In this document: positions 1-64,000 of the stretch, one piece after another
How the letters are laid out: every line of letters starts with the position of its first letter
How positions within the stretch are numbered: position 1 is the first letter of the stretch
Source: Zoogloea sp. 1C4
GTDB lineage: Bacteria > Pseudomonadota > Gammaproteobacteria > Burkholderiales > Rhodocyclaceae
Length of the DNA stretch: 64,000 nucleotides
Direction: 5' to 3'
Assembly (NCBI RefSeq): GCF_009469605.1
Contig: NZ_SSXU01000011.1
Span: 62,001 to 126,000 of the forward strand
Notes under the pieces: model-generated
What the model was told of the DNA's origin: nothing
The model's database searches: none
What the model saw: only the letters and a program-made list of their open reading frames with translations
Made by a program: the position numbers and the translations under genes

Positions 1-257
1 AATTCCTCGTCGATCTTGCGTCGGGAGAACAGGCTGGTGATGCCGCCGAGGCCACCGCCGATCTGCTCGCGGGTGCGGGACAGGCCGGAGCGCAGACGGT
101 CCATCCACGAACGCTTCTTCTCGGGTTCGGGGGCAGGCGCCGGCGCGGCGGCGGGTGTGGAAGCCGGTGCCTGGGCAGGGGCCGCGGCCGTTTCCGGCGT
201 TGGCGTTTCGGGAGGCGTATCGCCGCCCTTGAGGGTTTTCTTCAGGAAACCAAACAT
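1..257 (-). CDS. ftsY: Signal recognition particle receptor FtsY (N-terminal part)
   Basis: Only the first 85 or so codons are in the window; the gene runs off its left edge. Read on the minus strand it begins MFGFLKKTLKGG, followed by a Pro/Ala/Glu-rich linker (about residues 14-47) and a basic helical stretch, RSWMDRLRSGLSRTR, that opens the N domain. FtsY is the membrane-associated GTPase that receives SRP-ribosome complexes for co-translational insertion. The GTPase domain lies outside the window, so the call rests on the N-terminal signature and on the divergent M16 peptidase pair and rsmD next door, a frequent ftsY neighbourhood. No clear Shine-Dalgarno sequence is visible. Confidence 0.85.
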   Translation of the reverse strand, partial: MFGFLKKTLKGGDTPPETPTPETAAAPAQAPASTPAAAPAPAPEPEKKRSWMDRLRSGLSRTREQIGGGLGGITSLFSRRKIDEE

Positions 258-324
258 GAGGAGCCGGGTCTGAGTGTGGGTCGAATCTTGGCGGTCAGCG
301 CGCGAAGCCGCGTGCCAAAGCCGG

Positions 325-353
325 TTGGCCGGGGTGTCGGATGCCGCTATGAT
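325..353 (+). promoter_or_regulatory. Sigma-70-type promoter for the M16 peptidase operon
   Basis: A TTGGCC -35 element (325-330) and a TATGAT -10 element (348-353) are separated by exactly 17 bases in the 190-base gap between ftsY and the divergent peptidase genes. It would start transcription near 360, leaving a leader of about 90 bases. Confidence 0.5.
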
Positions 354-448
354 GCCGCGCGAACACGTGGGGCGCAGCGGGCAATGAGTTGGCAGAAAAG
401 CTTCCGACAGCCTGCATCTTCAAATTTTACCAGATGCTTCAAAAGCCT

Positions 449-1828
449 ATGATGAATCGCAGTTTGCGCTCCGGCATCGTTGCCGGCGCCCTGGCGGTGG
501 CCTTTGCCATGCCGGCCTGGGCCAATCCCTTCGAGCACACCCTTCCCAACGGAATGAAGCTGATCGTCAAGGAAGACCGGCGGGCGCCGTCGGTGGTGCA
601 CATGGTCTGGTACAAGGTGGGCGCGATGGACGAGGTGGATGGCACCTCGGGCGTGGCCCATCTGCTCGAGCACATGATGTTCAAGGGCACGAAGAAGGTC
701 GGCCCCGGGGAGTTCAACAAGCAGGTGGCGGCCGCCGGTGGGCGCGACAACGCCTTCACCAGCTACGACTACACCGCCTACTTCCAGCAGGTGCCAAAGG
801 AAGCCCTCGGCAAGATGATGACGCTCGAGGCCGACCGGATGAGCAACCTCCAGATCACCGAGGAGGGTTTCCGCAAGGAGATCGAGGTGGTCAAGGAAGA
901 GCGCCGCCTGCGCACCGACGACAAGCCCCGCTCGCTGGTGGTCGAGCAGCTGATGGCCACCGCCTTCCAGGCCCATCCGTATCGCCGGCCCATCATCGGC
1001 TGGATGTCCGATCTCGACAACATGACCGCCCAGGATGCCCGCGACTGGCACCAGCGCTGGTACGTGCCCAACAACGCCACCCTGGTGGTGGTGGGCGACG
1101 TGGATCACGCCGCGGTCTTCAAGGAAGCCGAGCGCACCTACGGCCACGCAAAGGCCCGCGCCCTGCCGGTGCGCAAGCCGCTGTCCGAGCCCGAGCAGGC
1201 CGGCGCCCGCCGCACCGTGGTGAAGGCCCCGGCAGAGCTGCCCTACGTGGCCCTCGCCTGGCGTGTGCCCACCCTGCGTGACATCCACAAGGATGGCGAC
1301 TACTACGCCCTGCAGGTGCTTGCCGCGGTGCTCGACGGCTACGACGGCGCCCGCCTGGCCAAGAACATCGTGCGTGGCAGCCGTGTGGCGGTGACCGCCG
1401 GCGCCGGTTACGACGGCACTGCCCGCGGTGAATCCCTCTTCGTGATGGATGGCGCCCCCGCCGCCGGCAAGACCGTCGCCGACGTGGAGGCCGCCCTGCG
1501 CGCCGAGCTCGCCCGCATTCAGACCGACGGTGTCTCGGACGACGAGCTGCGCCGGGTGAAGGCCCAGGCGGTGTCCGGCCAGGTCTACAAGCGCGATTCC
1601 CTGATGGGCCAGGCCATGGAAATCGGCATGGTCGAGATGGTCGGCCTGTCGTGGAAGAACGACGCCGAGATGCTGGCGCGCATCCGAGCGGTGACCCCGG
1701 CCGAGGTTCAGGCCGTGGCCCGCAAGTATTTCAGCGACGACCACCTCACCGTCGCCCAGCTTGATCCCCTGCCGGTGGACCCGCAGGCCCGCGCCAAGGC
1801 GCAGGCAGCCGGCGGCCATCACCACTGA
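449..1828 (+). CDS. M16 family zinc metallopeptidase, catalytic subunit, secreted
   Basis: Pitrilysin-type peptidase of about 459 residues. The inverted zinc motif HLLEH (about residue 71) is present, with the downstream glutamate region expected of an active M16 enzyme (EIEVVKEERR). A Sec signal peptide ends at AMPAWA, so the protein acts in the periplasm. Start is uncertain: ATG codons at 434, 449 and 452 are all in frame and none has a good ribosome site; 449 gives a normal signal peptide. The C-terminus ends GGHHH. The next gene encodes a second M16 protein lacking the zinc motif, so the two likely form a heterodimer as in other two-gene M16 systems. Physiological substrate is not known. 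Confidence 0.9.
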   Translation: MMNRSLRSGIVAGALAVAFAMPAWANPFEHTLPNGMKLIVKEDRRAPSVVHMVWYKVGAMDEVDGTSGVAHLLEHMMFKGTKKVGPGEFNKQVAAAGGRDNAFTSYDYTAYFQQVPKEALGKMMTLEADRMSNLQITEEGFRKEIEVVKEERRLRTDDKPRSLVVEQLMATAFQAHPYRRPIIGWMSDLDNMTAQDARDWHQRWYVPNNATLVVVGDVDHAAVFKEAERTYGHAKARALPVRKPLSEPEQAGARRTVVKAPAELPYVALAWRVPTLRDIHKDGDYYALQVLAAVLDGYDGARLAKNIVRGSRVAVTAGAGYDGTARGESLFVMDGAPAAGKTVADVEAALRAELARIQTDGVSDDELRRVKAQAVSGQVYKRDSLMGQAMEIGMVEMVGLSWKNDAEMLARIRAVTPAEVQAVARKYFSDDHLTVAQLDPLPVDPQARAKAQAAGGHHH

Positions 1829-1855
1829 CGCCCTGCTTTCCTGGTGAATCGACTG

Positions 1856-3201
1856 ATGATCTCTCCTCGCCAACGCTTCGGTCTGGCCCTCGCCCTGACC
1901 GTCGCCACCCTGATTTCGTCCCCCGCCCGCGCCGGGCTGGCCATCCAGAACTGGACCACCCCCGGCGGCACCCGCGTGTTCTTCGTCGAGAGCCGGGCCC
2001 TGCCCATCGTCGACGTGCAGGTGGATTTCCGCGCCGCTGGCACTGAAGTCCCCGCCGGCAAGGCCGGGCTCGCCGGGCTGACCCGCGGCCTGCTGGATGC
2101 CGGCGCCGGCAACCTCGACGAAGACGCCATCGCCAACCGCGTCGCCGATCTCGGCGCCCAGATCGGCGGCGGCGCCGACATGGATCGCGCATCGCTGTCG
2201 CTGCGCACCCTCAGTTCCGCCACCGAGCGCGACGGCGCGGTGGAGCTGCTCGCCACCCTGATCGGCAAGCCGACCTTCCCGGCCGCTGCGGTCGAGCGCG
2301 AGAAGTCCCGCCTCATCGCCGGCCTGAAGGAAGCCGAAACCCAGCCGGATTCGATCCTCTCCCGGCGTTTCGCCGCGGCGATCTTCCCGGATCACCCCTA
2401 CGGCCGCACGCCCACCGTCGACACCGTGACGACCATCAGCCGCGACGATCTGGCGGATTTCCATCGCCGCAACTACACGTCTGCCCGAGCCACGGTGAGC
2501 ATCGTCGGCGATGTGTCCCGCGCCGAGGCCGAGGCCATCGCCAACCGACTGGTGGCCGACCTGCCCGTGGGTGAGGCGCCGGCCGCGACCGTCAACACCA
2601 CCGTGCCGGCGCGCCAGGTGATCCGTGTGCCGCACCCCTCGGCCCAGGCCCACATCGCCGTCGGCCAGCCGGGCATCCGCCGGGGCGATCCGGATTTCTT
2701 CCCGCTGTTCGTGGGCAACTACATCCTGGGCGGCGGCGGCTTCGTGTCGCGGCTCACTGGCGAGGTGCGCGAGAAGCGCGGCTACGCATACAGCGTGTAC
2801 AGCTACTTCGCGCCCCAGCGCGACGTCGGCCCGTTCCAGATAGGCCTGCAGACCAAGGGCAGCCAGACCGATGACGCCCTCAAGGTGGTTGGCGCGACCC
2901 TCGACGAGTTCCTCGCCAAGGGGCCGACCGAAACCGAGCTCAAGGCCGCCAAGGACAACCTGATCAACGGCTTTGCGCTGCGCCTGGATTCCAACCGCAA
3001 GATGCTCGAACAGGTGGCGGCCATCGGCAGCTTCGGCCTGCCGCTGGATTACCTCGACACCTGGCGCGACAAGGTGCGCGCGGTCACCGTGGCCCAGATC
3101 CGCGACGCCTTCCGTCGCCACGTGTCCCAGGACAATCTGGTGACGGTGGTGGTTGGCGGTGACGGCGACAAGACCGCGGCGCCGAAAAACGGAGCCGCCC
3201 G

Positions 3202-3205
<4 letters not shown>
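1856..3205 (+). CDS. M16 family peptidase-like protein, non-catalytic partner, secreted
   Basis: About 449 residues with an N-terminal signal peptide (cleavage after SSPARA). It has the M16 two-lobe fold but no HxxEH zinc motif; instead it carries the glycine-rich segment and R/Y pair (GGGGFVSRL then REKRGYAYSVYSYF) typical of the substrate-binding, non-catalytic subunits. It begins 27 bases after the catalytic subunit, implying translational coupling. ATG 1856 is preferred because a GGTGA lies 10 bases upstream; an in-frame GTG at 1844 is possible. Its stop overlaps the TTG start of rsmD. Confidence 0.88.
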
Positions 3206-4535
<1,330 letters not shown>

Positions 4536-4554
4536 GCAGTCGCGCGCCAGAACG

Positions 4555-4599
4555 GAAAAAAGCCGGCGGCACCTTCGGGTGCGCCGGCTTTTGTGTTTT
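4555..4599 (+). terminator. Intrinsic terminator after the ferredoxin gene
   Basis: Stem 4561-4573 pairs with 4578-4589 (one bulged G) around a TTCG tetraloop, flanked by an A-run on the left and TTTTGTGTTTTT on the right. It lies between convergent genes and the flanking A/T runs would let it work on both strands. Confidence 0.85.
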
Positions 4600-4614
4600 T
4601 ACGGCCGGGGAGGG

Positions 4615-6582
4615 TCAGGCCGCCAGGGCGGAAGGCGCTCCGGGCGCCACAGGCATGTCGAGGGCCTGTTCGATCTGGTCGGCCAGCTTGCCGATTTCGC
4701 GCAGCTGGATGACCAGGGTCTCCTCGGCCTGCTGGAGTTCGCGGACCCGGTCTTCGAGGGTGTCGGTGGCCTGGTGGATGCGCTTGACGCTCTCGAGGCG
4801 GCGCTTGAGCTGCAGCTGGTATTCGCGCACCTGGGTTTCGAGGGGCGCCATCACCGCCCGCAGCCACTGCTCGGCGTCCCGGTTGGCCACTTCGAAGGTG
4901 CGCCGGGCCTGCACCGCGACGGTCTCGAAGAACTTCTGGGTGAGGGTGTGCTTCTCGGTGGTGACGATGGTCAGCACCGTGTTGAACTGGCTGTTGAAGG
5001 CTTCCTCGAGGCGCTCGATCTCCTTCTCGTAGCGCAGCGTCGAGAAGGCGGTGGGCGCAGCGAGCTTCAGGCCGTGCTCGACGGTGAAGCGCTTGTACAT
5101 GGCGTCGAGCATCTTGGAGATCTCGCCGATCTCGTCGGTGGATTTCTTGAGGTTGCCGCGCAGGTGCTGGAAGAAGCCCTTCATGGCCTCGCGCAGGCCG
5201 CGGGAGAAGGCGGCGTCGAGCATCGCCTCGCGGGTGCGGCGGGTCTCGTCGCGCAGGGCGTCGAGGCCCAGGTGACCGAAGAGGTTGTTGGAGAGGTTGG
5301 AGAACACGCTGCGCACGGCGTAGTACTTCTGCAGCCCTTCCTCGAACTCGTCCTTCTCGGAGCGCACCTTGCGCATCATGTATTCGATGACGTTCTGGTT
5401 CTTGCCGCGCAGGTCGGTGAGTTCCTGGAGCTGCTCGCGCAGGCCGGTCAGGCGCGCGTTGAGGAGCTCGCGGCTGCGGCTGACGATGTCGGCCACGTCG
5501 CCGTGGGTGTTGTCGCGGACGATGTCGCGCTTGGTGGGCAGCAGCTCGGTGGACAGGGCCCGCTCGAGATCCACCAGCCGGCTGCGTTCGAGCAGCTCGG
5601 CGTCGTCACTCACCTTGGCGACCAGGCCCTTCTGGGCCGACACCGGGAAGACCTGCGACGGGTCGATCTCGAGGGTGCTGGCGACGCTGGCCACCTGGCC
5701 GGCGATCTCGCGCTCGATCTCTGCGTCGGTGCGCAGGCCGTCCCACAGGCCGTCGATCTTGTTGAGGGCGACGATGCGGCCGCGCTGGCGGCGCCCGGCA
5801 TTGACGTGCTCGCGCCACACGGCGAGATCGCTCTGGGTGACGCCGGTGTCGGCTGCCAGGATGAACAGCACCGCGTGGGCGTTGGGCAGCAGGTTGAGGG
5901 TGAGCTCGGGTTCGGCGCCGATGGCGTTGAGGCCCGGCGTGTCGAGGATCACCAGGCCCTGTTCGAGCAGCGGGTGCGGAAACTGGATGATGGCGTGGCG
6001 CCACAGGGGAATCTCGACCTTGCCCTGGGCGTCGGGGCGGATGCCCTTGTCGCCGCTGCCGTCGATGGGGAAACCCAGCGCCTCGGCTTCGGCGACGGTG
6101 GCCATGCGCGTCTCGCCCACCTGGGCCAGCGCCTGCTGGAGGCTCTCGGCCGAGCTGGTGTCGAGGGGGCGGATCTGCCATTCCTCGGGGTAGCGCTTGA
6201 GTTCGGTGATGCTGGCGTTGGTCTTGCGGCTCTCGATGGGCAGCAGGCGGATCTCGGGCTGGTCGCCTTCCTTCCATTGCAGCTCGGTGGGGCACATGGT
6301 GGTGCGCCCGGCGCTGGAGGGCAGGATGCGGTTGCCATAGCCGGCGAAGAACACGGCGTTGATGAGCTCGGACTTGCCACGGGAGAACTCGGCCACGAAG
6401 GCGACGATCAGCTTGTCCTCGCGCAGGCGGTCGAGCAGATACTGCAGGCGCAGATCGGACTGGGCATCGCCGATCTCGTTCTCCTGCAGCCACTTGCGGA
6501 GCTCCCCGATCCCCGAGGCGACGTCTCCGCGCCACTGGGTGTAGGCGGAGAAATGTTCAGCAAGCATTTGGGCGTCTTTCAC
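4615..6582 (-). CDS. Bacterial dynamin-like GTPase
   Basis: 655-residue protein with a dynamin-type G domain: P-loop EFSRGKSELIN, G3 motif DTPGLNAIG, and G4 motif NKIDG, followed by a long helical, coiled-coil C-terminal half (about residues 290-650) rich in Glu/Arg heptads. No transmembrane helix is obvious, unlike membrane-anchored bacterial dynamins. Such proteins self-assemble on or bridge membranes; a specific role here is not known. Start is GTG 6582 with AGGA 13 bases upstream; ATG 6567 is an alternative. It is the downstream neighbour of mutM on the same strand. Confidence 0.85.
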   Translation of the reverse strand: MKDAQMLAEHFSAYTQWRGDVASGIGELRKWLQENEIGDAQSDLRLQYLLDRLREDKLIVAFVAEFSRGKSELINAVFFAGYGNRILPSSAGRTTMCPTELQWKEGDQPEIRLLPIESRKTNASITELKRYPEEWQIRPLDTSSAESLQQALAQVGETRMATVAEAEALGFPIDGSGDKGIRPDAQGKVEIPLWRHAIIQFPHPLLEQGLVILDTPGLNAIGAEPELTLNLLPNAHAVLFILAADTGVTQSDLAVWREHVNAGRRQRGRIVALNKIDGLWDGLRTDAEIEREIAGQVASVASTLEIDPSQVFPVSAQKGLVAKVSDDAELLERSRLVDLERALSTELLPTKRDIVRDNTHGDVADIVSRSRELLNARLTGLREQLQELTDLRGKNQNVIEYMMRKVRSEKDEFEEGLQKYYAVRSVFSNLSNNLFGHLGLDALRDETRRTREAMLDAAFSRGLREAMKGFFQHLRGNLKKSTDEIGEISKMLDAMYKRFTVEHGLKLAAPTAFSTLRYEKEIERLEEAFNSQFNTVLTIVTTEKHTLTQKFFETVAVQARRTFEVANRDAEQWLRAVMAPLETQVREYQLQLKRRLESVKRIHQATDTLEDRVRELQQAEETLVIQLREIGKLADQIEQALDMPVAPGAPSALAA

Positions 6583-6669
6583 GAGCTTGATTCCTGGCCA
6601 CGCGCCGCATTACCGGCAAATTTTTGCGAGTTGACAGCATAAACGGGATCGCCCCGCGCCGGAATGGTT

Positions 6670-7479
6670 TCAGCGCTGGCAGCGGGGGCAATAGAAGGTG
6701 GCGCGCTGGCCCATGATCCGCTTGCGGATCGGCGTGGCGCAGTGTCGGCAGGCCTCGCCGTCGCGGCCATAGACGAAATACTGTTGCTGGAAGTAGCCCG
6801 GCGCGCCGTTGCTGCCGACGAAATCCCGCAGCGTGCTGCCGCCCGCCGCCAGGGCGTCGGCGAGGGTCTCGCGGATGCACGCCACGAGCCGCGCGCACCG
6901 CTTCGGGCCCAGCTCGCCCACCGGCGTGGTCGGGTCGATGCCGGCGCGGAACAGGCTCTCCGACGCGTAGATGTTGCCGATCCCCACCACCACGCTGCCG
7001 TCCATGATGAAGAGCTTCACCGGCGTGCGCCGGCCGCGGCTGGCCTTGTGCAGCCACGGGCCGTCGAAGGCGTCGTCCAGCGGCTCGATGCCGAGGCTGG
7101 CGAGGAGCGGGTGGGGCGCCTCGCCCGGCTGCCACACCACCAGGCCGAAGCGCCGCGGGTCACGCAGGCGCAGGGCGCGTGGGGTGAAGACGATGTCCAG
7201 GTGGTCGTGCTTCTCGGGCGGCAGATCGGCCGGCACGATGCGCAGGCTGCCGGACATTCCCAGGTGCACCACCAGGCTCCCGGTGGGAAAGCGCAGCAGC
7301 AGATACTTGGCGCGCCGCTCGACGGCGACGAGGGGATGGCCGGCGAGGAGGTCGGCCAGATCGGCGGGCACCGGGTGGCGCAGCCGGCCGTTGCGGATCA
7401 CCGCGCCGGTGGCGACGAGGCCGGTGAGTTCCGGGGCGATGCCGCGGCGGGTTGTCTCGACTTCGGGGAGTTCGGGCAT
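6670..7479 (-). CDS. mutM: Formamidopyrimidine-DNA glycosylase MutM (Fpg)
   Basis: 269 residues, normal Fpg length. This base-excision repair enzyme removes 8-oxoguanine and formamidopyrimidines and cuts the abasic site. The catalytic N-terminus MPELPEVETTRRG is intact (Pro2 nucleophile, Glu3 general acid), the conserved Lys in VGIGNIYASE region is present, and the C-terminal zinc finger is complete (CRHC ... CPRC). It is divergent from the TPR gene with a 170-base promoter gap and is followed downstream by the dynamin-like gene. Confidence 0.97.
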   Translation of the reverse strand: MPELPEVETTRRGIAPELTGLVATGAVIRNGRLRHPVPADLADLLAGHPLVAVERRAKYLLLRFPTGSLVVHLGMSGSLRIVPADLPPEKHDHLDIVFTPRALRLRDPRRFGLVVWQPGEAPHPLLASLGIEPLDDAFDGPWLHKASRGRRTPVKLFIMDGSVVVGIGNIYASESLFRAGIDPTTPVGELGPKRCARLVACIRETLADALAAGGSTLRDFVGSNGAPGYFQQQYFVYGRDGEACRHCATPIRKRIMGQRATFYCPRCQR

Positions 7480-7526
7480 GGCAACGGGCTTTGCGGGGCA
7501 GGGCGAAAGGAGCGAAGGCCGCTTGC

Positions 7527-7555
7527 TTGCTGGCCTTCGGGAAAGCGCCTAACAT
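7527..7555 (+). promoter_or_regulatory. Possible sigma-70 promoter of the TPR-lolB-ispE operon
   Basis: TTGCTG (7527-7532), 17 bases, then TAACAT (7550-7555), in the mutM/TPR divergent gap. Each hexamer is only a partial consensus match, so this is tentative. Confidence 0.35.
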
Positions 7556-7651
7556 CGGGCGAACCCTATTGTAGCGGCGCGATCCAAGCTCACGCAGCCG
7601 TTGCCCGATGCGTCGGGCCTTGAACCGACAGTCCAGTCCGAGTCATTTTCC

Positions 7652-9391
7652 ATGAAGCCATCTTTCCGCCTTGCGCGCCCGGCCCGTCTGCTTGCCGCCC
7701 TGTTTCTTGCAGGTGGCCTGCTGGCCGGCGCGGCCCACGCCCAGCAGCCGCTCGATGCCGGGGGCGTCGAGGCGACCGAGGGCAAGGCGGTCTATCCGGG
7801 GCAGGAGCTCACGCCGCAGATCCTCTACCAGCTGATGCTCGCCGAGGTCGCCGGCGCCCGCGGCCAGGGCGTGATGGCGGCCCAGTCGTATCTTGATCTC
7901 GCCCGCCGGACCCGTGACGCCCGCATCGCCCGGCGTGCCGCCGAGATGGCCGTGTTTGCCCGTCAGACCGATCTCGCCAGCGACGCCTCCCGCCTGTGGC
8001 TGGAGCTCGATCCCACGTCGCTGCAGGCCCAGCAACTGGCCTCCGGCGCCGCCGCCAGCAGCGCCCGCATCGAAGAGCTCGAAACCCATCTCGCGTCGGC
8101 GCTGGCCCGGCTGGGCGACAAGGTCGGCCCTGCGCTGCTTGGGCTCAACCGCGGCCTCGCCCGCATCCCTGACAAGGCGCTGATCCGCCGGCTGGTGAAT
8201 GACCTCACCCAGCCCTACCTCGACCAGCCCGAGGCGCACTTCGCCCGCGCCAACGCGGCCTACACCGCCGGCGATGCCGCAGGCGCCGCCCAGGCCCTCG
8301 AAGGCGCCCTGCGCCTGCGTCCCGACTGGGAGCAGGCGGTGGTGCTGGAGGCCCAGCTTCTCCAGGAGACTTCACCCGGCAAGGGCATCGAGTCGCTCCG
8401 GACTTACGTCGCCGCCCATCCCGACGCCCGCGAGCCGCGCATCACCCTGGCTCGCCTGCTGGTGGCCGCCAAGCAGTTCGGCCCGGCGCGGGAGCAGTTC
8501 GACGAACTCCTCAAGCGCTCGCCCGACGACCGGGACGTGGTGCACGCCTCGGCGTTGCTCGCCATGCAACAGGGCGACCGGCCGGCTGCCGAGCGACATT
8601 TCAAGCGGCTGCTCGAGCTGGGCTTCCCCGAGCCCGACACCGTGCGCGTCTATCTCGGCCAGCTTGCCGAGGAAGCCAAGCGTCCCGACGACGCGATCGC
8701 CTGGTACAAGGCCGTCGAGCCAGGCGCCCAGTACGTGGCGGCCCAGGGGCGCATCGCCCAGGTGCTGGCCAACCGGGGCAAGCTCGGCGATGCCCGCGCC
8801 CACCTGCAGGCGCTCGCCCGCGAGGCCGCGCCGGCCGATCAGGTGCAGTACGTGCTCCTCGAATCCCAGTTGCTCCGCGACGCCAACCGCAACGACGACG
8901 CCTTCATGGTGCTCGACGATGCGCTCCGGCAATCCCCCGACAATCCCGATCTCCTCTACGAATCCGCCCTGATGGCCGAGCGGATCGGCCGGGTCGAGGT
9001 GATGGAAGGTCGGCTGCGCAAGCTCATCGCCCTCAAGCCCGACCACGCCCACGCCTACAACGCCCTCGGCTACTCGCTGGTGGATCGCAACCTGCGCCTC
9101 GACGAAGCCGAGACGCTGATCCGCAAGGGGCTGGCCCTCGCGCCCAACGACCCCTTCGTCATCGACAGCCTGGGCTGGGCCCAATACCGCCGAGGCAAGC
9201 TGGCTGACGCCCTCGAAACCCTGCAGAAGGCCTTCGCCCTGCGGGCCGATCCCGAGATCGCCGCCCACCTGGGCGAGGTGCTGTGGATGCTCGGCCGCAA
9301 GGAAGAGGCCGCGAAGACTTGGCGCGACGCCGCCAAGGCCCATCCGGACAACACCGTGCTGGCCGACGTCATCAAGAAGTTCAAGCCTTGA
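7652..9391 (+). CDS. Exported tetratricopeptide-repeat protein
   Basis: 579 residues after choosing ATG 7652, which gives a clean signal peptide (MKPSFRLARPARLLAALF... cleaved near AAHAQ). The rest is almost wholly alpha-helical TPR repeats, clearest at about residues 190-560 (for example AHAYNALGYSLVDRNLRLDE and DPFVIDSLGWAQYRRGKLAD). It is likely a periplasmic scaffold. A TPR protein of this type directly precedes lolB in many betaproteobacteria, and the stop overlaps the lolB start, suggesting an outer-membrane biogenesis role; that role is inferred from context only. Confidence 0.85.
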   Translation: MKPSFRLARPARLLAALFLAGGLLAGAAHAQQPLDAGGVEATEGKAVYPGQELTPQILYQLMLAEVAGARGQGVMAAQSYLDLARRTRDARIARRAAEMAVFARQTDLASDASRLWLELDPTSLQAQQLASGAAASSARIEELETHLASALARLGDKVGPALLGLNRGLARIPDKALIRRLVNDLTQPYLDQPEAHFARANAAYTAGDAAGAAQALEGALRLRPDWEQAVVLEAQLLQETSPGKGIESLRTYVAAHPDAREPRITLARLLVAAKQFGPAREQFDELLKRSPDDRDVVHASALLAMQQGDRPAAERHFKRLLELGFPEPDTVRVYLGQLAEEAKRPDDAIAWYKAVEPGAQYVAAQGRIAQVLANRGKLGDARAHLQALAREAAPADQVQYVLLESQLLRDANRNDDAFMVLDDALRQSPDNPDLLYESALMAERIGRVEVMEGRLRKLIALKPDHAHAYNALGYSLVDRNLRLDEAETLIRKGLALAPNDPFVIDSLGWAQYRRGKLADALETLQKAFALRADPEIAAHLGEVLWMLGRKEEAAKTWRDAAKAHPDNTVLADVIKKFKP

Positions 9392-9948
9392 AGCCCGCTG
9401 TCCTGATGCTTGCGCTCGGCCTCGTCGGCTGCGCGGCGCCCGCCCTGCGCACACCGCCGGTCGAAATGACGCCTGCCGCCGAGATCACCCGCTTCGCCGT
9501 CGAAGGTCGCCTTCAGGTGCGCGACGCCGAGCGCAGCGCCGCCGTGGGTTTCGACTGGCAGCACGACGGCCCGCGGGATGAATGGCTGTTCACCGGCCCG
9601 CTGGGGCAGGGCCTGGCGCGGATCGAATCCGACGCCAGCGGCGCCCGCATGACGCTCTCCGACGGGCGCCGCTTCGAGGCCGCCTCGGCCGCCGAGCTGG
9701 CCGGTTCGCTCCTGGGCGTGGAAGCGCCCTTCGCAAACCTGCCGCGCTGGGTCACCGCCCGGCCCGGCGCCGGCGCCCAGGTGCGCACCGTTGACACCCA
9801 GGGCCGCCCGCGCAGCGTCGTGGATCAGGGCTGGACCATCGATTACACCGACTACACCGGCGAGGCGCCCGACGCCCTGCCGCGCAAGCTCGACGTCCAC
9901 CGCGGCGACACCCGCCTGCGCCTGATCGTCGATGCCTGGAATCCCTGA
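9388..9948 (+). CDS. lolB: Outer-membrane lipoprotein insertase LolB
   Basis: 186-residue lipoprotein that accepts lipoproteins from LolA and inserts them in the outer membrane. The TTG start at 9388 overlaps the previous stop (TTGA); it gives a short signal peptide ending in the lipobox LVGC, with the lipidated cysteine at residue 15. LolB-typical features follow: ITRFAVEGRLQV, the segment AVGFDWQHDGPRDEWLFTGPLG, and the C-terminal LPRKLDVHRGDTRLRLIVDAW. It is followed 1 base later by ispE, the standard lolB-ispE pair. Confidence 0.93.
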   Translation: MKPAVLMLALGLVGCAAPALRTPPVEMTPAAEITRFAVEGRLQVRDAERSAAVGFDWQHDGPRDEWLFTGPLGQGLARIESDASGARMTLSDGRRFEAASAAELAGSLLGVEAPFANLPRWVTARPGAGAQVRTVDTQGRPRSVVDQGWTIDYTDYTGEAPDALPRKLDVHRGDTRLRLIVDAWNP

Positions 9949-9949
9949 G

Positions 9950-10819
9950 ATGACGACCGCTGAAATCTTCGACCCCGCCGCACCCGTGACCGTGCCCGCG
10001 CCGGCCAAGATCAACCTGTTCCTGCACATCATCGGGCGTCGCCCTGATGGCTACCATTTGCTCCAGACAGCTTTCCGGATGATCGACTGGGGCGACGAGA
10101 TCACCCTGCAGCGGCGCGACGACGGGCAGATCCGCCGCACCACCGACGTGCCCGGCGTGCCGGCCGAATCCGATCTCGTGGTGCGCGCCGCGCTGGCCCT
10201 GAAGGCCGCCAGCGGCTCGCCCTGGGGTGCCGACATCGGCGTGGAGAAACGCATTCCCATGGGCGGCGGGCTCGGCGGCGGCAGCTCCGATGCGGCCAGC
10301 GTGCTGATCGCCCTCAACCGGATCTGGGGCTGCGGGCTGTCGCGCCAGCGGCTGCAGGAAATCGGCCTCACCCTGGGCGCCGACGTGCCCTTCTTCGTGT
10401 TCGGCGAGACGGCCTTTGCCGAGGGCGTGGGCGAGGCGCTGCAGGCGCTCGACGTGCCGCCGGCGTGGTACGTGATGGTCGCGCCGAAGGTGTCGGTGCC
10501 CACTGCTCAAATTTTTTCTGCGCCAGGGTTGACACGGGATAGCAAACCCCTAATAATGCGGGGCTTCGCAACACACGAAACGCGAAACGACATGCAGACA
10601 ACGGTCTGCAAGCTGTTTCCCGAAGTGGCTGAAGCGCTAGGGTGGTTGTCGCAGTATGGGGCAGCAATCATGAGCGGTTCGGGGGCCTGCATCTTCGCTC
10701 CCTTCTATTCGAAGGATGTGGCAGAGCAGGTCAGGGCCAAGGCCCCGGAAGGTTGGGATGTCTGGATTGCCAAAGGGCTTGACAGTCACCCGCTGAAGGG
10801 TTGGGTCGCGCAAGTGTGA
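9950..10819 (+). CDS. ispE: 4-diphosphocytidyl-2-C-methyl-D-erythritol kinase IspE
   Basis: 289-residue GHMP kinase of the non-mevalonate isoprenoid pathway, phosphorylating CDP-ME at the 2-hydroxyl. Motifs: substrate-binding APAKINLFLHIIGRRPDGYH, the ATP loop PMGGGLGGGSSDAA, and the third GHMP motif MSGSGACIF. Start ATG 9950 lies 1 base after the lolB stop. The coding region carries a strong internal promoter at 10529-10557 that points to the downstream tRNA-Gln and prs. Confidence 0.97.
   Translation: MTTAEIFDPAAPVTVPAPAKINLFLHIIGRRPDGYHLLQTAFRMIDWGDEITLQRRDDGQIRRTTDVPGVPAESDLVVRAALALKAASGSPWGADIGVEKRIPMGGGLGGGSSDAASVLIALNRIWGCGLSRQRLQEIGLTLGADVPFFVFGETAFAEGVGEALQALDVPPAWYVMVAPKVSVPTAQIFSAPGLTRDSKPLIMRGFATHETRNDMQTTVCKLFPEVAEALGWLSQYGAAIMSGSGACIFAPFYSKDVAEQVRAKAPEGWDVWIAKGLDSHPLKGWVAQV
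10529..10557 (+). promoter_or_regulatory. Strong sigma-70 promoter inside ispE, for tRNA-Gln (and prs)
   Basis: A perfect TTGACA -35 box (10529-10534), a 17-base spacer and AATAAT (10552-10557, five of six matches to TATAAT) lie within ispE, starting transcription near 10564. The -35 and spacer also encode the conserved IspE residues LTRDSKP, so the DNA serves both purposes. The nearest downstream genes are tRNA-Gln and prs. Confidence 0.7.
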
Positions 10820-10830
10820 AAACGATTTCT

Positions 10831-10907
10831 TGGGGAGTCGCCAAGTTGGTCAAGGCACCGGATTTTGATTCCGGCATTCGAAGGTTCGAATCCTTCTTCC
10901 CCAGCCA
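10831..10907 (+). tRNA. tRNA-Gln (anticodon TTG)
   Basis: Complete cloverleaf with encoded CCA (10905-10907). The acceptor stem pairs 10831-10837 with 10897-10903, and the anticodon stem 10858-10862 with 10870-10874; the loop carries TTG at 10865-10867. A T-arm GGTTCGAATCC is present. It lies between ispE and prs, the usual place in this class. Confidence 0.97.
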
Positions 10908-10912
10908 AATTC

Positions 10913-10947
10913 AGCGGGCAGGCCGAAAGCCTGCCCGCTTTGTTTTT
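10913..10947 (+). terminator. Intrinsic terminator between tRNA-Gln and prs
   Basis: An 11-bp perfect stem (10913-10923 with 10929-10939) followed by TTTGTTTTTT. It ends the tRNA transcript only about 33 bases before the prs start, so prs must rely on readthrough or on a promoter overlapping this region. Confidence 0.9.
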
Positions 10948-10979
10948 TGCATCTTTTTTAGCAGCAACGTGAGGTGATC

Positions 10980-11930
10980 ATGGCTTCGGGCAGCCTGATG
11001 GTTTTCACCGGCAACGCCAACCCCAAGCTCGCCGCAGATGTCGTGCGGCGCCTGGGCAAGTCTCTGGGTTCCGCCACTGTCGGGCGTTTCTCGGACGGCG
11101 AGGTCAATGTAGAACTGCTGGAAAACGTGCGTGGCAAGGACGTCTTCGTCCTTCAGCCGACCTGCGTTCCCACCAACGACAACATCATGGAATTGCTGAT
11201 CATGGTGGATGCGCTCAAGCGGGCTTCGGCCGGCCGCATCACCGCAGCGATTCCCTACTTCGGCTACGCCCGTCAGGACCGCCGTCCCCGTTCGGCCCGT
11301 GTGCCCATCACCGCCAAGGTCGTGGCCAACATGCTGCAGGCCGCCGGTGTGCAGCGCGTGCTGACCGTCGATCTTCACGCCGACCAGATCCAGGGTTTCT
11401 TCGATATCCCGGTCGACAACATCTACGCCGCGCCGGTCCTGCTCGACGATCTCGAAAAGCAGCGGATCGAAGACCTGCTGGTCGTGTCGCCGGACGTCGG
11501 TGGTGTGGTCCGCGCGCGTGCCTTCGCCAAGCGCCTCGAGTGCGATCTGGCGATCATCGACAAGCGCCGCCCCAAGGCCAATGTCTCCGAGGTGATGAAC
11601 ATCATCGGTGAAGTCGAAGGCCGCACCTGCGTGATCATGGACGACATCGTCGATACCGCCGGCACCCTGTGCAAGGCCGCGCAGGCCCTCAAGGAAAACG
11701 GCGCCAAGCGCGTGATGGCCTACGCCACCCACGCCGTGCTGTCCGGCCCGGCGATCAGCCGCATCAACGAATCCGACCTGGACGAGCTGGTCGTCACCGA
11801 CACCATCCCGCTGTCCGACGAGGCCCGCGCCTGCAAGCGCATCCGCAGCGTGTCGATCGCCGAACTGCTGGCCGACACCATCCTGCGGATCAGCAACGAA
11901 GAGTCGGTCAGCTCGCTGTTCAACGAGTAA
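10980..11930 (+). CDS. prs: Ribose-phosphate pyrophosphokinase Prs
   Basis: 316 residues. Makes PRPP from ribose 5-phosphate and ATP, feeding purine, pyrimidine, His, Trp and NAD synthesis. Visible: catalytic flexible loop [22 protein letters not shown], metal-binding [12 protein letters not shown], and the PRPP loop [13 protein letters not shown]. Start ATG 10980 has a GAGGTGA ribosome site immediately upstream and gives the canonical N-terminus ([14 protein letters not shown]); an upstream GTG at 10974 is less likely. It is flanked by terminators on both sides. Confidence 0.98.
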
Positions 11931-11944
11931 GCCTGTTTTTCTCG

Positions 11945-11975
11945 AGCCGGTGGGTGCAAGCCCGCCGGCTTTTTT
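11945..11975 (+). terminator. Intrinsic terminator between prs and rplY
   Basis: A 10-bp stem (11945-11954 with 11961-11970, one G-T pair) followed by a run of six T. The rplY start is only 50 bases further, so this may be a partial terminator or attenuator. Confidence 0.8.
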
Positions 11976-12024
11976 CCGACGCCCGTCTGGTCGCGGTCGG
12001 GCGATACAACCTGGAGTAGTTGTA

Positions 12025-12621
12025 ATGACCATTCAATTCAACGCCAAGAAGCGCGAAGTGCAGGGTTCGAGTGCGAGCCGCCGCCTGCGTCGTGCCGGCA
12101 GCGTCCCCGCCATCGTCTTCGGTTCCGGTGAGCCGATCCAGATCTCCGTTGACCACAACGAGATCTACCACGCCCTGCGCAACGAGGCTTTCCACTCGTC
12201 CGTCCTGTCCATGAACTTGGACGGCGCCGTGCAGTCCGTGATCCTGAAGGACACCCAGTGGCACCCGTACAAGCAGCAAGTGCTGCACCTGGACTTCCAG
12301 CGTGTCGACGCCACCCACAAGATCCACGTGAAGGTGCCGCTGCACTTCATCAACGCTGACATCGCTCCGGGCGTCAAGCTTGAAGGCGGCATGGTCTCCC
12401 ACCCGTACACCGAACTGACCGTCGAGTGCCTGCCGGGCGCTCTGCCGGAATTCATCGAAGTGGACCTGAAGGACCTGAAGAGCGGCGCCTCCATCCACGT
12501 GTCCGGTCTGACGCTGCCGGAAGGCGTGAAGGCCCTGACCCACGGTGAAGACCCGGTCGTGGCCACCATCCTGGCGATCCGCGGTGGCGACGATGCCGCC
12601 GAGGAAACCCCGGCTGCCTGA
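12025..12621 (+). CDS. rplY: 50S ribosomal protein L25 (general stress protein CTC form)
   Basis: 198-residue, two-domain L25/CTC protein that binds 5S rRNA in the large subunit. The N-terminal L25 domain contains [17 protein letters not shown]-type sequence and [19 protein letters not shown]; the C-terminal beta domain (from about residue 95) is the TL5/CTC extension, with [10 protein letters not shown]. It ends in a short acidic tail. Placement between prs and pth is the conserved arrangement. Confidence 0.96.
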
Positions 12622-12653
12622 TCGACCCTCGGGGTTGCAGGGCCACTGACGCC

Positions 12654-13259
12654 ATGAGCCAGCTTGCACCGAAGCTCATCGTCGGCCTTGGCAACCCCGG
12701 CGCGGAGTACGCTGAAACCCGGCATAACGCCGGGTTTTGGTTTTGTGAGCGCCTGGCCCGCGAGCTGGGCGTCTCATTCAGCAAGGAAGCGCGCTTCCAC
12801 GGCCTCGCCGCCAACGCCCGCAACGACGGCGTGTGGCTGCTGATGCCCCAGACCTTCATGAACCGTTCCGGTCAGTCGGTCGCGGCGCTTGCCCGCTTTT
12901 ACCGGATCAATCCGGCCGAGATCCTCGTCGTCCACGACGAGCTCGACATTCCTCCGGGTCAGTTGCGCCTCAAGTTTGGCGGCGGCCTCGGCGGCCACAA
13001 CGGCCTCAAGGACATCACCGCCCACATGGGCACCCAGGATTTCTGGCGCCTGCGGGTTGGCATCGGCCATCCGGGCGACCGCAACGAAGTGGTCAACTTC
13101 GTCCTCAAGCCGCCCCGGCGCGAGGAGTCCGAACTCATCGACGAATCCCTCGATCGCGCACTCGCCGCCTGGCCGCTGATGGCCAAGGCCGACTGGAACG
13201 CCGCGACCCAGCGTCTCAACACCCGTCCCGCCGCACCCAAACCGACACGTCAGGCGTAG
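12654..13259 (+). CDS. pth: Peptidyl-tRNA hydrolase Pth
   Basis: 201-residue enzyme that releases peptides from prematurely dropped peptidyl-tRNAs. Conserved motifs are present: [21 protein letters not shown] with the catalytic His, [23 protein letters not shown] with the catalytic Asp, and [13 protein letters not shown]. It follows rplY by 32 bases. The C-terminal tail is Pro/Lys-rich. Confidence 0.97.
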
Positions 13260-13285
13260 CCAGCGCGAAAAATCGCGTATCGGCT

Positions 13286-13312
13286 TAAAGCTTGTCACCC
13301 GGCCGCCGTAGA
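13286..13312 (+). promoter_or_regulatory. Sigma-28 (FliA)-type promoter for the heme-motif chemoreceptor
   Basis: TTAAA (ending 13289) and GCCGTAGA (13305-13312) are separated by 15 bases, matching the flagellar consensus CTAAA-N15-GCCGATAA in spacing and in the key TAAA and GCCG blocks. The chemoreceptor start is 57 bases beyond the -10 element. Confidence 0.6.
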
Positions 13313-13369
13313 CCCGCCCATCAAGGGGATGGACACCCGCTGTGTCCGTTCGAGGGAAGGGATCTGCAA

Positions 13370-14992
13370 ATGCGCAAGCTGTCGGATACGCCAATCTGGT
13401 TGCGACTGACCGGAGCCATCTGGCTCATGCTGGTCATCGCCTGGGGTGGCATGATCGCCTGGGAGACCCGGGGCAATCGCGAAACCGCCATCGATCAGGC
13501 TCAGGATTTCGCAAACTCGATCCACGAGATGACGATGGCCGGGCTCACCGGGATGATGATCACCGGCACGGTCGGCCAGCGGGAGGTCTTTCTCGACCAG
13601 ATCAAGCAGCTGAGCGTGATCCGCGAATTGCAGGTGATCCGCGGCGAAGCGGTTTCCCGCCAGTTCGGTGCGGGCTCCCGCAGCCAGCCGGCGCTGGACT
13701 CCGACGAACAGGCCGCCATGGCGACCCGCCAGCCGTTCGTCCAGGTCGAGCGCGACGCTCAGTCGGGCGAATACCTGCGGGTGGTCAAACCGGCCCTCGC
13801 GTCCGAGAACTACCTCGGCAAGAACTGCATCGCCTGCCATCAGGTGCCGGCGGGGACGGTGCTCGGCCTTGTCAGCATGAAGGTGTCCCTCGACAAGGTG
13901 AATGCGGCGGTCGAGCGTTTCATGTGGCAGCGCATCGTCGCGGCGGCTTTGATCTCCCTGCCGCTGATCGCCTTTGTGGGCTTCTTCGTGCATCGTTTCG
14001 TGGTCACGCCCCTCAACGAGATGAACCGCAGTCTCGCTGAGATCGCCAAGGGCGAGGGTGACCTGACCCGCCGTCTCAAGGTGTCCGGGAGCGACGAAAT
14101 CGGCCAGACGGCTTCCACCTTCAACGAGATGCTGGGGACCATCGCCCAGCTGGTCCGACAGGTCAGTGAGGCGGCAGGGCGGGTGATCGGATCGTCCCAC
14201 GAGCTGGCCGCTGGCGCGGCCCGCGTGATCGACGGGTCGCGCCGGCAGCATGACCAGTCGGATCAGGCGAGTGAGGCCGTGTCGCGGATGACAGGCAATA
14301 TCCTGGATGTCACCACCAGCGCCGAACAGGTTCATCAGCGCTCCCAGGAGAGCCTGCGTCGGGCCGGGGAGGGCAGCAAGACACTGGAGTCCCTCGTCGC
14401 CGAGGTGAATCACGCCGAAGACGCTGTTCGCCAGATGGCGGATTCAGTGGAGCAGTTCGTCCAGTCCACCACGGTGATCACCACCATGACCCGCGAGGTG
14501 CGGGAGATCGCCGACCAGACCAATCTGCTCGCGCTCAATGCCGCCATCGAGGCCGCCCGGGCCGGCGAACAGGGCCGCGGGTTTGCCGTGGTGGCCGACG
14601 AGGTACGCAAGCTGGCCGAAAAGTCTGCTCGCTCGGCGGGTGAGATCGACGCCGTCACGTCGCAGATCTCCCGTCAGTCGGTGGCGGTACGCGATGCCAT
14701 CCACGCCGGGCTCGATCACCTGGCCTCAAGCCGGGAGGCGGTCGGCACCGTCTCCGCCGCCATCGAGTCTGCCAACGAATCCGTGGTTGCCGTCGGGCGT
14801 GGGCTCGACGAGATTGCGGTTGCCACCGAGAACCAGCGCCGGGCCAGCGAGGCCGTCGTCGAGAGCATCGACGCCATCACCGCCACGGCCCGCGAAAATG
14901 ACTCCGCCGTCGAATCCACGGCCCGCGCCGCCCGCGACATGGAAACCCTGGCCAGCCAGCTCCAGCAGACGGTGTCCCGCTTCCGGGTCTGA
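13370..14992 (+). CDS. Methyl-accepting chemotaxis protein with a periplasmic c-type heme motif
   Basis: 540-residue inner-membrane chemoreceptor. Two transmembrane helices (about 12-31 and 188-207) bracket a periplasmic sensor of about 155 residues that ends in a CIACH motif (Cys153, Cys156, His157), the CxxCH signature for covalent heme c, in a Tll0287/DUF3365-like setting ([13 protein letters not shown]). HAMP follows (about 208-260), then a signalling domain with the conserved hairpin [17 protein letters not shown]. Start ATG 13370 is preceded by GAAGGGA. The heme motif suggests redox or gas sensing; the ligand is unknown. A sigma-28-like promoter lies upstream, and a terminator follows. 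Confidence 0.9.
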
Positions 14993-15017
14993 TCCGTCGG
15001 CGCCGCCTCAGCCCTGC

Positions 15018-15045
15018 AAAAAGGCCGGAGCAATCCGGCCTTTTT
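15018..15045 (+). terminator. Intrinsic terminator after the chemoreceptor gene
   Basis: A 12-bp perfect stem (15018-15029 with 15034-15045) with a GCAA tetraloop; the stem ends in AAAAA/TTTTT, so it can act in either direction. Confidence 0.9.
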
Positions 15046-15206
15046 GTCATGGGCGAATGACAAATGCCGGGTGAGCGGGAAAACATCACGCCCCGGGCGG
15101 CCGACATGCTTGCGCGGACGTGACAATTCGCCACAATTGAAAGCTTGGATGCACTGCCTCCGGCTTTAACCGGCGATGGTCGTCAGAACCTGATTCAAGG
15201 GAACCC

Positions 15207-16334
15207 ATGCTCCTGCGCTACCTGGTCGTGCTGGCGACGGCGATTGCCATCTTTCTCGTCGGAGCCCTGCGGCCGGCCCATAACTTCGACATCGTCGGCT
15301 ACGTGGCGACCGCCCACTACAAGCAGGGGCTGCGGGGCGAGGCGCTGGCGCAGCGCACCTATGCCGAGGTGAGCGCCGAGATTGGCCCCGCCCGCCTGTC
15401 GGCGCTGCTCAACGGCCCCTATGGCGGCACGGTGCGCAGCGATCCGGTTTCGCTGGAGCAGCAGCTGCCTTTCTATACGATCCGTCAGGGCTACGTCTGG
15501 CTGATGGAGCTCGCCCACAAGGCCGGCGTGGATTACGCCCGCTCGTCCTATCTCATCGCGGCCTTCTTCCAGGCCGTGTCGGTGCTGCTGCTGGGGCTGA
15601 TCGCCGCGTCGGTCGGGGTGTCGCTGTGGGTGATTCCCGGCGTGGTATTCCTCGCCAACTATGGCGAGCTCGCCCAGCTGTCGACGCCCGATGCGATGGC
15701 CTGCGCCTTTACCCTGGCGGCGACCCTGCTGGCGCTGCGACGCAGCCCGTGGGCCTGCCTGTTTGCAGTGGCGCTGCCGCTGGTGCGCACAGACTTCGTG
15801 CTGTTCTCGGCGCTGCTGATGGGGGTGATGTTCCTGCAGGGGCGTCGCCTCTTCGCGGTGGCCGGGCTGGCCGCCGCGGTGGCGGCCTACGTGCTCAACA
15901 ACAAGTTGAATGCCGGCTACAGCTACCTCACGGTGTTTCACTTCACGCTGATCGGCCTCGATCCCTATCCGGCCAAGCTGGTCGTCTCCACCAACCCCGC
16001 CGACTACCTTGCGGCCTACGGGAGGATGCTCAAGACGGTCGCCCGCAGCCCCCACGTGGTGGTCTATTTCGTGGCGGCCTGCCTGGCGATCATCCACCGC
16101 AAGGCGCTGTTCGGATCGCTGAAGCGTGCTGGCGGACGCGACGCCGACCTGGCCGCGCTGTACCTGCTCCTGCTGGTGCCGGCGGCCTTCGTGGTGGCGC
16201 ACCTGCTGCTATTGCCGATCTATACCGAACGCTATTTCGCCTATCCGGCGTCGCTGATCCTGCTGTGGGTGATCCTGATGATGTCCCGCAGCGGCGGCCT
16301 GCCGGCGGCGGGCGGAGAGGCTGCACGTTATTGA
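15207..16334 (+). CDS. Polytopic membrane protein of unknown function
   Basis: 375 residues with about eight to ten hydrophobic helices spread over the whole length, beginning with an N-terminal helix (LLRYLVVLATAIAIFLVGAL). A periplasmic-looking loop follows it (about residues 25-105). The layout, with a large loop after helix 1 and an Arg/Asp pair in PLVRTDFVLF, recalls GT-C fold glycosyltransferases (PMT/ArnT-like), but no catalytic motif can be confirmed. It stands alone between terminators upstream and ilvD downstream, with an AAGGGA ribosome site. Confidence 0.6.
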   Translation: MLLRYLVVLATAIAIFLVGALRPAHNFDIVGYVATAHYKQGLRGEALAQRTYAEVSAEIGPARLSALLNGPYGGTVRSDPVSLEQQLPFYTIRQGYVWLMELAHKAGVDYARSSYLIAAFFQAVSVLLLGLIAASVGVSLWVIPGVVFLANYGELAQLSTPDAMACAFTLAATLLALRRSPWACLFAVALPLVRTDFVLFSALLMGVMFLQGRRLFAVAGLAAAVAAYVLNNKLNAGYSYLTVFHFTLIGLDPYPAKLVVSTNPADYLAAYGRMLKTVARSPHVVVYFVAACLAIIHRKALFGSLKRAGGRDADLAALYLLLLVPAAFVVAHLLLLPIYTERYFAYPASLILLWVILMMSRSGGLPAAGGEAARY

Positions 16335-16419
16335 TACAAAGCAGGGCAGCGGAACCGGCTCAACGCGCTAGAATGGAAGATTGGCAGCACCCCATTAGTT
16401 GAAGACGGAGTTTCCCGAG

Positions 16420-18261
16420 ATGCCCCAGTATCGTTCCCGCACCTCCACCGCCGGTCGCAACATGGCCGGCGCCCGCGCCCTGTGGCGCGCCACCGGCATG
16501 AAGGACGGCGATTTCGAAAAGCCGATCATCGCCGTGGTCAACAGCTTCACCCAGTTCGTGCCGGGTCATGTGCACCTGAAGGATCTGGGCCAGCTGGTCG
16601 CGCGCGAGATCGAAGCCGCCGGCGGCGTCGCCAAGGAATTCAACACCATCGCCATCGATGACGGCATCGCCATGGGTCACGGCGGCATGCTGTACTCGCT
16701 GCCGTCCCGCGATCTGATCGCCGACAGCGTCGAGTACATGGCCAACGCCCACACCGCCGACGCGCTGGTGTGCATCTCCAACTGCGACAAGATCACCCCG
16801 GGCATGCTGATGGCCGCGCTGCGCCTCAACATCCCCGCCATCTTCGTCTCCGGTGGCCCGATGGAAGCCGGCAAGGTGAAGTGGGAGGCCAAGGTGATCT
16901 CGCTCGATCTGGTCGATGCGATGGTCAAGGCCGCCGACAGCAGCTGCTCCGACGAGGAAGTGGACGCCGTCGAGCGCTCCGCCTGCCCGACCTGTGGTTC
17001 CTGCTCCGGCATGTTCACCGCCAACTCCATGAACTGCCTGACCGAAGCCCTGGGCCTGTCGCTGCCCGGCAACGGCACGGTGGTCGCCACCCACGCCGAC
17101 CGTGAGCGCCTGTTCAAGGAAGCCGGCCGCCGCATCGTCGACCTCGCCCGCCGCTACTACGAGCAGGACGACGCCTCGGTGCTGCCGCGTTCCATCGCCT
17201 CCTTCAAGGCCTTCGAGAACGCCATCAGCCTCGACGTGGCCATGGGCGGCTCCACCAACACCGTGCTGCACCTACTGGCCGCGGCCAAGGAAGCTGGTGT
17301 CGATTTCACGATGAAGGACATCGACCGCATCTCCCGCAAGGTGCCCTGCCTGTGCAAGGTGGCGCCCGCGGTGGCCGACGTGCACATCGAGGACGTGCAT
17401 CGTGCCGGCGGCATCATGGGCATCCTGGGCGAGCTCGCTCGTGCCGGCCTGCTCCACACTGACCTGCCCACCGTCCACAGCAAGAGCATGGCCGAAGCGC
17501 TGGCCACCTGGGACGTGATGAAGGCCCACGACGCCGGCGTGTTCAACTTCTTCAAGGCTGCGCCGGGCGGCGTGCCCACCCAGGTGGCCTTCAGCCAGGA
17601 TCGCCGCTGGAACGAGCTCGACCTCGACCGCAGCCACGGCGTGATCCGCGACAAGGCCCACGCCTTCAGCCAGGATGGCGGCCTTGCCGTGCTGTACGGC
17701 AACATCGCCGAGAAGGGCTGCATCGTGAAGACCGCCGGCGTGGATGAATCCATCTGGACCTTCACCGGCCGCGCGCGCGTGTTCGAGAGCCAGGAAGACG
17801 CCGTGGCCGGCATCCTCGCCGACCAGATCGTCGCCGGCGACGTGGTGGTGATCCGCTACGAAGGCCCGAAGGGCGGCCCGGGCATGCAGGAAATGCTCTA
17901 CCCGACCAGCTACCTGAAGTCCAAGGGCCTCGGCAAATCCTGTGCGCTGCTCACCGACGGCCGCTTCTCCGGCGGCACCTCCGGCCTGTCCATCGGCCAC
18001 GCGTCGCCGGAAGCCGCCTGTGGCGGCGCCATCGGCCTGGTGGAAGAGGGCGACACGATCGAGATCGACATCCCGAACCGCCGCATCAATCTGGCCGTGG
18101 CCGACGACGTGCTCGCCGCCCGCCGGGCTGCCCAGGATGCCCGCGGCTGGAAGCCGGTGAGCCGCGAACGCGTGGTGTCTGCCGCGCTGCAGGCGTATGC
18201 CGCGCTGACCACCAGCGCCGACACCGGTGCGGTCCGCGACATCACGCAGATCCAGCGCTGA
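16420..18261 (+). CDS. ilvD: Dihydroxy-acid dehydratase IlvD
   Basis: 613 residues, normal size. Dehydrates 2,3-dihydroxy-isovalerate and -methylvalerate in branched-chain amino acid synthesis. Iron-sulfur ligands are visible in [10 protein letters not shown] and [17 protein letters not shown]; the C-terminal [23 protein letters not shown] motif is intact. ATG 16420, with GGAG about 10 bases upstream, yields the canonical [21 protein letters not shown]; an in-frame TTG at 16399 is unlikely. Upstream a TAGAAT -10-like hexamer (16370-16375) lacks a convincing -35. Confidence 0.98.
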
Positions 18262-18283
18262 CCCCCGCGGTCGCTGCAAACGT

Positions 18284-18310
18284 GAAAGCCCGGCCTCGTG
18301 CCGGGCTTTC
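18284..18310 (+). terminator. Hairpin terminator after ilvD
   Basis: An 11-bp perfect stem (18284-18294 with 18300-18310). The T-rich tail is interrupted (TTTCTGTTTCTG), so efficiency is uncertain. Confidence 0.65.
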
Positions 18311-18441
18311 TGTTTCTGCGGTGTGGATTCCTGCCGGCTGCATGCCGGTTTTCTGCGGGATTGTGTCCATTTGTGAAACGCTTCGTGGGCGCCAGGGAAA
18401 TGTGCGGGTAGACTCGGCCCACTTCTCGAACCCCTCCCTCC

Positions 18442-19428
18442 ATGAAGCATGTTTCTTGCGTTTTTTCCTTGGCGTCGCTGCCGCTTGCGTCCGTGAACGA
18501 CTGCCGGATCCGTGCGGTCACGGGGCGCGACGAGTGGGTGGGGCTGTTTGCGCGCCTGCCCGCGCCGGCGATCGTCCAGGCCTGGGGCTACGGCGAAGCC
18601 AAGGCGGCTGGCGGCTGGCGGGTGGAGCGGCTAGTCTTCGAGCAGGCCGGCCAGCCGGTGGCGATCTGCCAGGTGCTGGTGAAGCGTCTGCTGGGGCTGC
18701 CGGTGGCGGCGCGGATCAACCGTGGGCCGCAGTTCCTCGCGCTCCGGCCCCAGGAGGCGGAGGTACGCGCCGTGTACGCGGCGCTGCGCAAGCGCTGGCG
18801 CTTCGGTCGGCGCGGCGTGCTGGTGCTGGCGCCGGGGCTCACCGAATCGGACGAGCATCCCCAGTGGCTGCGGGAGGCTGGTTTCATTGCCCGCGGTACG
18901 GCGGGCTGGTGTTCGGCGGTGCTGGATCTGACCCAGGACGCCGCCACCCTGCGCAAGCGGCTGGCCTCCACATGGCGCACCCAGCTCAATGGCGCCGAAC
19001 GGGGCGGGCTGGAGTTTGAAATCTCCGACAAGCCCTGTGCCTTCGACTGGATGCTCGCCCGTCACCAGGAAAACATGCGCGACAAGGGCTTTGCCGGCAC
19101 GTCGCCGGACCTCCTGCGGGCGCTGCGGGAGCGGGCGCCGGAGGATGTCTTCGTGTGCCGGGCGCTGCACGACGGCCAGCCTCTGGCCGGGATGATCGTG
19201 TTCCGCTTTGCCCGGAGCGCCGAGTATTTCGTCGGCTGGTTCGGGCCGGAAGCGCGCCAGAAGAAGGCCGGCAACTTCCTGATGTGGAACGCGCTGCTTT
19301 CCATGCAGGCCCGCGGCTGCGAACGCTTCGATCTGGGCGGCTACTCGTCGTCCGACGGCTACGGCCGCTTCAAGCAGGGGCTGCGGGGCAGCGAATACCG
19401 CCTGCTCGAAGAGTGGGTCGCCTTCTGA
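18442..19428 (+). CDS. FemAB-like GNAT-fold acyltransferase
   Basis: 328-residue soluble protein with a GNAT/FemAB tandem-like layout: an N-terminal half with AIVQAWGYGEAK (the WGxxK block of FemAB/BioF2-like proteins) and a C-terminal half with HDGQPLAGMIVFRF and the typical ending ERFDLGGYSS... GRFKQGLRGSEYRLLEEW. Relatives include peptidoglycan bridge-forming aminoacyltransferases and exopolysaccharide-linked acetyltransferases; the substrate cannot be inferred here. The start is uncertain: no ribosome site precedes ATG 18442, and GTG 18493 is a plausible alternative. Confidence 0.75.
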   Translation: MKHVSCVFSLASLPLASVNDCRIRAVTGRDEWVGLFARLPAPAIVQAWGYGEAKAAGGWRVERLVFEQAGQPVAICQVLVKRLLGLPVAARINRGPQFLALRPQEAEVRAVYAALRKRWRFGRRGVLVLAPGLTESDEHPQWLREAGFIARGTAGWCSAVLDLTQDAATLRKRLASTWRTQLNGAERGGLEFEISDKPCAFDWMLARHQENMRDKGFAGTSPDLLRALRERAPEDVFVCRALHDGQPLAGMIVFRFARSAEYFVGWFGPEARQKKAGNFLMWNALLSMQARGCERFDLGGYSSSDGYGRFKQGLRGSEYRLLEEWVAF

Positions 19429-19449
19429 GGGCGTTTCCGCCCACCGGGC

Positions 19450-19953
19450 TCAGCCCAGTTTCTTTTCCATGAACATCGCGGCTCCCATCGCCGGGTCGAG
19501 CTGGTAGGCCTGAAAGCCGAACTCCAGATAGGCCCGGTGCGCCCCGCGGTTGCCTTCCAGCACCTCCAGCGTCAGCTTGCAGCAGCCCCGGTCCCGCGCC
19601 ACCGTCTCGGCGTGGGCGAGGAGGGCGCGGGCGATCCCGCGTCGGCGGAAATCCTCGTGCACCACGATGTCGTGGATGTTGAGCAGCGGCTTGCCGGCGA
19701 AGGTGGAAAAACCCTCGACGCAGTTGATCAGGCCGGCGGGCTGCGTTCTTCCTGATTCATCACTCACGTAGGCAATGTGGCACAGCACCGTCGGCCGGCG
19801 GCGCAGGGCGTCCGGCAGGCGGGCGCGCAGGTCGTCGTCCATGGGTTTGCCGTTGCCCGTGGGGCCGCGCATGTAGTGGTCGAGGAGGAACAGGAAATCG
19901 GCGGTCTGCCGTGGGTCATCGAAGTTGACCGGCTGGAGGGTGAGGGTGGTCAT
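19450..19953 (-). CDS. GNAT family N-acetyltransferase
   Basis: 167 residues with a complete GNAT core: beta-4 NIHDIVVHEDFRRRGIARALL, containing the acetyl-CoA loop RRRGIA, and ARDRGCCKLTLEVLEGNRGAHRAYLEFGFQ near the C-terminus. Typical acetyltransferase of unknown substrate, transcribed convergently with the FemAB-like gene and divergently from the hydrogenase operon, so its promoter region is shared with hoxK. Confidence 0.88.
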   Translation of the reverse strand: MTTLTLQPVNFDDPRQTADFLFLLDHYMRGPTGNGKPMDDDLRARLPDALRRRPTVLCHIAYVSDESGRTQPAGLINCVEGFSTFAGKPLLNIHDIVVHEDFRRRGIARALLAHAETVARDRGCCKLTLEVLEGNRGAHRAYLEFGFQAYQLDPAMGAAMFMEKKLG

Positions 19954-20091
19954 CTGGAGCGGAAGGGCTGGTTAGTGGGTTTCCGATTGGCTGGTCAGCG
20001 GCTTGTCGGTATTGCTGGAAGGGCTTTTGTCACCGCCGGCAGGATTCGCTAAGGCATTGCTCAGGCTGGTTTTTTGGCGCGCGGCCAGTTT

Positions 20092-20107
20092 GGGCATGGT
20101 TCTTGTT
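20092..20107 (+). promoter_or_regulatory. Candidate sigma-54 (-24/-12) promoter of the hydrogenase structural operon
   Basis: GGGCAT-N5-TTGTT matches the sigma-54 consensus TGGCAC-N5-TTGCW at 8 of 11 positions, with the invariant GG (20093-20094) correctly placed 10 bases before a GT that replaces the usual GC (20105-20106). It lies about 100 bases before hoxK. A sigma-54 promoter is expected because the locus encodes HoxA, an NtrC-type activator. No activator site was recognised. Confidence 0.45.
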
Positions 20108-20206
20108 AATTCCTCCCAAGGCTGCGCGACCTTGTCGGCCCGGTTTCGTCGCGGCAGATCAGAAGATATCCGGGCGTGATGTTCCAGGAGGGGAGGGCTG
20201 ACGTCC

Positions 20207-21292
20207 ATGACCGAAACATTTTACGAGGTGCTGCGCCGGCAGGGGATTACCCGACGCAGCTTCATGAAGTTCTGCAGCCTGACGGCCACGTCGCTGGGGC
20301 TGGGTAGCGCCTTTGTGCCGAAGATCGCCCACGCGCTGGAGACCAAGCCGCGCACGCCGGTGATCTGGCTGCACGGGCTGGAATGCACCTGCTGTTCCGA
20401 ATCCTTCATCCGCTCGGCGCACCCGCTCACCAAGGACGTGGTGCTGTCGATGCTGTCCCTCGACTACGACGACACCCTGATGGCCGCCGCCGGCCACCAG
20501 GCCGAGGCGATCATCGAAGAGGTGAAGAAGAAGTACAAGGGCAACTACATCGTGGCCGTCGAGGGCAATCCGCCCCTCAATGAGGACGGCATGTTCTGCA
20601 TCCACGGCGGCCGGCCGTTCGTGGAAGTGCTGAAGGAAACCTGCGCCGACGCCAAGGCGATCATCAGCTGGGGCGCCTGCGCGTCCTACGGCTGCGTGCA
20701 GGCCGCCAAGCCGAACCCGACCCGGGCGACCCCGGTGCATCAGGTCATCACCAACAAGCCGATCGTCCGCGTGCCCGGCTGCCCGCCGATCGCCGAGGTG
20801 ATGACCGGTGTCGTCACCTACATGCTGACCTTCGACCGCATCCCCGAGCTCGACCGCCAGGGCCGGCCGAAGATGTTCTACGGCCAGCGCATCCACGACA
20901 AGTGCTACCGCCGCCCGCACTTCGACGCCGGCCAGTTCGTCGAGAACTGGGACGACGAAGCCGCGCGCAAGGGCTACTGCCTCTACAAGATGGGCTGCAA
21001 GGGCCCGACCACTTACAACGCCTGCTCGTCGATGCGCTGGAACGGCGGCGTGAGCTGGCCGGTGCAATCCGGCCACGGCTGTATCGGCTGCTCGGAAGAC
21101 GGCTTCTGGGACAAGGGCAGCTTCTACGACCGGGTGACCGACATCCATCAGTTCGGCGTCGAGGCCAATGCCGACAAGATTGGCGCGACGGCTGCTGGCG
21201 CGGTGGGCGCGGCAGTGGCTGCCCACGCGGCGGTGACGGCGCTGGCGCGGGCCCGCTCGCAGCATGACGACAAGAATTCGGGAGACAAATGA
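20207..21292 (+). CDS. hoxK: Membrane-bound [NiFe]-hydrogenase small subunit (oxygen-tolerant type)
   Basis: 361 residues (HoxK/HupS/HyaA). Carries a Tat signal ([10 protein letters not shown], residues 16-25; cleavage near AHA) so it is exported folded with HoxG. It holds three iron-sulfur clusters passing electrons from H2 to cytochrome b. The proximal-cluster region reads ECTCCSESF and WGACASYGC, giving the two extra cysteines of the [4Fe-3S] cluster that defines oxygen-tolerant group 1d enzymes; VPGCPP and the distal/medial ligands (HDKCYRR, GCIGC) are also present. A C-terminal hydrophobic helix (about 325-350) anchors it in the membrane. ATG overlaps hoxG (ATGA). Confidence 0.98.
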
Positions 21293-23082
21293 TGACGGTG
21301 CTGGAAACCCAGGGCTTCAAGCTCGACAACTCGGGCAAGCGCGTGGTGGTCGATCCGGTGTGCCGGATCGAGGGTCACCTGCGCGTCGAGGTGAACATCG
21401 ACGAACATAATGTGATCCGCAACGCTGTCTCGACCGGCACCATGTGGCGCGGGCTGGAGGTGATCCTGAAGGGCCGCGACCCGCGCGATGCGTGGGCTTT
21501 CACCGAGCGAATCTGCGGCGTGTGCACCGGCACCCACGCGCTCACCTCGGTGCGCGCGGTGGAAGACGCCCTCAACATCAAGATCCCCGAGAACGCCAAC
21601 ATCATCCGCAACCTGATGCAGCTGGCGCTCCAGATTCACGATCACCTGGTGCACTTCTACCACCTGCACGCGCTGGACTGGGTGGACGTGGTGTCGGCCC
21701 TGAAGGCCGATCCCAAGAAGACCTCCGAACTCGCCCAGAGCATCTCCAGCTGGCCGCTGTCGTCGCCGGGTTACTTCCGTGACGTGCAGAATCGCCTGAA
21801 GAAGTTTGTCGAATCCGGCCAGCTCGGCCCCTTCATGAACGGCTACTGGGGCAACCCGGCCTACCGGCTGCCGCCGGAAGCCAACCTGATGGCGGTCACC
21901 CATTATCTGGAAGCGCTCGATTTCCAGAAGGAGATCGTCAAGATCCACACCATCTTCGGTGGCAAGAACCCGCACCCGAACTGGCTGGTGGGCGGCGTGC
22001 CCTGCGCGATCAACATGGAAGGTGCGGGCGCGGTCGGCGCGATCAACATGGAGCGGCTCAACCTGATCTCCTCGATCATCGACCGCTGCATCGAGTTCAT
22101 CGACATGGTGTATGTGCCGGATCTCGTCGCCATCGCCAGCTTCTACAAGGACTGGACCTACGGCGGCGGCCTGTCGAGCCAGTGCGTGCTGTCGTACGGC
22201 GACATCCCGGACGTGGCCAACGACTACTCGGCCAAGAACCTGCTGCTGCCCCGCGGCGCCATCATCAACGGCGACCTCACCAAGGTGCACGAAGTGGACC
22301 TGCGCGACCCCGAGCAGGTGCAGGAACACGTGGCCCACAGCTGGTACAAGTACGCCGACGAGACCAAGGGTCTGCACCCGTGGGACGGTGTCACCGAACC
22401 CAACTTCGAGCTGGGCAAGGCCACCAAGGGCACCAAGACCAAGATCGAGAACCTGGACGAAGCCGGCAAGTATTCGTGGATCAAGGCGCCCCGCTGGCGT
22501 GGCCACGCGATGGAGGTCGGCCCCCTGTCGCGCTACGTCATCGGCTACGCCCAGAACAACCCCGAGTTCAAGGAGCCCGTGGACAAGCTGCTGAAGGATC
22601 TCGGCCTGCCCCTCAAGGCGATCTTCTCGACCCTCGGCCGCACCGCGGCGCGGGGCCTGGAGGCTTCGTGGGCGGCGCACAAGTCGCGCTACTTCTTCGA
22701 CAAGCTGATGGCCAACCTCAAGGCTGGCGATCTCTCCACCGCCAACATCGAAAAGTGGGACCCTTCCACCTGGCCGAAGGACGCCAAGGGCGTCGGCTTC
22801 ACCGAGGCGCCGCGTGGCGCGCTGGGCCACTGGATCCGCATCAAGGACACCCGCATCGACAACTACCAGGCGGTGGTGCCCACCACCTGGAACGGCGGCC
22901 CGCGGGACGCGAAGGGCCAGATCGGCGCCTTCGAGGCCTCGCTGATGGACACCCCGGTGGCCAAGGCCGACGAGCCGCTGGAAATCCTGCGCACCCTGCA
23001 TTCCTTCGACCCGTGCATGGCCTGCTCCACCCATGTGCTGTCGCCGGACGGGCAGGAAATGGCGTCGATCAAGGTCCGCTGA
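21289..23082 (+). CDS. hoxG: Membrane-bound [NiFe]-hydrogenase large subunit
   Basis: About 597 residues (HoxG/HupL/HyaB). Contains the Ni-Fe active site bound by RICGVC near the N-terminus and DPCMAC near the C-terminus. After the terminal site motif DPCMACSTH there are 15 more residues ([15 protein letters not shown]), the tail removed after His by the endopeptidase HoxM once nickel is inserted. Export is by hitch-hiking on HoxK's Tat signal. Start ATG 21289 or 21292; both overlap the hoxK stop. Confidence 0.98.
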
Positions 23083-23121
23083 GGAGATGATGATGACCCC
23101 CACGCTCACGTTGTTCGCGGA

Positions 23122-23175
23122 GGGTCAGCTTTGCACAGCTGACCCGTTCGGCAGGCGCGGCACAGGGTGCCGCGC
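23122..23175 (+). other. Two strong hairpins in the hoxG-hoxZ gap
   Basis: Stem 23122-23130 pairs perfectly with 23137-23145 (loop TTGCAC), and stem 23155-23163 pairs perfectly with 23167-23175 (loop AGG). Neither has a T-run. They may stabilise the hoxKG message or reduce readthrough into hoxZ. Confidence 0.6.
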
Positions 23176-23184
23176 ATTCCCTGT

Positions 23185-23226
23185 CTCACCCCCCCAAGGG
23201 GGCGCCGCCTCCCTCGGGGCGGCCCG
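23185..23226 (+). repeat. Betaproteobacterial GC-rich intergenic repeat, copy 1
   Basis: CTCACCC, then CCCCCAAGGGGG, a GCCGCC spacer and a right end GGGGCGGCCCG, just before the hoxZ ribosome site. The same arrangement recurs at 37010-37072 before hypE and partly at 44281-44310. Confidence 0.6.
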
Positions 23227-23241
23227 TCGGGAGGCTTGATC

Positions 23242-23946
23242 ATGCTTTCACAACAAGACATGCTGGAGGCCGAACGGCACGGCCGGCAGGTACGTTCGAT
23301 CTACGTGTACGAGGCGCCGGTGCGCCTGTGGCACTGGATCAACGCCCTGGCCATCGTCGTGCTGGCGGTGAGCGGCTACTTCATCGGCAAGCCGCTGCCG
23401 ACGATGCCCGGTGAGGCGTCGGACAACTTCCTGATGGGCTACATCCGCTTTGCCCACTTCGCCGCGGCTTACATCTTCGCGGTGGGGCTGGTGGGGCGGG
23501 TGTATTGGGCCTTCGTCGGCAACCACCACGCCCGGCAGATCTTCAAGCTGCCGATCACCAACGGGCAGTGGTGGAGCGAGGTGTTCTTCGAGCTGCGCTG
23601 GTATCTCTTCCTTGAGAAGCACCCGAAGAAGTACGTCGGCCACAACCCGATGGCCCAGCTGATGATGTTCTTCTTCTTCACCGTGCTGGCCTTCGGGATG
23701 CTCTTCACCGGCTTCGCGCTGTACAGCGAAGGCCTTGGGCTGGGCTCGTGGGCCGATCGCCTGTTCGGCTGGGTGCTGCCGCTGCTGGGTGGCTCGATGC
23801 AGACCCACAGCCTGCACCGGCTCGGCATGTGGATCATGATGAGCTTTGCGCTGGTCCACGTGTATGCGGCGATCCGTGAAGACATCATGAGCCGCCAGAG
23901 TCTCATCTCCACGATGATCTCTGGCTGGCGGATGTTCAAGGACTGA
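23242..23946 (+). CDS. hoxZ: Hydrogenase b-type cytochrome subunit HoxZ (HupC/CybH)
   Basis: 234-residue diheme cytochrome b that anchors the HoxKG dimer and hands electrons to quinone. Four transmembrane helices are evident (about 28-46, 64-85, 137-158, 190-210), with His residues suitable for heme in RLWHWIN, RFAHFAAAY, HSLHRLGMW and ALVHVYA. Start ATG 23242 has GGGAGG upstream. Separated from hoxG by 159 bases holding two hairpins and a repeat, and closed by a strong terminator, which splits the classical operon here. Confidence 0.95.
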   Translation: MLSQQDMLEAERHGRQVRSIYVYEAPVRLWHWINALAIVVLAVSGYFIGKPLPTMPGEASDNFLMGYIRFAHFAAAYIFAVGLVGRVYWAFVGNHHARQIFKLPITNGQWWSEVFFELRWYLFLEKHPKKYVGHNPMAQLMMFFFFTVLAFGMLFTGFALYSEGLGLGSWADRLFGWVLPLLGGSMQTHSLHRLGMWIMMSFALVHVYAAIREDIMSRQSLISTMISGWRMFKD

Positions 23947-23972
23947 TCCAGCCGCCTGCAGGTGCTGCAAAC

Positions 23973-24004
23973 AAAAATGGCCCGGTTTCGACCGGGCCAT
24001 TTTT
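23973..24004 (+). terminator. Bidirectional terminator between hoxZ and the Trp-repeat gene
   Basis: A 14-bp perfect stem (23973-23986 with 23991-24004), TTCG tetraloop, ending in AAAAA/TTTTT on the two sides. It separates convergent genes. Confidence 0.93.
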
Positions 24005-24023
24005 ATTGAACGACTGCGCCGCG

Positions 24024-25154
24024 TCAGGCGATCGAGAACACGTAGATGAAGGACGCGGTGACCAGGATCAGCGCTGCGACGATGGCGCCGCCGGTGGCGA
24101 GGATCGAGGTGTAGCTGACGATCGCGAAGTGCCGCCCGCAGTTCTTGCAGCGGAAGTACTCGGTGAAGTTGATGCCGGCAAATTTGTGCGGATGCATCTT
24201 GGAGCGGCGCACGTTGGTGCTCTTGCAGTGGATGCAGTGGGGTGCCGCCGACTTGAACAGCTTGACCGCCCGGGCCGGCTTGCGCTTCTCGAGCACCTTC
24301 TTGCCCAGCTTGGCGGGCGGCAGGGATTCGGGCGGCATCTCGCTGTCCGGCGCGTCGGACTTGATCGTGGCGAGCTTGCTGTTGGCCTGGGCGCGGCGAT
24401 ACAGGAAGAACGCGAAGCCGCCCGAGATGAAGGCCACCAGGCCCACCAGGCCCACCTTCAGGAAGGGGCCGACGACGTGCCAGATGGCGGCGGGGTCGAG
24501 GGGCTGGGGCGCGGCAGGTGCGGCGCCCGGAGCTGCACCGGGCGCTGCGCCGGCGGGGGCGGTCATGGCGGCGCTGCCCGACGGGGATTGCCCGGCCGCG
24601 CCGCTGCGGATCTCCTTCAGCTTCTCGTGGCCATGCCAGGCGGCCTGGACCGGGCTCATGCCGGCACGGGCCAGCAGCACCGCGTCGTCAAAGACGAAGC
24701 CGGCCTCCCACCAGGCCAGCCGGTCGGCCGGCGAGAAGCCCTCGCGCTTCCAGGCGGCCGGATCGGAGTGGTCCATTTCCGACATCATCGAGCGGCTCTG
24801 GCGGGCCGAATCGCGCCACTGGCGGGCTTCATCGGCGTCGAAGCCCTTGTCCGACCAGGTGCGGGCGACGACCGGCTCGAAGCCGGCGGAGTGCCAGTTC
24901 ATGCCTTCCTGGGGGTTGAAGCCGTAGTTCTGCCACTCCCGTGCCTCGACCGGCTTCATGCCGGTGTCTTCCCATCGGGTCACCTTCGGCGGCGCCGGCA
25001 GGCTCGTGCCGCTCGCCGGTGCGGTGGTGGCCAGCGGGATGGAGGGCGCCGCCTCTGCCTTGGGAGGAATGGGTTCGCCCACCGAGACGGACACGGCCGG
25101 AAGCGGCGAGGCGAGCAGGGCGAGGGCCGCGATGGCCGGAAGAAGGTTTTTCAT
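24024..25154 (-). CDS. Membrane protein with 13-residue Trp repeats and a zinc ribbon, unknown function
   Basis: 376 residues from ATG 25154, which gives a signal peptide (MKNLLPAIAALALLASPLP). Residues 61-113 are four exact 13-residue repeats, pattern WxxxG(F/M)x(P/A)xxxxx, with Trp at 61, 74, 87, 100 and 113; two to three looser units follow to about 173. An Ala/Pro/Gly linker leads to a transmembrane helix (about 228-252), a cytoplasmic basic stretch, a CIHC ... CKNC zinc-ribbon-like motif (307-310, 336-339) and a second helix (349-372). Not recognised as a known family. It is inserted antisense between hoxZ and hoxM, where the classical hox operon has no gene. Confidence 0.75.
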   Translation of the reverse strand: MKNLLPAIAALALLASPLPAVSVSVGEPIPPKAEAAPSIPLATTAPASGTSLPAPPKVTRWEDTGMKPVEAREWQNYGFNPQEGMNWHSAGFEPVVARTWSDKGFDADEARQWRDSARQSRSMMSEMDHSDPAAWKREGFSPADRLAWWEAGFVFDDAVLLARAGMSPVQAAWHGHEKLKEIRSGAAGQSPSGSAAMTAPAGAAPGAAPGAAPAAPQPLDPAAIWHVVGPFLKVGLVGLVAFISGGFAFFLYRRAQANSKLATIKSDAPDSEMPPESLPPAKLGKKVLEKRKPARAVKLFKSAAPHCIHCKSTNVRRSKMHPHKFAGINFTEYFRCKNCGRHFAIVSYTSILATGGAIVAALILVTASFIYVFSIA

Positions 25155-25524
25155 GGGGAGGGACGATAAATCAGCGCAAGCGAAAGCGGATTGTGAACCG
25201 ATGCGGCGATGCGACAAAAGTCATATTTATCGCGCCCCTGCAGAAAATCCACATCCGGATCACAAGTGGTGATCGCAGACGATGGGTGGCGGGGCAAATG
25301 TCGCATAAATGGCAATGGCGTGGGCGGCTGATTGCATCTGGAGTGGAAACGATTCTTCCGCTTTCTGGTGGCGCTGGAAGTCTGCTTTTCCTTTTGACTG
25401 CCTGGTGGTATGGCTGTGTGCGCTAAGGCCTTGTCCTGTAAGCCGCTTCGCCTTTCGGGGCGTCGCAGGGCGGCCCGGCACGGAACTTGATTGAAGTGAC
25501 CACCTTCCTGTTTTCGGAAACGCC
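25155..25524 (+). other. 370-base divergent intergenic region before hoxM
   Basis: Holds no gene. It must contain promoters for the minus-strand Trp-repeat gene and for the hoxM-hypF run, since the terminator at 23973-24004 cuts these off from hoxKGZ. I see no convincing sigma-70 or sigma-54 element; GG-N12-GC near 25370 has the wrong spacing for sigma-54. Confidence 0.5.
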
Positions 25525-26136
25525 ATGACCGGCCATCCTTCCATTCTCGTTCTGGGTATCGGCAACCTCCTGTGGGCCGACGAAGGCTTTGGCGTGCGCT
25601 GCGCCGAAGCCCTGGCCGAACGCTTCGCGCTGCCGCCGCAGGTTACCGTGATGGACGGTGGCACCCAGGGCCTCTACCTGCTGCCCTACGTGGAGGACGC
25701 GCGCCGCCTGCTGGTGTTCGATGCGGTGGACTACGGCGATGCGCCGGGCACCCTGCGCATCGTGGTGGGCGACGAGGTGCCGCGCTTCATGGGCGCCAAG
25801 AAGATGAGCCTGCACCAGACCGGCTTCCAGGAAGTGCTGGCCTCGGCTGAACTCCTCGGCCGCCTGCCCGACGAGCTGGTGCTGATCGGCTGCCAGCCGG
25901 TCGAGCTAGAAGACTTTGGCGGCAGTCTGCGCGACGCGGTGAAGGCCCAGATCGGCCCGGCTCTCGACGTGGCCTGCGAATGGCTCACCCGCTGGGGCGC
26001 CGCGCCAGTGCCGCGCACGGATGCCGGCCCGCGCCTCAACGCCGACAGCCTGACCATGGACGCCTACGAAGCCGGCCGGCCCAGCGAGCGCGATGCCTGG
26101 CGCCTCGGCGACGCCCGCTTCATCCGGGAGGACTGA
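25525..26136 (+). CDS. hoxM: Hydrogenase maturation endopeptidase HoxM (HupD/HyaD)
   Basis: 203-residue protease that clips the 15-residue C-terminal tail of HoxG after nickel insertion, letting it join HoxK. The three nickel-contacting residues are in place: Glu20 (GNLLWADEGFG), Asp66 (LLVFDAVDYG) and His97 (KKMSLHQTGF). The only C-tail-bearing large subunit in the window is HoxG, its expected substrate. It opens the accessory gene run and is followed after 3 bases by hoxL. Confidence 0.96.
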   Translation: MTGHPSILVLGIGNLLWADEGFGVRCAEALAERFALPPQVTVMDGGTQGLYLLPYVEDARRLLVFDAVDYGDAPGTLRIVVGDEVPRFMGAKKMSLHQTGFQEVLASAELLGRLPDELVLIGCQPVELEDFGGSLRDAVKAQIGPALDVACEWLTRWGAAPVPRTDAGPRLNADSLTMDAYEAGRPSERDAWRLGDARFIRED

Positions 26137-26139
26137 GCC

Positions 26140-26445
26140 ATGTGCCTCGGCATTCCCGTGCAGGTCATCGAAGCGTCCGGCTGGACGGCCCGCTGCCAGG
26201 GGCCGGACGGCGAGCAGACGATCGACCTGGTGCTTGTCGGCGAACAGCCACCGGGCACCTGGCTCCTCACCTTTCTTGGCGCCGCCCGCGAAGTCATCGA
26301 CGCGGAGCGCGCCCACGCCATCAACAACGCGCTGGCCGCCCTCGGCGCCGCCATGCGTGGCGACCAGGCCGGCATCGACGCCCTGTTCGCCGATCTGGTC
26401 GAGCGTACGCCGACCCTCCCCGCCCACCTCACGGAGCCCCAATGA
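26140..26445 (+). CDS. hoxL: HypC-like hydrogenase chaperone HoxL (HupF)
   Basis: 101-residue HypC-family protein beginning MCLGIP; after Met removal, the N-terminal Cys carries the Fe(CN)2CO unit. It is specific to the large subunit of the membrane-bound enzyme, as opposed to HypC further on (33366-33602). A helical C-terminal extension (about residues 60-95) is longer than in HypC. Overlaps the start of hoxO by 4 bases (ATGA). Confidence 0.93.
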   Translation: MCLGIPVQVIEASGWTARCQGPDGEQTIDLVLVGEQPPGTWLLTFLGAAREVIDAERAHAINNALAALGAAMRGDQAGIDALFADLVERTPTLPAHLTEPQ

Positions 26446-26903
26446 GCGCCCAGTTCGCCCCGCCCCCGTCGTCCCTCGACAAGCTCGACGCCGCCCTCAA
26501 GCGCCTCGCCGAGCGCAACGGCTTTGTGCGCCTCGCCGACGAAGCCGCGCTGGATGCGGCCCTCGACGCCGACGGCCTCGCCGTGCTGCTCCTCACCGAC
26601 GACCCCCAGCGCAGCCCCGAATCCCTCGACGTGGTGGTGGTGCTGCCGGAAGCCCTGCGCGCCCTCGGCGTGACGGCCAGCGGCCTCGCTGCCGGAGCCG
26701 ATCTGAGCCCCGCGCTGGCCCGCCGTTTCGGCGTCAATCGCTACCCGGCGGTGGTCGTGCTGCGGGGCGGCGCCTATCTGGGCGTGATCTCCGGCATTCT
26801 CGACTGGAGCCCCTTTGTTACCGAGCTCGCGCGGATCAGCGCCCTGGCGCCCAGCCGCCCGCCCATTTCCATCGCCACCCAGGCTACCCGGAGCTGCGCA
26901 TGA
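26442..26903 (+). CDS. hoxO: Hydrogenase small-subunit chaperone HoxO (HupG/HyaE)
   Basis: 153-residue thioredoxin-fold protein of the HyaE/HupG family, which binds the Tat-bearing small subunit during assembly and protects it from oxygen. The thioredoxin-like C-terminal half reads ALARRFGVNRYPAVVVLRGGAYLGVISGILDW; the active-site CxxC of true thioredoxins is absent, as usual for this family. ATG overlaps hoxL; the stop overlaps hoxQ (ATGA). These genes are found with oxygen-tolerant hydrogenases. Confidence 0.9.
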   Translation: MSAQFAPPPSSLDKLDAALKRLAERNGFVRLADEAALDAALDADGLAVLLLTDDPQRSPESLDVVVVLPEALRALGVTASGLAAGADLSPALARRFGVNRYPAVVVLRGGAYLGVISGILDWSPFVTELARISALAPSRPPISIATQATRSCA

Positions 26904-27751
26904 AACCCTTCCCGATCCCCGTGGTGCCCGTCGGCCCCGGCTCCCAGACCGACGAATCCCCCGAATACTTGGCCATGCCCAGCGGGATGAACACCTTCCG
27001 CGCCCCGCGCCTGCCCGAGACGATGAGCGACGAGGATCTCGCCCGCGCCGCCGACATCCTCGATCACCTGCTCGCCGACATGCGCGCCCGGCCCCTGGGC
27101 GCTGCCCAGCCGGCGTCAGTCGATCTGGCCGGCGAGCCCCGCGGCGTGCGCGACCTGCTCACCGAATCCCTGGGCTTCGGCGAAGTCTCCGCCTTCACCC
27201 TGGCGCCCACCCGCATCCGCGTGCAGGAGACCGCCTTCGCCGCCCTGTGGCGGGTGCTGGAGGAGGGCGCCGACGGCCGCATCGTTGCCGATCGCCTCGA
27301 GGCCAGCCCGGTGCCGGCCGAGCTCTACGCCGCCATGCGCGCCACCACCCTGCCGGCCCTCACGCCGCCGCCGCTCACCGCCGGGATGATGAACGGCGAG
27401 GCGCTGCTCGCTGAAGTCCAGCAGCAGTCCGCGCGCCACGTGGCCGGCCAGGCCGCCCACGTCATCAACCTCACCCTCCTGCCGGTCAGCGAGGCCGACC
27501 TGGACTACCTCTACGGCGCCCTCGGCCACCGGGAGGTGTCGATGCTCTCCCGCGGATACGGCAACTGCCGTGTCACCAGCACCCGACTCGCCAACGTGTG
27601 GTGGGTGCAGTACTTCAACAGCATGGACACCCTGATCCTCAACACCATCGAGGTGGTGGACATGCCCGAGGTCGTCCTGGCTGCTGACGAGGACTACACC
27701 GACACCATCGAGCGCCTCGGCGAATACATCGCCATGCTGCGGGAAAGCTGA
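26900..27751 (+). CDS. hoxQ: Hydrogenase small-subunit chaperone HoxQ (HupH/HyaF)
   Basis: 283-residue HupH/HyaF-family protein that forms a complex with HoxO and the HoxK precursor before Tat export. Family features are VTSTRLANVWWVQYFNSMDTLILNTIEVVDMPEV near residues 217-250 and the AAHVINLTLLPVSEADLDYL stretch. The N-terminus is Pro-rich (FPIPVVPVGPGSQTDESPEYLAMPSGMNTF). It overlaps hoxO upstream and precedes the rubredoxin gene hoxR by 2 bases. Confidence 0.93.
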   Translation: MKPFPIPVVPVGPGSQTDESPEYLAMPSGMNTFRAPRLPETMSDEDLARAADILDHLLADMRARPLGAAQPASVDLAGEPRGVRDLLTESLGFGEVSAFTLAPTRIRVQETAFAALWRVLEEGADGRIVADRLEASPVPAELYAAMRATTLPALTPPPLTAGMMNGEALLAEVQQQSARHVAGQAAHVINLTLLPVSEADLDYLYGALGHREVSMLSRGYGNCRVTSTRLANVWWVQYFNSMDTLILNTIEVVDMPEVVLAADEDYTDTIERLGEYIAMLRES

Positions 27752-27753
27752 CG

Positions 27754-27963
27754 ATGTTCGAAGGTTCCTTCCTGGGCGATGGCGAAAAGCTCGCCGACGA
27801 CGACCGGCTCGAATGCGGCATCTGCTGGCAGGTATACGACCCCGCCGCGGGCGACGCCCACTGGGGCATCCCCGCCGGCACGCCGTTTTCGCAGCTGCCC
27901 GAGCACTGGCGCTGCCCCAACTGCGACGCCCCGCGCCACAAGTTCATGGTGCTGAAGGACTGA
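27754..27963 (+). CDS. hoxR: Rubredoxin HoxR (HupI)
   Basis: 69-residue rubredoxin with two intact Cys pairs (CGIC, CPNC) holding one iron. In relatives it helps form or protect the [4Fe-3S] cluster of oxygen-tolerant hydrogenases when oxygen is present, which fits the extra cysteines of HoxK. It is tightly packed: 2 bases after hoxQ and 3 bases before hoxT. Confidence 0.96.
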   Translation: MFEGSFLGDGEKLADDDRLECGICWQVYDPAAGDAHWGIPAGTPFSQLPEHWRCPNCDAPRHKFMVLKD

Positions 27964-27966
27964 TCC

Positions 27967-28449
27967 GTGCCCGCCCTGCCCACGCCCGCCCAGCTCGCGG
28001 CCCGCATCGAAGCCCATTACCGTGCCGTGGCCGCCGGCCCGATGGCCGACGTGCCCCTGTGCAACCCGCGCCTGTCGGTGCGCGTCGCACAGCTGGTGGA
28101 ATGGGATGGCGTGCGCGTGGCTGCGTTGGTGATGCCCTGGGCGATCAACCTGCTGATCCTGCCCGGCAGCGCGCCCTGGCAGGCGGCCGAATCCCTCGCC
28201 AAGACCCGCTGGCACTTTCCCAGTGGCGACTACGAGTTCGTCTACGGCACCGACGTGGGCTTCGGGCCCTATCAGGTGTGCTCGCTGTTCTCGCCGGCGC
28301 CGGAGTTCGACGCGATGGAAACCGCCTGCGACACGGCCTCGGCGGCGCTCATCGCGCTGCTGCAGGCGCCGGTCGAACCCGTCGAGGCCCGGCCGGAGGC
28401 CGAAGTTTCCAGCCGGCGCCGCTGGCTCTTCGGGCGCCACGCGGCATGA
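27967..28449 (+). CDS. hoxT: Hydrogenase assembly chaperone HoxT (HupJ/HybE-like)
   Basis: 160-residue member of the HybE/HupJ family, acting in maturation of the small subunit or prevention of premature export. The conserved core is visible: PLCNPRLSVRV, MPWAINLLILPG and GFGPYQVCSLFSPAPEF. Start is GTG 27967, 3 bases after the hoxR stop. Confidence 0.9.
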   Translation: MPALPTPAQLAARIEAHYRAVAAGPMADVPLCNPRLSVRVAQLVEWDGVRVAALVMPWAINLLILPGSAPWQAAESLAKTRWHFPSGDYEFVYGTDVGFGPYQVCSLFSPAPEFDAMETACDTASAALIALLQAPVEPVEARPEAEVSSRRRWLFGRHAA

Positions 28450-28486
28450 CCGTCGCCGTCCGCCGGCCCGTGGCGAGGCGCCCCCT

Positions 28487-29257
28487 GTGACGCAGTCGGT
28501 GCTTGCCGGCAGCCTGCGGGTTGCCGCGCGCTGGGACGCCGGTGCGTTGACCGGCTGGAGCGTGCAGCTCGTCCGCCCGCCGGTGGCCCGCGCTTTGGTC
28601 GGGCTTGCCCCAGCCGACGCGCTGGCCCGCGTCCCGCTATATTTTTCCCTGTGCGCGAAGGCCCAGCGCGAAGCCGGCCGGCTGGCCCTGGCCGCCGCCG
28701 GCTGCGTGGCCGACACGCCGGTGCCGTCGTGGCAGCTGTGGGCCGAATGTCTCCACGAACACCTGTGGCGGCTGCTCCTCGACTGGCCGCGGCTGGCGGG
28801 GGAGTCGCCCCGCGCCCCGGCCTTCGCCGCCTGGCGTGCCGCCCGGGGCCTGGGGCAGGCCGCCGTCATCGACGCCACCAGGCAGATCATCGCCGAACTG
28901 CCGGCCATCGCCGAGGCCGCCGATCAGCTCGCCGCCTTCGCCGCCGCCGCCCGGGCGCTGGAGGAGGATCGCCCCTATCCGTGGGGCAATGCCGGCAATC
29001 CGGGGGCCGGTGCGGGCGAGGCGTGGGTGCACACCGCCCGCGGCCGCCTGCGTCACGCGCTGTGCGTGGACGATGGCCGGGTCGCCGCATGGCGGATCGA
29101 CGCGCCGACGGATCGCAATTTCGCCGACGAAAAGGGTATCGTGGAGCGCCTGCCGGCCCGCCTGCCTTCCCTGGCGGCCGCCCGCCGCGCAGTGGAGACG
29201 GCCGTCCTGCAGCTCGACCCCTGCGTGCCTTACACCGTGGAGATCGTGGATGCATGA
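28487..29257 (+). CDS. hoxV: Hydrogenase maturation factor HoxV (HupK)
   Basis: 256 residues; HupK/HoxV family, a scaffold related to the hydrogenase large subunit on which the Fe(CN)2CO centre is thought to be assembled or passed on. It ends DPCVPYTVEIVDA, resembling the DPCxxC active-site motif, but the second Cys is Tyr/Thr and no N-terminal CxxC set is present. Start GTG 28487 is inferred; no ribosome site is clear and the nearest ATG (28446) is out of frame and soon stops. The end overlaps hypA by 8 bases. Confidence 0.87.
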   Translation: MTQSVLAGSLRVAARWDAGALTGWSVQLVRPPVARALVGLAPADALARVPLYFSLCAKAQREAGRLALAAAGCVADTPVPSWQLWAECLHEHLWRLLLDWPRLAGESPRAPAFAAWRAARGLGQAAVIDATRQIIAELPAIAEAADQLAAFAAAARALEEDRPYPWGNAGNPGAGAGEAWVHTARGRLRHALCVDDGRVAAWRIDAPTDRNFADEKGIVERLPARLPSLAAARRAVETAVLQLDPCVPYTVEIVDA

Positions 29258-29591
29258 AATGTCGCTGGCGGAAGGCATCCGCCAGATCGTCGAGGACGCC
29301 GGGCGCGCCCAGGGCTTTCGCAAGGTGAAGACGGTGGTGCTGGAAATCGGCCAGCTCTCGTCGGTCGAACCCGAGGCGCTCGCCTTCTGCTTCGACGTGG
29401 TGATGAAGGACAGCATCGCCGACGGCGCCGCCCTCCAGATCGACCCCGTGCCCGGCCAGGGCTGGTGCATGCAGTGCGCCGTCACCGTGCCGATAAGTGC
29501 CCTGTATGATCCGTGCCCCCATTGCGGCAGCTACCAGGTGCAGGCCACCGGCGGCACCGAGATGCGGGTGAAGGAACTCGAAATCGAATGA
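29250..29591 (+). CDS. hypA: Hydrogenase nickel chaperone HypA
   Basis: 113 residues. With HypB it delivers nickel to the large subunit. The canonical MHEMSLAEG start supplies the nickel-binding N-terminus including His2. The zinc site is complete with CMQC and CPHC. ATG 29250 overlaps the end of hoxV by 8 bases. Confidence 0.97.
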   Translation: MHEMSLAEGIRQIVEDAGRAQGFRKVKTVVLEIGQLSSVEPEALAFCFDVVMKDSIADGAALQIDPVPGQGWCMQCAVTVPISALYDPCPHCGSYQVQATGGTEMRVKELEIE

Positions 29592-29603
29592 AAGCAAACT
29601 GAC

Positions 29604-30668
29604 ATGTGCAATGTGTGCGGCTGCGGGGCCGGAGAAACCCGCATCGAAGGCGAGGCGCTTGACCGGGACGGCCACGAACACGAGCACGTGCACGCCGATG
29701 GCACCGTCCATCGCCACGCCCACGGCCACGAGGGCGAGCATGCCCACAGTCACCAATGGGTGCCCGCCGGCGCCCACGGCCACCGGCACCAGCACGCCGA
29801 CGGCACCTGGCACACCCACGATCACGTGCACACCGCCGACCACGCTCACCCCCACACGGATGCCGGCGACGGCAGCCTGCACTACGGCCACGGCCCGGCC
29901 GGCGCCCACGCCCCGGGCATGAGCCAGGCCCAGATGGTCAAGATCGAGCAGAACATCCTCGCCAAGAACGACGGCTACGCCGAACGCAACCGCGGCTGGC
30001 TGGCCGACCGGGGCATCCTCGCCCTCAACCTCGTGTCCAGCCCCGGTTCGGGCAAGACGACCCTGCTGGTGCGCACCATCGACGCCCTCAAGGCCCGCCC
30101 TGGCGCGGTGCCGGTGGCGGTGGTGGAAGGCGACCAGCAGACCAGTTTCGACGCCGAGCGCATCCGCGCCACCGGCGCCCCCGCGCTGCAGATCAACACC
30201 GGCAAGGGCTGTCATCTCGATGCGCTGATGGTCGGCCACGCGCTCGAAAAACTGGCCCCGCCCGACGACAGCGTGCTGCTCATCGAGAACGTCGGCAACC
30301 TCGTGTGCCCGGCCGCCTTCGACCTGGGCGAGGCCGCCAAGGTGGTGGTGCTGTCCGTTACCGAGGGCGAGGACAAGCCCCTCAAGTACCCGGACATGTT
30401 CGCCGCCGCCAGTCTGATGTTGGTCAATAAGGTTGACCTATTGCCCTACCTCACATTCGACGTCGCCCGCGCCATCGATTTCGCCCGCCGGGTCAATCCC
30501 CAGCTGCAGGTGATCCAGGTGTCGGCCACCACCGGCGCCGGCTTTGACGAATGGCTGGGCTGGATCGATGCGCGCCTCGCGGCGGCCCGTGCCGCCCGGG
30601 TGGCCACCGTTGACCAGCTTCGTGCGCGCATCGCCGCCCTCGAAGCCCAACTCGCCGCCAAGGGCTGA
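29604..30668 (+). CDS. hypB: Hydrogenase nickel incorporation GTPase HypB
   Basis: 354 residues. GTPase that inserts nickel through HypA. It starts with the metal-binding CNVCGCG motif, followed by a long His-rich nickel-storage region (about residues 23-100, with more than 20 His) and a G domain: Walker [36 protein letters not shown], and NKVDLLPY. The His-rich segment points to nickel storage as well as delivery. Confidence 0.97.
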
Positions 30669-30675
30669 CCCGCCG

Positions 30676-33053
<2,378 letters not shown>

Positions 33054-33057
<4 letters not shown>

Positions 33058-33347
33058 GCAAGCTGAGCGCCACTCCGGCCAGTGTGCGCCGGCTGGAGGA
33101 CGTCCCCAACGTGGGCAAGGCCGTCGCCGACATCCTGGGCCGGATCGGCATCCACGCCCCGGCCCAGCTCACCGGGCGCGACCCGTTCGAGCTCTACGCC
33201 GAATTCAACGCCGTCAGCGGCATCTGCAACGACCCCTGCCTGCTCGATACCTTCATCGCCGCCACCCGTTTCATGGGCGGTGAGCCGGCCCGGCCGTGGT
33301 GGGCCTACACCGCCGAGCGCAAGGCGCGCCTTGGCGGCGGCGACTGA
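33054..33347 (+). CDS. Cdd1-like helix-hairpin-helix protein
   Basis: 97-residue protein resembling the Pathogenicity-locus/Cdd1 family. A helix-hairpin-helix segment is visible in RRLEDVPNVGKAVADILGRIGI, followed by CNDPCLLDTFIAATRF and a Trp-rich ending RPWWAYTAERK. GTG 33054 overlaps the hypF stop (GTGA), so it is translated with the hyp genes. The function of this family is not established; its placement inside the hyp operon, between hypF and hypC, is not part of the classical gene set. Confidence 0.75.
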
Positions 33348-33365
33348 AACCCGAGGACTGAAACC

Positions 33366-33602
33366 ATGTGTCTCGCCATCCCGACCCGCGTGGTCGAACT
33401 CCTTCCCGACAGCCAGGCCGTCGTCGATCTCGGCGGCGTGCGCAAGACGATCTCGCTGGAGCTCGTCGACGGCGTGGTCGTGGGCGACTACGTGATCGTC
33501 CACGTGGGCTACGCGCTCACCCGGCTCGACCCGGAAGAAGCCGAGCAGACCCTCGCGCTGATGGCCCAGGCCGGCATCGACGTGGGGGCCGAAGCCGCAT
33601 GA
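33366..33602 (+). CDS. hypC: Hydrogenase maturation chaperone HypC
   Basis: 78 residues. Partner of HypD that carries the Fe(CN)2CO unit to large subunits. Starts MCLAIPTRV, so Cys2 is the exposed iron ligand after Met removal. The protein is shorter than HoxL and lacks its C-terminal extension. It overlaps the hypD start (ATGA at 33599). Confidence 0.96.
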   Translation: MCLAIPTRVVELLPDSQAVVDLGGVRKTISLELVDGVVVGDYVIVHVGYALTRLDPEEAEQTLALMAQAGIDVGAEAA

Positions 33603-34738
33603 AGTACGTAGATGAGTTCCGCGACGGCGACGTGGCCCGCGGCCTCGCCGCCGCCATCGCCCGCGAGGTCGAGCCCGGCTGGCGCTACGCCTTCATGGAG
33701 TTCTGCGGCGGCCACACCCACGCCATCTCCCGCTACGGCGTGGCCGACCTGCTGCCGCCTGAGGTGCGCATGATCCACGGCCCCGGCTGCCCGGTGTGCG
33801 TGCTGCCCATCGGCCGCATCGACCAGGCGATCCAGCTGGCCCTGAATCAAGGCGTCACGGTGTGCACCTACGGCGACACCCTGCGCGTGCCGGCGTCCGA
33901 AGGGCTCTCGATGCTCCGCGCCCGGGCCCGCGGCGCCGACATCCGGATGATCTACTCCGCCGCCGACGCGCTGGCGCTGGCCCAGCGGGAGCCGCAGCGC
34001 CAGGTGGTGTTCTTCGCCATCGGCTTCGAGACCACCACGCCGCCCACCGCGCTGGTGATCCGCCAGGCGGCCCAGCTCGGGCTCACGAACTTCACGGTGC
34101 TCAGCTGCCACGTGCTCACCCCGTCGGCGATCACCGCGATCCTCGAATCCCCCGAGGTGCGCGACCTGGGCACGGTGCCGCTGGATGGTTTCATCGGCCC
34201 GGCGCATGTGAGCACCATCATCGGCAGCCGGCCCTACGAACACTTCGCCGAGGAATACCGCAAGCCGGTGGTGATCGCCGGCTTCGAGCCGCTGGATGTG
34301 ATGCAGGCCATCCGGATGCTCGTGCGCCAGGTGAACGAAGGTCGCGCCGAGGTGGAGAACGAATTCACCCGCGCCGTCACCGAAGACGGCAACCTCAAGG
34401 CCCAGGCCCTGGTGTCGGAGGTCTTCGAGCTGCGCCAGGCCTTCGAATGGCGCGGGCTGGGGATGGTGCCGTACTCGGCCCTGCGCATCCGCGAGCGCTT
34501 CGCGGCCTTCGACGCCGAGGCCCGCTTCGGCCTCGTCTACCAGCCGGTGCCGGATCACAAATCCTGCGAATGCGGGGCGATCCTGCGCGGAGTCAAGACG
34601 CCCCTCGACTGCAAGCTCTTCGGCACGGTGTGCACCCCCGAAACGCCGATGGGCTCGTGCATGGTGTCATCCGAAGGCGCCTGCGCCGCCCACTACACCT
34701 ACGGGCGCTTCCGCGACATTCCGGTGGTGGCGGGCTAG
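33599..34738 (+). CDS. hypD: Hydrogenase Fe-CN-CO scaffold HypD
   Basis: 379 residues. [4Fe-4S] protein on which, with HypC, the Fe(CN)2CO group is assembled. Motifs: MEFCGGHTHAI with the active Cys, HGPGCPVCVLP, FFAIGFETTTPP, and the C-terminal cluster ligands (CECGAILRG, CKLFGTVCTPETPMGSCMVSSEGACAAHY). Last gene of this tightly overlapping run; a 158-base gap with a sigma-28 promoter follows. Confidence 0.97.
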   Translation: MKYVDEFRDGDVARGLAAAIAREVEPGWRYAFMEFCGGHTHAISRYGVADLLPPEVRMIHGPGCPVCVLPIGRIDQAIQLALNQGVTVCTYGDTLRVPASEGLSMLRARARGADIRMIYSAADALALAQREPQRQVVFFAIGFETTTPPTALVIRQAAQLGLTNFTVLSCHVLTPSAITAILESPEVRDLGTVPLDGFIGPAHVSTIIGSRPYEHFAEEYRKPVVIAGFEPLDVMQAIRMLVRQVNEGRAEVENEFTRAVTEDGNLKAQALVSEVFELRQAFEWRGLGMVPYSALRIRERFAAFDAEARFGLVYQPVPDHKSCECGAILRGVKTPLDCKLFGTVCTPETPMGSCMVSSEGACAAHYTYGRFRDIPVVAG

Positions 34739-34825
34739 CGGCCGATGCTTGTCGATATCGGTATTCACTTCGCGTCTGGCCATGACGTCGGCAGTTGCCG
34801 CGGCGGCGCGTTCGCCTTCACGGTG

Positions 34826-34853
34826 CTAAACCTTCATCAGTCTTCGCCGATAC
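34826..34853 (+). promoter_or_regulatory. Sigma-28 (FliA)-type promoter for the FIST chemoreceptor
   Basis: CTAAA (34826-34830), 15 bases, then GCCGATAC (34846-34853): all but one base of the flagellar consensus CTAAA-N15-GCCGATAA. It lies 43 bases before the chemoreceptor start. Confidence 0.8.
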
Positions 34854-34896
34854 ACCGCGGACACGGCCCGTTCCGAGGCCCGCAAGGAGACTTGAA

Positions 34897-36927
34897 GTGA
34901 ACCTGTTCAGCAAGCTGCGCGCCGCGCCGCAGCCGGGCGTGCACACCCTGCAGTGCCGCGCCGTCGATGTGGCATCGACCCTCGCCGCGGTCGCCATCCA
35001 GCCCACCTTCATCAGCGCCTACGTGTCGCCCCACGTGGATATCGAGCCCGTCGCCCGGGCCGTCAGCGGGCGCTTCCCCGGTGTGCCGGTGATGCTGTGC
35101 TCCACCGCCGGCGAACTGTGCAGCGGCAGCGGCCCGCTCTACTGTGCCACTGGCAACAGCTGGGACCGGGTGGTCATCCAGTGTTTCGACGCGTCCCTGA
35201 TCGCCCGCGCCCAGGTGGTCGCCGTGCCCCTGGGCAGCGAAGACCTGCGTCGCGGCCAGCGCGACCTGCCGGTGCGCGACCGGGTCGCAGCCCTCGCCAA
35301 GCGCATCCGCGACGTACGGGTGGACATCGACATCGACCACCGCGACACCTTCGCCCACATCCTGTTCGACGGCCTGTCGGCCTCCGAATCCTTCTTCATG
35401 GAGGCGCTCTACGAATCCGGGCGTTTCCCGTGCCTGTTCGTGGGCGGCTCGGCCGGCGGCAAGTTCGATTTCAAGAACACCTGGATCCACGACGGCACCC
35501 GCAAGCTCGAAAACCACGCCCTGATCGCCTTCCTCAAGGTGGCGAAGGGCACGCGCTTCGGGGTCCTCAAGAGCCACAACTTCGAGCCCGACGGCGCCCG
35601 CTTCCCGGTGATCGGCGCGTCGCTGGAGCAGCGCTACGTGAGCCAGGTGATCGCCGAGGACGGCAGCATCGTGTCCTTCATCGACGCCCTGTGCCGGCAC
35701 TTCCGCTGCCAGCCCCAGGCGCTCGAGAGCAAGCTGGCCGATTACTCCTTCGCGATCAAGGTCGGCGACGAGCTGTTCGTCCGATCGGTGGTGAACGTCA
35801 ATCTCGACGCCGGGCGGGTCAATTTCTACTGCGACATCTCGCCGGGCGAAGACCTGCGGCTGGTCCGCCGTACCGGCCTCGCCCAGGCCACCGAGCGGGA
35901 TTTCAAGGCCTTCATGAACGGCAAGCCCGGCCTGCCCGTGGCCGGCATCCTCAACGACTGCATCCTGCGCCGGCTCTACAACGACAAGGAGCTCGCGCGC
36001 CTCGGCGACGTGCTGCCCGGCGGCCAGATGGCCGGCTTCTCCACCTTTGGCGAGATCCTCGGCCTCAACCTCAACCAGACCCTCACCGCGGTGTTCTTCT
36101 TCCGGGTGCCTGAGGGCGCGCCCTTCCGCGACGAGTTCGTGGATAACTTCGTCGCCCACTACGGTGAGTTCAAGGCCTTCTTCCTGCGCCGCCAGAGCAA
36201 CAAGTTTGCCGGCCTGTCGCGGGTGATCGTGCGCCAGATCGCCGACTACCAGTCCGAAAGCTTCGACAGCCAGCTCGATCCGTCCGGCTTCGACGACAAC
36301 ATCTCGCTGGTGGTGCGTGGCCTCAACAGCCTGGGGCAGACGCTCCAGTCGTCCTACGTCCTGCGCAACGACACCGCCCGCCAGCTCGAAGCCTGCGCCG
36401 GCGACCTCTACGCCTCGGTGGGGGCCCTCGGCGGCCACATCGACGAGCAGGGGCGGGTCGTCCACGACGCCGGCACGATGGTCACCAACCTCACCAACCA
36501 GGCCGCCGGTGCCGCCGACAGCGCCCGCCAGCTCGCGCTGGCCAGTGGCCGTATCCAGGGCGTCGTCGAGGTGATCCAGCAGATCGCCGACCAGACCAAC
36601 CTGCTGGCCCTCAACGCCGCCATCGAGGCAGCCCGGGCCGGCGAGGCCGGACGCGGTTTTGCGGTGGTGGCCGACGAGGTGCGCAAGCTGGCCGAGAAAT
36701 CCCGCACCAGCGCCGGCGAGATCGGCGCCGACATCTCGTCGCTGGCCAGCGAGATCGGTCGCGTGGCCCAGGAGATCGAACGCCAGTCGGGCGACGTGTC
36801 GCGCCTGTCGTCGCTCCTCACCGACATCGAGACCATCAGCAGCCAGACCGCCGGCAACGCCGACCACACCCGGACGGTGGCCGACACCCTCAAACACCTC
36901 ACCGAGAACCAGCTGACCCAGGCCTGA
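34897..36927 (+). CDS. Soluble FIST-domain methyl-accepting chemotaxis protein
   Basis: 676 residues, no transmembrane helix, so it is a cytoplasmic receptor. The N-terminal half is a FIST N plus FIST C sensor (about residues 20-410; marks include [24 protein letters not shown] and [17 protein letters not shown]). The C-terminal third is a chemoreceptor signalling domain with [29 protein letters not shown]. There is no HAMP. The GTG start at 34897 is supported by AAGGAG 7 bases upstream. It sits between hypD and hypE, but has its own sigma-28 promoter, which ties it to the flagellar regulon. FIST domains are proposed to bind small ligands; the ligand is not known. Confidence 0.9.
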
Positions 36928-36928
36928 T

Positions 36929-36960
36929 CCGCTCCGGCACGTGCGCGCGTGCCGGAGCGG
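36929..36960 (+). terminator. Long hairpin after the FIST chemoreceptor
   Basis: A 13-bp perfect stem (36929-36941 with 36948-36960) begins 2 bases after the stop codon. No T-run follows, so it may be a transcript 3' end hairpin more than an efficient intrinsic terminator. Confidence 0.5.
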
Positions 36961-37009
36961 CCGGGCCTCCGACCGAAACGACACGCGTGCGATGAAAAAT
37001 ACCCCCACT

Positions 37010-37072
37010 CTCACCCGCTGCGCGGGATCGCTGCCCCCCGAGGGGGCGCTTTTTCATCTTGGGGCGGCCCGG
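37010..37072 (+). repeat. Betaproteobacterial GC-rich intergenic repeat, copy 2
   Basis: CTCACCC, a CGCTGCGCGGG hairpin, CCCCCCGAGGGGGC, CTTTTTCATCTT and GGGGCGGCCCGG, ending 2 bases before the hypE start. It shares its core and right end with the copy before hoxZ. Confidence 0.65.
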
Positions 37073-37074
37073 CG

Positions 37075-38121
37075 ATGAAGAAAAACTACGTCCGACCCCT
37101 CGACCTGCGTCACGGCAGCGTCGATCTCTCCCACGGCGGCGGTGGCCGCGCGATGGTCCAGCTCATCTCCGACGTCTTCGGCAAGGCCTTCGACAACGAA
37201 TGGCTGCGCCAGGGCGACGACGGCGCCGTGCTGCCGGCCCCCGGGCCCGGCGAGCGGCTGGTGGTCGCCACCGACGCCCACGTGGTCTCGCCGCTGTTCT
37301 TTCCCGGCGGCGACATCGGCTGCCTGGCGGTGCATGGCACCGTCAATGACGTGGCGGTGATGGGCGCCCGGCCGCTGTATCTCGCCGCCAGCTTCGTCCT
37401 CGAAGAGGGCTTCCCCCTCGCCGATCTCGCCCGCATCGTCGCCAGCATGGCGGCCGCGGCCAGGGAGGCCGGCGTGCCGGTGGTCACCGGCGACACCAAG
37501 GTCGTCGAGAAGGGCAAGGGCGACGGGGTGTTCATCACCACCACCGGCATCGGCGCGCTGCCTGCGGGCAGCAATCTCTCCGGCGCCAACGCCCGGGCGG
37601 GCGATGCGGTGATCGTCTCCGGCACCCTCGGCGACCACGGCATGGCCATCATGGCCCAGCGTGAGAACCTCGCCTTCGACTCCGAGATCCGTTCCGACAC
37701 CGCCGCGCTCCACGGCCTCGCCGCCGTGGCGATGGCGGCCGCGCCGGGCCTGCGCCTCTTGCGCGACCCGACCCGCGGCGGGCTGGCGGCGACGCTCAAC
37801 GAGATCGCCCAGCAATCCGGCGTCGGCATCGTGCTCGACGAGGCGGCGATCCCGGTCGACCCGCAGGTGGCCGCCGCCTGCGAGTTCCTCGGCCTCGACC
37901 CCCTCAACATCGCCAACGAAGGCAAGCTGATCGCCGTGTGCCCGGCCGATGAAGCCGACGCGCTGGTCGCCGCGCTGCGCGCCCATCCCCTCGGCGCCCG
38001 TGCCGCCCGGGTGGGCGAGGTCATCGCCGACGAGCACCGCTTCGTGCAGATGAAGACCGCCTTCGGCGGCCGCCGCATGGTGGACTGGCTCGCTGGCGAG
38101 CAGCTGCCGCGCATCTGCTGA
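37075..38121 (+). CDS. hypE: Hydrogenase maturation protein HypE
   Basis: 348 residues. Dehydrates its own C-terminal thiocarboxamide (made by HypF) to thiocyanate, giving the cyanide ligands. The ATP-binding AIRS-like fold has SHGGGGRAM, the segment VHGTVNDVAVMGARP and the glycine-rich LRDPTRGGLAATLNEIA. The obligatory C-terminus PRIC is intact. Start ATG 37075 is directly preceded by the repeat, so no good ribosome site is seen. In the classical operon it follows hypD directly; here a chemoreceptor lies between. Confidence 0.97.
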   Translation: MKKNYVRPLDLRHGSVDLSHGGGGRAMVQLISDVFGKAFDNEWLRQGDDGAVLPAPGPGERLVVATDAHVVSPLFFPGGDIGCLAVHGTVNDVAVMGARPLYLAASFVLEEGFPLADLARIVASMAAAAREAGVPVVTGDTKVVEKGKGDGVFITTTGIGALPAGSNLSGANARAGDAVIVSGTLGDHGMAIMAQRENLAFDSEIRSDTAALHGLAAVAMAAAPGLRLLRDPTRGGLAATLNEIAQQSGVGIVLDEAAIPVDPQVAAACEFLGLDPLNIANEGKLIAVCPADEADALVAALRAHPLGARAARVGEVIADEHRFVQMKTAFGGRRMVDWLAGEQLPRIC

Positions 38122-38152
38122 TTCCGTTTTTCCCTTTTCCGGAGAGCCCGCC

Positions 38153-38455
38153 ATGTTCATCGCCATGAACCGCTTCCGCATTGCCCCGGGCCGCGAGGCC
38201 GAATTCATCGACATCTGGAAGAAGCGCGAATCGCACCTGGACGAGGTGCCCGGCTTCCAGTCCTTCAACCTGCTGCAGGGGCCGACCACGCCGGAGTTCA
38301 CGCTCTTCGCCAGCCACTCGGTGTGGGAATCCGCCGCTGCCTTCGAGGCCTGGACGCGCTCCGAAGCCTTTCGCAAGGCCCACGCCGGCGCCGGCAGCAG
38401 CCGCGACATCTATCTCGGTCCGCCCCAGTTCGAGGGTTTCGAGGCGGTGCTGTAA
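38153..38455 (+). CDS. ABM-domain monooxygenase (heme-oxygenase-like HmoA type)
   Basis: 100 residues: a dimeric alpha-beta barrel of the antibiotic biosynthesis monooxygenase family, with FIAMNRFRIAPGREAEFIDIW and a C-terminal PPQFEGFEAVL. The closest-looking relatives are the short IsdG/HmoA-type proteins, some of which degrade heme, but heme ligands cannot be confirmed. It has a ribosome site (CCGGAGAG) and lies between hypE and hypX, outside the classical gene set. Role in hydrogenase assembly is unknown. Confidence 0.82.
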   Translation: MFIAMNRFRIAPGREAEFIDIWKKRESHLDEVPGFQSFNLLQGPTTPEFTLFASHSVWESAAAFEAWTRSEAFRKAHAGAGSSRDIYLGPPQFEGFEAVL

Positions 38456-38474
38456 GCGCCGCCCGGCCGCCCGA

Positions 38475-40201
38475 ATGCGCATCCTCGTCCTCACCCACAG
38501 CTTCAACAGCCTCACCCAGCGCCTCTTCGACGCGCTGGTGGCGGACGGTCACGACCTCTCGGTGGAGTTCGACATCGCCGATTCGGTCACCGAAGAGGCC
38601 GTCGCGCTGTTCCAGCCCGATCTGCTGCTGGCGCCTTTCCTCAAGCGGGCGATCCCCGAATCCGTGTGGCCGCGCCTGCCGTGCCTGATCGTGCATCCGG
38701 GCATCGTCGGTGACCGCGGCCCGTCGGCCCTCGACTGGGCGATCCAGCGGGGCGAGGCCGAGTGGGGCGTCACCGTGCTGCAGGCCGAAGCCGAAATGGA
38801 CGCCGGCCCGGTGTGGGCGAGCCGCGTCTTCCCGATGCGCGCCGCGCCCAAGGCCAGCGTCTATCGCAACGAAGTGACCGAGGCCGCGCTGGCCGCCGTG
38901 CGCGAGGCCTTGGCGCGCTTCGACGACTGGCGTGCCGGAAACTGGCAGCCGCTGCGCCCGGCGACCGATGACCCCGCCGTGCGCGGCACGCTCCAGCCGC
39001 TGATGCGCCAGGCGGATCGCGCCATCGACTGGGCCCGTGACGACACCGCGACCATCCTCGCCCGCATCCGCGCCGCCGACGGCTTTCCCGGCGTCGCCGA
39101 CGCGCTGTTCGGCGAGCTCTGCCACCTCTTCGACGCCCACCCGGCGGCGTTTGAACCCGGCGCCGTGCCCGGCCAGCTCATCGCCCGCCGCGACGGTGCC
39201 GTGCTGCGGGCGACCCGCGACGGCGCCCTGTGGATCGGCCACGTGAAGCGGCCGGGCGGCATCAAGCTCCCCGCCTCCGTGGCCTTCGCCGCCGAGGCCG
39301 CCAAGCTGCCCGAGCGCCCCGCGCCGCTGATGCGCGATGCCGCCGACTGGGGCGAGCTGCGCTACCGGGAGGAGGGCGCCGTCGGCATGCTCTCCTTCGA
39401 TTTCTACAACGGCGCGATGGCTACCGACCAGTGTCGGCGCCTCATCGACGCCATCGCCTTCGCCCGCGCCCGGCCCACCCGCGTGCTGGTGCTGGAGGGG
39501 GGGGCGGACTTCTGGTCCAACGGCATCCACCTCAACCGCATCGAGGCCCAGCAGCAGGCCGGCGGCTCGGCGGCGGACGAATCCTGGGCCAACATCAACG
39601 CCATCGACGACGTGTGCCTCGCCATCCTGCAGCTCACCGATCGTCTCACCGTGGCTGCGCTGCGCGGTAACGCCGGCGCCGGCGGGTGCTTTCTGGCGCT
39701 GGCGGCCGACCACGTGTGGGCGCGCGAGGGCGTGATCCTCAACCCCCACTACAAGAACATGGGCAACCTGTACGGATCGGAGTACTGGACCTACCTGCTG
39801 CCCGGCCGGGTGGGCGACGCCGCGGCCCGGGCGATCATGGCCGAACGCCTGCCCCTGGGCGCCACCCGAGCAGCCCGGACGGGCCTGATCGACGCCGCCT
39901 TTGGCGCCGACCGCCCGGCCTTCGAGGCCGAGGTGCTCGCCCGCGCCCAGGCGCTCGCCGAAGCGCCGGACTACCCCGCGCAGCTCGCCGCCAGGCAGGC
40001 CCGCCGCGCGGCTGACGAAGCCGTCAAACCCCTCTCCGCCTACCGGGACGAAGAGCTCGCCCGGATGCACCGCAACTTCTATGGCTTCGACCCCAGCTAC
40101 CACGGGGCGCGCTACCATTTCGTGATGAAGAGCCCCCAGTCCTGGACGCCGCGCCACCTCGCCCGGCACCGCGACCGCGCCGGGGCCAGCCCAGCCAAGC
40201 G

Positions 40202-40205
<4 letters not shown>
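38475..40205 (+). CDS. hypX: Hydrogenase CO-ligand synthesis protein HypX (HoxX)
   Basis: 576 residues in two domains. The N-terminal half is a formyl-tetrahydrofolate hydrolase/transferase domain (CLIVHPGIVGDRGPSALDW, EAEMDAGPVW); the C-terminal half is an enoyl-CoA hydratase-like domain (FWSNGIHLNRIE, NAGAGGCFLALAADH, LNPHYKNMGNLYGSEYW). HypX passes the formyl group to coenzyme A and decarbonylates formyl-CoA to CO, the aerobic source of the active-site CO ligand. Its presence matches an enzyme made in air. The stop overlaps the hoxA start. Confidence 0.95.
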
Positions 40206-41688
<1,483 letters not shown>

Positions 41689-41692
<4 letters not shown>

Positions 41693-42684
41693 ACCTCCTG
41701 TGGCTCCAGTCCGGCGGCTGTGGCGGCTGCACCATGTCGCTGCTGTGCTCCGGCGCGCGGGACGTGCTGGGGCTGCTGTCGTCGGCTGGCATCACCCTCG
41801 CTTGGCATCCATCGCTCTCCGAAGCCTCGGGCGACGAGGTGCGTGGGCTGCTGGCCGATTTCGAATCCGGCGCCAAACCGCTGGACCTGCTGTGCGTCGA
41901 AGGCTCGCTCCTCACCGGCCCCAACGGCAGCGGGCGCTTCCACATGCTGGCGGGCACCGGCCGGCCGATGATCGACTGGGTGAAGCGCCTCGCCGCCCGC
42001 GCCCGCTTCACCCTGGGCGTGGGCACCTGCGCGGCCTACGGCGGCATCACCGCGGCGGGCAACAACCCGTCGGGCGCCACCGGCCTGCAGTACGACGGCG
42101 ACCACCGGGGCGGGCTGCTCGGGGCCGACTACCGCTCGGCCGCCGGCCTGCCGGTGATCAACGTGGCCGGCTGCCCGACCCACCCGGACTGGGTCACCGA
42201 CACCCTGCTGGCCCTCGCCCTCGGGCAGTTCGGCGAGGCCGATCTCGACGCCCTCGGCCGGCCGCGCTTCTACGCCGACCAGCTGGTGCACCACGGCTGC
42301 AACCGCAACGAGTTCTACGAGTTCAAGGCCAGCGCCGAGAAGCCCGGCGACCTGGGCTGCATGATGGAGCACCTGGGCTGCAAGGGCACCCAGGCCCACG
42401 CCGACTGCAACACCCGGCCGTGGAACGGCGCCGGCTCGTGCACCAACGGCGGCTACCCGTGCATCAGCTGCACCGAGCCGGGCTTCGAGTCGCCGGGCCA
42501 CGCCTTCGACCGCACGCCCAAGGTGGCCGGCATCCCCATCGGCCTGCCCTCCGACATGCCCAAGGCGTGGTTCGTGGCGCTGGCGGCGCTGTCCAAGTCG
42601 GCCACCCCGGCGCGCGTGCGCCAGAACGCCGTGGTCGAGACGCCGGTGCTCGCGCCGGCCATTCGCAAGACGGGGCTGAAATGA
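41689..42684 (+). CDS. hoxB: H2-sensing regulatory hydrogenase small subunit HoxB (HupU)
   Basis: 331 residues. Small subunit of the cytoplasmic H2 sensor. It starts directly with LLWLQSGGCGGCTMSLL, with no Tat signal and no C-terminal anchor, unlike HoxK. Proximal-cluster segments read GCGGC and GTCAAYGGI, so the two extra cysteines of the oxygen-tolerant cluster are absent and a standard [4Fe-4S] is expected. Distal and medial cluster ligands are present (VHHGCNRNEFYEF, GCKGTQAHADCN, CISCTEPGF). Overlaps hoxA and hoxC. Confidence 0.96.
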
Positions 42685-44120
42685 GCAGAGTGGTGGTGGG
42701 GCCCTTCAACCGCGTCGAGGGCGACCTGGAGGTGAGCCTCGATTTCGAGGGTGGCCGGGTGGCGGCGGCGTACGTCAATTCGCCGCTCTTCCGCGGATTC
42801 GAGCAGATCCTGATCGGCCGCGAGCCGATGGACGCGCTGGCCATCGTGCCGCGCATCTGCGGCATCTGCTCGGTGTCCCAGTCGGCCGCGGCGGCGGCGG
42901 CGCTGGCCGATCTGGCCGGTGTGCGGCCCACACCCAACGGCCAGCGGGTGAGCAACCTGATCCTGGCGGCCGAGAACCTGGCCGACCACTTCACCCACTT
43001 CTACCTCTTCTTCATGCCGGACTTCGCGCGGGACGCCTACCGCGGCCGGCCGTGGTTCGACGCCGCCGCGGCGCGCTTCAAGGCCACCACCGGCAGCGCC
43101 ACTGCCGACGCCCTGCCGGCCCGGGCGGCCTTCCTGCAGATCATGGGCAGCCTGGCCGGCAAGTGGCCCCACAGCATGACGCTGCAGCCCGGCGGCGTGG
43201 CCCGGGCGCCCCAGACCGCCGAGCGGCTTCGGGTCTTCGCGGCGCTGCGGGAGTTCCGAGCGTGGCTGGAGCGACACCTCTTCGGCGACCGGCTGGAGGC
43301 CATCGCCGGCATCGATTCGGTTGCCGCGCTGCGCCGCTGGATGGACGCCCGGCCGGCCACGGCCAGCGACTTCCGGCTGTTCCTGGCGATCGCCGATGAC
43401 CTGCAGCTCGCCCGCATCGGCCGTGCGACGGACCGCTTCCTCAGCCACGGCGCCTATCCCAAGGACGCCGGCTGGCTCTTCCCCCGCGGCGTGCTCGACC
43501 TGCCGGCCGGCGCCCTGCAGCCCTTCGAGCCGGCGGATGTGGTCGAGGACGTCTCCCACGCCTGGCTGGAGGCCGACGTGCCGCGCCATCCCTCCGAGGG
43601 CGACACCCGGCCGGTGGAACACAAGGATGGCGCCTACACCTGGTGCAAGGCGCCGCGCTGGCAGGGTCAGGTGGCCGAATGCGGCGCGCTGGCCCGCCAG
43701 GTGGTGGCCGGCCACCCGCTGATCCGCGAGCTGGTGATGGAGCACGGCGGCAACGTGGCGAGCCGGGTCATCGCCCGGCTGCTGGAGTTGGCGCTGGTGG
43801 TGCCGGCGATGGAACAGTGGCTGAAGGCCCTCGACGACGGGCCGTTCTGCGCGCAGACGATGCTCCCCACCGATGGCCGCGGCTGTGGGCTGGTGGAGGC
43901 CGCCCGGGGCGCGCTGGGGCACTGGCTCACCGTGCGCGGCGGCCACATCGTGCGCTACCAGATCATCGCGCCCACCACCTGGAACTTCTCGCCCCGCGAC
44001 GCCGCTGGCACGCCTGGCGCGCTGGAGCAGGCCCTGGTCGGTCTGCCGGAAGCCGAGCCGCTGCTGGTGCAGCACGTGGTGCGGAGTTTCGATCCTTGCA
44101 TGGTGTGCACCGTCCACTAG
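42681..44120 (+). CDS. hoxC: H2-sensing regulatory hydrogenase large subunit HoxC (HupV)
   Basis: 479 residues. Nickel-iron subunit of the H2 sensor. Active-site motifs are RICGIC and DPCMVC. RICGIC carries Ile where HoxG has Val (RICGVC), the gas-channel narrowing known from sensor hydrogenases that keeps oxygen out. The protein stops at DPCMVCTVH with no C-terminal tail, so it needs no endopeptidase. Overlaps hoxB (ATGA). No gene follows for about 340 bases. Confidence 0.97.
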   Translation: MSRVVVGPFNRVEGDLEVSLDFEGGRVAAAYVNSPLFRGFEQILIGREPMDALAIVPRICGICSVSQSAAAAAALADLAGVRPTPNGQRVSNLILAAENLADHFTHFYLFFMPDFARDAYRGRPWFDAAAARFKATTGSATADALPARAAFLQIMGSLAGKWPHSMTLQPGGVARAPQTAERLRVFAALREFRAWLERHLFGDRLEAIAGIDSVAALRRWMDARPATASDFRLFLAIADDLQLARIGRATDRFLSHGAYPKDAGWLFPRGVLDLPAGALQPFEPADVVEDVSHAWLEADVPRHPSEGDTRPVEHKDGAYTWCKAPRWQGQVAECGALARQVVAGHPLIRELVMEHGGNVASRVIARLLELALVVPAMEQWLKALDDGPFCAQTMLPTDGRGCGLVEAARGALGHWLTVRGGHIVRYQIIAPTTWNFSPRDAAGTPGALEQALVGLPEAEPLLVQHVVRSFDPCMVCTVH

Positions 44121-44461
44121 CTTCAGTACGCCTCCATCCGCGTCGGGCGAGTGGTCTGCGCAGGCGAGTCTGCCTTCAGGGGCGTTGCCTTCCGTTGAAT
44201 CGTGCCCGACCTCGCGGGCGCCGACGTCGGGTGATGGCTCATCGACATCGGCTCCCGCTGACCCCCATCGACCCTGTCCGCACCCCCCGAGGGGGTCGCC
44301 GCCACCCTCATGCCGACTCATTTTGAGGCGACGTCGGCTTCGCTGGGCTGTCACCCGTGCCCAGTGGGAGATTCCCCGGCCGAGCCTGCGGCCCACCTCC
44401 GGCAGACATTTCCGCCTGCCGTCATCGGTGCAGGAAAGGTCGAGGCCGCGAGCCCGAGATA
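44121..44461 (+). other. 341-base gap between hoxC and the SH3 gene
   Basis: No gene is supported. It contains a partial copy of the GC-rich repeat (44281-44310) and several short inverted segments. A short minus-strand open frame (44123-44311) has no recognisable protein features. Confidence 0.5.
44281..44310 (+). repeat. GC-rich intergenic repeat, partial copy 3
   Basis: ACCCCCCGAGGGGGT with GCCGCC following: the core of the repeat at 23185 and 37010 but without the GGGGCGGCCCG right end. Confidence 0.45.
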
Positions 44462-45394
44462 TCAGCGTTCGTCCATCCGCCCGCCGAAGCGGTTGCGCGG
44501 GCCGTCGCCGCCGCGGGGCTGGGGCTGGGCCTGAGGTTGCTGAGGCTGGGGCGGCGGGGTGAAGCGGTTTTCCTGGCGGGGTGGTTGCGGTGGCGCGATC
44601 TGCGGGGCGACGGGGGCTGGCGCAGGTGCTGGCGTGAAGCGGGGCGGGAAGGGCTGCTGCTGGGCGCCGTCGTTGCGCCGCTCGCGGTTGTCGTCCGCGC
44701 GGGGATTGAAGTTGCGGCCGGGTTCCTGGCGGAACTGGGGCGGTTGCTGGGGGGGCTGTTGGGGCATCGGTGCCGGTGCGGCCTGGGGCACGTCGCCGCG
44801 GTTGAAATCCCGGCGCGGGGGCTGGTCGTTGCCGCGCCAGCGGTCGTCGCGCCGATCGTTCCACCGGTCGTCTCGCCGGTCGTCACGGGGCGGCATGCCC
44901 GGCTGCACCCAGCGGGGCGGGTAGGGCGCCTGCCTGCCATCGTGGTGGTGTGGCGGCGGGATGAAGCGCGGCGGAGGCGGCGGGGGCTGGCGCCAGCGGT
45001 ATTCGTCGAACCACGGCTGGTGGCGGTAGTGGCGGCCCCAGTAGTCGCCGATGAAGAAGGTGACGAGGGGAATCCCCAGGGACGGCCCGTAATCCGGCAC
45101 CGGCAGCGCGTTGCCCATCCAGCCGTAGGCCAGGCTCGGCCCGTAGGCCCAGCCGCGCAGGCCGTCCTGCAGCACCACGTCGCACCACATGTAATCGGCC
45201 AGACAGCCGATGACGCTCACCTCGAGTCCGGGATAGACCGCGGCGATCACCGGGTAGTCCGGCGCCGGGCCGGCGAAGAGCTGGGCGGGCTGGGTGACGA
45301 TGGCGTTCTGCGCGGCGGCGCTGAGGGGCAGGAGCAGGGCGGCGCTGCCCGCCAGAACGGCGAGGGGGCGGCGCAGGGAGGACAGGCTGGGCAT
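44462..45394 (-). CDS. Exported SH3-domain protein with Pro/Gln/Arg-rich tail
   Basis: 310 residues from ATG 45394, with a signal peptide ending LPLSAAAQ. Residues about 30-100 form a bacterial SH3 domain (GPAPDYPVIAAVYPGLEVSVIGCLADYMWCDV). The rest is low complexity: PPPPPPRFIPPPHHHDG, then alternating DDR/DDRW repeats (about 150-185) and Pro/Gln stretches to the end, with no folded domain apparent. The C-terminus is strongly charged (GGRMDER). Function unknown; probably surface or periplasmic. Not part of known hydrogenase operons. Confidence 0.75.
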   Translation of the reverse strand: MPSLSSLRRPLAVLAGSAALLLPLSAAAQNAIVTQPAQLFAGPAPDYPVIAAVYPGLEVSVIGCLADYMWCDVVLQDGLRGWAYGPSLAYGWMGNALPVPDYGPSLGIPLVTFFIGDYWGRHYRHQPWFDEYRWRQPPPPPPRFIPPPHHHDGRQAPYPPRWVQPGMPPRDDRRDDRWNDRRDDRWRGNDQPPRRDFNRGDVPQAAPAPMPQQPPQQPPQFRQEPGRNFNPRADDNRERRNDGAQQQPFPPRFTPAPAPAPVAPQIAPPQPPRQENRFTPPPQPQQPQAQPQPRGGDGPRNRFGGRMDER

Positions 45395-45617
45395 GGCGGT
45401 TCCCGGTAGGGTGGTCGGCACGCCGCAGGGGCGGCGCGCGAGGGGTTTCAATCGAATCTTAGTGGGCTGGCAGCGCGCCGTCGCGATCCGTGTGTAAGCA
45501 CAGGTTTCGCGGTTGAGGCCGGCGTGCGGATGGGCTGTCGTCCCCCTGTCTGGTGGTCAAGTCGGCTGGGGCGGCGCCGTTGAATCGGGCAAGTCACTGC
45601 CCTTCGAGGAGCCCGCC

Positions 45618-46640
45618 ATGAAAATCGCTTCCGCCGATCTGAGCCTTTCCGCCGCCCACCTGAGCACCAGCCGGGTGGAGGTGTCGGAGCGCCTGCGGGC
45701 CTGGGTTGGCGCCCGGCCGACGGAGGATGCCGACCGCCCGACACCTCGCAGTGTGGTGGTTTCGAACGCGGCCCGCCAGGCACTGGATCTCGACAAGAGC
45801 GCTGCCACCGATGCCGCTGGAAAGATCGACGGCGAGGATGCCGACATCGACCCGCGGCTGGCGCTCATCAAGTCCATCGTCGAGATGATGACCGGCCGGC
45901 GCATCGAGGTGATGTCGACGACCGATATGGCGACTGGTGAGGCGGCCAGCCAGCCGGCCCCGCCACCGCCCGATTTCGGCATCGAGTACGACCGCACCGA
46001 GACCCGCGAGACCTTTGAAGCGAGCACCTTCGAGGCGAGCGGCACGATCCGCACCGCCGACGGCAAGGACATCAATTTCAGCGTCGGCTTGTCGATGAGC
46101 CGCAGCGAGACCGAAACCAGCAGCGTGAGCCTGCGCGCCGGCAACGCGGCGGTGAGCAAGGACCCGCTGGTGATCAACTTCGGCGGCAACGCGGCGAGCC
46201 TCACCAGCCAGCGCTTCCGCTTCGACCTGATGGGCGACGGCAAGGAGGTGGACATGCCGCGCCTTGCCAGCGGCAGCGGCTTTCTGGTGCTGGACGCGGT
46301 TGAGTCGGGCGAGGTGCAATCCGGCCGCCAGCTGTTCGGGCCGGCGAGCGGCGACGGCTTTGCCGATCTGGCCGCGTACGACAGCGACAGCAACGGCTGG
46401 ATCGACGAGGCCGACCCGGTGTTCGGCCGGCTGGGCGTATGGACGCCAGACGCGAAAGGCGGCGGTGATGTGGCCAGCTTGGGCGAGCGCGGCGTCGGGG
46501 CGGTTTACCTCGGCCGCAGCGCCACGCCCTTCACCCTCAAGGAGGGCGGGGCCGATCTGGGCGCGGTGCGCAGCTCGGGCATCTGGGTGAGCGAGGACGG
46601 CACCGTGGGCACCGTCCAGCAGGTGGATGTGAACGTGTAG
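45618..46640 (+). CDS. Uncharacterised protein with EF-hand-like calcium site
   Basis: 340 residues. Start ATG 45618 is preceded by GAGGA. There is no signal peptide. The N-terminal third is polar; the C-terminal half has beta-rich sequence ending in DSDSNGWIDEADPVF, which fits an EF-hand/dockerin-type calcium loop. Similar domain layouts occur in secreted or hook-like proteins of betaproteobacteria, but I do not recognise the family. It ends 10 bases before the convergent thioesterase gene. Confidence 0.65.
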   Translation: MKIASADLSLSAAHLSTSRVEVSERLRAWVGARPTEDADRPTPRSVVVSNAARQALDLDKSAATDAAGKIDGEDADIDPRLALIKSIVEMMTGRRIEVMSTTDMATGEAASQPAPPPPDFGIEYDRTETRETFEASTFEASGTIRTADGKDINFSVGLSMSRSETETSSVSLRAGNAAVSKDPLVINFGGNAASLTSQRFRFDLMGDGKEVDMPRLASGSGFLVLDAVESGEVQSGRQLFGPASGDGFADLAAYDSDSNGWIDEADPVFGRLGVWTPDAKGGGDVASLGERGVGAVYLGRSATPFTLKEGGADLGAVRSSGIWVSEDGTVGTVQQVDVNV

Positions 46641-46650
46641 CTCAGGCGCG

Positions 46651-47082
46651 TCAGGCTGCGGGCGCGGTCTTGGCGACGAAACCCGCGGGCACCGGCGCCG
46701 CCTTGCGCTGCTGGTAGTCGAAGAAGATGATCCCGGTCTTGCCCCGGGCCACTTCGCGGCCGCTGGCCTTGTCGGTGGCGCGCCACACCAGATCGCAGCC
46801 GTATTTGTTGAAGTCGTCCGGCGCCATCTCGAACACCAGCACCTCGCCGTGGAAGCCTTCGGATTTGTACTGCACCGCGGCGTCCGCCACCACGATGCCG
46901 ACGCCGTCCACGTCCAGCTCGGTGTAGCCCAGCGACTTGAAGAAGCGCACCCGCGCCTCGGACACCAGCGACAGCAGCGCGGCGTTGTCCAGGTGGTGGC
47001 CGTAGTTGATGAGGCCGATGTGGATCGGCACTTCGGTGGAAAACGCAAAGCGGTCGGGCAGTTCGATCTTGATGCGGGCCAT
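46651..47082 (-). CDS. 4-hydroxybenzoyl-CoA thioesterase-like (hotdog) protein
   Basis: 143-residue hotdog-fold acyl-CoA thioesterase. The family segment is IGLINYGHHLDNAALLSLVSEARVRFF, equivalent to the catalytic helix region, followed by VVADAAVQYKSEGFHGEVLVF and GKTGIIFFDYQQRK. The usual Asp at the start of the active-site helix appears as Asn/Gly in GLINYGHH, so the catalytic residue is uncertain. The substrate is unknown. Confidence 0.8.
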   Translation of the reverse strand: MARIKIELPDRFAFSTEVPIHIGLINYGHHLDNAALLSLVSEARVRFFKSLGYTELDVDGVGIVVADAAVQYKSEGFHGEVLVFEMAPDDFNKYGCDLVWRATDKASGREVARGKTGIIFFDYQQRKAAPVPAGFVAKTAPAA

Positions 47083-47193
47083 GGGGCGATCTCGGCGGAA
47101 GTCGGAAAGCGCCGATTATGGCACCGCGGCCGGCGATTGCCGCCGGCGGTGGGGGCGGGCAGAATGACCCGCCTGTCCTGCCCGGAGCCCATC

Positions 47194-47679
47194 GTGGAAC
47201 GCTTCACCATCTCGCTAGACGAAGACCTGGCCCGCGCCTTCGACGCGCTGATCGCCGCGCGGGGCTACTCCAACCGCTCGGAGGCGGTGCGCGACATCCT
47301 GCGCGCCCAGCTCGAACAGAACCGCCTGGCCCGGGAAGAGGCGCCCCACTGCATCGCTAACCTCTCGTATGTGTACAACCACCACGAGCGGGAGCTCGCC
47401 GAGCGCGTCACCCACGACCAGCACGAGCACCACGACCTCTGCGTGGCCACGCTGCACGCCCACCTGGACCACGATAACTGCATGGAGAGCGTGATCCTGC
47501 GCGGGCCCACCGCCCAGGTGCGGGCCTTCGCCGAGGCGCTGATCGCCAAGCCCGGCGTGCGTCACGGGGCGCTCAACCTGGTCACCGCTGACTTCCGTAA
47601 CCAGCCCCACAGCCACGGCGACGGCGAGCACAGCCACGCTCACCCCCATCCCCACGGCCATTACCGGCCGCGCTCGTAA
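47194..47679 (+). CDS. nikR: Nickel-responsive transcription repressor NikR
   Basis: 161 residues. Ribbon-helix-helix DNA-binding domain at the N-terminus (VERFTISLDEDLARAFDAL... GYSNRSEAVRDILR) and an ACT-like nickel-sensing domain with ligand residues in HEHHDLCVATLHAHLDHDNCME (His/His/Cys set). A His-rich tail (HSHGDGEHSHAHPHPHGHY) extends beyond the usual length. Start GTG 47194 has GGAG 6 bases upstream and matches the family start; ATG 47164 is in frame. It ends 3 bases before hoxJ. Likely target: the operator before the NiCoT gene. Confidence 0.95.
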   Translation: MERFTISLDEDLARAFDALIAARGYSNRSEAVRDILRAQLEQNRLAREEAPHCIANLSYVYNHHERELAERVTHDQHEHHDLCVATLHAHLDHDNCMESVILRGPTAQVRAFAEALIAKPGVRHGALNLVTADFRNQPHSHGDGEHSHAHPHPHGHYRPRS

Positions 47680-47682
47680 GCG

Positions 47683-49041
47683 ATGGCCAAGCCCGAACGT
47701 CCGCTGCCCGATTCCTCCGCCCTGCTGGCCGCCGCGCCGGAAGGGGTGGGCGAGGGCGCCTGGATCGACGTGATCCAGAAGATGGACGAGGTGTATTCCG
47801 ACCTCCTCCAGTACGAAGTCGCCCTCGAAGAGAAGAACGCCAAGCTGGAGGAGAGCCAGGGTTTCATCCTGTCGGTGCTCACCTCGATCTCGGACATCCT
47901 GGTGGTGTGCGACCGCAGCGGGCGGATCGACGACGTGAACCGCTCGCTGGAAGTCTTCACCGGGCGATCGGTGGAGAGCCTGCGCGGCACCCTGTTCTTC
48001 GATCTGCTGGCCGATCCGGCGGCGGTGGATGTGGCCAAAGGCCTGTTCGCCCTGCGCAGCGACGCGCCGGTGCACGACTGCGAGCTGGCCCTGCGCGCGG
48101 CCGACGGTTCGGCGGTGCCGGTGTCCCTCAACTGCACGCCGCGCTATTCGTCGGTGGGCAAGTCGTTGGGGGTGGTGGTCACCGGCCGCCCGGTGGGCGA
48201 GCTGCGCAAGGCGTACTCGGCCCTGCGCCAGGCCCACGACGATCTCAAGCGCACCCAGCAGCAGCTGCTCCACTCCGAGAAGATGGCGTCCCTGGGGCGG
48301 CTGGTGGCGGGCGTCGCCCACGAGCTCAACAACCCCATCAGCTTCATCCTCGGCAACACCCACGCCCTGCGTCGCTACGCCTCGCGGCTGGGGGAATACC
48401 TGGGCGCCGTCCACGCCGGCGGCGTGCCCGAAGACATCCAGGCCCTGCGCGAGCGCCTGCGCATCGACCGCATCCTGGGCGATCTCGATCCGCTGATCGA
48501 AGGCACCATCGAAGGCGCCGAGCGCACCCGCGACATCGTCGACGGCCTCAAGCGTTTCTCGGCGCTGGACCGGGACGAGAGCAGCCGCTTCGAGTTGGGT
48601 GCGGTGGTGGAGCGCTCGGTGACGTGGGTGTGCAAGGCGGCGCCGGAGCGCTTCGAGGTGACGGTGGACATCCCCGACAGCCTGCCGGTGGTGGGCGCCT
48701 CCGGCCCGATGCAGCAGGTGGTGATGAACCTCGTCCAGAACGCCGCCGACGCCACCGCCGGCCAGCCCACAGCCCGCCTGCGCATCACCGGCAGCATCGA
48801 GGGCGACGTGGCCGTGCTGCGCTTCCACGACAACGGCCCGGGCATCGAGCCACGTCATCTGCCCCACATCTTCGACCCCTTCTTCACCACCAAGCCGGTG
48901 GGCCGGGGCACCGGGCTGGGGCTGTCGATCAGCTACGGCATCGTCGAGCGCCACGGGGGCGCGCTGCAGGCGGGCAACCATCCCGATGGCGGCGCCGAGT
49001 TCGTGCTGCGGCTGCCCCTGGCTGGAAACCCGGCTGCCTGA
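47683..49041 (+). CDS. hoxJ: Hydrogenase-sensing histidine kinase HoxJ (HupT)
   Basis: 452-residue soluble kinase: PAS domain (about 65-170), dimerisation/phosphoacceptor region with the His box in AGVAHELNNPISFILGN, and ATPase domain (N box NLVQNAADAT, G boxes DNGPGIEP and GTGLGLSIS). No transmembrane helix, as expected for the partner of HoxBC. In H2-free conditions HoxJ phosphorylates and inactivates HoxA. It is separated from hoxC by four genes in this genome. Confidence 0.94.
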   Translation: MAKPERPLPDSSALLAAAPEGVGEGAWIDVIQKMDEVYSDLLQYEVALEEKNAKLEESQGFILSVLTSISDILVVCDRSGRIDDVNRSLEVFTGRSVESLRGTLFFDLLADPAAVDVAKGLFALRSDAPVHDCELALRAADGSAVPVSLNCTPRYSSVGKSLGVVVTGRPVGELRKAYSALRQAHDDLKRTQQQLLHSEKMASLGRLVAGVAHELNNPISFILGNTHALRRYASRLGEYLGAVHAGGVPEDIQALRERLRIDRILGDLDPLIEGTIEGAERTRDIVDGLKRFSALDRDESSRFELGAVVERSVTWVCKAAPERFEVTVDIPDSLPVVGASGPMQQVVMNLVQNAADATAGQPTARLRITGSIEGDVAVLRFHDNGPGIEPRHLPHIFDPFFTTKPVGRGTGLGLSISYGIVERHGGALQAGNHPDGGAEFVLRLPLAGNPAA

Positions 49042-49111
49042 TTGGTTGGCGCGCTGGTCATCATCTGATCGGTGAGCGGCCGGTGCGGGACGGATCTGCG
49101 GGCCCCAGGGC

Positions 49112-49139
49112 TTGGCACGGATGTTGTATGCACTAAAAT
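49112..49139 (+). promoter_or_regulatory. Sigma-70 promoter of the NiCoT gene
   Basis: TTGGCA (49112-49117), a 16-base spacer and TAAAAT (49134-49139). The -10 element lies inside the predicted NikR operator. Confidence 0.55.
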
Positions 49140-49152
49140 CATTTGTTCATAC
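49126..49152 (+). promoter_or_regulatory. NikR operator
   Basis: GTATGC (49126-49131) and TCATAC (49147-49152) form a dyad like the NikR consensus GTATGA-N16-TCATAC, with a 15-base spacer and one mismatch. It covers the -10 box of the NiCoT promoter, so nickel-loaded NikR should repress nickel uptake. nikR itself lies 1.4 kb upstream. Confidence 0.7.
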
Positions 49153-49171
49153 GCGCATCCGGAAATCCGCC

Positions 49172-49990
49172 ATGACCGCCCTGCCTGCCGACGGACTCGC
49201 CCTCGTTCTGCTGGTCTTCGTCTTCGGTGTGAAGCATGGCTTCGATGCCGACCACCTCGCCACCATCGACGGCCTGACGCGCTTCAACGCCCGCGCCAAC
49301 CCGCGCTGGGCGCGCTTCTGCGGCACTTTGTTCTCCCTCGGCCACGGGGCGGTGGTGATCGCCATCGCGCTGGCGGTGAGCCTGCTCTCGCGCCACTGGA
49401 CGACGCCGGAGTGGCTCGAGGTTTCGGGCGCGTGGATCTCCATCGGCTTCCTCACTCTGCTGGGCGTGCTCAATTTGCGTGCGGTGCTGGCCGCCGAAGC
49501 GCACGAAATGGTGCTGCCGGTCGGCCTCAAGGGGCGCTGGCTGGGTCGCCTCGGCCGCATCGCCCATCCGGCGGGCGTGGCGTTGGTGGGGGCGCTGTTC
49601 GCGCTGTCCTTCGACACGGTGAGCCAGGCGGCGCTGTTTGCGGTGGCCGGCGTGCAGGCCGGCGGCGCGGCCCACGCGGTGGGGCTGGGGCTCACCTTCA
49701 TGCTCGGCATGCTGCTGGCGGATGGCGCCAACGGCTTCTGGATCGCCCGGCTGATCGCCCGGGCCGACGGCACCGCGCGGATCGCCTCCCGGGTGATGGC
49801 GCTCGCCGTGGGCGGCATGAGCCTGCTGGTGGCGGCCTGGGGCGCGGCGCGGATGGCCTGGCCCGGTGTCGAGGCGTGGGGCGAGGGCAAGGAGCTTGCG
49901 CTGGGGTTTGGCGTGGTCGGGGTGATCTTTGTGAGCTTCATCCTGGGCATCCATCTGGCCCGCGATCCGGCGCCGGAGGCGGTGGGCTGA
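49172..49990 (+). CDS. NiCoT-family high-affinity nickel/cobalt permease (HoxN-like)
   Basis: 272 residues with about eight transmembrane helices. The signature motif HGFDADHLATID (HX4DH) in helix 2, and FSLGHGAVV, define the nickel/cobalt transporter family. It supplies nickel to the hydrogenases. Start ATG 49172 is chosen because the NikR operator and promoter lie immediately upstream. The coding end overlaps a terminator hairpin. Related to HoxN of C. necator; metal preference cannot be told here. Confidence 0.95.
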   Translation: MTALPADGLALVLLVFVFGVKHGFDADHLATIDGLTRFNARANPRWARFCGTLFSLGHGAVVIAIALAVSLLSRHWTTPEWLEVSGAWISIGFLTLLGVLNLRAVLAAEAHEMVLPVGLKGRWLGRLGRIAHPAGVALVGALFALSFDTVSQAALFAVAGVQAGGAAHAVGLGLTFMLGMLLADGANGFWIARLIARADGTARIASRVMALAVGGMSLLVAAWGAARMAWPGVEAWGEGKELALGFGVVGVIFVSFILGIHLARDPAPEAVG

Positions 49991-50004
49991 GCCCGCCGTT
50001 TTTT
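49980..50004 (+). terminator. Terminator overlapping the end of the NiCoT gene
   Basis: An 8-bp stem (49980-49987 with 49991-49998) whose loop TGA is the NiCoT stop codon, followed by six T. The receptor gene starts 16 bases later, so this probably lowers its expression relative to the permease. Confidence 0.7.
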
Positions 50005-50019
50005 ACGTGTCGCGTTAGG

Positions 50020-52101
50020 ATGAAATTACTTTTTTGCTTAATTGCGCAGGTTGCGCCCTTGTTGCTCGCCGGGGGAGCCATCGCTGGCGGCGTGCCCACG
50101 CTCGAGACCGTCGAGGTTCAGGCGGGCAGCACCGACCTGATTGGCGTCGCCGCCAGCGCCACCGAGGGCACGGTGAGCGGCAGGCAGCTCGCCACCCGCC
50201 CGCTGCTGCGCCCCGCCGAGGTGCTGGAGACGGTGCCGGGGCTGGTCGTCTCCCAGCACAGCGGCGACGGCAAGGCCAATCAGTACTATCTGCGCGGCTT
50301 CAACCTCGACCACGGCACCGACTTCGCCACCTGGCTGATGGGCATGCCCATCAACCTCCCCACCCACGCCCACGGGCAGGGCTACACCGACCTCAATCTG
50401 CTGATCCCCGAGCTCGTCGCGTCGGTGCGCTACCGCAAAGGGCCGTACCACGCGGCGGACGGGGATTTCTCGGCGGCCGGCTCGGCCCGGCTCGATTACT
50501 TCCGCAGCCTGCCGGCAGACTTCGTGCAGATCGAGCTCGGCCAGCATCACTACAACCGGCTGGTCGCGGCGGGGTCGCGGCCGGTGAGCGACGGCGGGCC
50601 GGTGCTGCTGGGCGCCATCGAAGCCGCCTACAACAACGGGCCGTGGGCCGAGCGCGAGAACCTGCGCCGGCTCAATGGCGTGCTGCGTCTGTCGTCGGGC
50701 AGCGTCGACAACGGCTGGGCGGCGACGCTGATGGCCTTCGAGTCTCACTGGTCGGCCACCGATCAGGTGCCCCGCCGGGCCGTGGAGCAGGGGCTGATCG
50801 GCCGCTTCGGCAGCCTCGACCCAACCAGCGGTGGCCGCACCCGCCGCGCGAGCCTCTCCGGCGAATGGGCCGCAAGCGACGCCAGCGGCCGCAGCCGGGC
50901 GAACGCTTACCTCATCGACTACGGCCTCGACCTGTTTTCCAACTTCACCTACGCCATGGACGACCCGCTGCGGGGCGACCAGTTCGAGCAGGTGGATCGC
51001 CGTCAGATCGTCGGCGCAGGCGGCAGCCGCAGCTGGTTCGCCGACTGGGCCGGGCGGCCGGTGGAGCTGACCCTCGGTAGCCAGCTGCGCCACGACCACA
51101 TCGGCCAGGTCGGGCTGTTCCTCACCGAGGCCCGGCAGCGCCATGGGCAGGTGCGCAGCGACAAGGTGGATCAGACCAGCGTCGGGGTGTATGGCGAAGC
51201 CCAGATTCAGGTGCTGGAAAAGCTGCGCGCCACCCTCGGGCTGCGTGCCGACGAGTACCGCTTTCAGGTGACGGGCGACGGCACGCCCATCGGCGCTGCC
51301 AACAGCGGCCGGGCGGATGCCTTTCTGGCCGCGCCCAAGCTCGGAATCGTCGCCGGCCCGTGGGCCCGGACCGAGCTCTACGCCAACTACGGCCACGGCT
51401 TTCACAGCAACGACGCCCGCGGCACGACGATCCGCGTCAATCCCGATCCGCGCAGTGCGGAGTTCGGCCAGCCCGTGGCGCGGGTGCGTCCCCTGGTGCG
51501 CGCTCGCGGCGGCGAGCTGGGGCTGCGCAGCGTGCCGGCCGCTGGATGGGTGACGACGCTGGCCCTGTGGCGGCTCGACATCGCATCCGAACTGCTGTTC
51601 GTCGGCGACGCGGGCATCACCGAGCCGAGCCGGCCGTCCCGCCGCCAGGGCGTGGAGTGGACCAACCTGTGGACGCCGCTGCCCGGCGTGAGCGTGGATG
51701 CGGATCTGGCGGTGTCGAGCGCGCGCTTCCGGGATGCGGATGCGGCTGGCACGAGGATCCCGGGCGCCGCCGGCGTGGTCGCGTCGGTGGGCGTCGGAGT
51801 GGATCCCGGCGAGCGCTGGTTTGGCGGCCTGCGCCTGCGACATTTTGGCGCACGCCCCCTGATCGAAGACAATTCGGTACGATCCGCGTCCTCGACCTTG
51901 ACCAATCTTAAGGTAGGCTTCCGCCTGGACAGGAGAATCACCCTGTCGCTGGATGTGCTCAACCTCTTCAACCGTCGGGTGAGCGACATCGATTACTACT
52001 ACGAGTCCCAATTGAAGTCCGAAAGTCTCCCCGTCGCCGACATCCACGCCCACCCCTCGGAGCCCCGCAGCCTGCGGCTGGGCCTGCGTGTGGCGCTGTG
52101 A
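50020..52101 (+). CDS. TonB-dependent outer-membrane receptor, probably for nickel
   Basis: 693 residues. Signal peptide (KLLFCLIAQVAPLLLAGGAIA), a TonB box-like TLETVEV at about residue 28, plug domain (EVLETVPGLVVSQHSGDGKANQYYLRGFNLDHGTD) and a 22-strand barrel ending in LRLGLRVAL. A THAHGQGY segment in the plug could bind metal. Start ATG 50020 follows TTAGGA. It is placed between NiCoT and tonB and reads behind a NikR-controlled promoter, so nickel uptake is inferred; the substrate is not proven. Confidence 0.88.
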   Translation: MKLLFCLIAQVAPLLLAGGAIAGGVPTLETVEVQAGSTDLIGVAASATEGTVSGRQLATRPLLRPAEVLETVPGLVVSQHSGDGKANQYYLRGFNLDHGTDFATWLMGMPINLPTHAHGQGYTDLNLLIPELVASVRYRKGPYHAADGDFSAAGSARLDYFRSLPADFVQIELGQHHYNRLVAAGSRPVSDGGPVLLGAIEAAYNNGPWAERENLRRLNGVLRLSSGSVDNGWAATLMAFESHWSATDQVPRRAVEQGLIGRFGSLDPTSGGRTRRASLSGEWAASDASGRSRANAYLIDYGLDLFSNFTYAMDDPLRGDQFEQVDRRQIVGAGGSRSWFADWAGRPVELTLGSQLRHDHIGQVGLFLTEARQRHGQVRSDKVDQTSVGVYGEAQIQVLEKLRATLGLRADEYRFQVTGDGTPIGAANSGRADAFLAAPKLGIVAGPWARTELYANYGHGFHSNDARGTTIRVNPDPRSAEFGQPVARVRPLVRARGGELGLRSVPAAGWVTTLALWRLDIASELLFVGDAGITEPSRPSRRQGVEWTNLWTPLPGVSVDADLAVSSARFRDADAAGTRIPGAAGVVASVGVGVDPGERWFGGLRLRHFGARPLIEDNSVRSASSTLTNLKVGFRLDRRITLSLDVLNLFNRRVSDIDYYYESQLKSESLPVADIHAHPSEPRSLRLGLRVAL

Positions 52102-52811
52102 TCTCCGATCGCGGCCTGGTGATGGCGGTGGGCGCGTCCTTGTGCGTCCATGCGCTGGCGCTCGGCATGGGGGGCGGATTGAAGTCGTCGGTCACCGAGC
52201 CGCCGCGTCTGCTCGAAGCCCGGCTGGTGCAGGAAGTCCTGCCCGAGAAGACCCCCGAAAAACCCCACGTCGAACCGCCGCCGCCCCAGCCACGGCCGCA
52301 CAAGTCGACGCCGGCTGAAACGCCCCATCCGCCCAAGGCGGTTGCCCGGCCCGAGCCCGTCGTGCCCCAGCAGCGGCTGGTGGCCGAGGCGCGGGCCGAT
52401 CATCCCGCGCCGGCCATCGCGACCGCTCCAGCCCTGGCGCCCGCGGTGGCGGCAAACCAGACGCCGGCTCCGGCTGCGGTGGCTGCGCCGCCCGTCGCTG
52501 CTGCTGCGGCGAGCTATTCGCCGCCCAGTTTTGGCGCCAGGTATCTCGACAATCCCAAGCCAGGTTATCCGATGATCGCCCGGCGTCGCGGGCTGGAAGG
52601 CACCGTCCGCCTCGATGTGCGGGTGTCGGCCGAGGGCATTCCGGTGGCGGTGAAGGTGCGCGAGAGCGGCGGGCATGAGTCCCTCGACGAAGCCGCCGTC
52701 ACCGCCGTGTGGCACTGGCGTTTCGTGCCCGCGCGCCGCGGTGGCGAGCCGGTGGAGGCGTCGGTGGTGGTGCCGATCCGCTTCCGCCTCGGCGCCGAAG
52801 ACGCCGGCTGA
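52098..52811 (+). CDS. TonB family energy transducer
   Basis: 237 residues. N-terminal anchor helix (LVMAVGASLCVHALALGMGG, residues 8-27), a long Pro/Ala/Lys linker to cross the periplasm, and a TonB C-terminal domain (YPMIARRRGLEGTVRLDVRV... LDEAAVTAVWHWRFVPA, about 155-232). GTG 52098 overlaps the receptor stop (GTGA), so it is probably dedicated to this receptor. No exbB/exbD genes are in the window, so it must share them. It ends next to the convergent HDOD gene (TGATCA). Confidence 0.93.
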   Translation: MISDRGLVMAVGASLCVHALALGMGGGLKSSVTEPPRLLEARLVQEVLPEKTPEKPHVEPPPPQPRPHKSTPAETPHPPKAVARPEPVVPQQRLVAEARADHPAPAIATAPALAPAVAANQTPAPAAVAAPPVAAAAASYSPPSFGARYLDNPKPGYPMIARRRGLEGTVRLDVRVSAEGIPVAVKVRESGGHESLDEAAVTAVWHWRFVPARRGGEPVEASVVVPIRFRLGAEDAG

Positions 52812-53621
52812 TCAGCGCGCGTCGGCAGCCAGTTCGTCCAGATCCGCTTCGCCGAGGCCAAATTCCTCGGCCACATCGTCGGCCCAATCCGCCCAGTCCG
52901 GTGAGATGCCGTCCCGCACGCGTCGCCCGGCCGCCAGCAGGCGGGCCAGCCGGCGGGCTTCGTCGCCGAGCCGCCGCGTCAGCTTCGGGTCGTGATGGGC
53001 GCGGATCGCCTCGCATACCTCCACCGGCAGCTTCCAGTTGCGCGCCACGAGATAACCGGCGGCGGCGTGATCGGTGCCGCTGAGGGCGTCGAGCGCCCGG
53101 GCGCCGGCCTCGAGGGTCGGCCCGTCGCCGATCAGCAGTGCCGCGTGCTGGGGCGATCGCCGCAACACCACGGCAATCCCTGCGTCCTGCATCAGGGCTG
53201 CCAGATAGGCGGTGTCGGCCAGCGACTTGAAGCGGGTCGCCCGCGCCACCGCAAAGCTGTACTCGGCGGCCCGCGCGCAGCCGGACCAGATCGCGTCCAC
53301 AACCCGCGGGTCGAGCCCGTCGTTCTGGGCCTTGAGCGCAACGCTCGCGGCCGTAGCGAGGGTGCGGGTGCGGCCAAGCATGGCGATCGCCTCCTGGGCG
53401 GTGCGGGGGGCGCTCCGGGGGCGGAACACCGGCGAGTTGGCGACCCGCAGCAGCGCACCGGTGATCGCCGGATCCTGGCTCACCGCCTGCGCCATCTCCC
53501 GGGGGCCCGCGTCATCGTCGGCCGCGGCTGCGCGCAGGCGCAGAAAACCCGGGCCGGGGGCAGGGAGCACGACCCCGCTGGCCAGCACGGCGTCGACCAG
53601 CAAATCCTTGTCCATTGACAT
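52812..53621 (-). CDS. HDOD-domain protein
   Basis: 269-residue soluble protein with an HDOD fold (about residues 25-215; MAQAVSQDPAITGALLRVANSPVF and AMLGRTRTLATAASVAL). The metal-binding HD residues of true phosphohydrolases are absent, as in HDOD proteins, which act as signalling scaffolds. C-terminal acidic tail. Its start lies beside the tRNA promoter region; convergent with tonB. Confidence 0.85.
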   Translation of the reverse strand: MSMDKDLLVDAVLASGVVLPAPGPGFLRLRAAAADDDAGPREMAQAVSQDPAITGALLRVANSPVFRPRSAPRTAQEAIAMLGRTRTLATAASVALKAQNDGLDPRVVDAIWSGCARAAEYSFAVARATRFKSLADTAYLAALMQDAGIAVVLRRSPQHAALLIGDGPTLEAGARALDALSGTDHAAAGYLVARNWKLPVEVCEAIRAHHDPKLTRRLGDEARRLARLLAAGRRVRDGISPDWADWADDVAEEFGLGEADLDELAADAR

Positions 53622-53691
53622 GCGTTATCCGACAGCGTGGTAGTCCTAACGGATTAAAGCACAGAGGTCACAAGAAAAACGACGATTGTGT

Positions 53692-53720
53692 TTGACAACC
53701 GGCAAGCCGATGTCTAGAAT
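53692..53720 (+). promoter_or_regulatory. Sigma-70 promoter of the tRNA-tuf operon
   Basis: A perfect TTGACA (53692-53697), 17 bases and TAGAAT (53715-53720). Transcription would start near 53727, about 10 bases before tRNA-Tyr. Confidence 0.85.
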
Positions 53721-53736
53721 GCGCAGCTTCTCGCTT

Positions 53737-53822
<86 letters not shown>

Positions 53823-53893
53823 CAGTTTTGCTGTGTGCTCCGTCCGTGAGTTGCGGTGACGTGAGCGGTGTTGTGAGTCGTGCGTTGTAAAGC

Positions 53894-53967
53894 GCGGGTG
53901 TAGCTCAATGGTAGAGCAGAAGCCTTCCAAGCTTATGACGAGGGTTCGATTCCCTTCACCCGCTCCA
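53894..53967 (+). tRNA. tRNA-Gly (anticodon TCC)
   Basis: 74-base cloverleaf; acceptor 53894-53900 pairs with 53957-53963, CCA is encoded. The anticodon loop reads CTTCCAA, giving TCC. Confidence 0.96.
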
Positions 53968-53982
53968 GGTTGCGTGTGTGAG

Positions 53983-54057
53983 GCCCATGTAGCTCAGTGG
54001 CAGAGCACTCCCTTGGTAAGGGAGAGGTCGGCAGTTCAATCCTGCCCATGGGCACCA
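53983..54057 (+). tRNA. tRNA-Thr (anticodon GGT)
   Basis: 75-base cloverleaf; acceptor GCCCATG pairs with CATGGGC, CCA is encoded (54055-54057). The anticodon loop reads TTGGTAA, giving GGT. 66 bases before tuf. Confidence 0.96.
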
Positions 54058-54123
54058 ACGATTCAATGGTGCGGCGTTCAAAGTAGTTTTCCAATTTCCT
54101 GATTTTTTTGCGGAGTTGATGAT

Positions 54124-55314
<1,191 letters not shown>

Positions 55315-55337
55315 TTCTCGATAGTCGTACTCGGAAT

Positions 55338-55362
55338 GCCCCGCTCCCCGCGGGGTGTTTCG
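55338..55362 (+). terminator. Weak hairpin after tuf
   Basis: CCCCGC / GCGGGG stem with a TCCCC loop followed by TGTTTCG. It precedes tRNA-Trp and is likely only partial. Confidence 0.4.
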
Positions 55363-55375
55363 TAGTCTCTGCTGC

Positions 55376-55451
55376 AGGGGTATAGCTCAACTGGCAGAGC
55401 GTCGGTCTCCAAAACCGAAGGTTGGGGGTTCGATTCCCTCTGCCCCTGCCA
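55376..55451 (+). tRNA. tRNA-Trp (anticodon CCA)
   Basis: 76-base cloverleaf; acceptor AGGGGTA pairs with TGCCCCT, CCA is encoded. The anticodon loop reads CTCCAAA, giving CCA. Located between tuf and secE, the conserved order. Confidence 0.97.
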
Positions 55452-55476
55452 CCGTTTCATTCGGACTCACGTTTCA

Positions 55477-55830
55477 ATGGCCGACAAAATCAAGTTTGCG
55501 CTGGCACTGGTTCTACTGGTAGCCGGCGTTGTGGGCTTCTATCTGCTCTCCGAGCAGGCAATGGTGCTGCGCGTTCTGTCCGTGCTCGCCGGTGTTGCCC
55601 TTTGCGCTGCCGTAGCCTGGAAGACCGAGGCCGGACAGCGTTTTGCCGTTTTTGCCAACGAGACCGTTGCCGAAACCAAGAAAGTCGCGTGGCCGTCGCG
55701 CAAGGAAACATTCCAGACCACCGGGATCGTCTTTGCCTTCGTCGTGATCATGGCCGTCTTTCTTTGGGTTACTGACAAGACCCTCGAGTGGGCTCTCTAC
55801 GATCTGATCCTGGGTTGGAAGAAATCATGA
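55477..55830 (+). CDS. secE: Preprotein translocase subunit SecE
   Basis: 117 residues with three transmembrane helices in the proteobacterial arrangement. The conserved cytoplasmic segment [21 protein letters not shown] precedes the last helix. SecE clamps SecY in the translocon. It overlaps nusG (ATGA). Confidence 0.97.
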
Positions 55831-56360
55831 GCAAGCGTTGGTACGTGGTACATGCCTATTCCGGCTTCGAGAAGTCGGTCCAGCGCGCGCTTGTCGAGCG
55901 TGTCGCGCGTGATGGTATGCAAGACCTGTTTGGTCAGATTCTCGTTCCCGTCGAAGAAGTCGTCGAGATGAAGAACGGCCAGAAGAGCATCACCGAACGC
56001 AAGTTCTTCCCCGGCTACGTGCTGGTGGAAATGGAGATGAACGACGATACGTGGCATCTCATCAAGTCCACCCCGAAGGTCACCGGTTTTGTCGGCGGCA
56101 CCGCCAACAAGCCGACCCCGATTTCCGAGAAGGAAGTCGAGAAGATCATGCAGCAGATGAAGGAAGGCGTCGACAAGCCGCGTCCGAAGGTGCTGTTCGA
56201 AGTGGGCGAGATGGTTCGCGTCAAGGAAGGTCCGTTCACCGATTTCAATGGTTCCGTCGAAGACGTGAACTACGAGAAGAGCAAGATCCGCGTGTCGGTG
56301 ACCATCTTCGGTCGTGCGACGCCGGTCGAACTGGATTTTGGTCAGGTCGAGAAGACCTGA
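55827..56360 (+). CDS. nusG: Transcription termination/antitermination factor NusG
   Basis: 177 residues. The NGN domain begins [20 protein letters not shown] and the C-terminal KOW domain reads [19 protein letters not shown]. NusG links RNA polymerase to Rho and the ribosome. ATG 55827 overlaps the secE stop. Confidence 0.98.
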
Positions 56361-56365
56361 TCTTC

Positions 56366-56392
56366 GTGGGGTGCCCTGAGGCACCCCGTTTC
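56366..56392 (+). terminator. Weak hairpin between nusG and rplK
   Basis: An 8-bp perfect stem (56368-56375 with 56380-56387), loop CTGA, followed by GTTTC. Possibly a partial terminator within the operon. Confidence 0.4.
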
Positions 56393-56460
56393 GCGCCCGC
56401 AAGGGCAAGAGGAGCGCGGCGGTTTTTGCTGTGCGCTAGAACTCAAAAAGGAGTTGCCTG

Positions 56461-56892
56461 ATGGCAAAGAAGATCATTGGCTACATCAAGCTGCAGGTTC
56501 CTGCAGGCAAAGCCAACCCCAGCCCCCCGATCGGCCCGGCCCTTGGTCAGCGCGGCCTCAACATCATGGAGTTCTGCAAGACGTTCAACGCGCAGACCCA
56601 AGGTCTTGAGCCCGGCCTGCCGATTCCGGTGGTGATCACCGCGTTTGCGGACAAGAGCTTCACCTTCGTGATGAAGACCCCGCCCGCGACCATTCTGATC
56701 AAGAAGGCCGCCGGCATCCAGAAGGGTTCTCCGAAGCCCCATACCGACAAGGTCGGCAAGATCACCAAGGCCCAGTGCGAAGAAATCGCCAAGGCCAAGA
56801 TGAAGGATCTCACCGCTGCGGACCTCGACGCCGCTGCTCGTACCATCGCTGGCTCTGCGCGCAGCATGGGCATCACCGTGGAGGGCATGTAA
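56461..56892 (+). CDS. rplK: 50S ribosomal protein L11
   Basis: 143 residues. L11 forms the base of the stalk with 23S rRNA. Features are [31 protein letters not shown] and the C-terminal RNA-binding [18 protein letters not shown] lies 9 bases before the ATG. 2 bases separate it from rplA. Confidence 0.99.
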
Positions 56893-56894
56893 TC

Positions 56895-57602
56895 ATGGCG
56901 AAGCTGTCCAAGCGCGTTCAGGCCCTGCGTGCCAAGGTTGATCGCAACAAGAACTACCCCCTGACCGAAGCCCTGTCGCTGGTCAAGGAATGCGCCACTG
57001 CCAAGTTCGACGAGTCCATCGACATCGCCGTGAACCTGGGCGTGGATGCCAAGAAGTCCGACCAGCTGGTTCGTGGCTCCGTCGTTCTGCCTGCCGGTAC
57101 CGGCAAGTCCGTCCGCGTGGCGGTCTTCGCCCAGGGCGACAAGGCTGAAGCCGCTCGCGCCGCTGGCGCCGACGTCGTCGGTTTTGACGACCTCGCCGAG
57201 CAGGTCAAGGGCGGCACGATCGACTTCGATCTGTGTATCGCCACCCCGGACGCCATGCGTGTCGTCGGCGCCCTCGGTCAGATCCTCGGCCCCCGCGGCC
57301 TGATGCCGAACCCGAAGGTCGGCACCGTGACCATGGATGTCACCACCGCCGTGAAGAACGCCAAGGCCGGTCAGGTTCAGTACCGTACCGACAAGGCCGG
57401 CCTGATCCACGCCACCGTGGGTCGTGCCTCCTTCACCGTCGAAGCGCTGCAGCAGAACGTTGCCGCCCTGATCGACGCGCTGGTCAAGGCCAAGCCGGCC
57501 GCCTCCAAGGGCGTGTACCTGCGCAAGGTTGCTGTCTCCTCCACGATGGGTGCCGGCGTCCGCGTCGAACCCGCCACCGTGTCGGGCCAGCAGCAACAGT
57601 AA
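56895..57602 (+). CDS. rplA: 50S ribosomal protein L1
   Basis: 235 residues. L1 of the large-subunit stalk and, in relatives, autorepressor of the L11 operon. Conserved marks: [20 protein letters not shown], and the C-terminal [19 protein letters not shown]. Starts 2 bases after rplK. Confidence 0.99.
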
Positions 57603-57605
57603 GAA

Positions 57606-57828
57606 CTTTGGGCCGGTTGCTCCGCTGAACAGGCAGGGCAGCCGGATCGTCAAAGACCGCAGGTGCGGATGCTCCGGCAAACGCTTAATCACCGAAAACC
57701 TGCGTAGACGGTGTCCCAGAACAGGATTACCGCATCGCGAGCCCTTCGTGGTGCCAATCTCCTGATCCAGGTCGCCGTAGGTGCGATGGAAGCTTTCATC
57801 GCGTGTTGACTTGATAGGAGGAAAGACC
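57606..57828 (+). ncRNA. Ribosomal protein L10 leader
   Basis: 223-base leader before rplJ with the conserved L10-leader elements: ACCGCAGGT (57657-57665) pairs with ACCTGCG (57699-57705), followed by GTAGACGGT. In relatives the L10-L12 complex binds here to repress its own synthesis. No other function is apparent in this gap. Confidence 0.85.
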
Positions 57829-58329
57829 TTGAGTCTGAATCTCGACGACAAAAAAGCCGTAGTGGCTGAGGTGTCGGCGCAAGTGGCAAATGCTCAGACG
57901 ATCGTCGTGGCGCAATATGCAGGGATCGAGGTCGGCGACCTCACCGTGCTGCGTGCCAAGGCGCGTGACGCTGGCGTTTACCTCCGTGTGCTGAAGAACA
58001 CCCTGGCTCGCCGCGCAGTGGCTGACACGCCGTTTGCCAGCCTGGCCGACCAGATGACCGGCCCGCTGATTTACAGCATCTCCGCCGATCCCGTGGCTGC
58101 CGCAAAGGTTCTCGCCGATTTCGCGAAGACCAACGACAAGCTCGTGCTGAAGGCGGGTTCCTACGCTGGCAAGGTGCTCGACAAGGCTGGCGTGCAAGCC
58201 CTGGCCGCGATCCCGAGCCGCGAAGAACTGCTCGCCAAGCTGCTGGGCGTCATGCAGGCACCGGTGTCCGGCTTTGCCGGTCTGCTGGCCGCGCTCGCGA
58301 AGAAACGTGAAGAAGAAACCGCGGCCTGA
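57829..58329 (+). CDS. rplJ: 50S ribosomal protein L10
   Basis: 166 residues. Anchors the L7/L12 stalk. Start is TTG 57829, supported by a strong AGGAGG 7 bases upstream and the canonical [15 protein letters not shown]-terminus. Conserved [13 protein letters not shown] is present. Translation is expected to be controlled by the L10 leader upstream. Confidence 0.97.
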
Positions 58330-58379
58330 GCGCCCGGTTGCTGACTACGCTTACGAAATTAGAACTGGAGTATTTTGAG

Positions 58380-58757
58380 ATGGCAATTACCAAAGAAGAC
58401 ATCCTCGAAGCCGTTGGCTCGATGACCGTGATGGAACTGAACGACCTGGTCAAGGCGTTCGAAGAGAAGTTTGGCGTTTCCGCCGCTTCCCTGGCTGTCG
58501 CCGCTCCTGGCGCTGGTGGCGCTGCTGCTGCCGCTGCTGAAGAGCAGACCGAGTTCAACGTCATCCTGCTGGCCGCTGGCGACAAGAAGGTTGAAGTGAT
58601 TAAGGTTGTCCGCGCCGTCACCGGCCTGGGCCTGAAGGAAGCGAAGGACCTCGTTGATGGCGCTCCGAAGCCCGTCAAGGAAGCCATCGCCAAGGCCGAC
58701 GCCGAAGCGCTCAAGAAGCAACTCGAAGACGCTGGCGCCAAGGTCGAAATCAAGTAA
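58380..58757 (+). CDS. rplL: 50S ribosomal protein L7/L12
   Basis: 125 residues. N-terminal dimer domain ([22 protein letters not shown]), an Ala-rich hinge, and the C-terminal factor-binding domain ([32 protein letters not shown]). Multiple copies bind L10. Start ATG 58380 follows CTGGAG. Confidence 0.99.
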
Positions 58758-58772
58758 TTTCGACTTTGCCCT

Positions 58773-58806
58773 GGGGGCTGATGCCATTACGGCATCGGCC
58801 CTTTTG
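58773..58806 (+). terminator. Attenuator between rplL and rpoB
   Basis: An 11-bp stem (58775-58785 with 58791-58801, one G-T pair) followed by TTTT. In related species an intercistronic terminator here lets only part of the transcripts enter rpoBC. Confidence 0.85.
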
Positions 58807-58957
58807 TGCTTTCAGTTTCAGTTGTCTGCAGCATCCGTCGCCCCAGACGACAAAAAAGAGCGTTCGAAGTAGGTTAAAGCGCAATCTGCGCGGAATCAAC
58901 TGCCCGAAATGCTGTCTTTTGTCTTCTGACGTCCGACTTCTCTGACCCGGAGCATCT

Positions 58958-63088
<4,131 letters not shown>

Positions 63089-63130
63089 GCGGTTGGTTCG
63101 ATCGATGAGTGCTCACCCTGGATGGAGTGA

Positions 63131-64000
<870 letters not shown>

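Follow-up and report, generated by a model that had tools for sequence, protein, structure and literature searches.

The window analysed here, a 64,000-nucleotide stretch of DNA from Zoogloea sp. 1C4, contains between hoxZ and hoxM a gene whose product combines a strict 13-residue tryptophan repeat with a predicted zinc ribbon. The first-pass annotation of this DNA had proposed an assembly factor or a transmembrane sensor for the periplasmic (group-1) hydrogenase encoded next to it. We therefore asked whether the protein, called repeat-ribbon protein in the following, belongs to this hydrogenase or to something else. Labels of class and family that go further than the record titles, as well as hox and hyp gene names other than those confirmed by NCBIfam, are used in their customary sense.

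Anatomy and topology of the repeat-ribbon protein

The reading frame starts with an ATG at position 25154 and encodes a protein of 376 amino acids that begins with MKNLLPAIAALALLASPLPA. The gene and the parts of its product are:

24024..25154, minus strand: complete repeat-ribbon gene, 376 aa, with signal peptide, W13 array, transmembrane (TM) helix 1, cytosolic zinc ribbon and TM helix 2 in the predicted topology
25083..25154, minus strand: predicted signal peptide, residues ~1-24 (hydrophobic from residue 3, AxA-like sites in homologues)
24609..24992, minus strand: array of 13-residue tryptophan repeats (W13), residues 55-182, W at 61/74/87/100/113/135/148/173 (self-match, HMM, dN/dS)
24396..24491, minus strand: TM helix 1, residues ~222-253, RR after it (hydropathy)
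24123..24236, minus strand: predicted zinc ribbon CIHC...CKNC, residues ~307-344 (four-Cys pattern; Pfam ribbon matches below threshold)
24027..24128, minus strand: TM helix 2, residues ~343-376 (hydropathy)

The hydropathy profile contains three hydrophobic stretches that start near residues 3, 222 and 343. As several homologues have AxA-like cleavage sites and TM helix 1 is followed by RR, the repeats most likely lie outside the membrane and the ribbon inside the cytosol. The four-Cys pattern of the predicted zinc ribbon is present in all 25 rows of the Zoogloea alignment, which are taken as representing 23 genomes of the genus, given that the named loci correspond to seven of these genomes in contig position and sequence. 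The order of parts given in the first-pass annotation, i.e. an exported repeat, a membrane helix, an inner CxxC...CxxC ribbon and a second helix, agrees with the sequence and with this predicted topology.

The repeat-ribbon protein matches no model of Pfam or NCBIfam at the level of its cut-off. The zinc ribbons of Pfam that have the CxxC...CxxC pattern in common with it (SprT-like, Zn_ribbon_8, IS1595) all match below their curated cut-offs, and Sel1 is absent (Pfam, E up to 10). The best PHROGs match has an E value of 0.11, and searches of viral, plasmid and phage collections, with either the A2 profile or the complete protein as query, found no relative. Among solved structures, the whole protein as query found no matching chain and the repeat region found two matches with E values of 0.54 and 2.2. 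Two-unit repeats reached at best 1.3e-5 with designed proteins, whose single stretches give 12 bits or less, and the best matches of the ribbon profile (9.7e-8) are classical zinc fingers. In literature titles and abstract openings neither a W13 repeat nor a ribbon-Sel1 protein was found described; passages of PMC5648520 mention neither hydrogenase nor zinc.

The 13-residue tryptophan repeat

Tryptophan is found at residues 61, 74, 87, 100, 113, 135, 148, 149 and 173. The positions, the steps of 13 residues and the looser later copies that had been claimed earlier are all as stated, W149 being an addition. The units take the form W-x3-G-F/M-x-P/A-x2-A and follow each other in tandem every 13 residues, which places the array in the W13 class discussed below. 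The unit opened by W113 is degenerate (WRDSARQSRSMMS), and an insert shifts the later copies.

For five tryptophans at one fixed step, 200,000 shuffles each of residues 22-222 and of residues 55-182 gave 35 and 124 cases, respectively, and tryptophan alone thus yields p values of ~2e-4 to 6e-4. When all residues were compared by self-matching, lag 13 gave 26 matches, a number not equalled in any of 20,000 shuffles. None of 5,000 shuffles equalled the lag-13 score in a control in which the best of lags 5-39 was taken; lag 26 gave 21 matches. The spacing W-12-W-12-W-12-W-12-W-21-W-12-W-24-W is kept in 25/25 rows, which comprise 23 different sequences.

Comparison of the window with its nearest relative (L003) gave a dN/dS ratio of 0.136 overall, 0.036 for the repeats and 0.03 for ribbon plus TM helix 2, compared to 0.62 for the N-terminal linker and 0.252 for residues 183-222. 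Purifying selection on repeat and ribbon is strong. These values also bear on the view that the repeat-ribbon protein has a structural role in the cell wall or envelope, in which the W array would passively serve as a spacer or bind the wall and the ribbon would be no more than a fold-stabilising cytosolic cap. Linkers that evolve faster than the domains would suit such a protein; a ribbon with TM helix 2 constrained as much as the repeats argues against it.

Distribution of the gene and of the group-1 hydrogenase

The repeat-ribbon gene is present in 23/23 genomes of the genus Zoogloea, including all 15 of good quality, and those relatives that carry a name are recorded under Zoogloea or Zoogloeaceae. 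The genome sets searched are samples of larger groups. In a family sample of 150 genomes, six matched at an E value of 0.001 or better, namely four genus members and two genomes with ribbon-only matches, so that a match beyond the ribbon (E up to 0.001) was found in none of the 146 family genomes outside the genus. The repeat-region profile matched one of 369 genomes of the class, the window's own.

A large subunit of the group-1 type (PF00374, E value of 1e-231 or better) is encoded in only 10 of the 23 genus genomes. In nine of them hoxKGZ is found at the repeat-ribbon locus, with the gene between hoxZ and hoxM, and the tenth (G158) has the large subunit and the repeat-ribbon gene on different contigs. 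The gene therefore does not co-occur with the group-1 large subunit as an accessory gene of a hox/hya operon would (23/23 versus 10/23 genomes), and 13 genomes have it without that subunit. Outside the genus the reverse is seen. At 1e-100 or better, PF00374 matched 83 of the 150 family genomes, two of them in the genus, leaving 81 of 146 outside, and none of these 81 genomes with a strong NiFe large subunit has a match to the repeat protein beyond the ribbon (judged by the genome handles, both counts come from the same draw of 150 genomes). The outcome comes close to homologues lying mostly away from hydrogenase genes, which the first-pass annotation itself had named as speaking against its reading.

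Mapped on the tree of the repeat-ribbon gene, in which two long-branched rows are placed unsurely, the presence of hoxKGZ requires four changes, at least two of them forced by supported branches. The genes of the group-1 hox/hya operon are neighbours of the repeat-ribbon gene and are named by NCBIfam, whereas the gene itself has no NCBIfam match above cut-off; a match to a named hydrogenase accessory family was sought and none was found above the Pfam and NCBIfam cut-offs.

Because the distributions of the gene and of the group-1 large subunit differ, a role of the repeat-ribbon protein in the group-1 hydrogenase is not supported. In favour of an assembly factor or sensor for this periplasmic enzyme are the location between hoxZ and hoxM in 9/23 genomes and the exported repeats, which would face the same compartment as the enzyme. 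Against it, in addition to the counts above, stand the opposite strand and a hairpin between the gene and hoxZ, and we regard this explanation as very improbable. The group-1 hydrogenase genes are neighbours of the repeat-ribbon protein and not its clients, and a false lead towards a new hydrogenase factor is thereby removed. The protein may still be a transmembrane sensor; what lacks support is the tie of such a sensor to the periplasmic hydrogenase. We are highly confident in the anatomy as read together with the independence from the group-1 enzyme.

Gene order and hydrogen metabolism at large

While hoxKGZ and hoxM-V vary around the repeat-ribbon gene, the gene's own place is constant, its position on the ilvD/GNAT side and on the hyp side being the same with or without hox. 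Of the 14 loci that lack hoxKGZ, 10 have hypA and 3 have hypF as the closest of the tested genes on the upstream side, and the 14th locus ends early. In three loci hypF is the sole hyp gene found nearby. At loci with hox, hypA lies beyond the hoxM-V block.

A PF00374 match of some kind is present in 22/23 genus genomes, the exception being the 72% complete G157. For genomes without the group-1 enzyme we had considered that they possess no hydrogenase at all, the weak PF00374 matches being NuoD of complex I. This was ruled out: as a small subunit adjoins and both CxxC motifs are present in the large subunit in 7/8 loci read, these matches are group-3-like hydrogenases. The eighth locus is a 1946-base stretch showing one CxxC motif. 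For the one group-3-like large subunit tested, the best NCBIfam relative is VhuA, below cut-off. Given these enzymes, the notion that the hyp genes are orphans and that the repeat-ribbon gene is independent of all hydrogenases was dropped. The loci in question (L051-L058, from G133, G150, G154 and others) encode a NiFe large subunit of ~500 aa with the small subunit adjoining, the group-1 enzyme being absent. The window itself contains further matches to a hydrogenase small and large subunit on the plus strand (41719-42216 and 43107-44117), ~20 kb from hoxKGZ.

The gene may possibly be linked to hyp or to hydrogen metabolism more broadly. The repeat-ribbon protein would then be a nickel- or hyp-linked helper, or a redox or metal sensor, serving the group-3-like hydrogenase. 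A hyp gene as the nearest tested gene upstream in 13/14 loci without hoxKGZ, the PF00374 matches throughout most of the genus and the paired CxxC motifs of the group-3-like enzyme fit this proposal. Opposed to it are the lack of a repeat-protein match outside the genus, though many genomes there have a strong NiFe large subunit, and the three loci with hypF as the only hyp gene nearby. Furthermore, since a single gene order is common to the Zoogloea loci, the adjacency to hyp is not independent evidence. On balance we consider this explanation improbable, if less so than a group-1 factor.

Promoter side, hairpin and GNAT neighbour

Three elements flank the gene:

25210..25225, minus strand: conserved upstream element TATGACTTTTGTCGCA, ~55 nt before the ATG; sole exact copy in the genome
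23973..24004, no strand assigned: 14-bp hairpin with A/T flanks, likely a two-way terminator, hoxZ and the repeat-ribbon gene being convergent
19450..19953, minus strand: GNAT acetyltransferase gene (PF00583), directly downstream of the repeat-ribbon gene in most genomes without hoxKGZ

The divergent gap between the repeat-ribbon gene and hoxM measures 370 nt. Counted by eye, the upstream element ATGACTTTTGTCGC is identical in 13/23 rows, related in others and unrecognisable in two. A sigma-70 scan from 23800 to 25700 found no promoter-like site. The gene had been credited with its own promoter gap, which is reasonable for a 370-nt gap with a conserved element, the sigma-70 site not having been found. 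A regulon for the element was considered and rejected, as the genome has only one further site, with 2 mismatches.

The predicted folding energy of the hairpin is -23.2 kcal/mol (z -6.0) for one strand and -26.9 kcal/mol (z -7.0) for the other; it is not listed by the consensus terminator scanner. The designation of the gene as antisense holds in the sense of the opposite strand and no further, the hairpin separating it from hoxZ.

At 12 of the 14 loci without hoxKGZ, the GNAT gene is located 13-62 nt downstream in the same orientation; at the other two a GNAT match is absent. The gap between the two genes is 3.9-4.2 kb in seven hoxKGZ loci outside the window, and at the eighth no GNAT is found before the contig end. 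Since the gap is short without hoxKGZ and extends over kilobases with it, hoxKGZ probably sits within a two-gene unit of repeat-ribbon gene and GNAT. Where hoxKGZ is absent, the repeat-ribbon gene is likely co-transcribed with the GNAT gene, and the GNAT enzyme may act together with the repeat-ribbon protein.

The ribbon-TM module elsewhere in the family

Ribbon profile A4, composed of the Zoogloea ribbons and two distant ones, matched 64/296 family genomes and 17/68 genera, 11 of the 64 genomes belonging to Zoogloea; both numbers depend on the inclusion of the two distant ribbons. At the 19 loci read outside the genus (L110-L128), 17 ribbon-TM proteins are of the Sel1 kind by eye and two are short proteins with ribbon and TM helix only. 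Pfam confirmed Sel1 in 3/3 of the proteins tested.

Reciprocal searches with hmmsearch were performed, E values being calculated for 60,000 ORFs. A profile built exclusively from the ribbons of Zoogloea found 11/20 ORFs at an E value of 0.008 or better (best 5.7e-9) and the other nine at 0.016 to 3.3, and an HMM built from the ribbons of other genera found 25/25 Zoogloea rows with E values of 1.4e-9 to 8.8e-6. Profile-profile comparison (hhalign) of Zoogloea with the other genera gave a probability of 98.8. Both thus have a homologous four-Cys ribbon with a TM helix after it, with a bias in that the set was gathered with A4, which contained the ribbons of Zoogloea as well as two sequences that belong to the set itself.

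Like the repeat-ribbon protein, the ribbon-TM-Sel1 proteins (for example L013, L014 and L114) have this ribbon and TM helix, and helical repeats are predicted across the membrane from the ribbon. They differ from it in carrying Sel1 repeats after the TM helix and no W array. Their genes are often next to phoU (12/19 loci read, mostly only 3 kb long: L086, L087, L112-L119, L122, L123), whereas the repeat-ribbon gene is located at the ilvD-hyp locus. The phoU loci of 5/5 Zoogloea genomes read contain no such ribbon. In the window's genome, a Sel1-like stretch without ribbon was noted ~2.5 kb from phoU (L136:863-1183). Judged from these sequences, the repeat-ribbon protein is a composite of an exported W13 array and a ribbon-TM module that elsewhere in the family is joined to Sel1; neither module is named in the libraries searched.

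W13 units outside Zoogloea

The two-unit profile A5 matched 9/398 phylum genomes at an E value of 0.01, the window's own included. Among four of the eight other loci that were read, only L089 is repeat-like, a lipoprotein with W13 units. Profile A7, made from the Zoogloea units, the L089 units and units of three plasmid-collection records, matched 6/295 genomes of the order of L089 at 1e-4, in 2/99 genera (G734 by construction). The corresponding proteins (L144-L149) are W13 lipoproteins of ~105-117 aa, made up largely of 13-residue W units, from another order of the same class. All six are small and have a lipobox by eye, L147 has a W every 13 residues, and for L144, the one tested, all Pfam and NCBIfam models stay below cut-off.

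An HMM of the six lipoproteins alone scored the window's protein with 68.8 bits and 25/25 Zoogloea rows with 60.7-69.9 bits, and the best of 10,000 shuffled ectodomains reached 11.0 bits; the lipoproteins had been found with A7, which held Zoogloea units, and convergence of short repeats is compatible with the shuffle result. The lipoproteins resemble the Zoogloea array in that their units stand in tandem, usually place a W every 13 residues and have ends similar to GF-x-L/V-x-x-A...GL. In contrast to the repeat-ribbon protein, they are exported by a lipobox and have neither a TM pair nor a ribbon. The first Cys of the repeat-ribbon protein is found at residue 307 or later, and the lipobox of the W13 lipoproteins is therefore absent from it.

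Genomic contexts of the W13 lipoproteins, read for five of the six loci, are varied; they show no constant partner and point to no function. Small lipobox-bearing relatives of this kind add to the case for a passive envelope protein as introduced above; weighed together with the constraint on its ribbon, we consider that explanation unlikely, yet the least unlikely of the three alternatives discussed.

Similar units were found in Euzebya, Nonomuraea and Acaryochloris records with E values of 1e-3 to 5e-3. A made-up consensus unit recovered the same three records and had no match in phage. W13 may be a so far unrecognised repeat class with one short helix per 13 residues, occurring in Pseudomonadota, Actinomycetota and Cyanobacteriota, and in the Zoogloea family the cytosolic ribbon-TM module may be coupled to either of two unrelated periplasmic scaffolds, W13 or Sel1, which would yield a group of transmembrane adaptors whose outer parts can be exchanged; we hold this combined view tentatively, at somewhat less than even chances. 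The data point to a repeat class for which the proteins tested gave no Pfam or NCBIfam match above cut-off. They also point to a ribbon-TM module that would be family-wide with swappable outer domains.

Proposed role of the repeat-ribbon protein

We favour, at about even chances, the reading of the repeat-ribbon protein as a genus-core envelope protein of Zoogloea that acts as a transmembrane adaptor. Each W13 unit (P-x-x-A-x-x-W-x-x-x-G-F) would form one short helix, capped by the proline and closed by the glycine, with its W and F packing against neighbouring units. About eight such units could stack into a periplasmic helical scaffold that binds a protein or a wall component. The two TM helices would connect the array to the cytosolic ribbon, and the ribbon may tether or signal to a cytosolic partner. 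A specific role as scaffold or sensor is more doubtful, at roughly one chance in three.

Several points weigh against the adaptor reading. The proximity to hyp may exceed inherited gene order, the GNAT match is missing at two of the 14 loci without hoxKGZ, and nearly half of the ORFs are reached by the Zoogloea-only ribbon profile just at the weaker E values given above. The gene is kept in all sampled genomes of the genus, its whole form is confined to Zoogloea in the samples searched, and, as a speculation, it may bear on what sets this floc-forming genus apart.

Two other genes in the window were noted in passing. At 34837-36927 (plus strand), in the hyp cluster between hypD and hypE, a FIST-N/FIST-C sensor is fused to an MCP signalling domain, and this fusion gene also occurs in several Zoogloea loci without hoxKGZ. 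At 13292-14992 (plus strand), a methyl-accepting chemotaxis-type protein carries in its sensor part, by eye, the haem-type motif CIACH (CxxCH).
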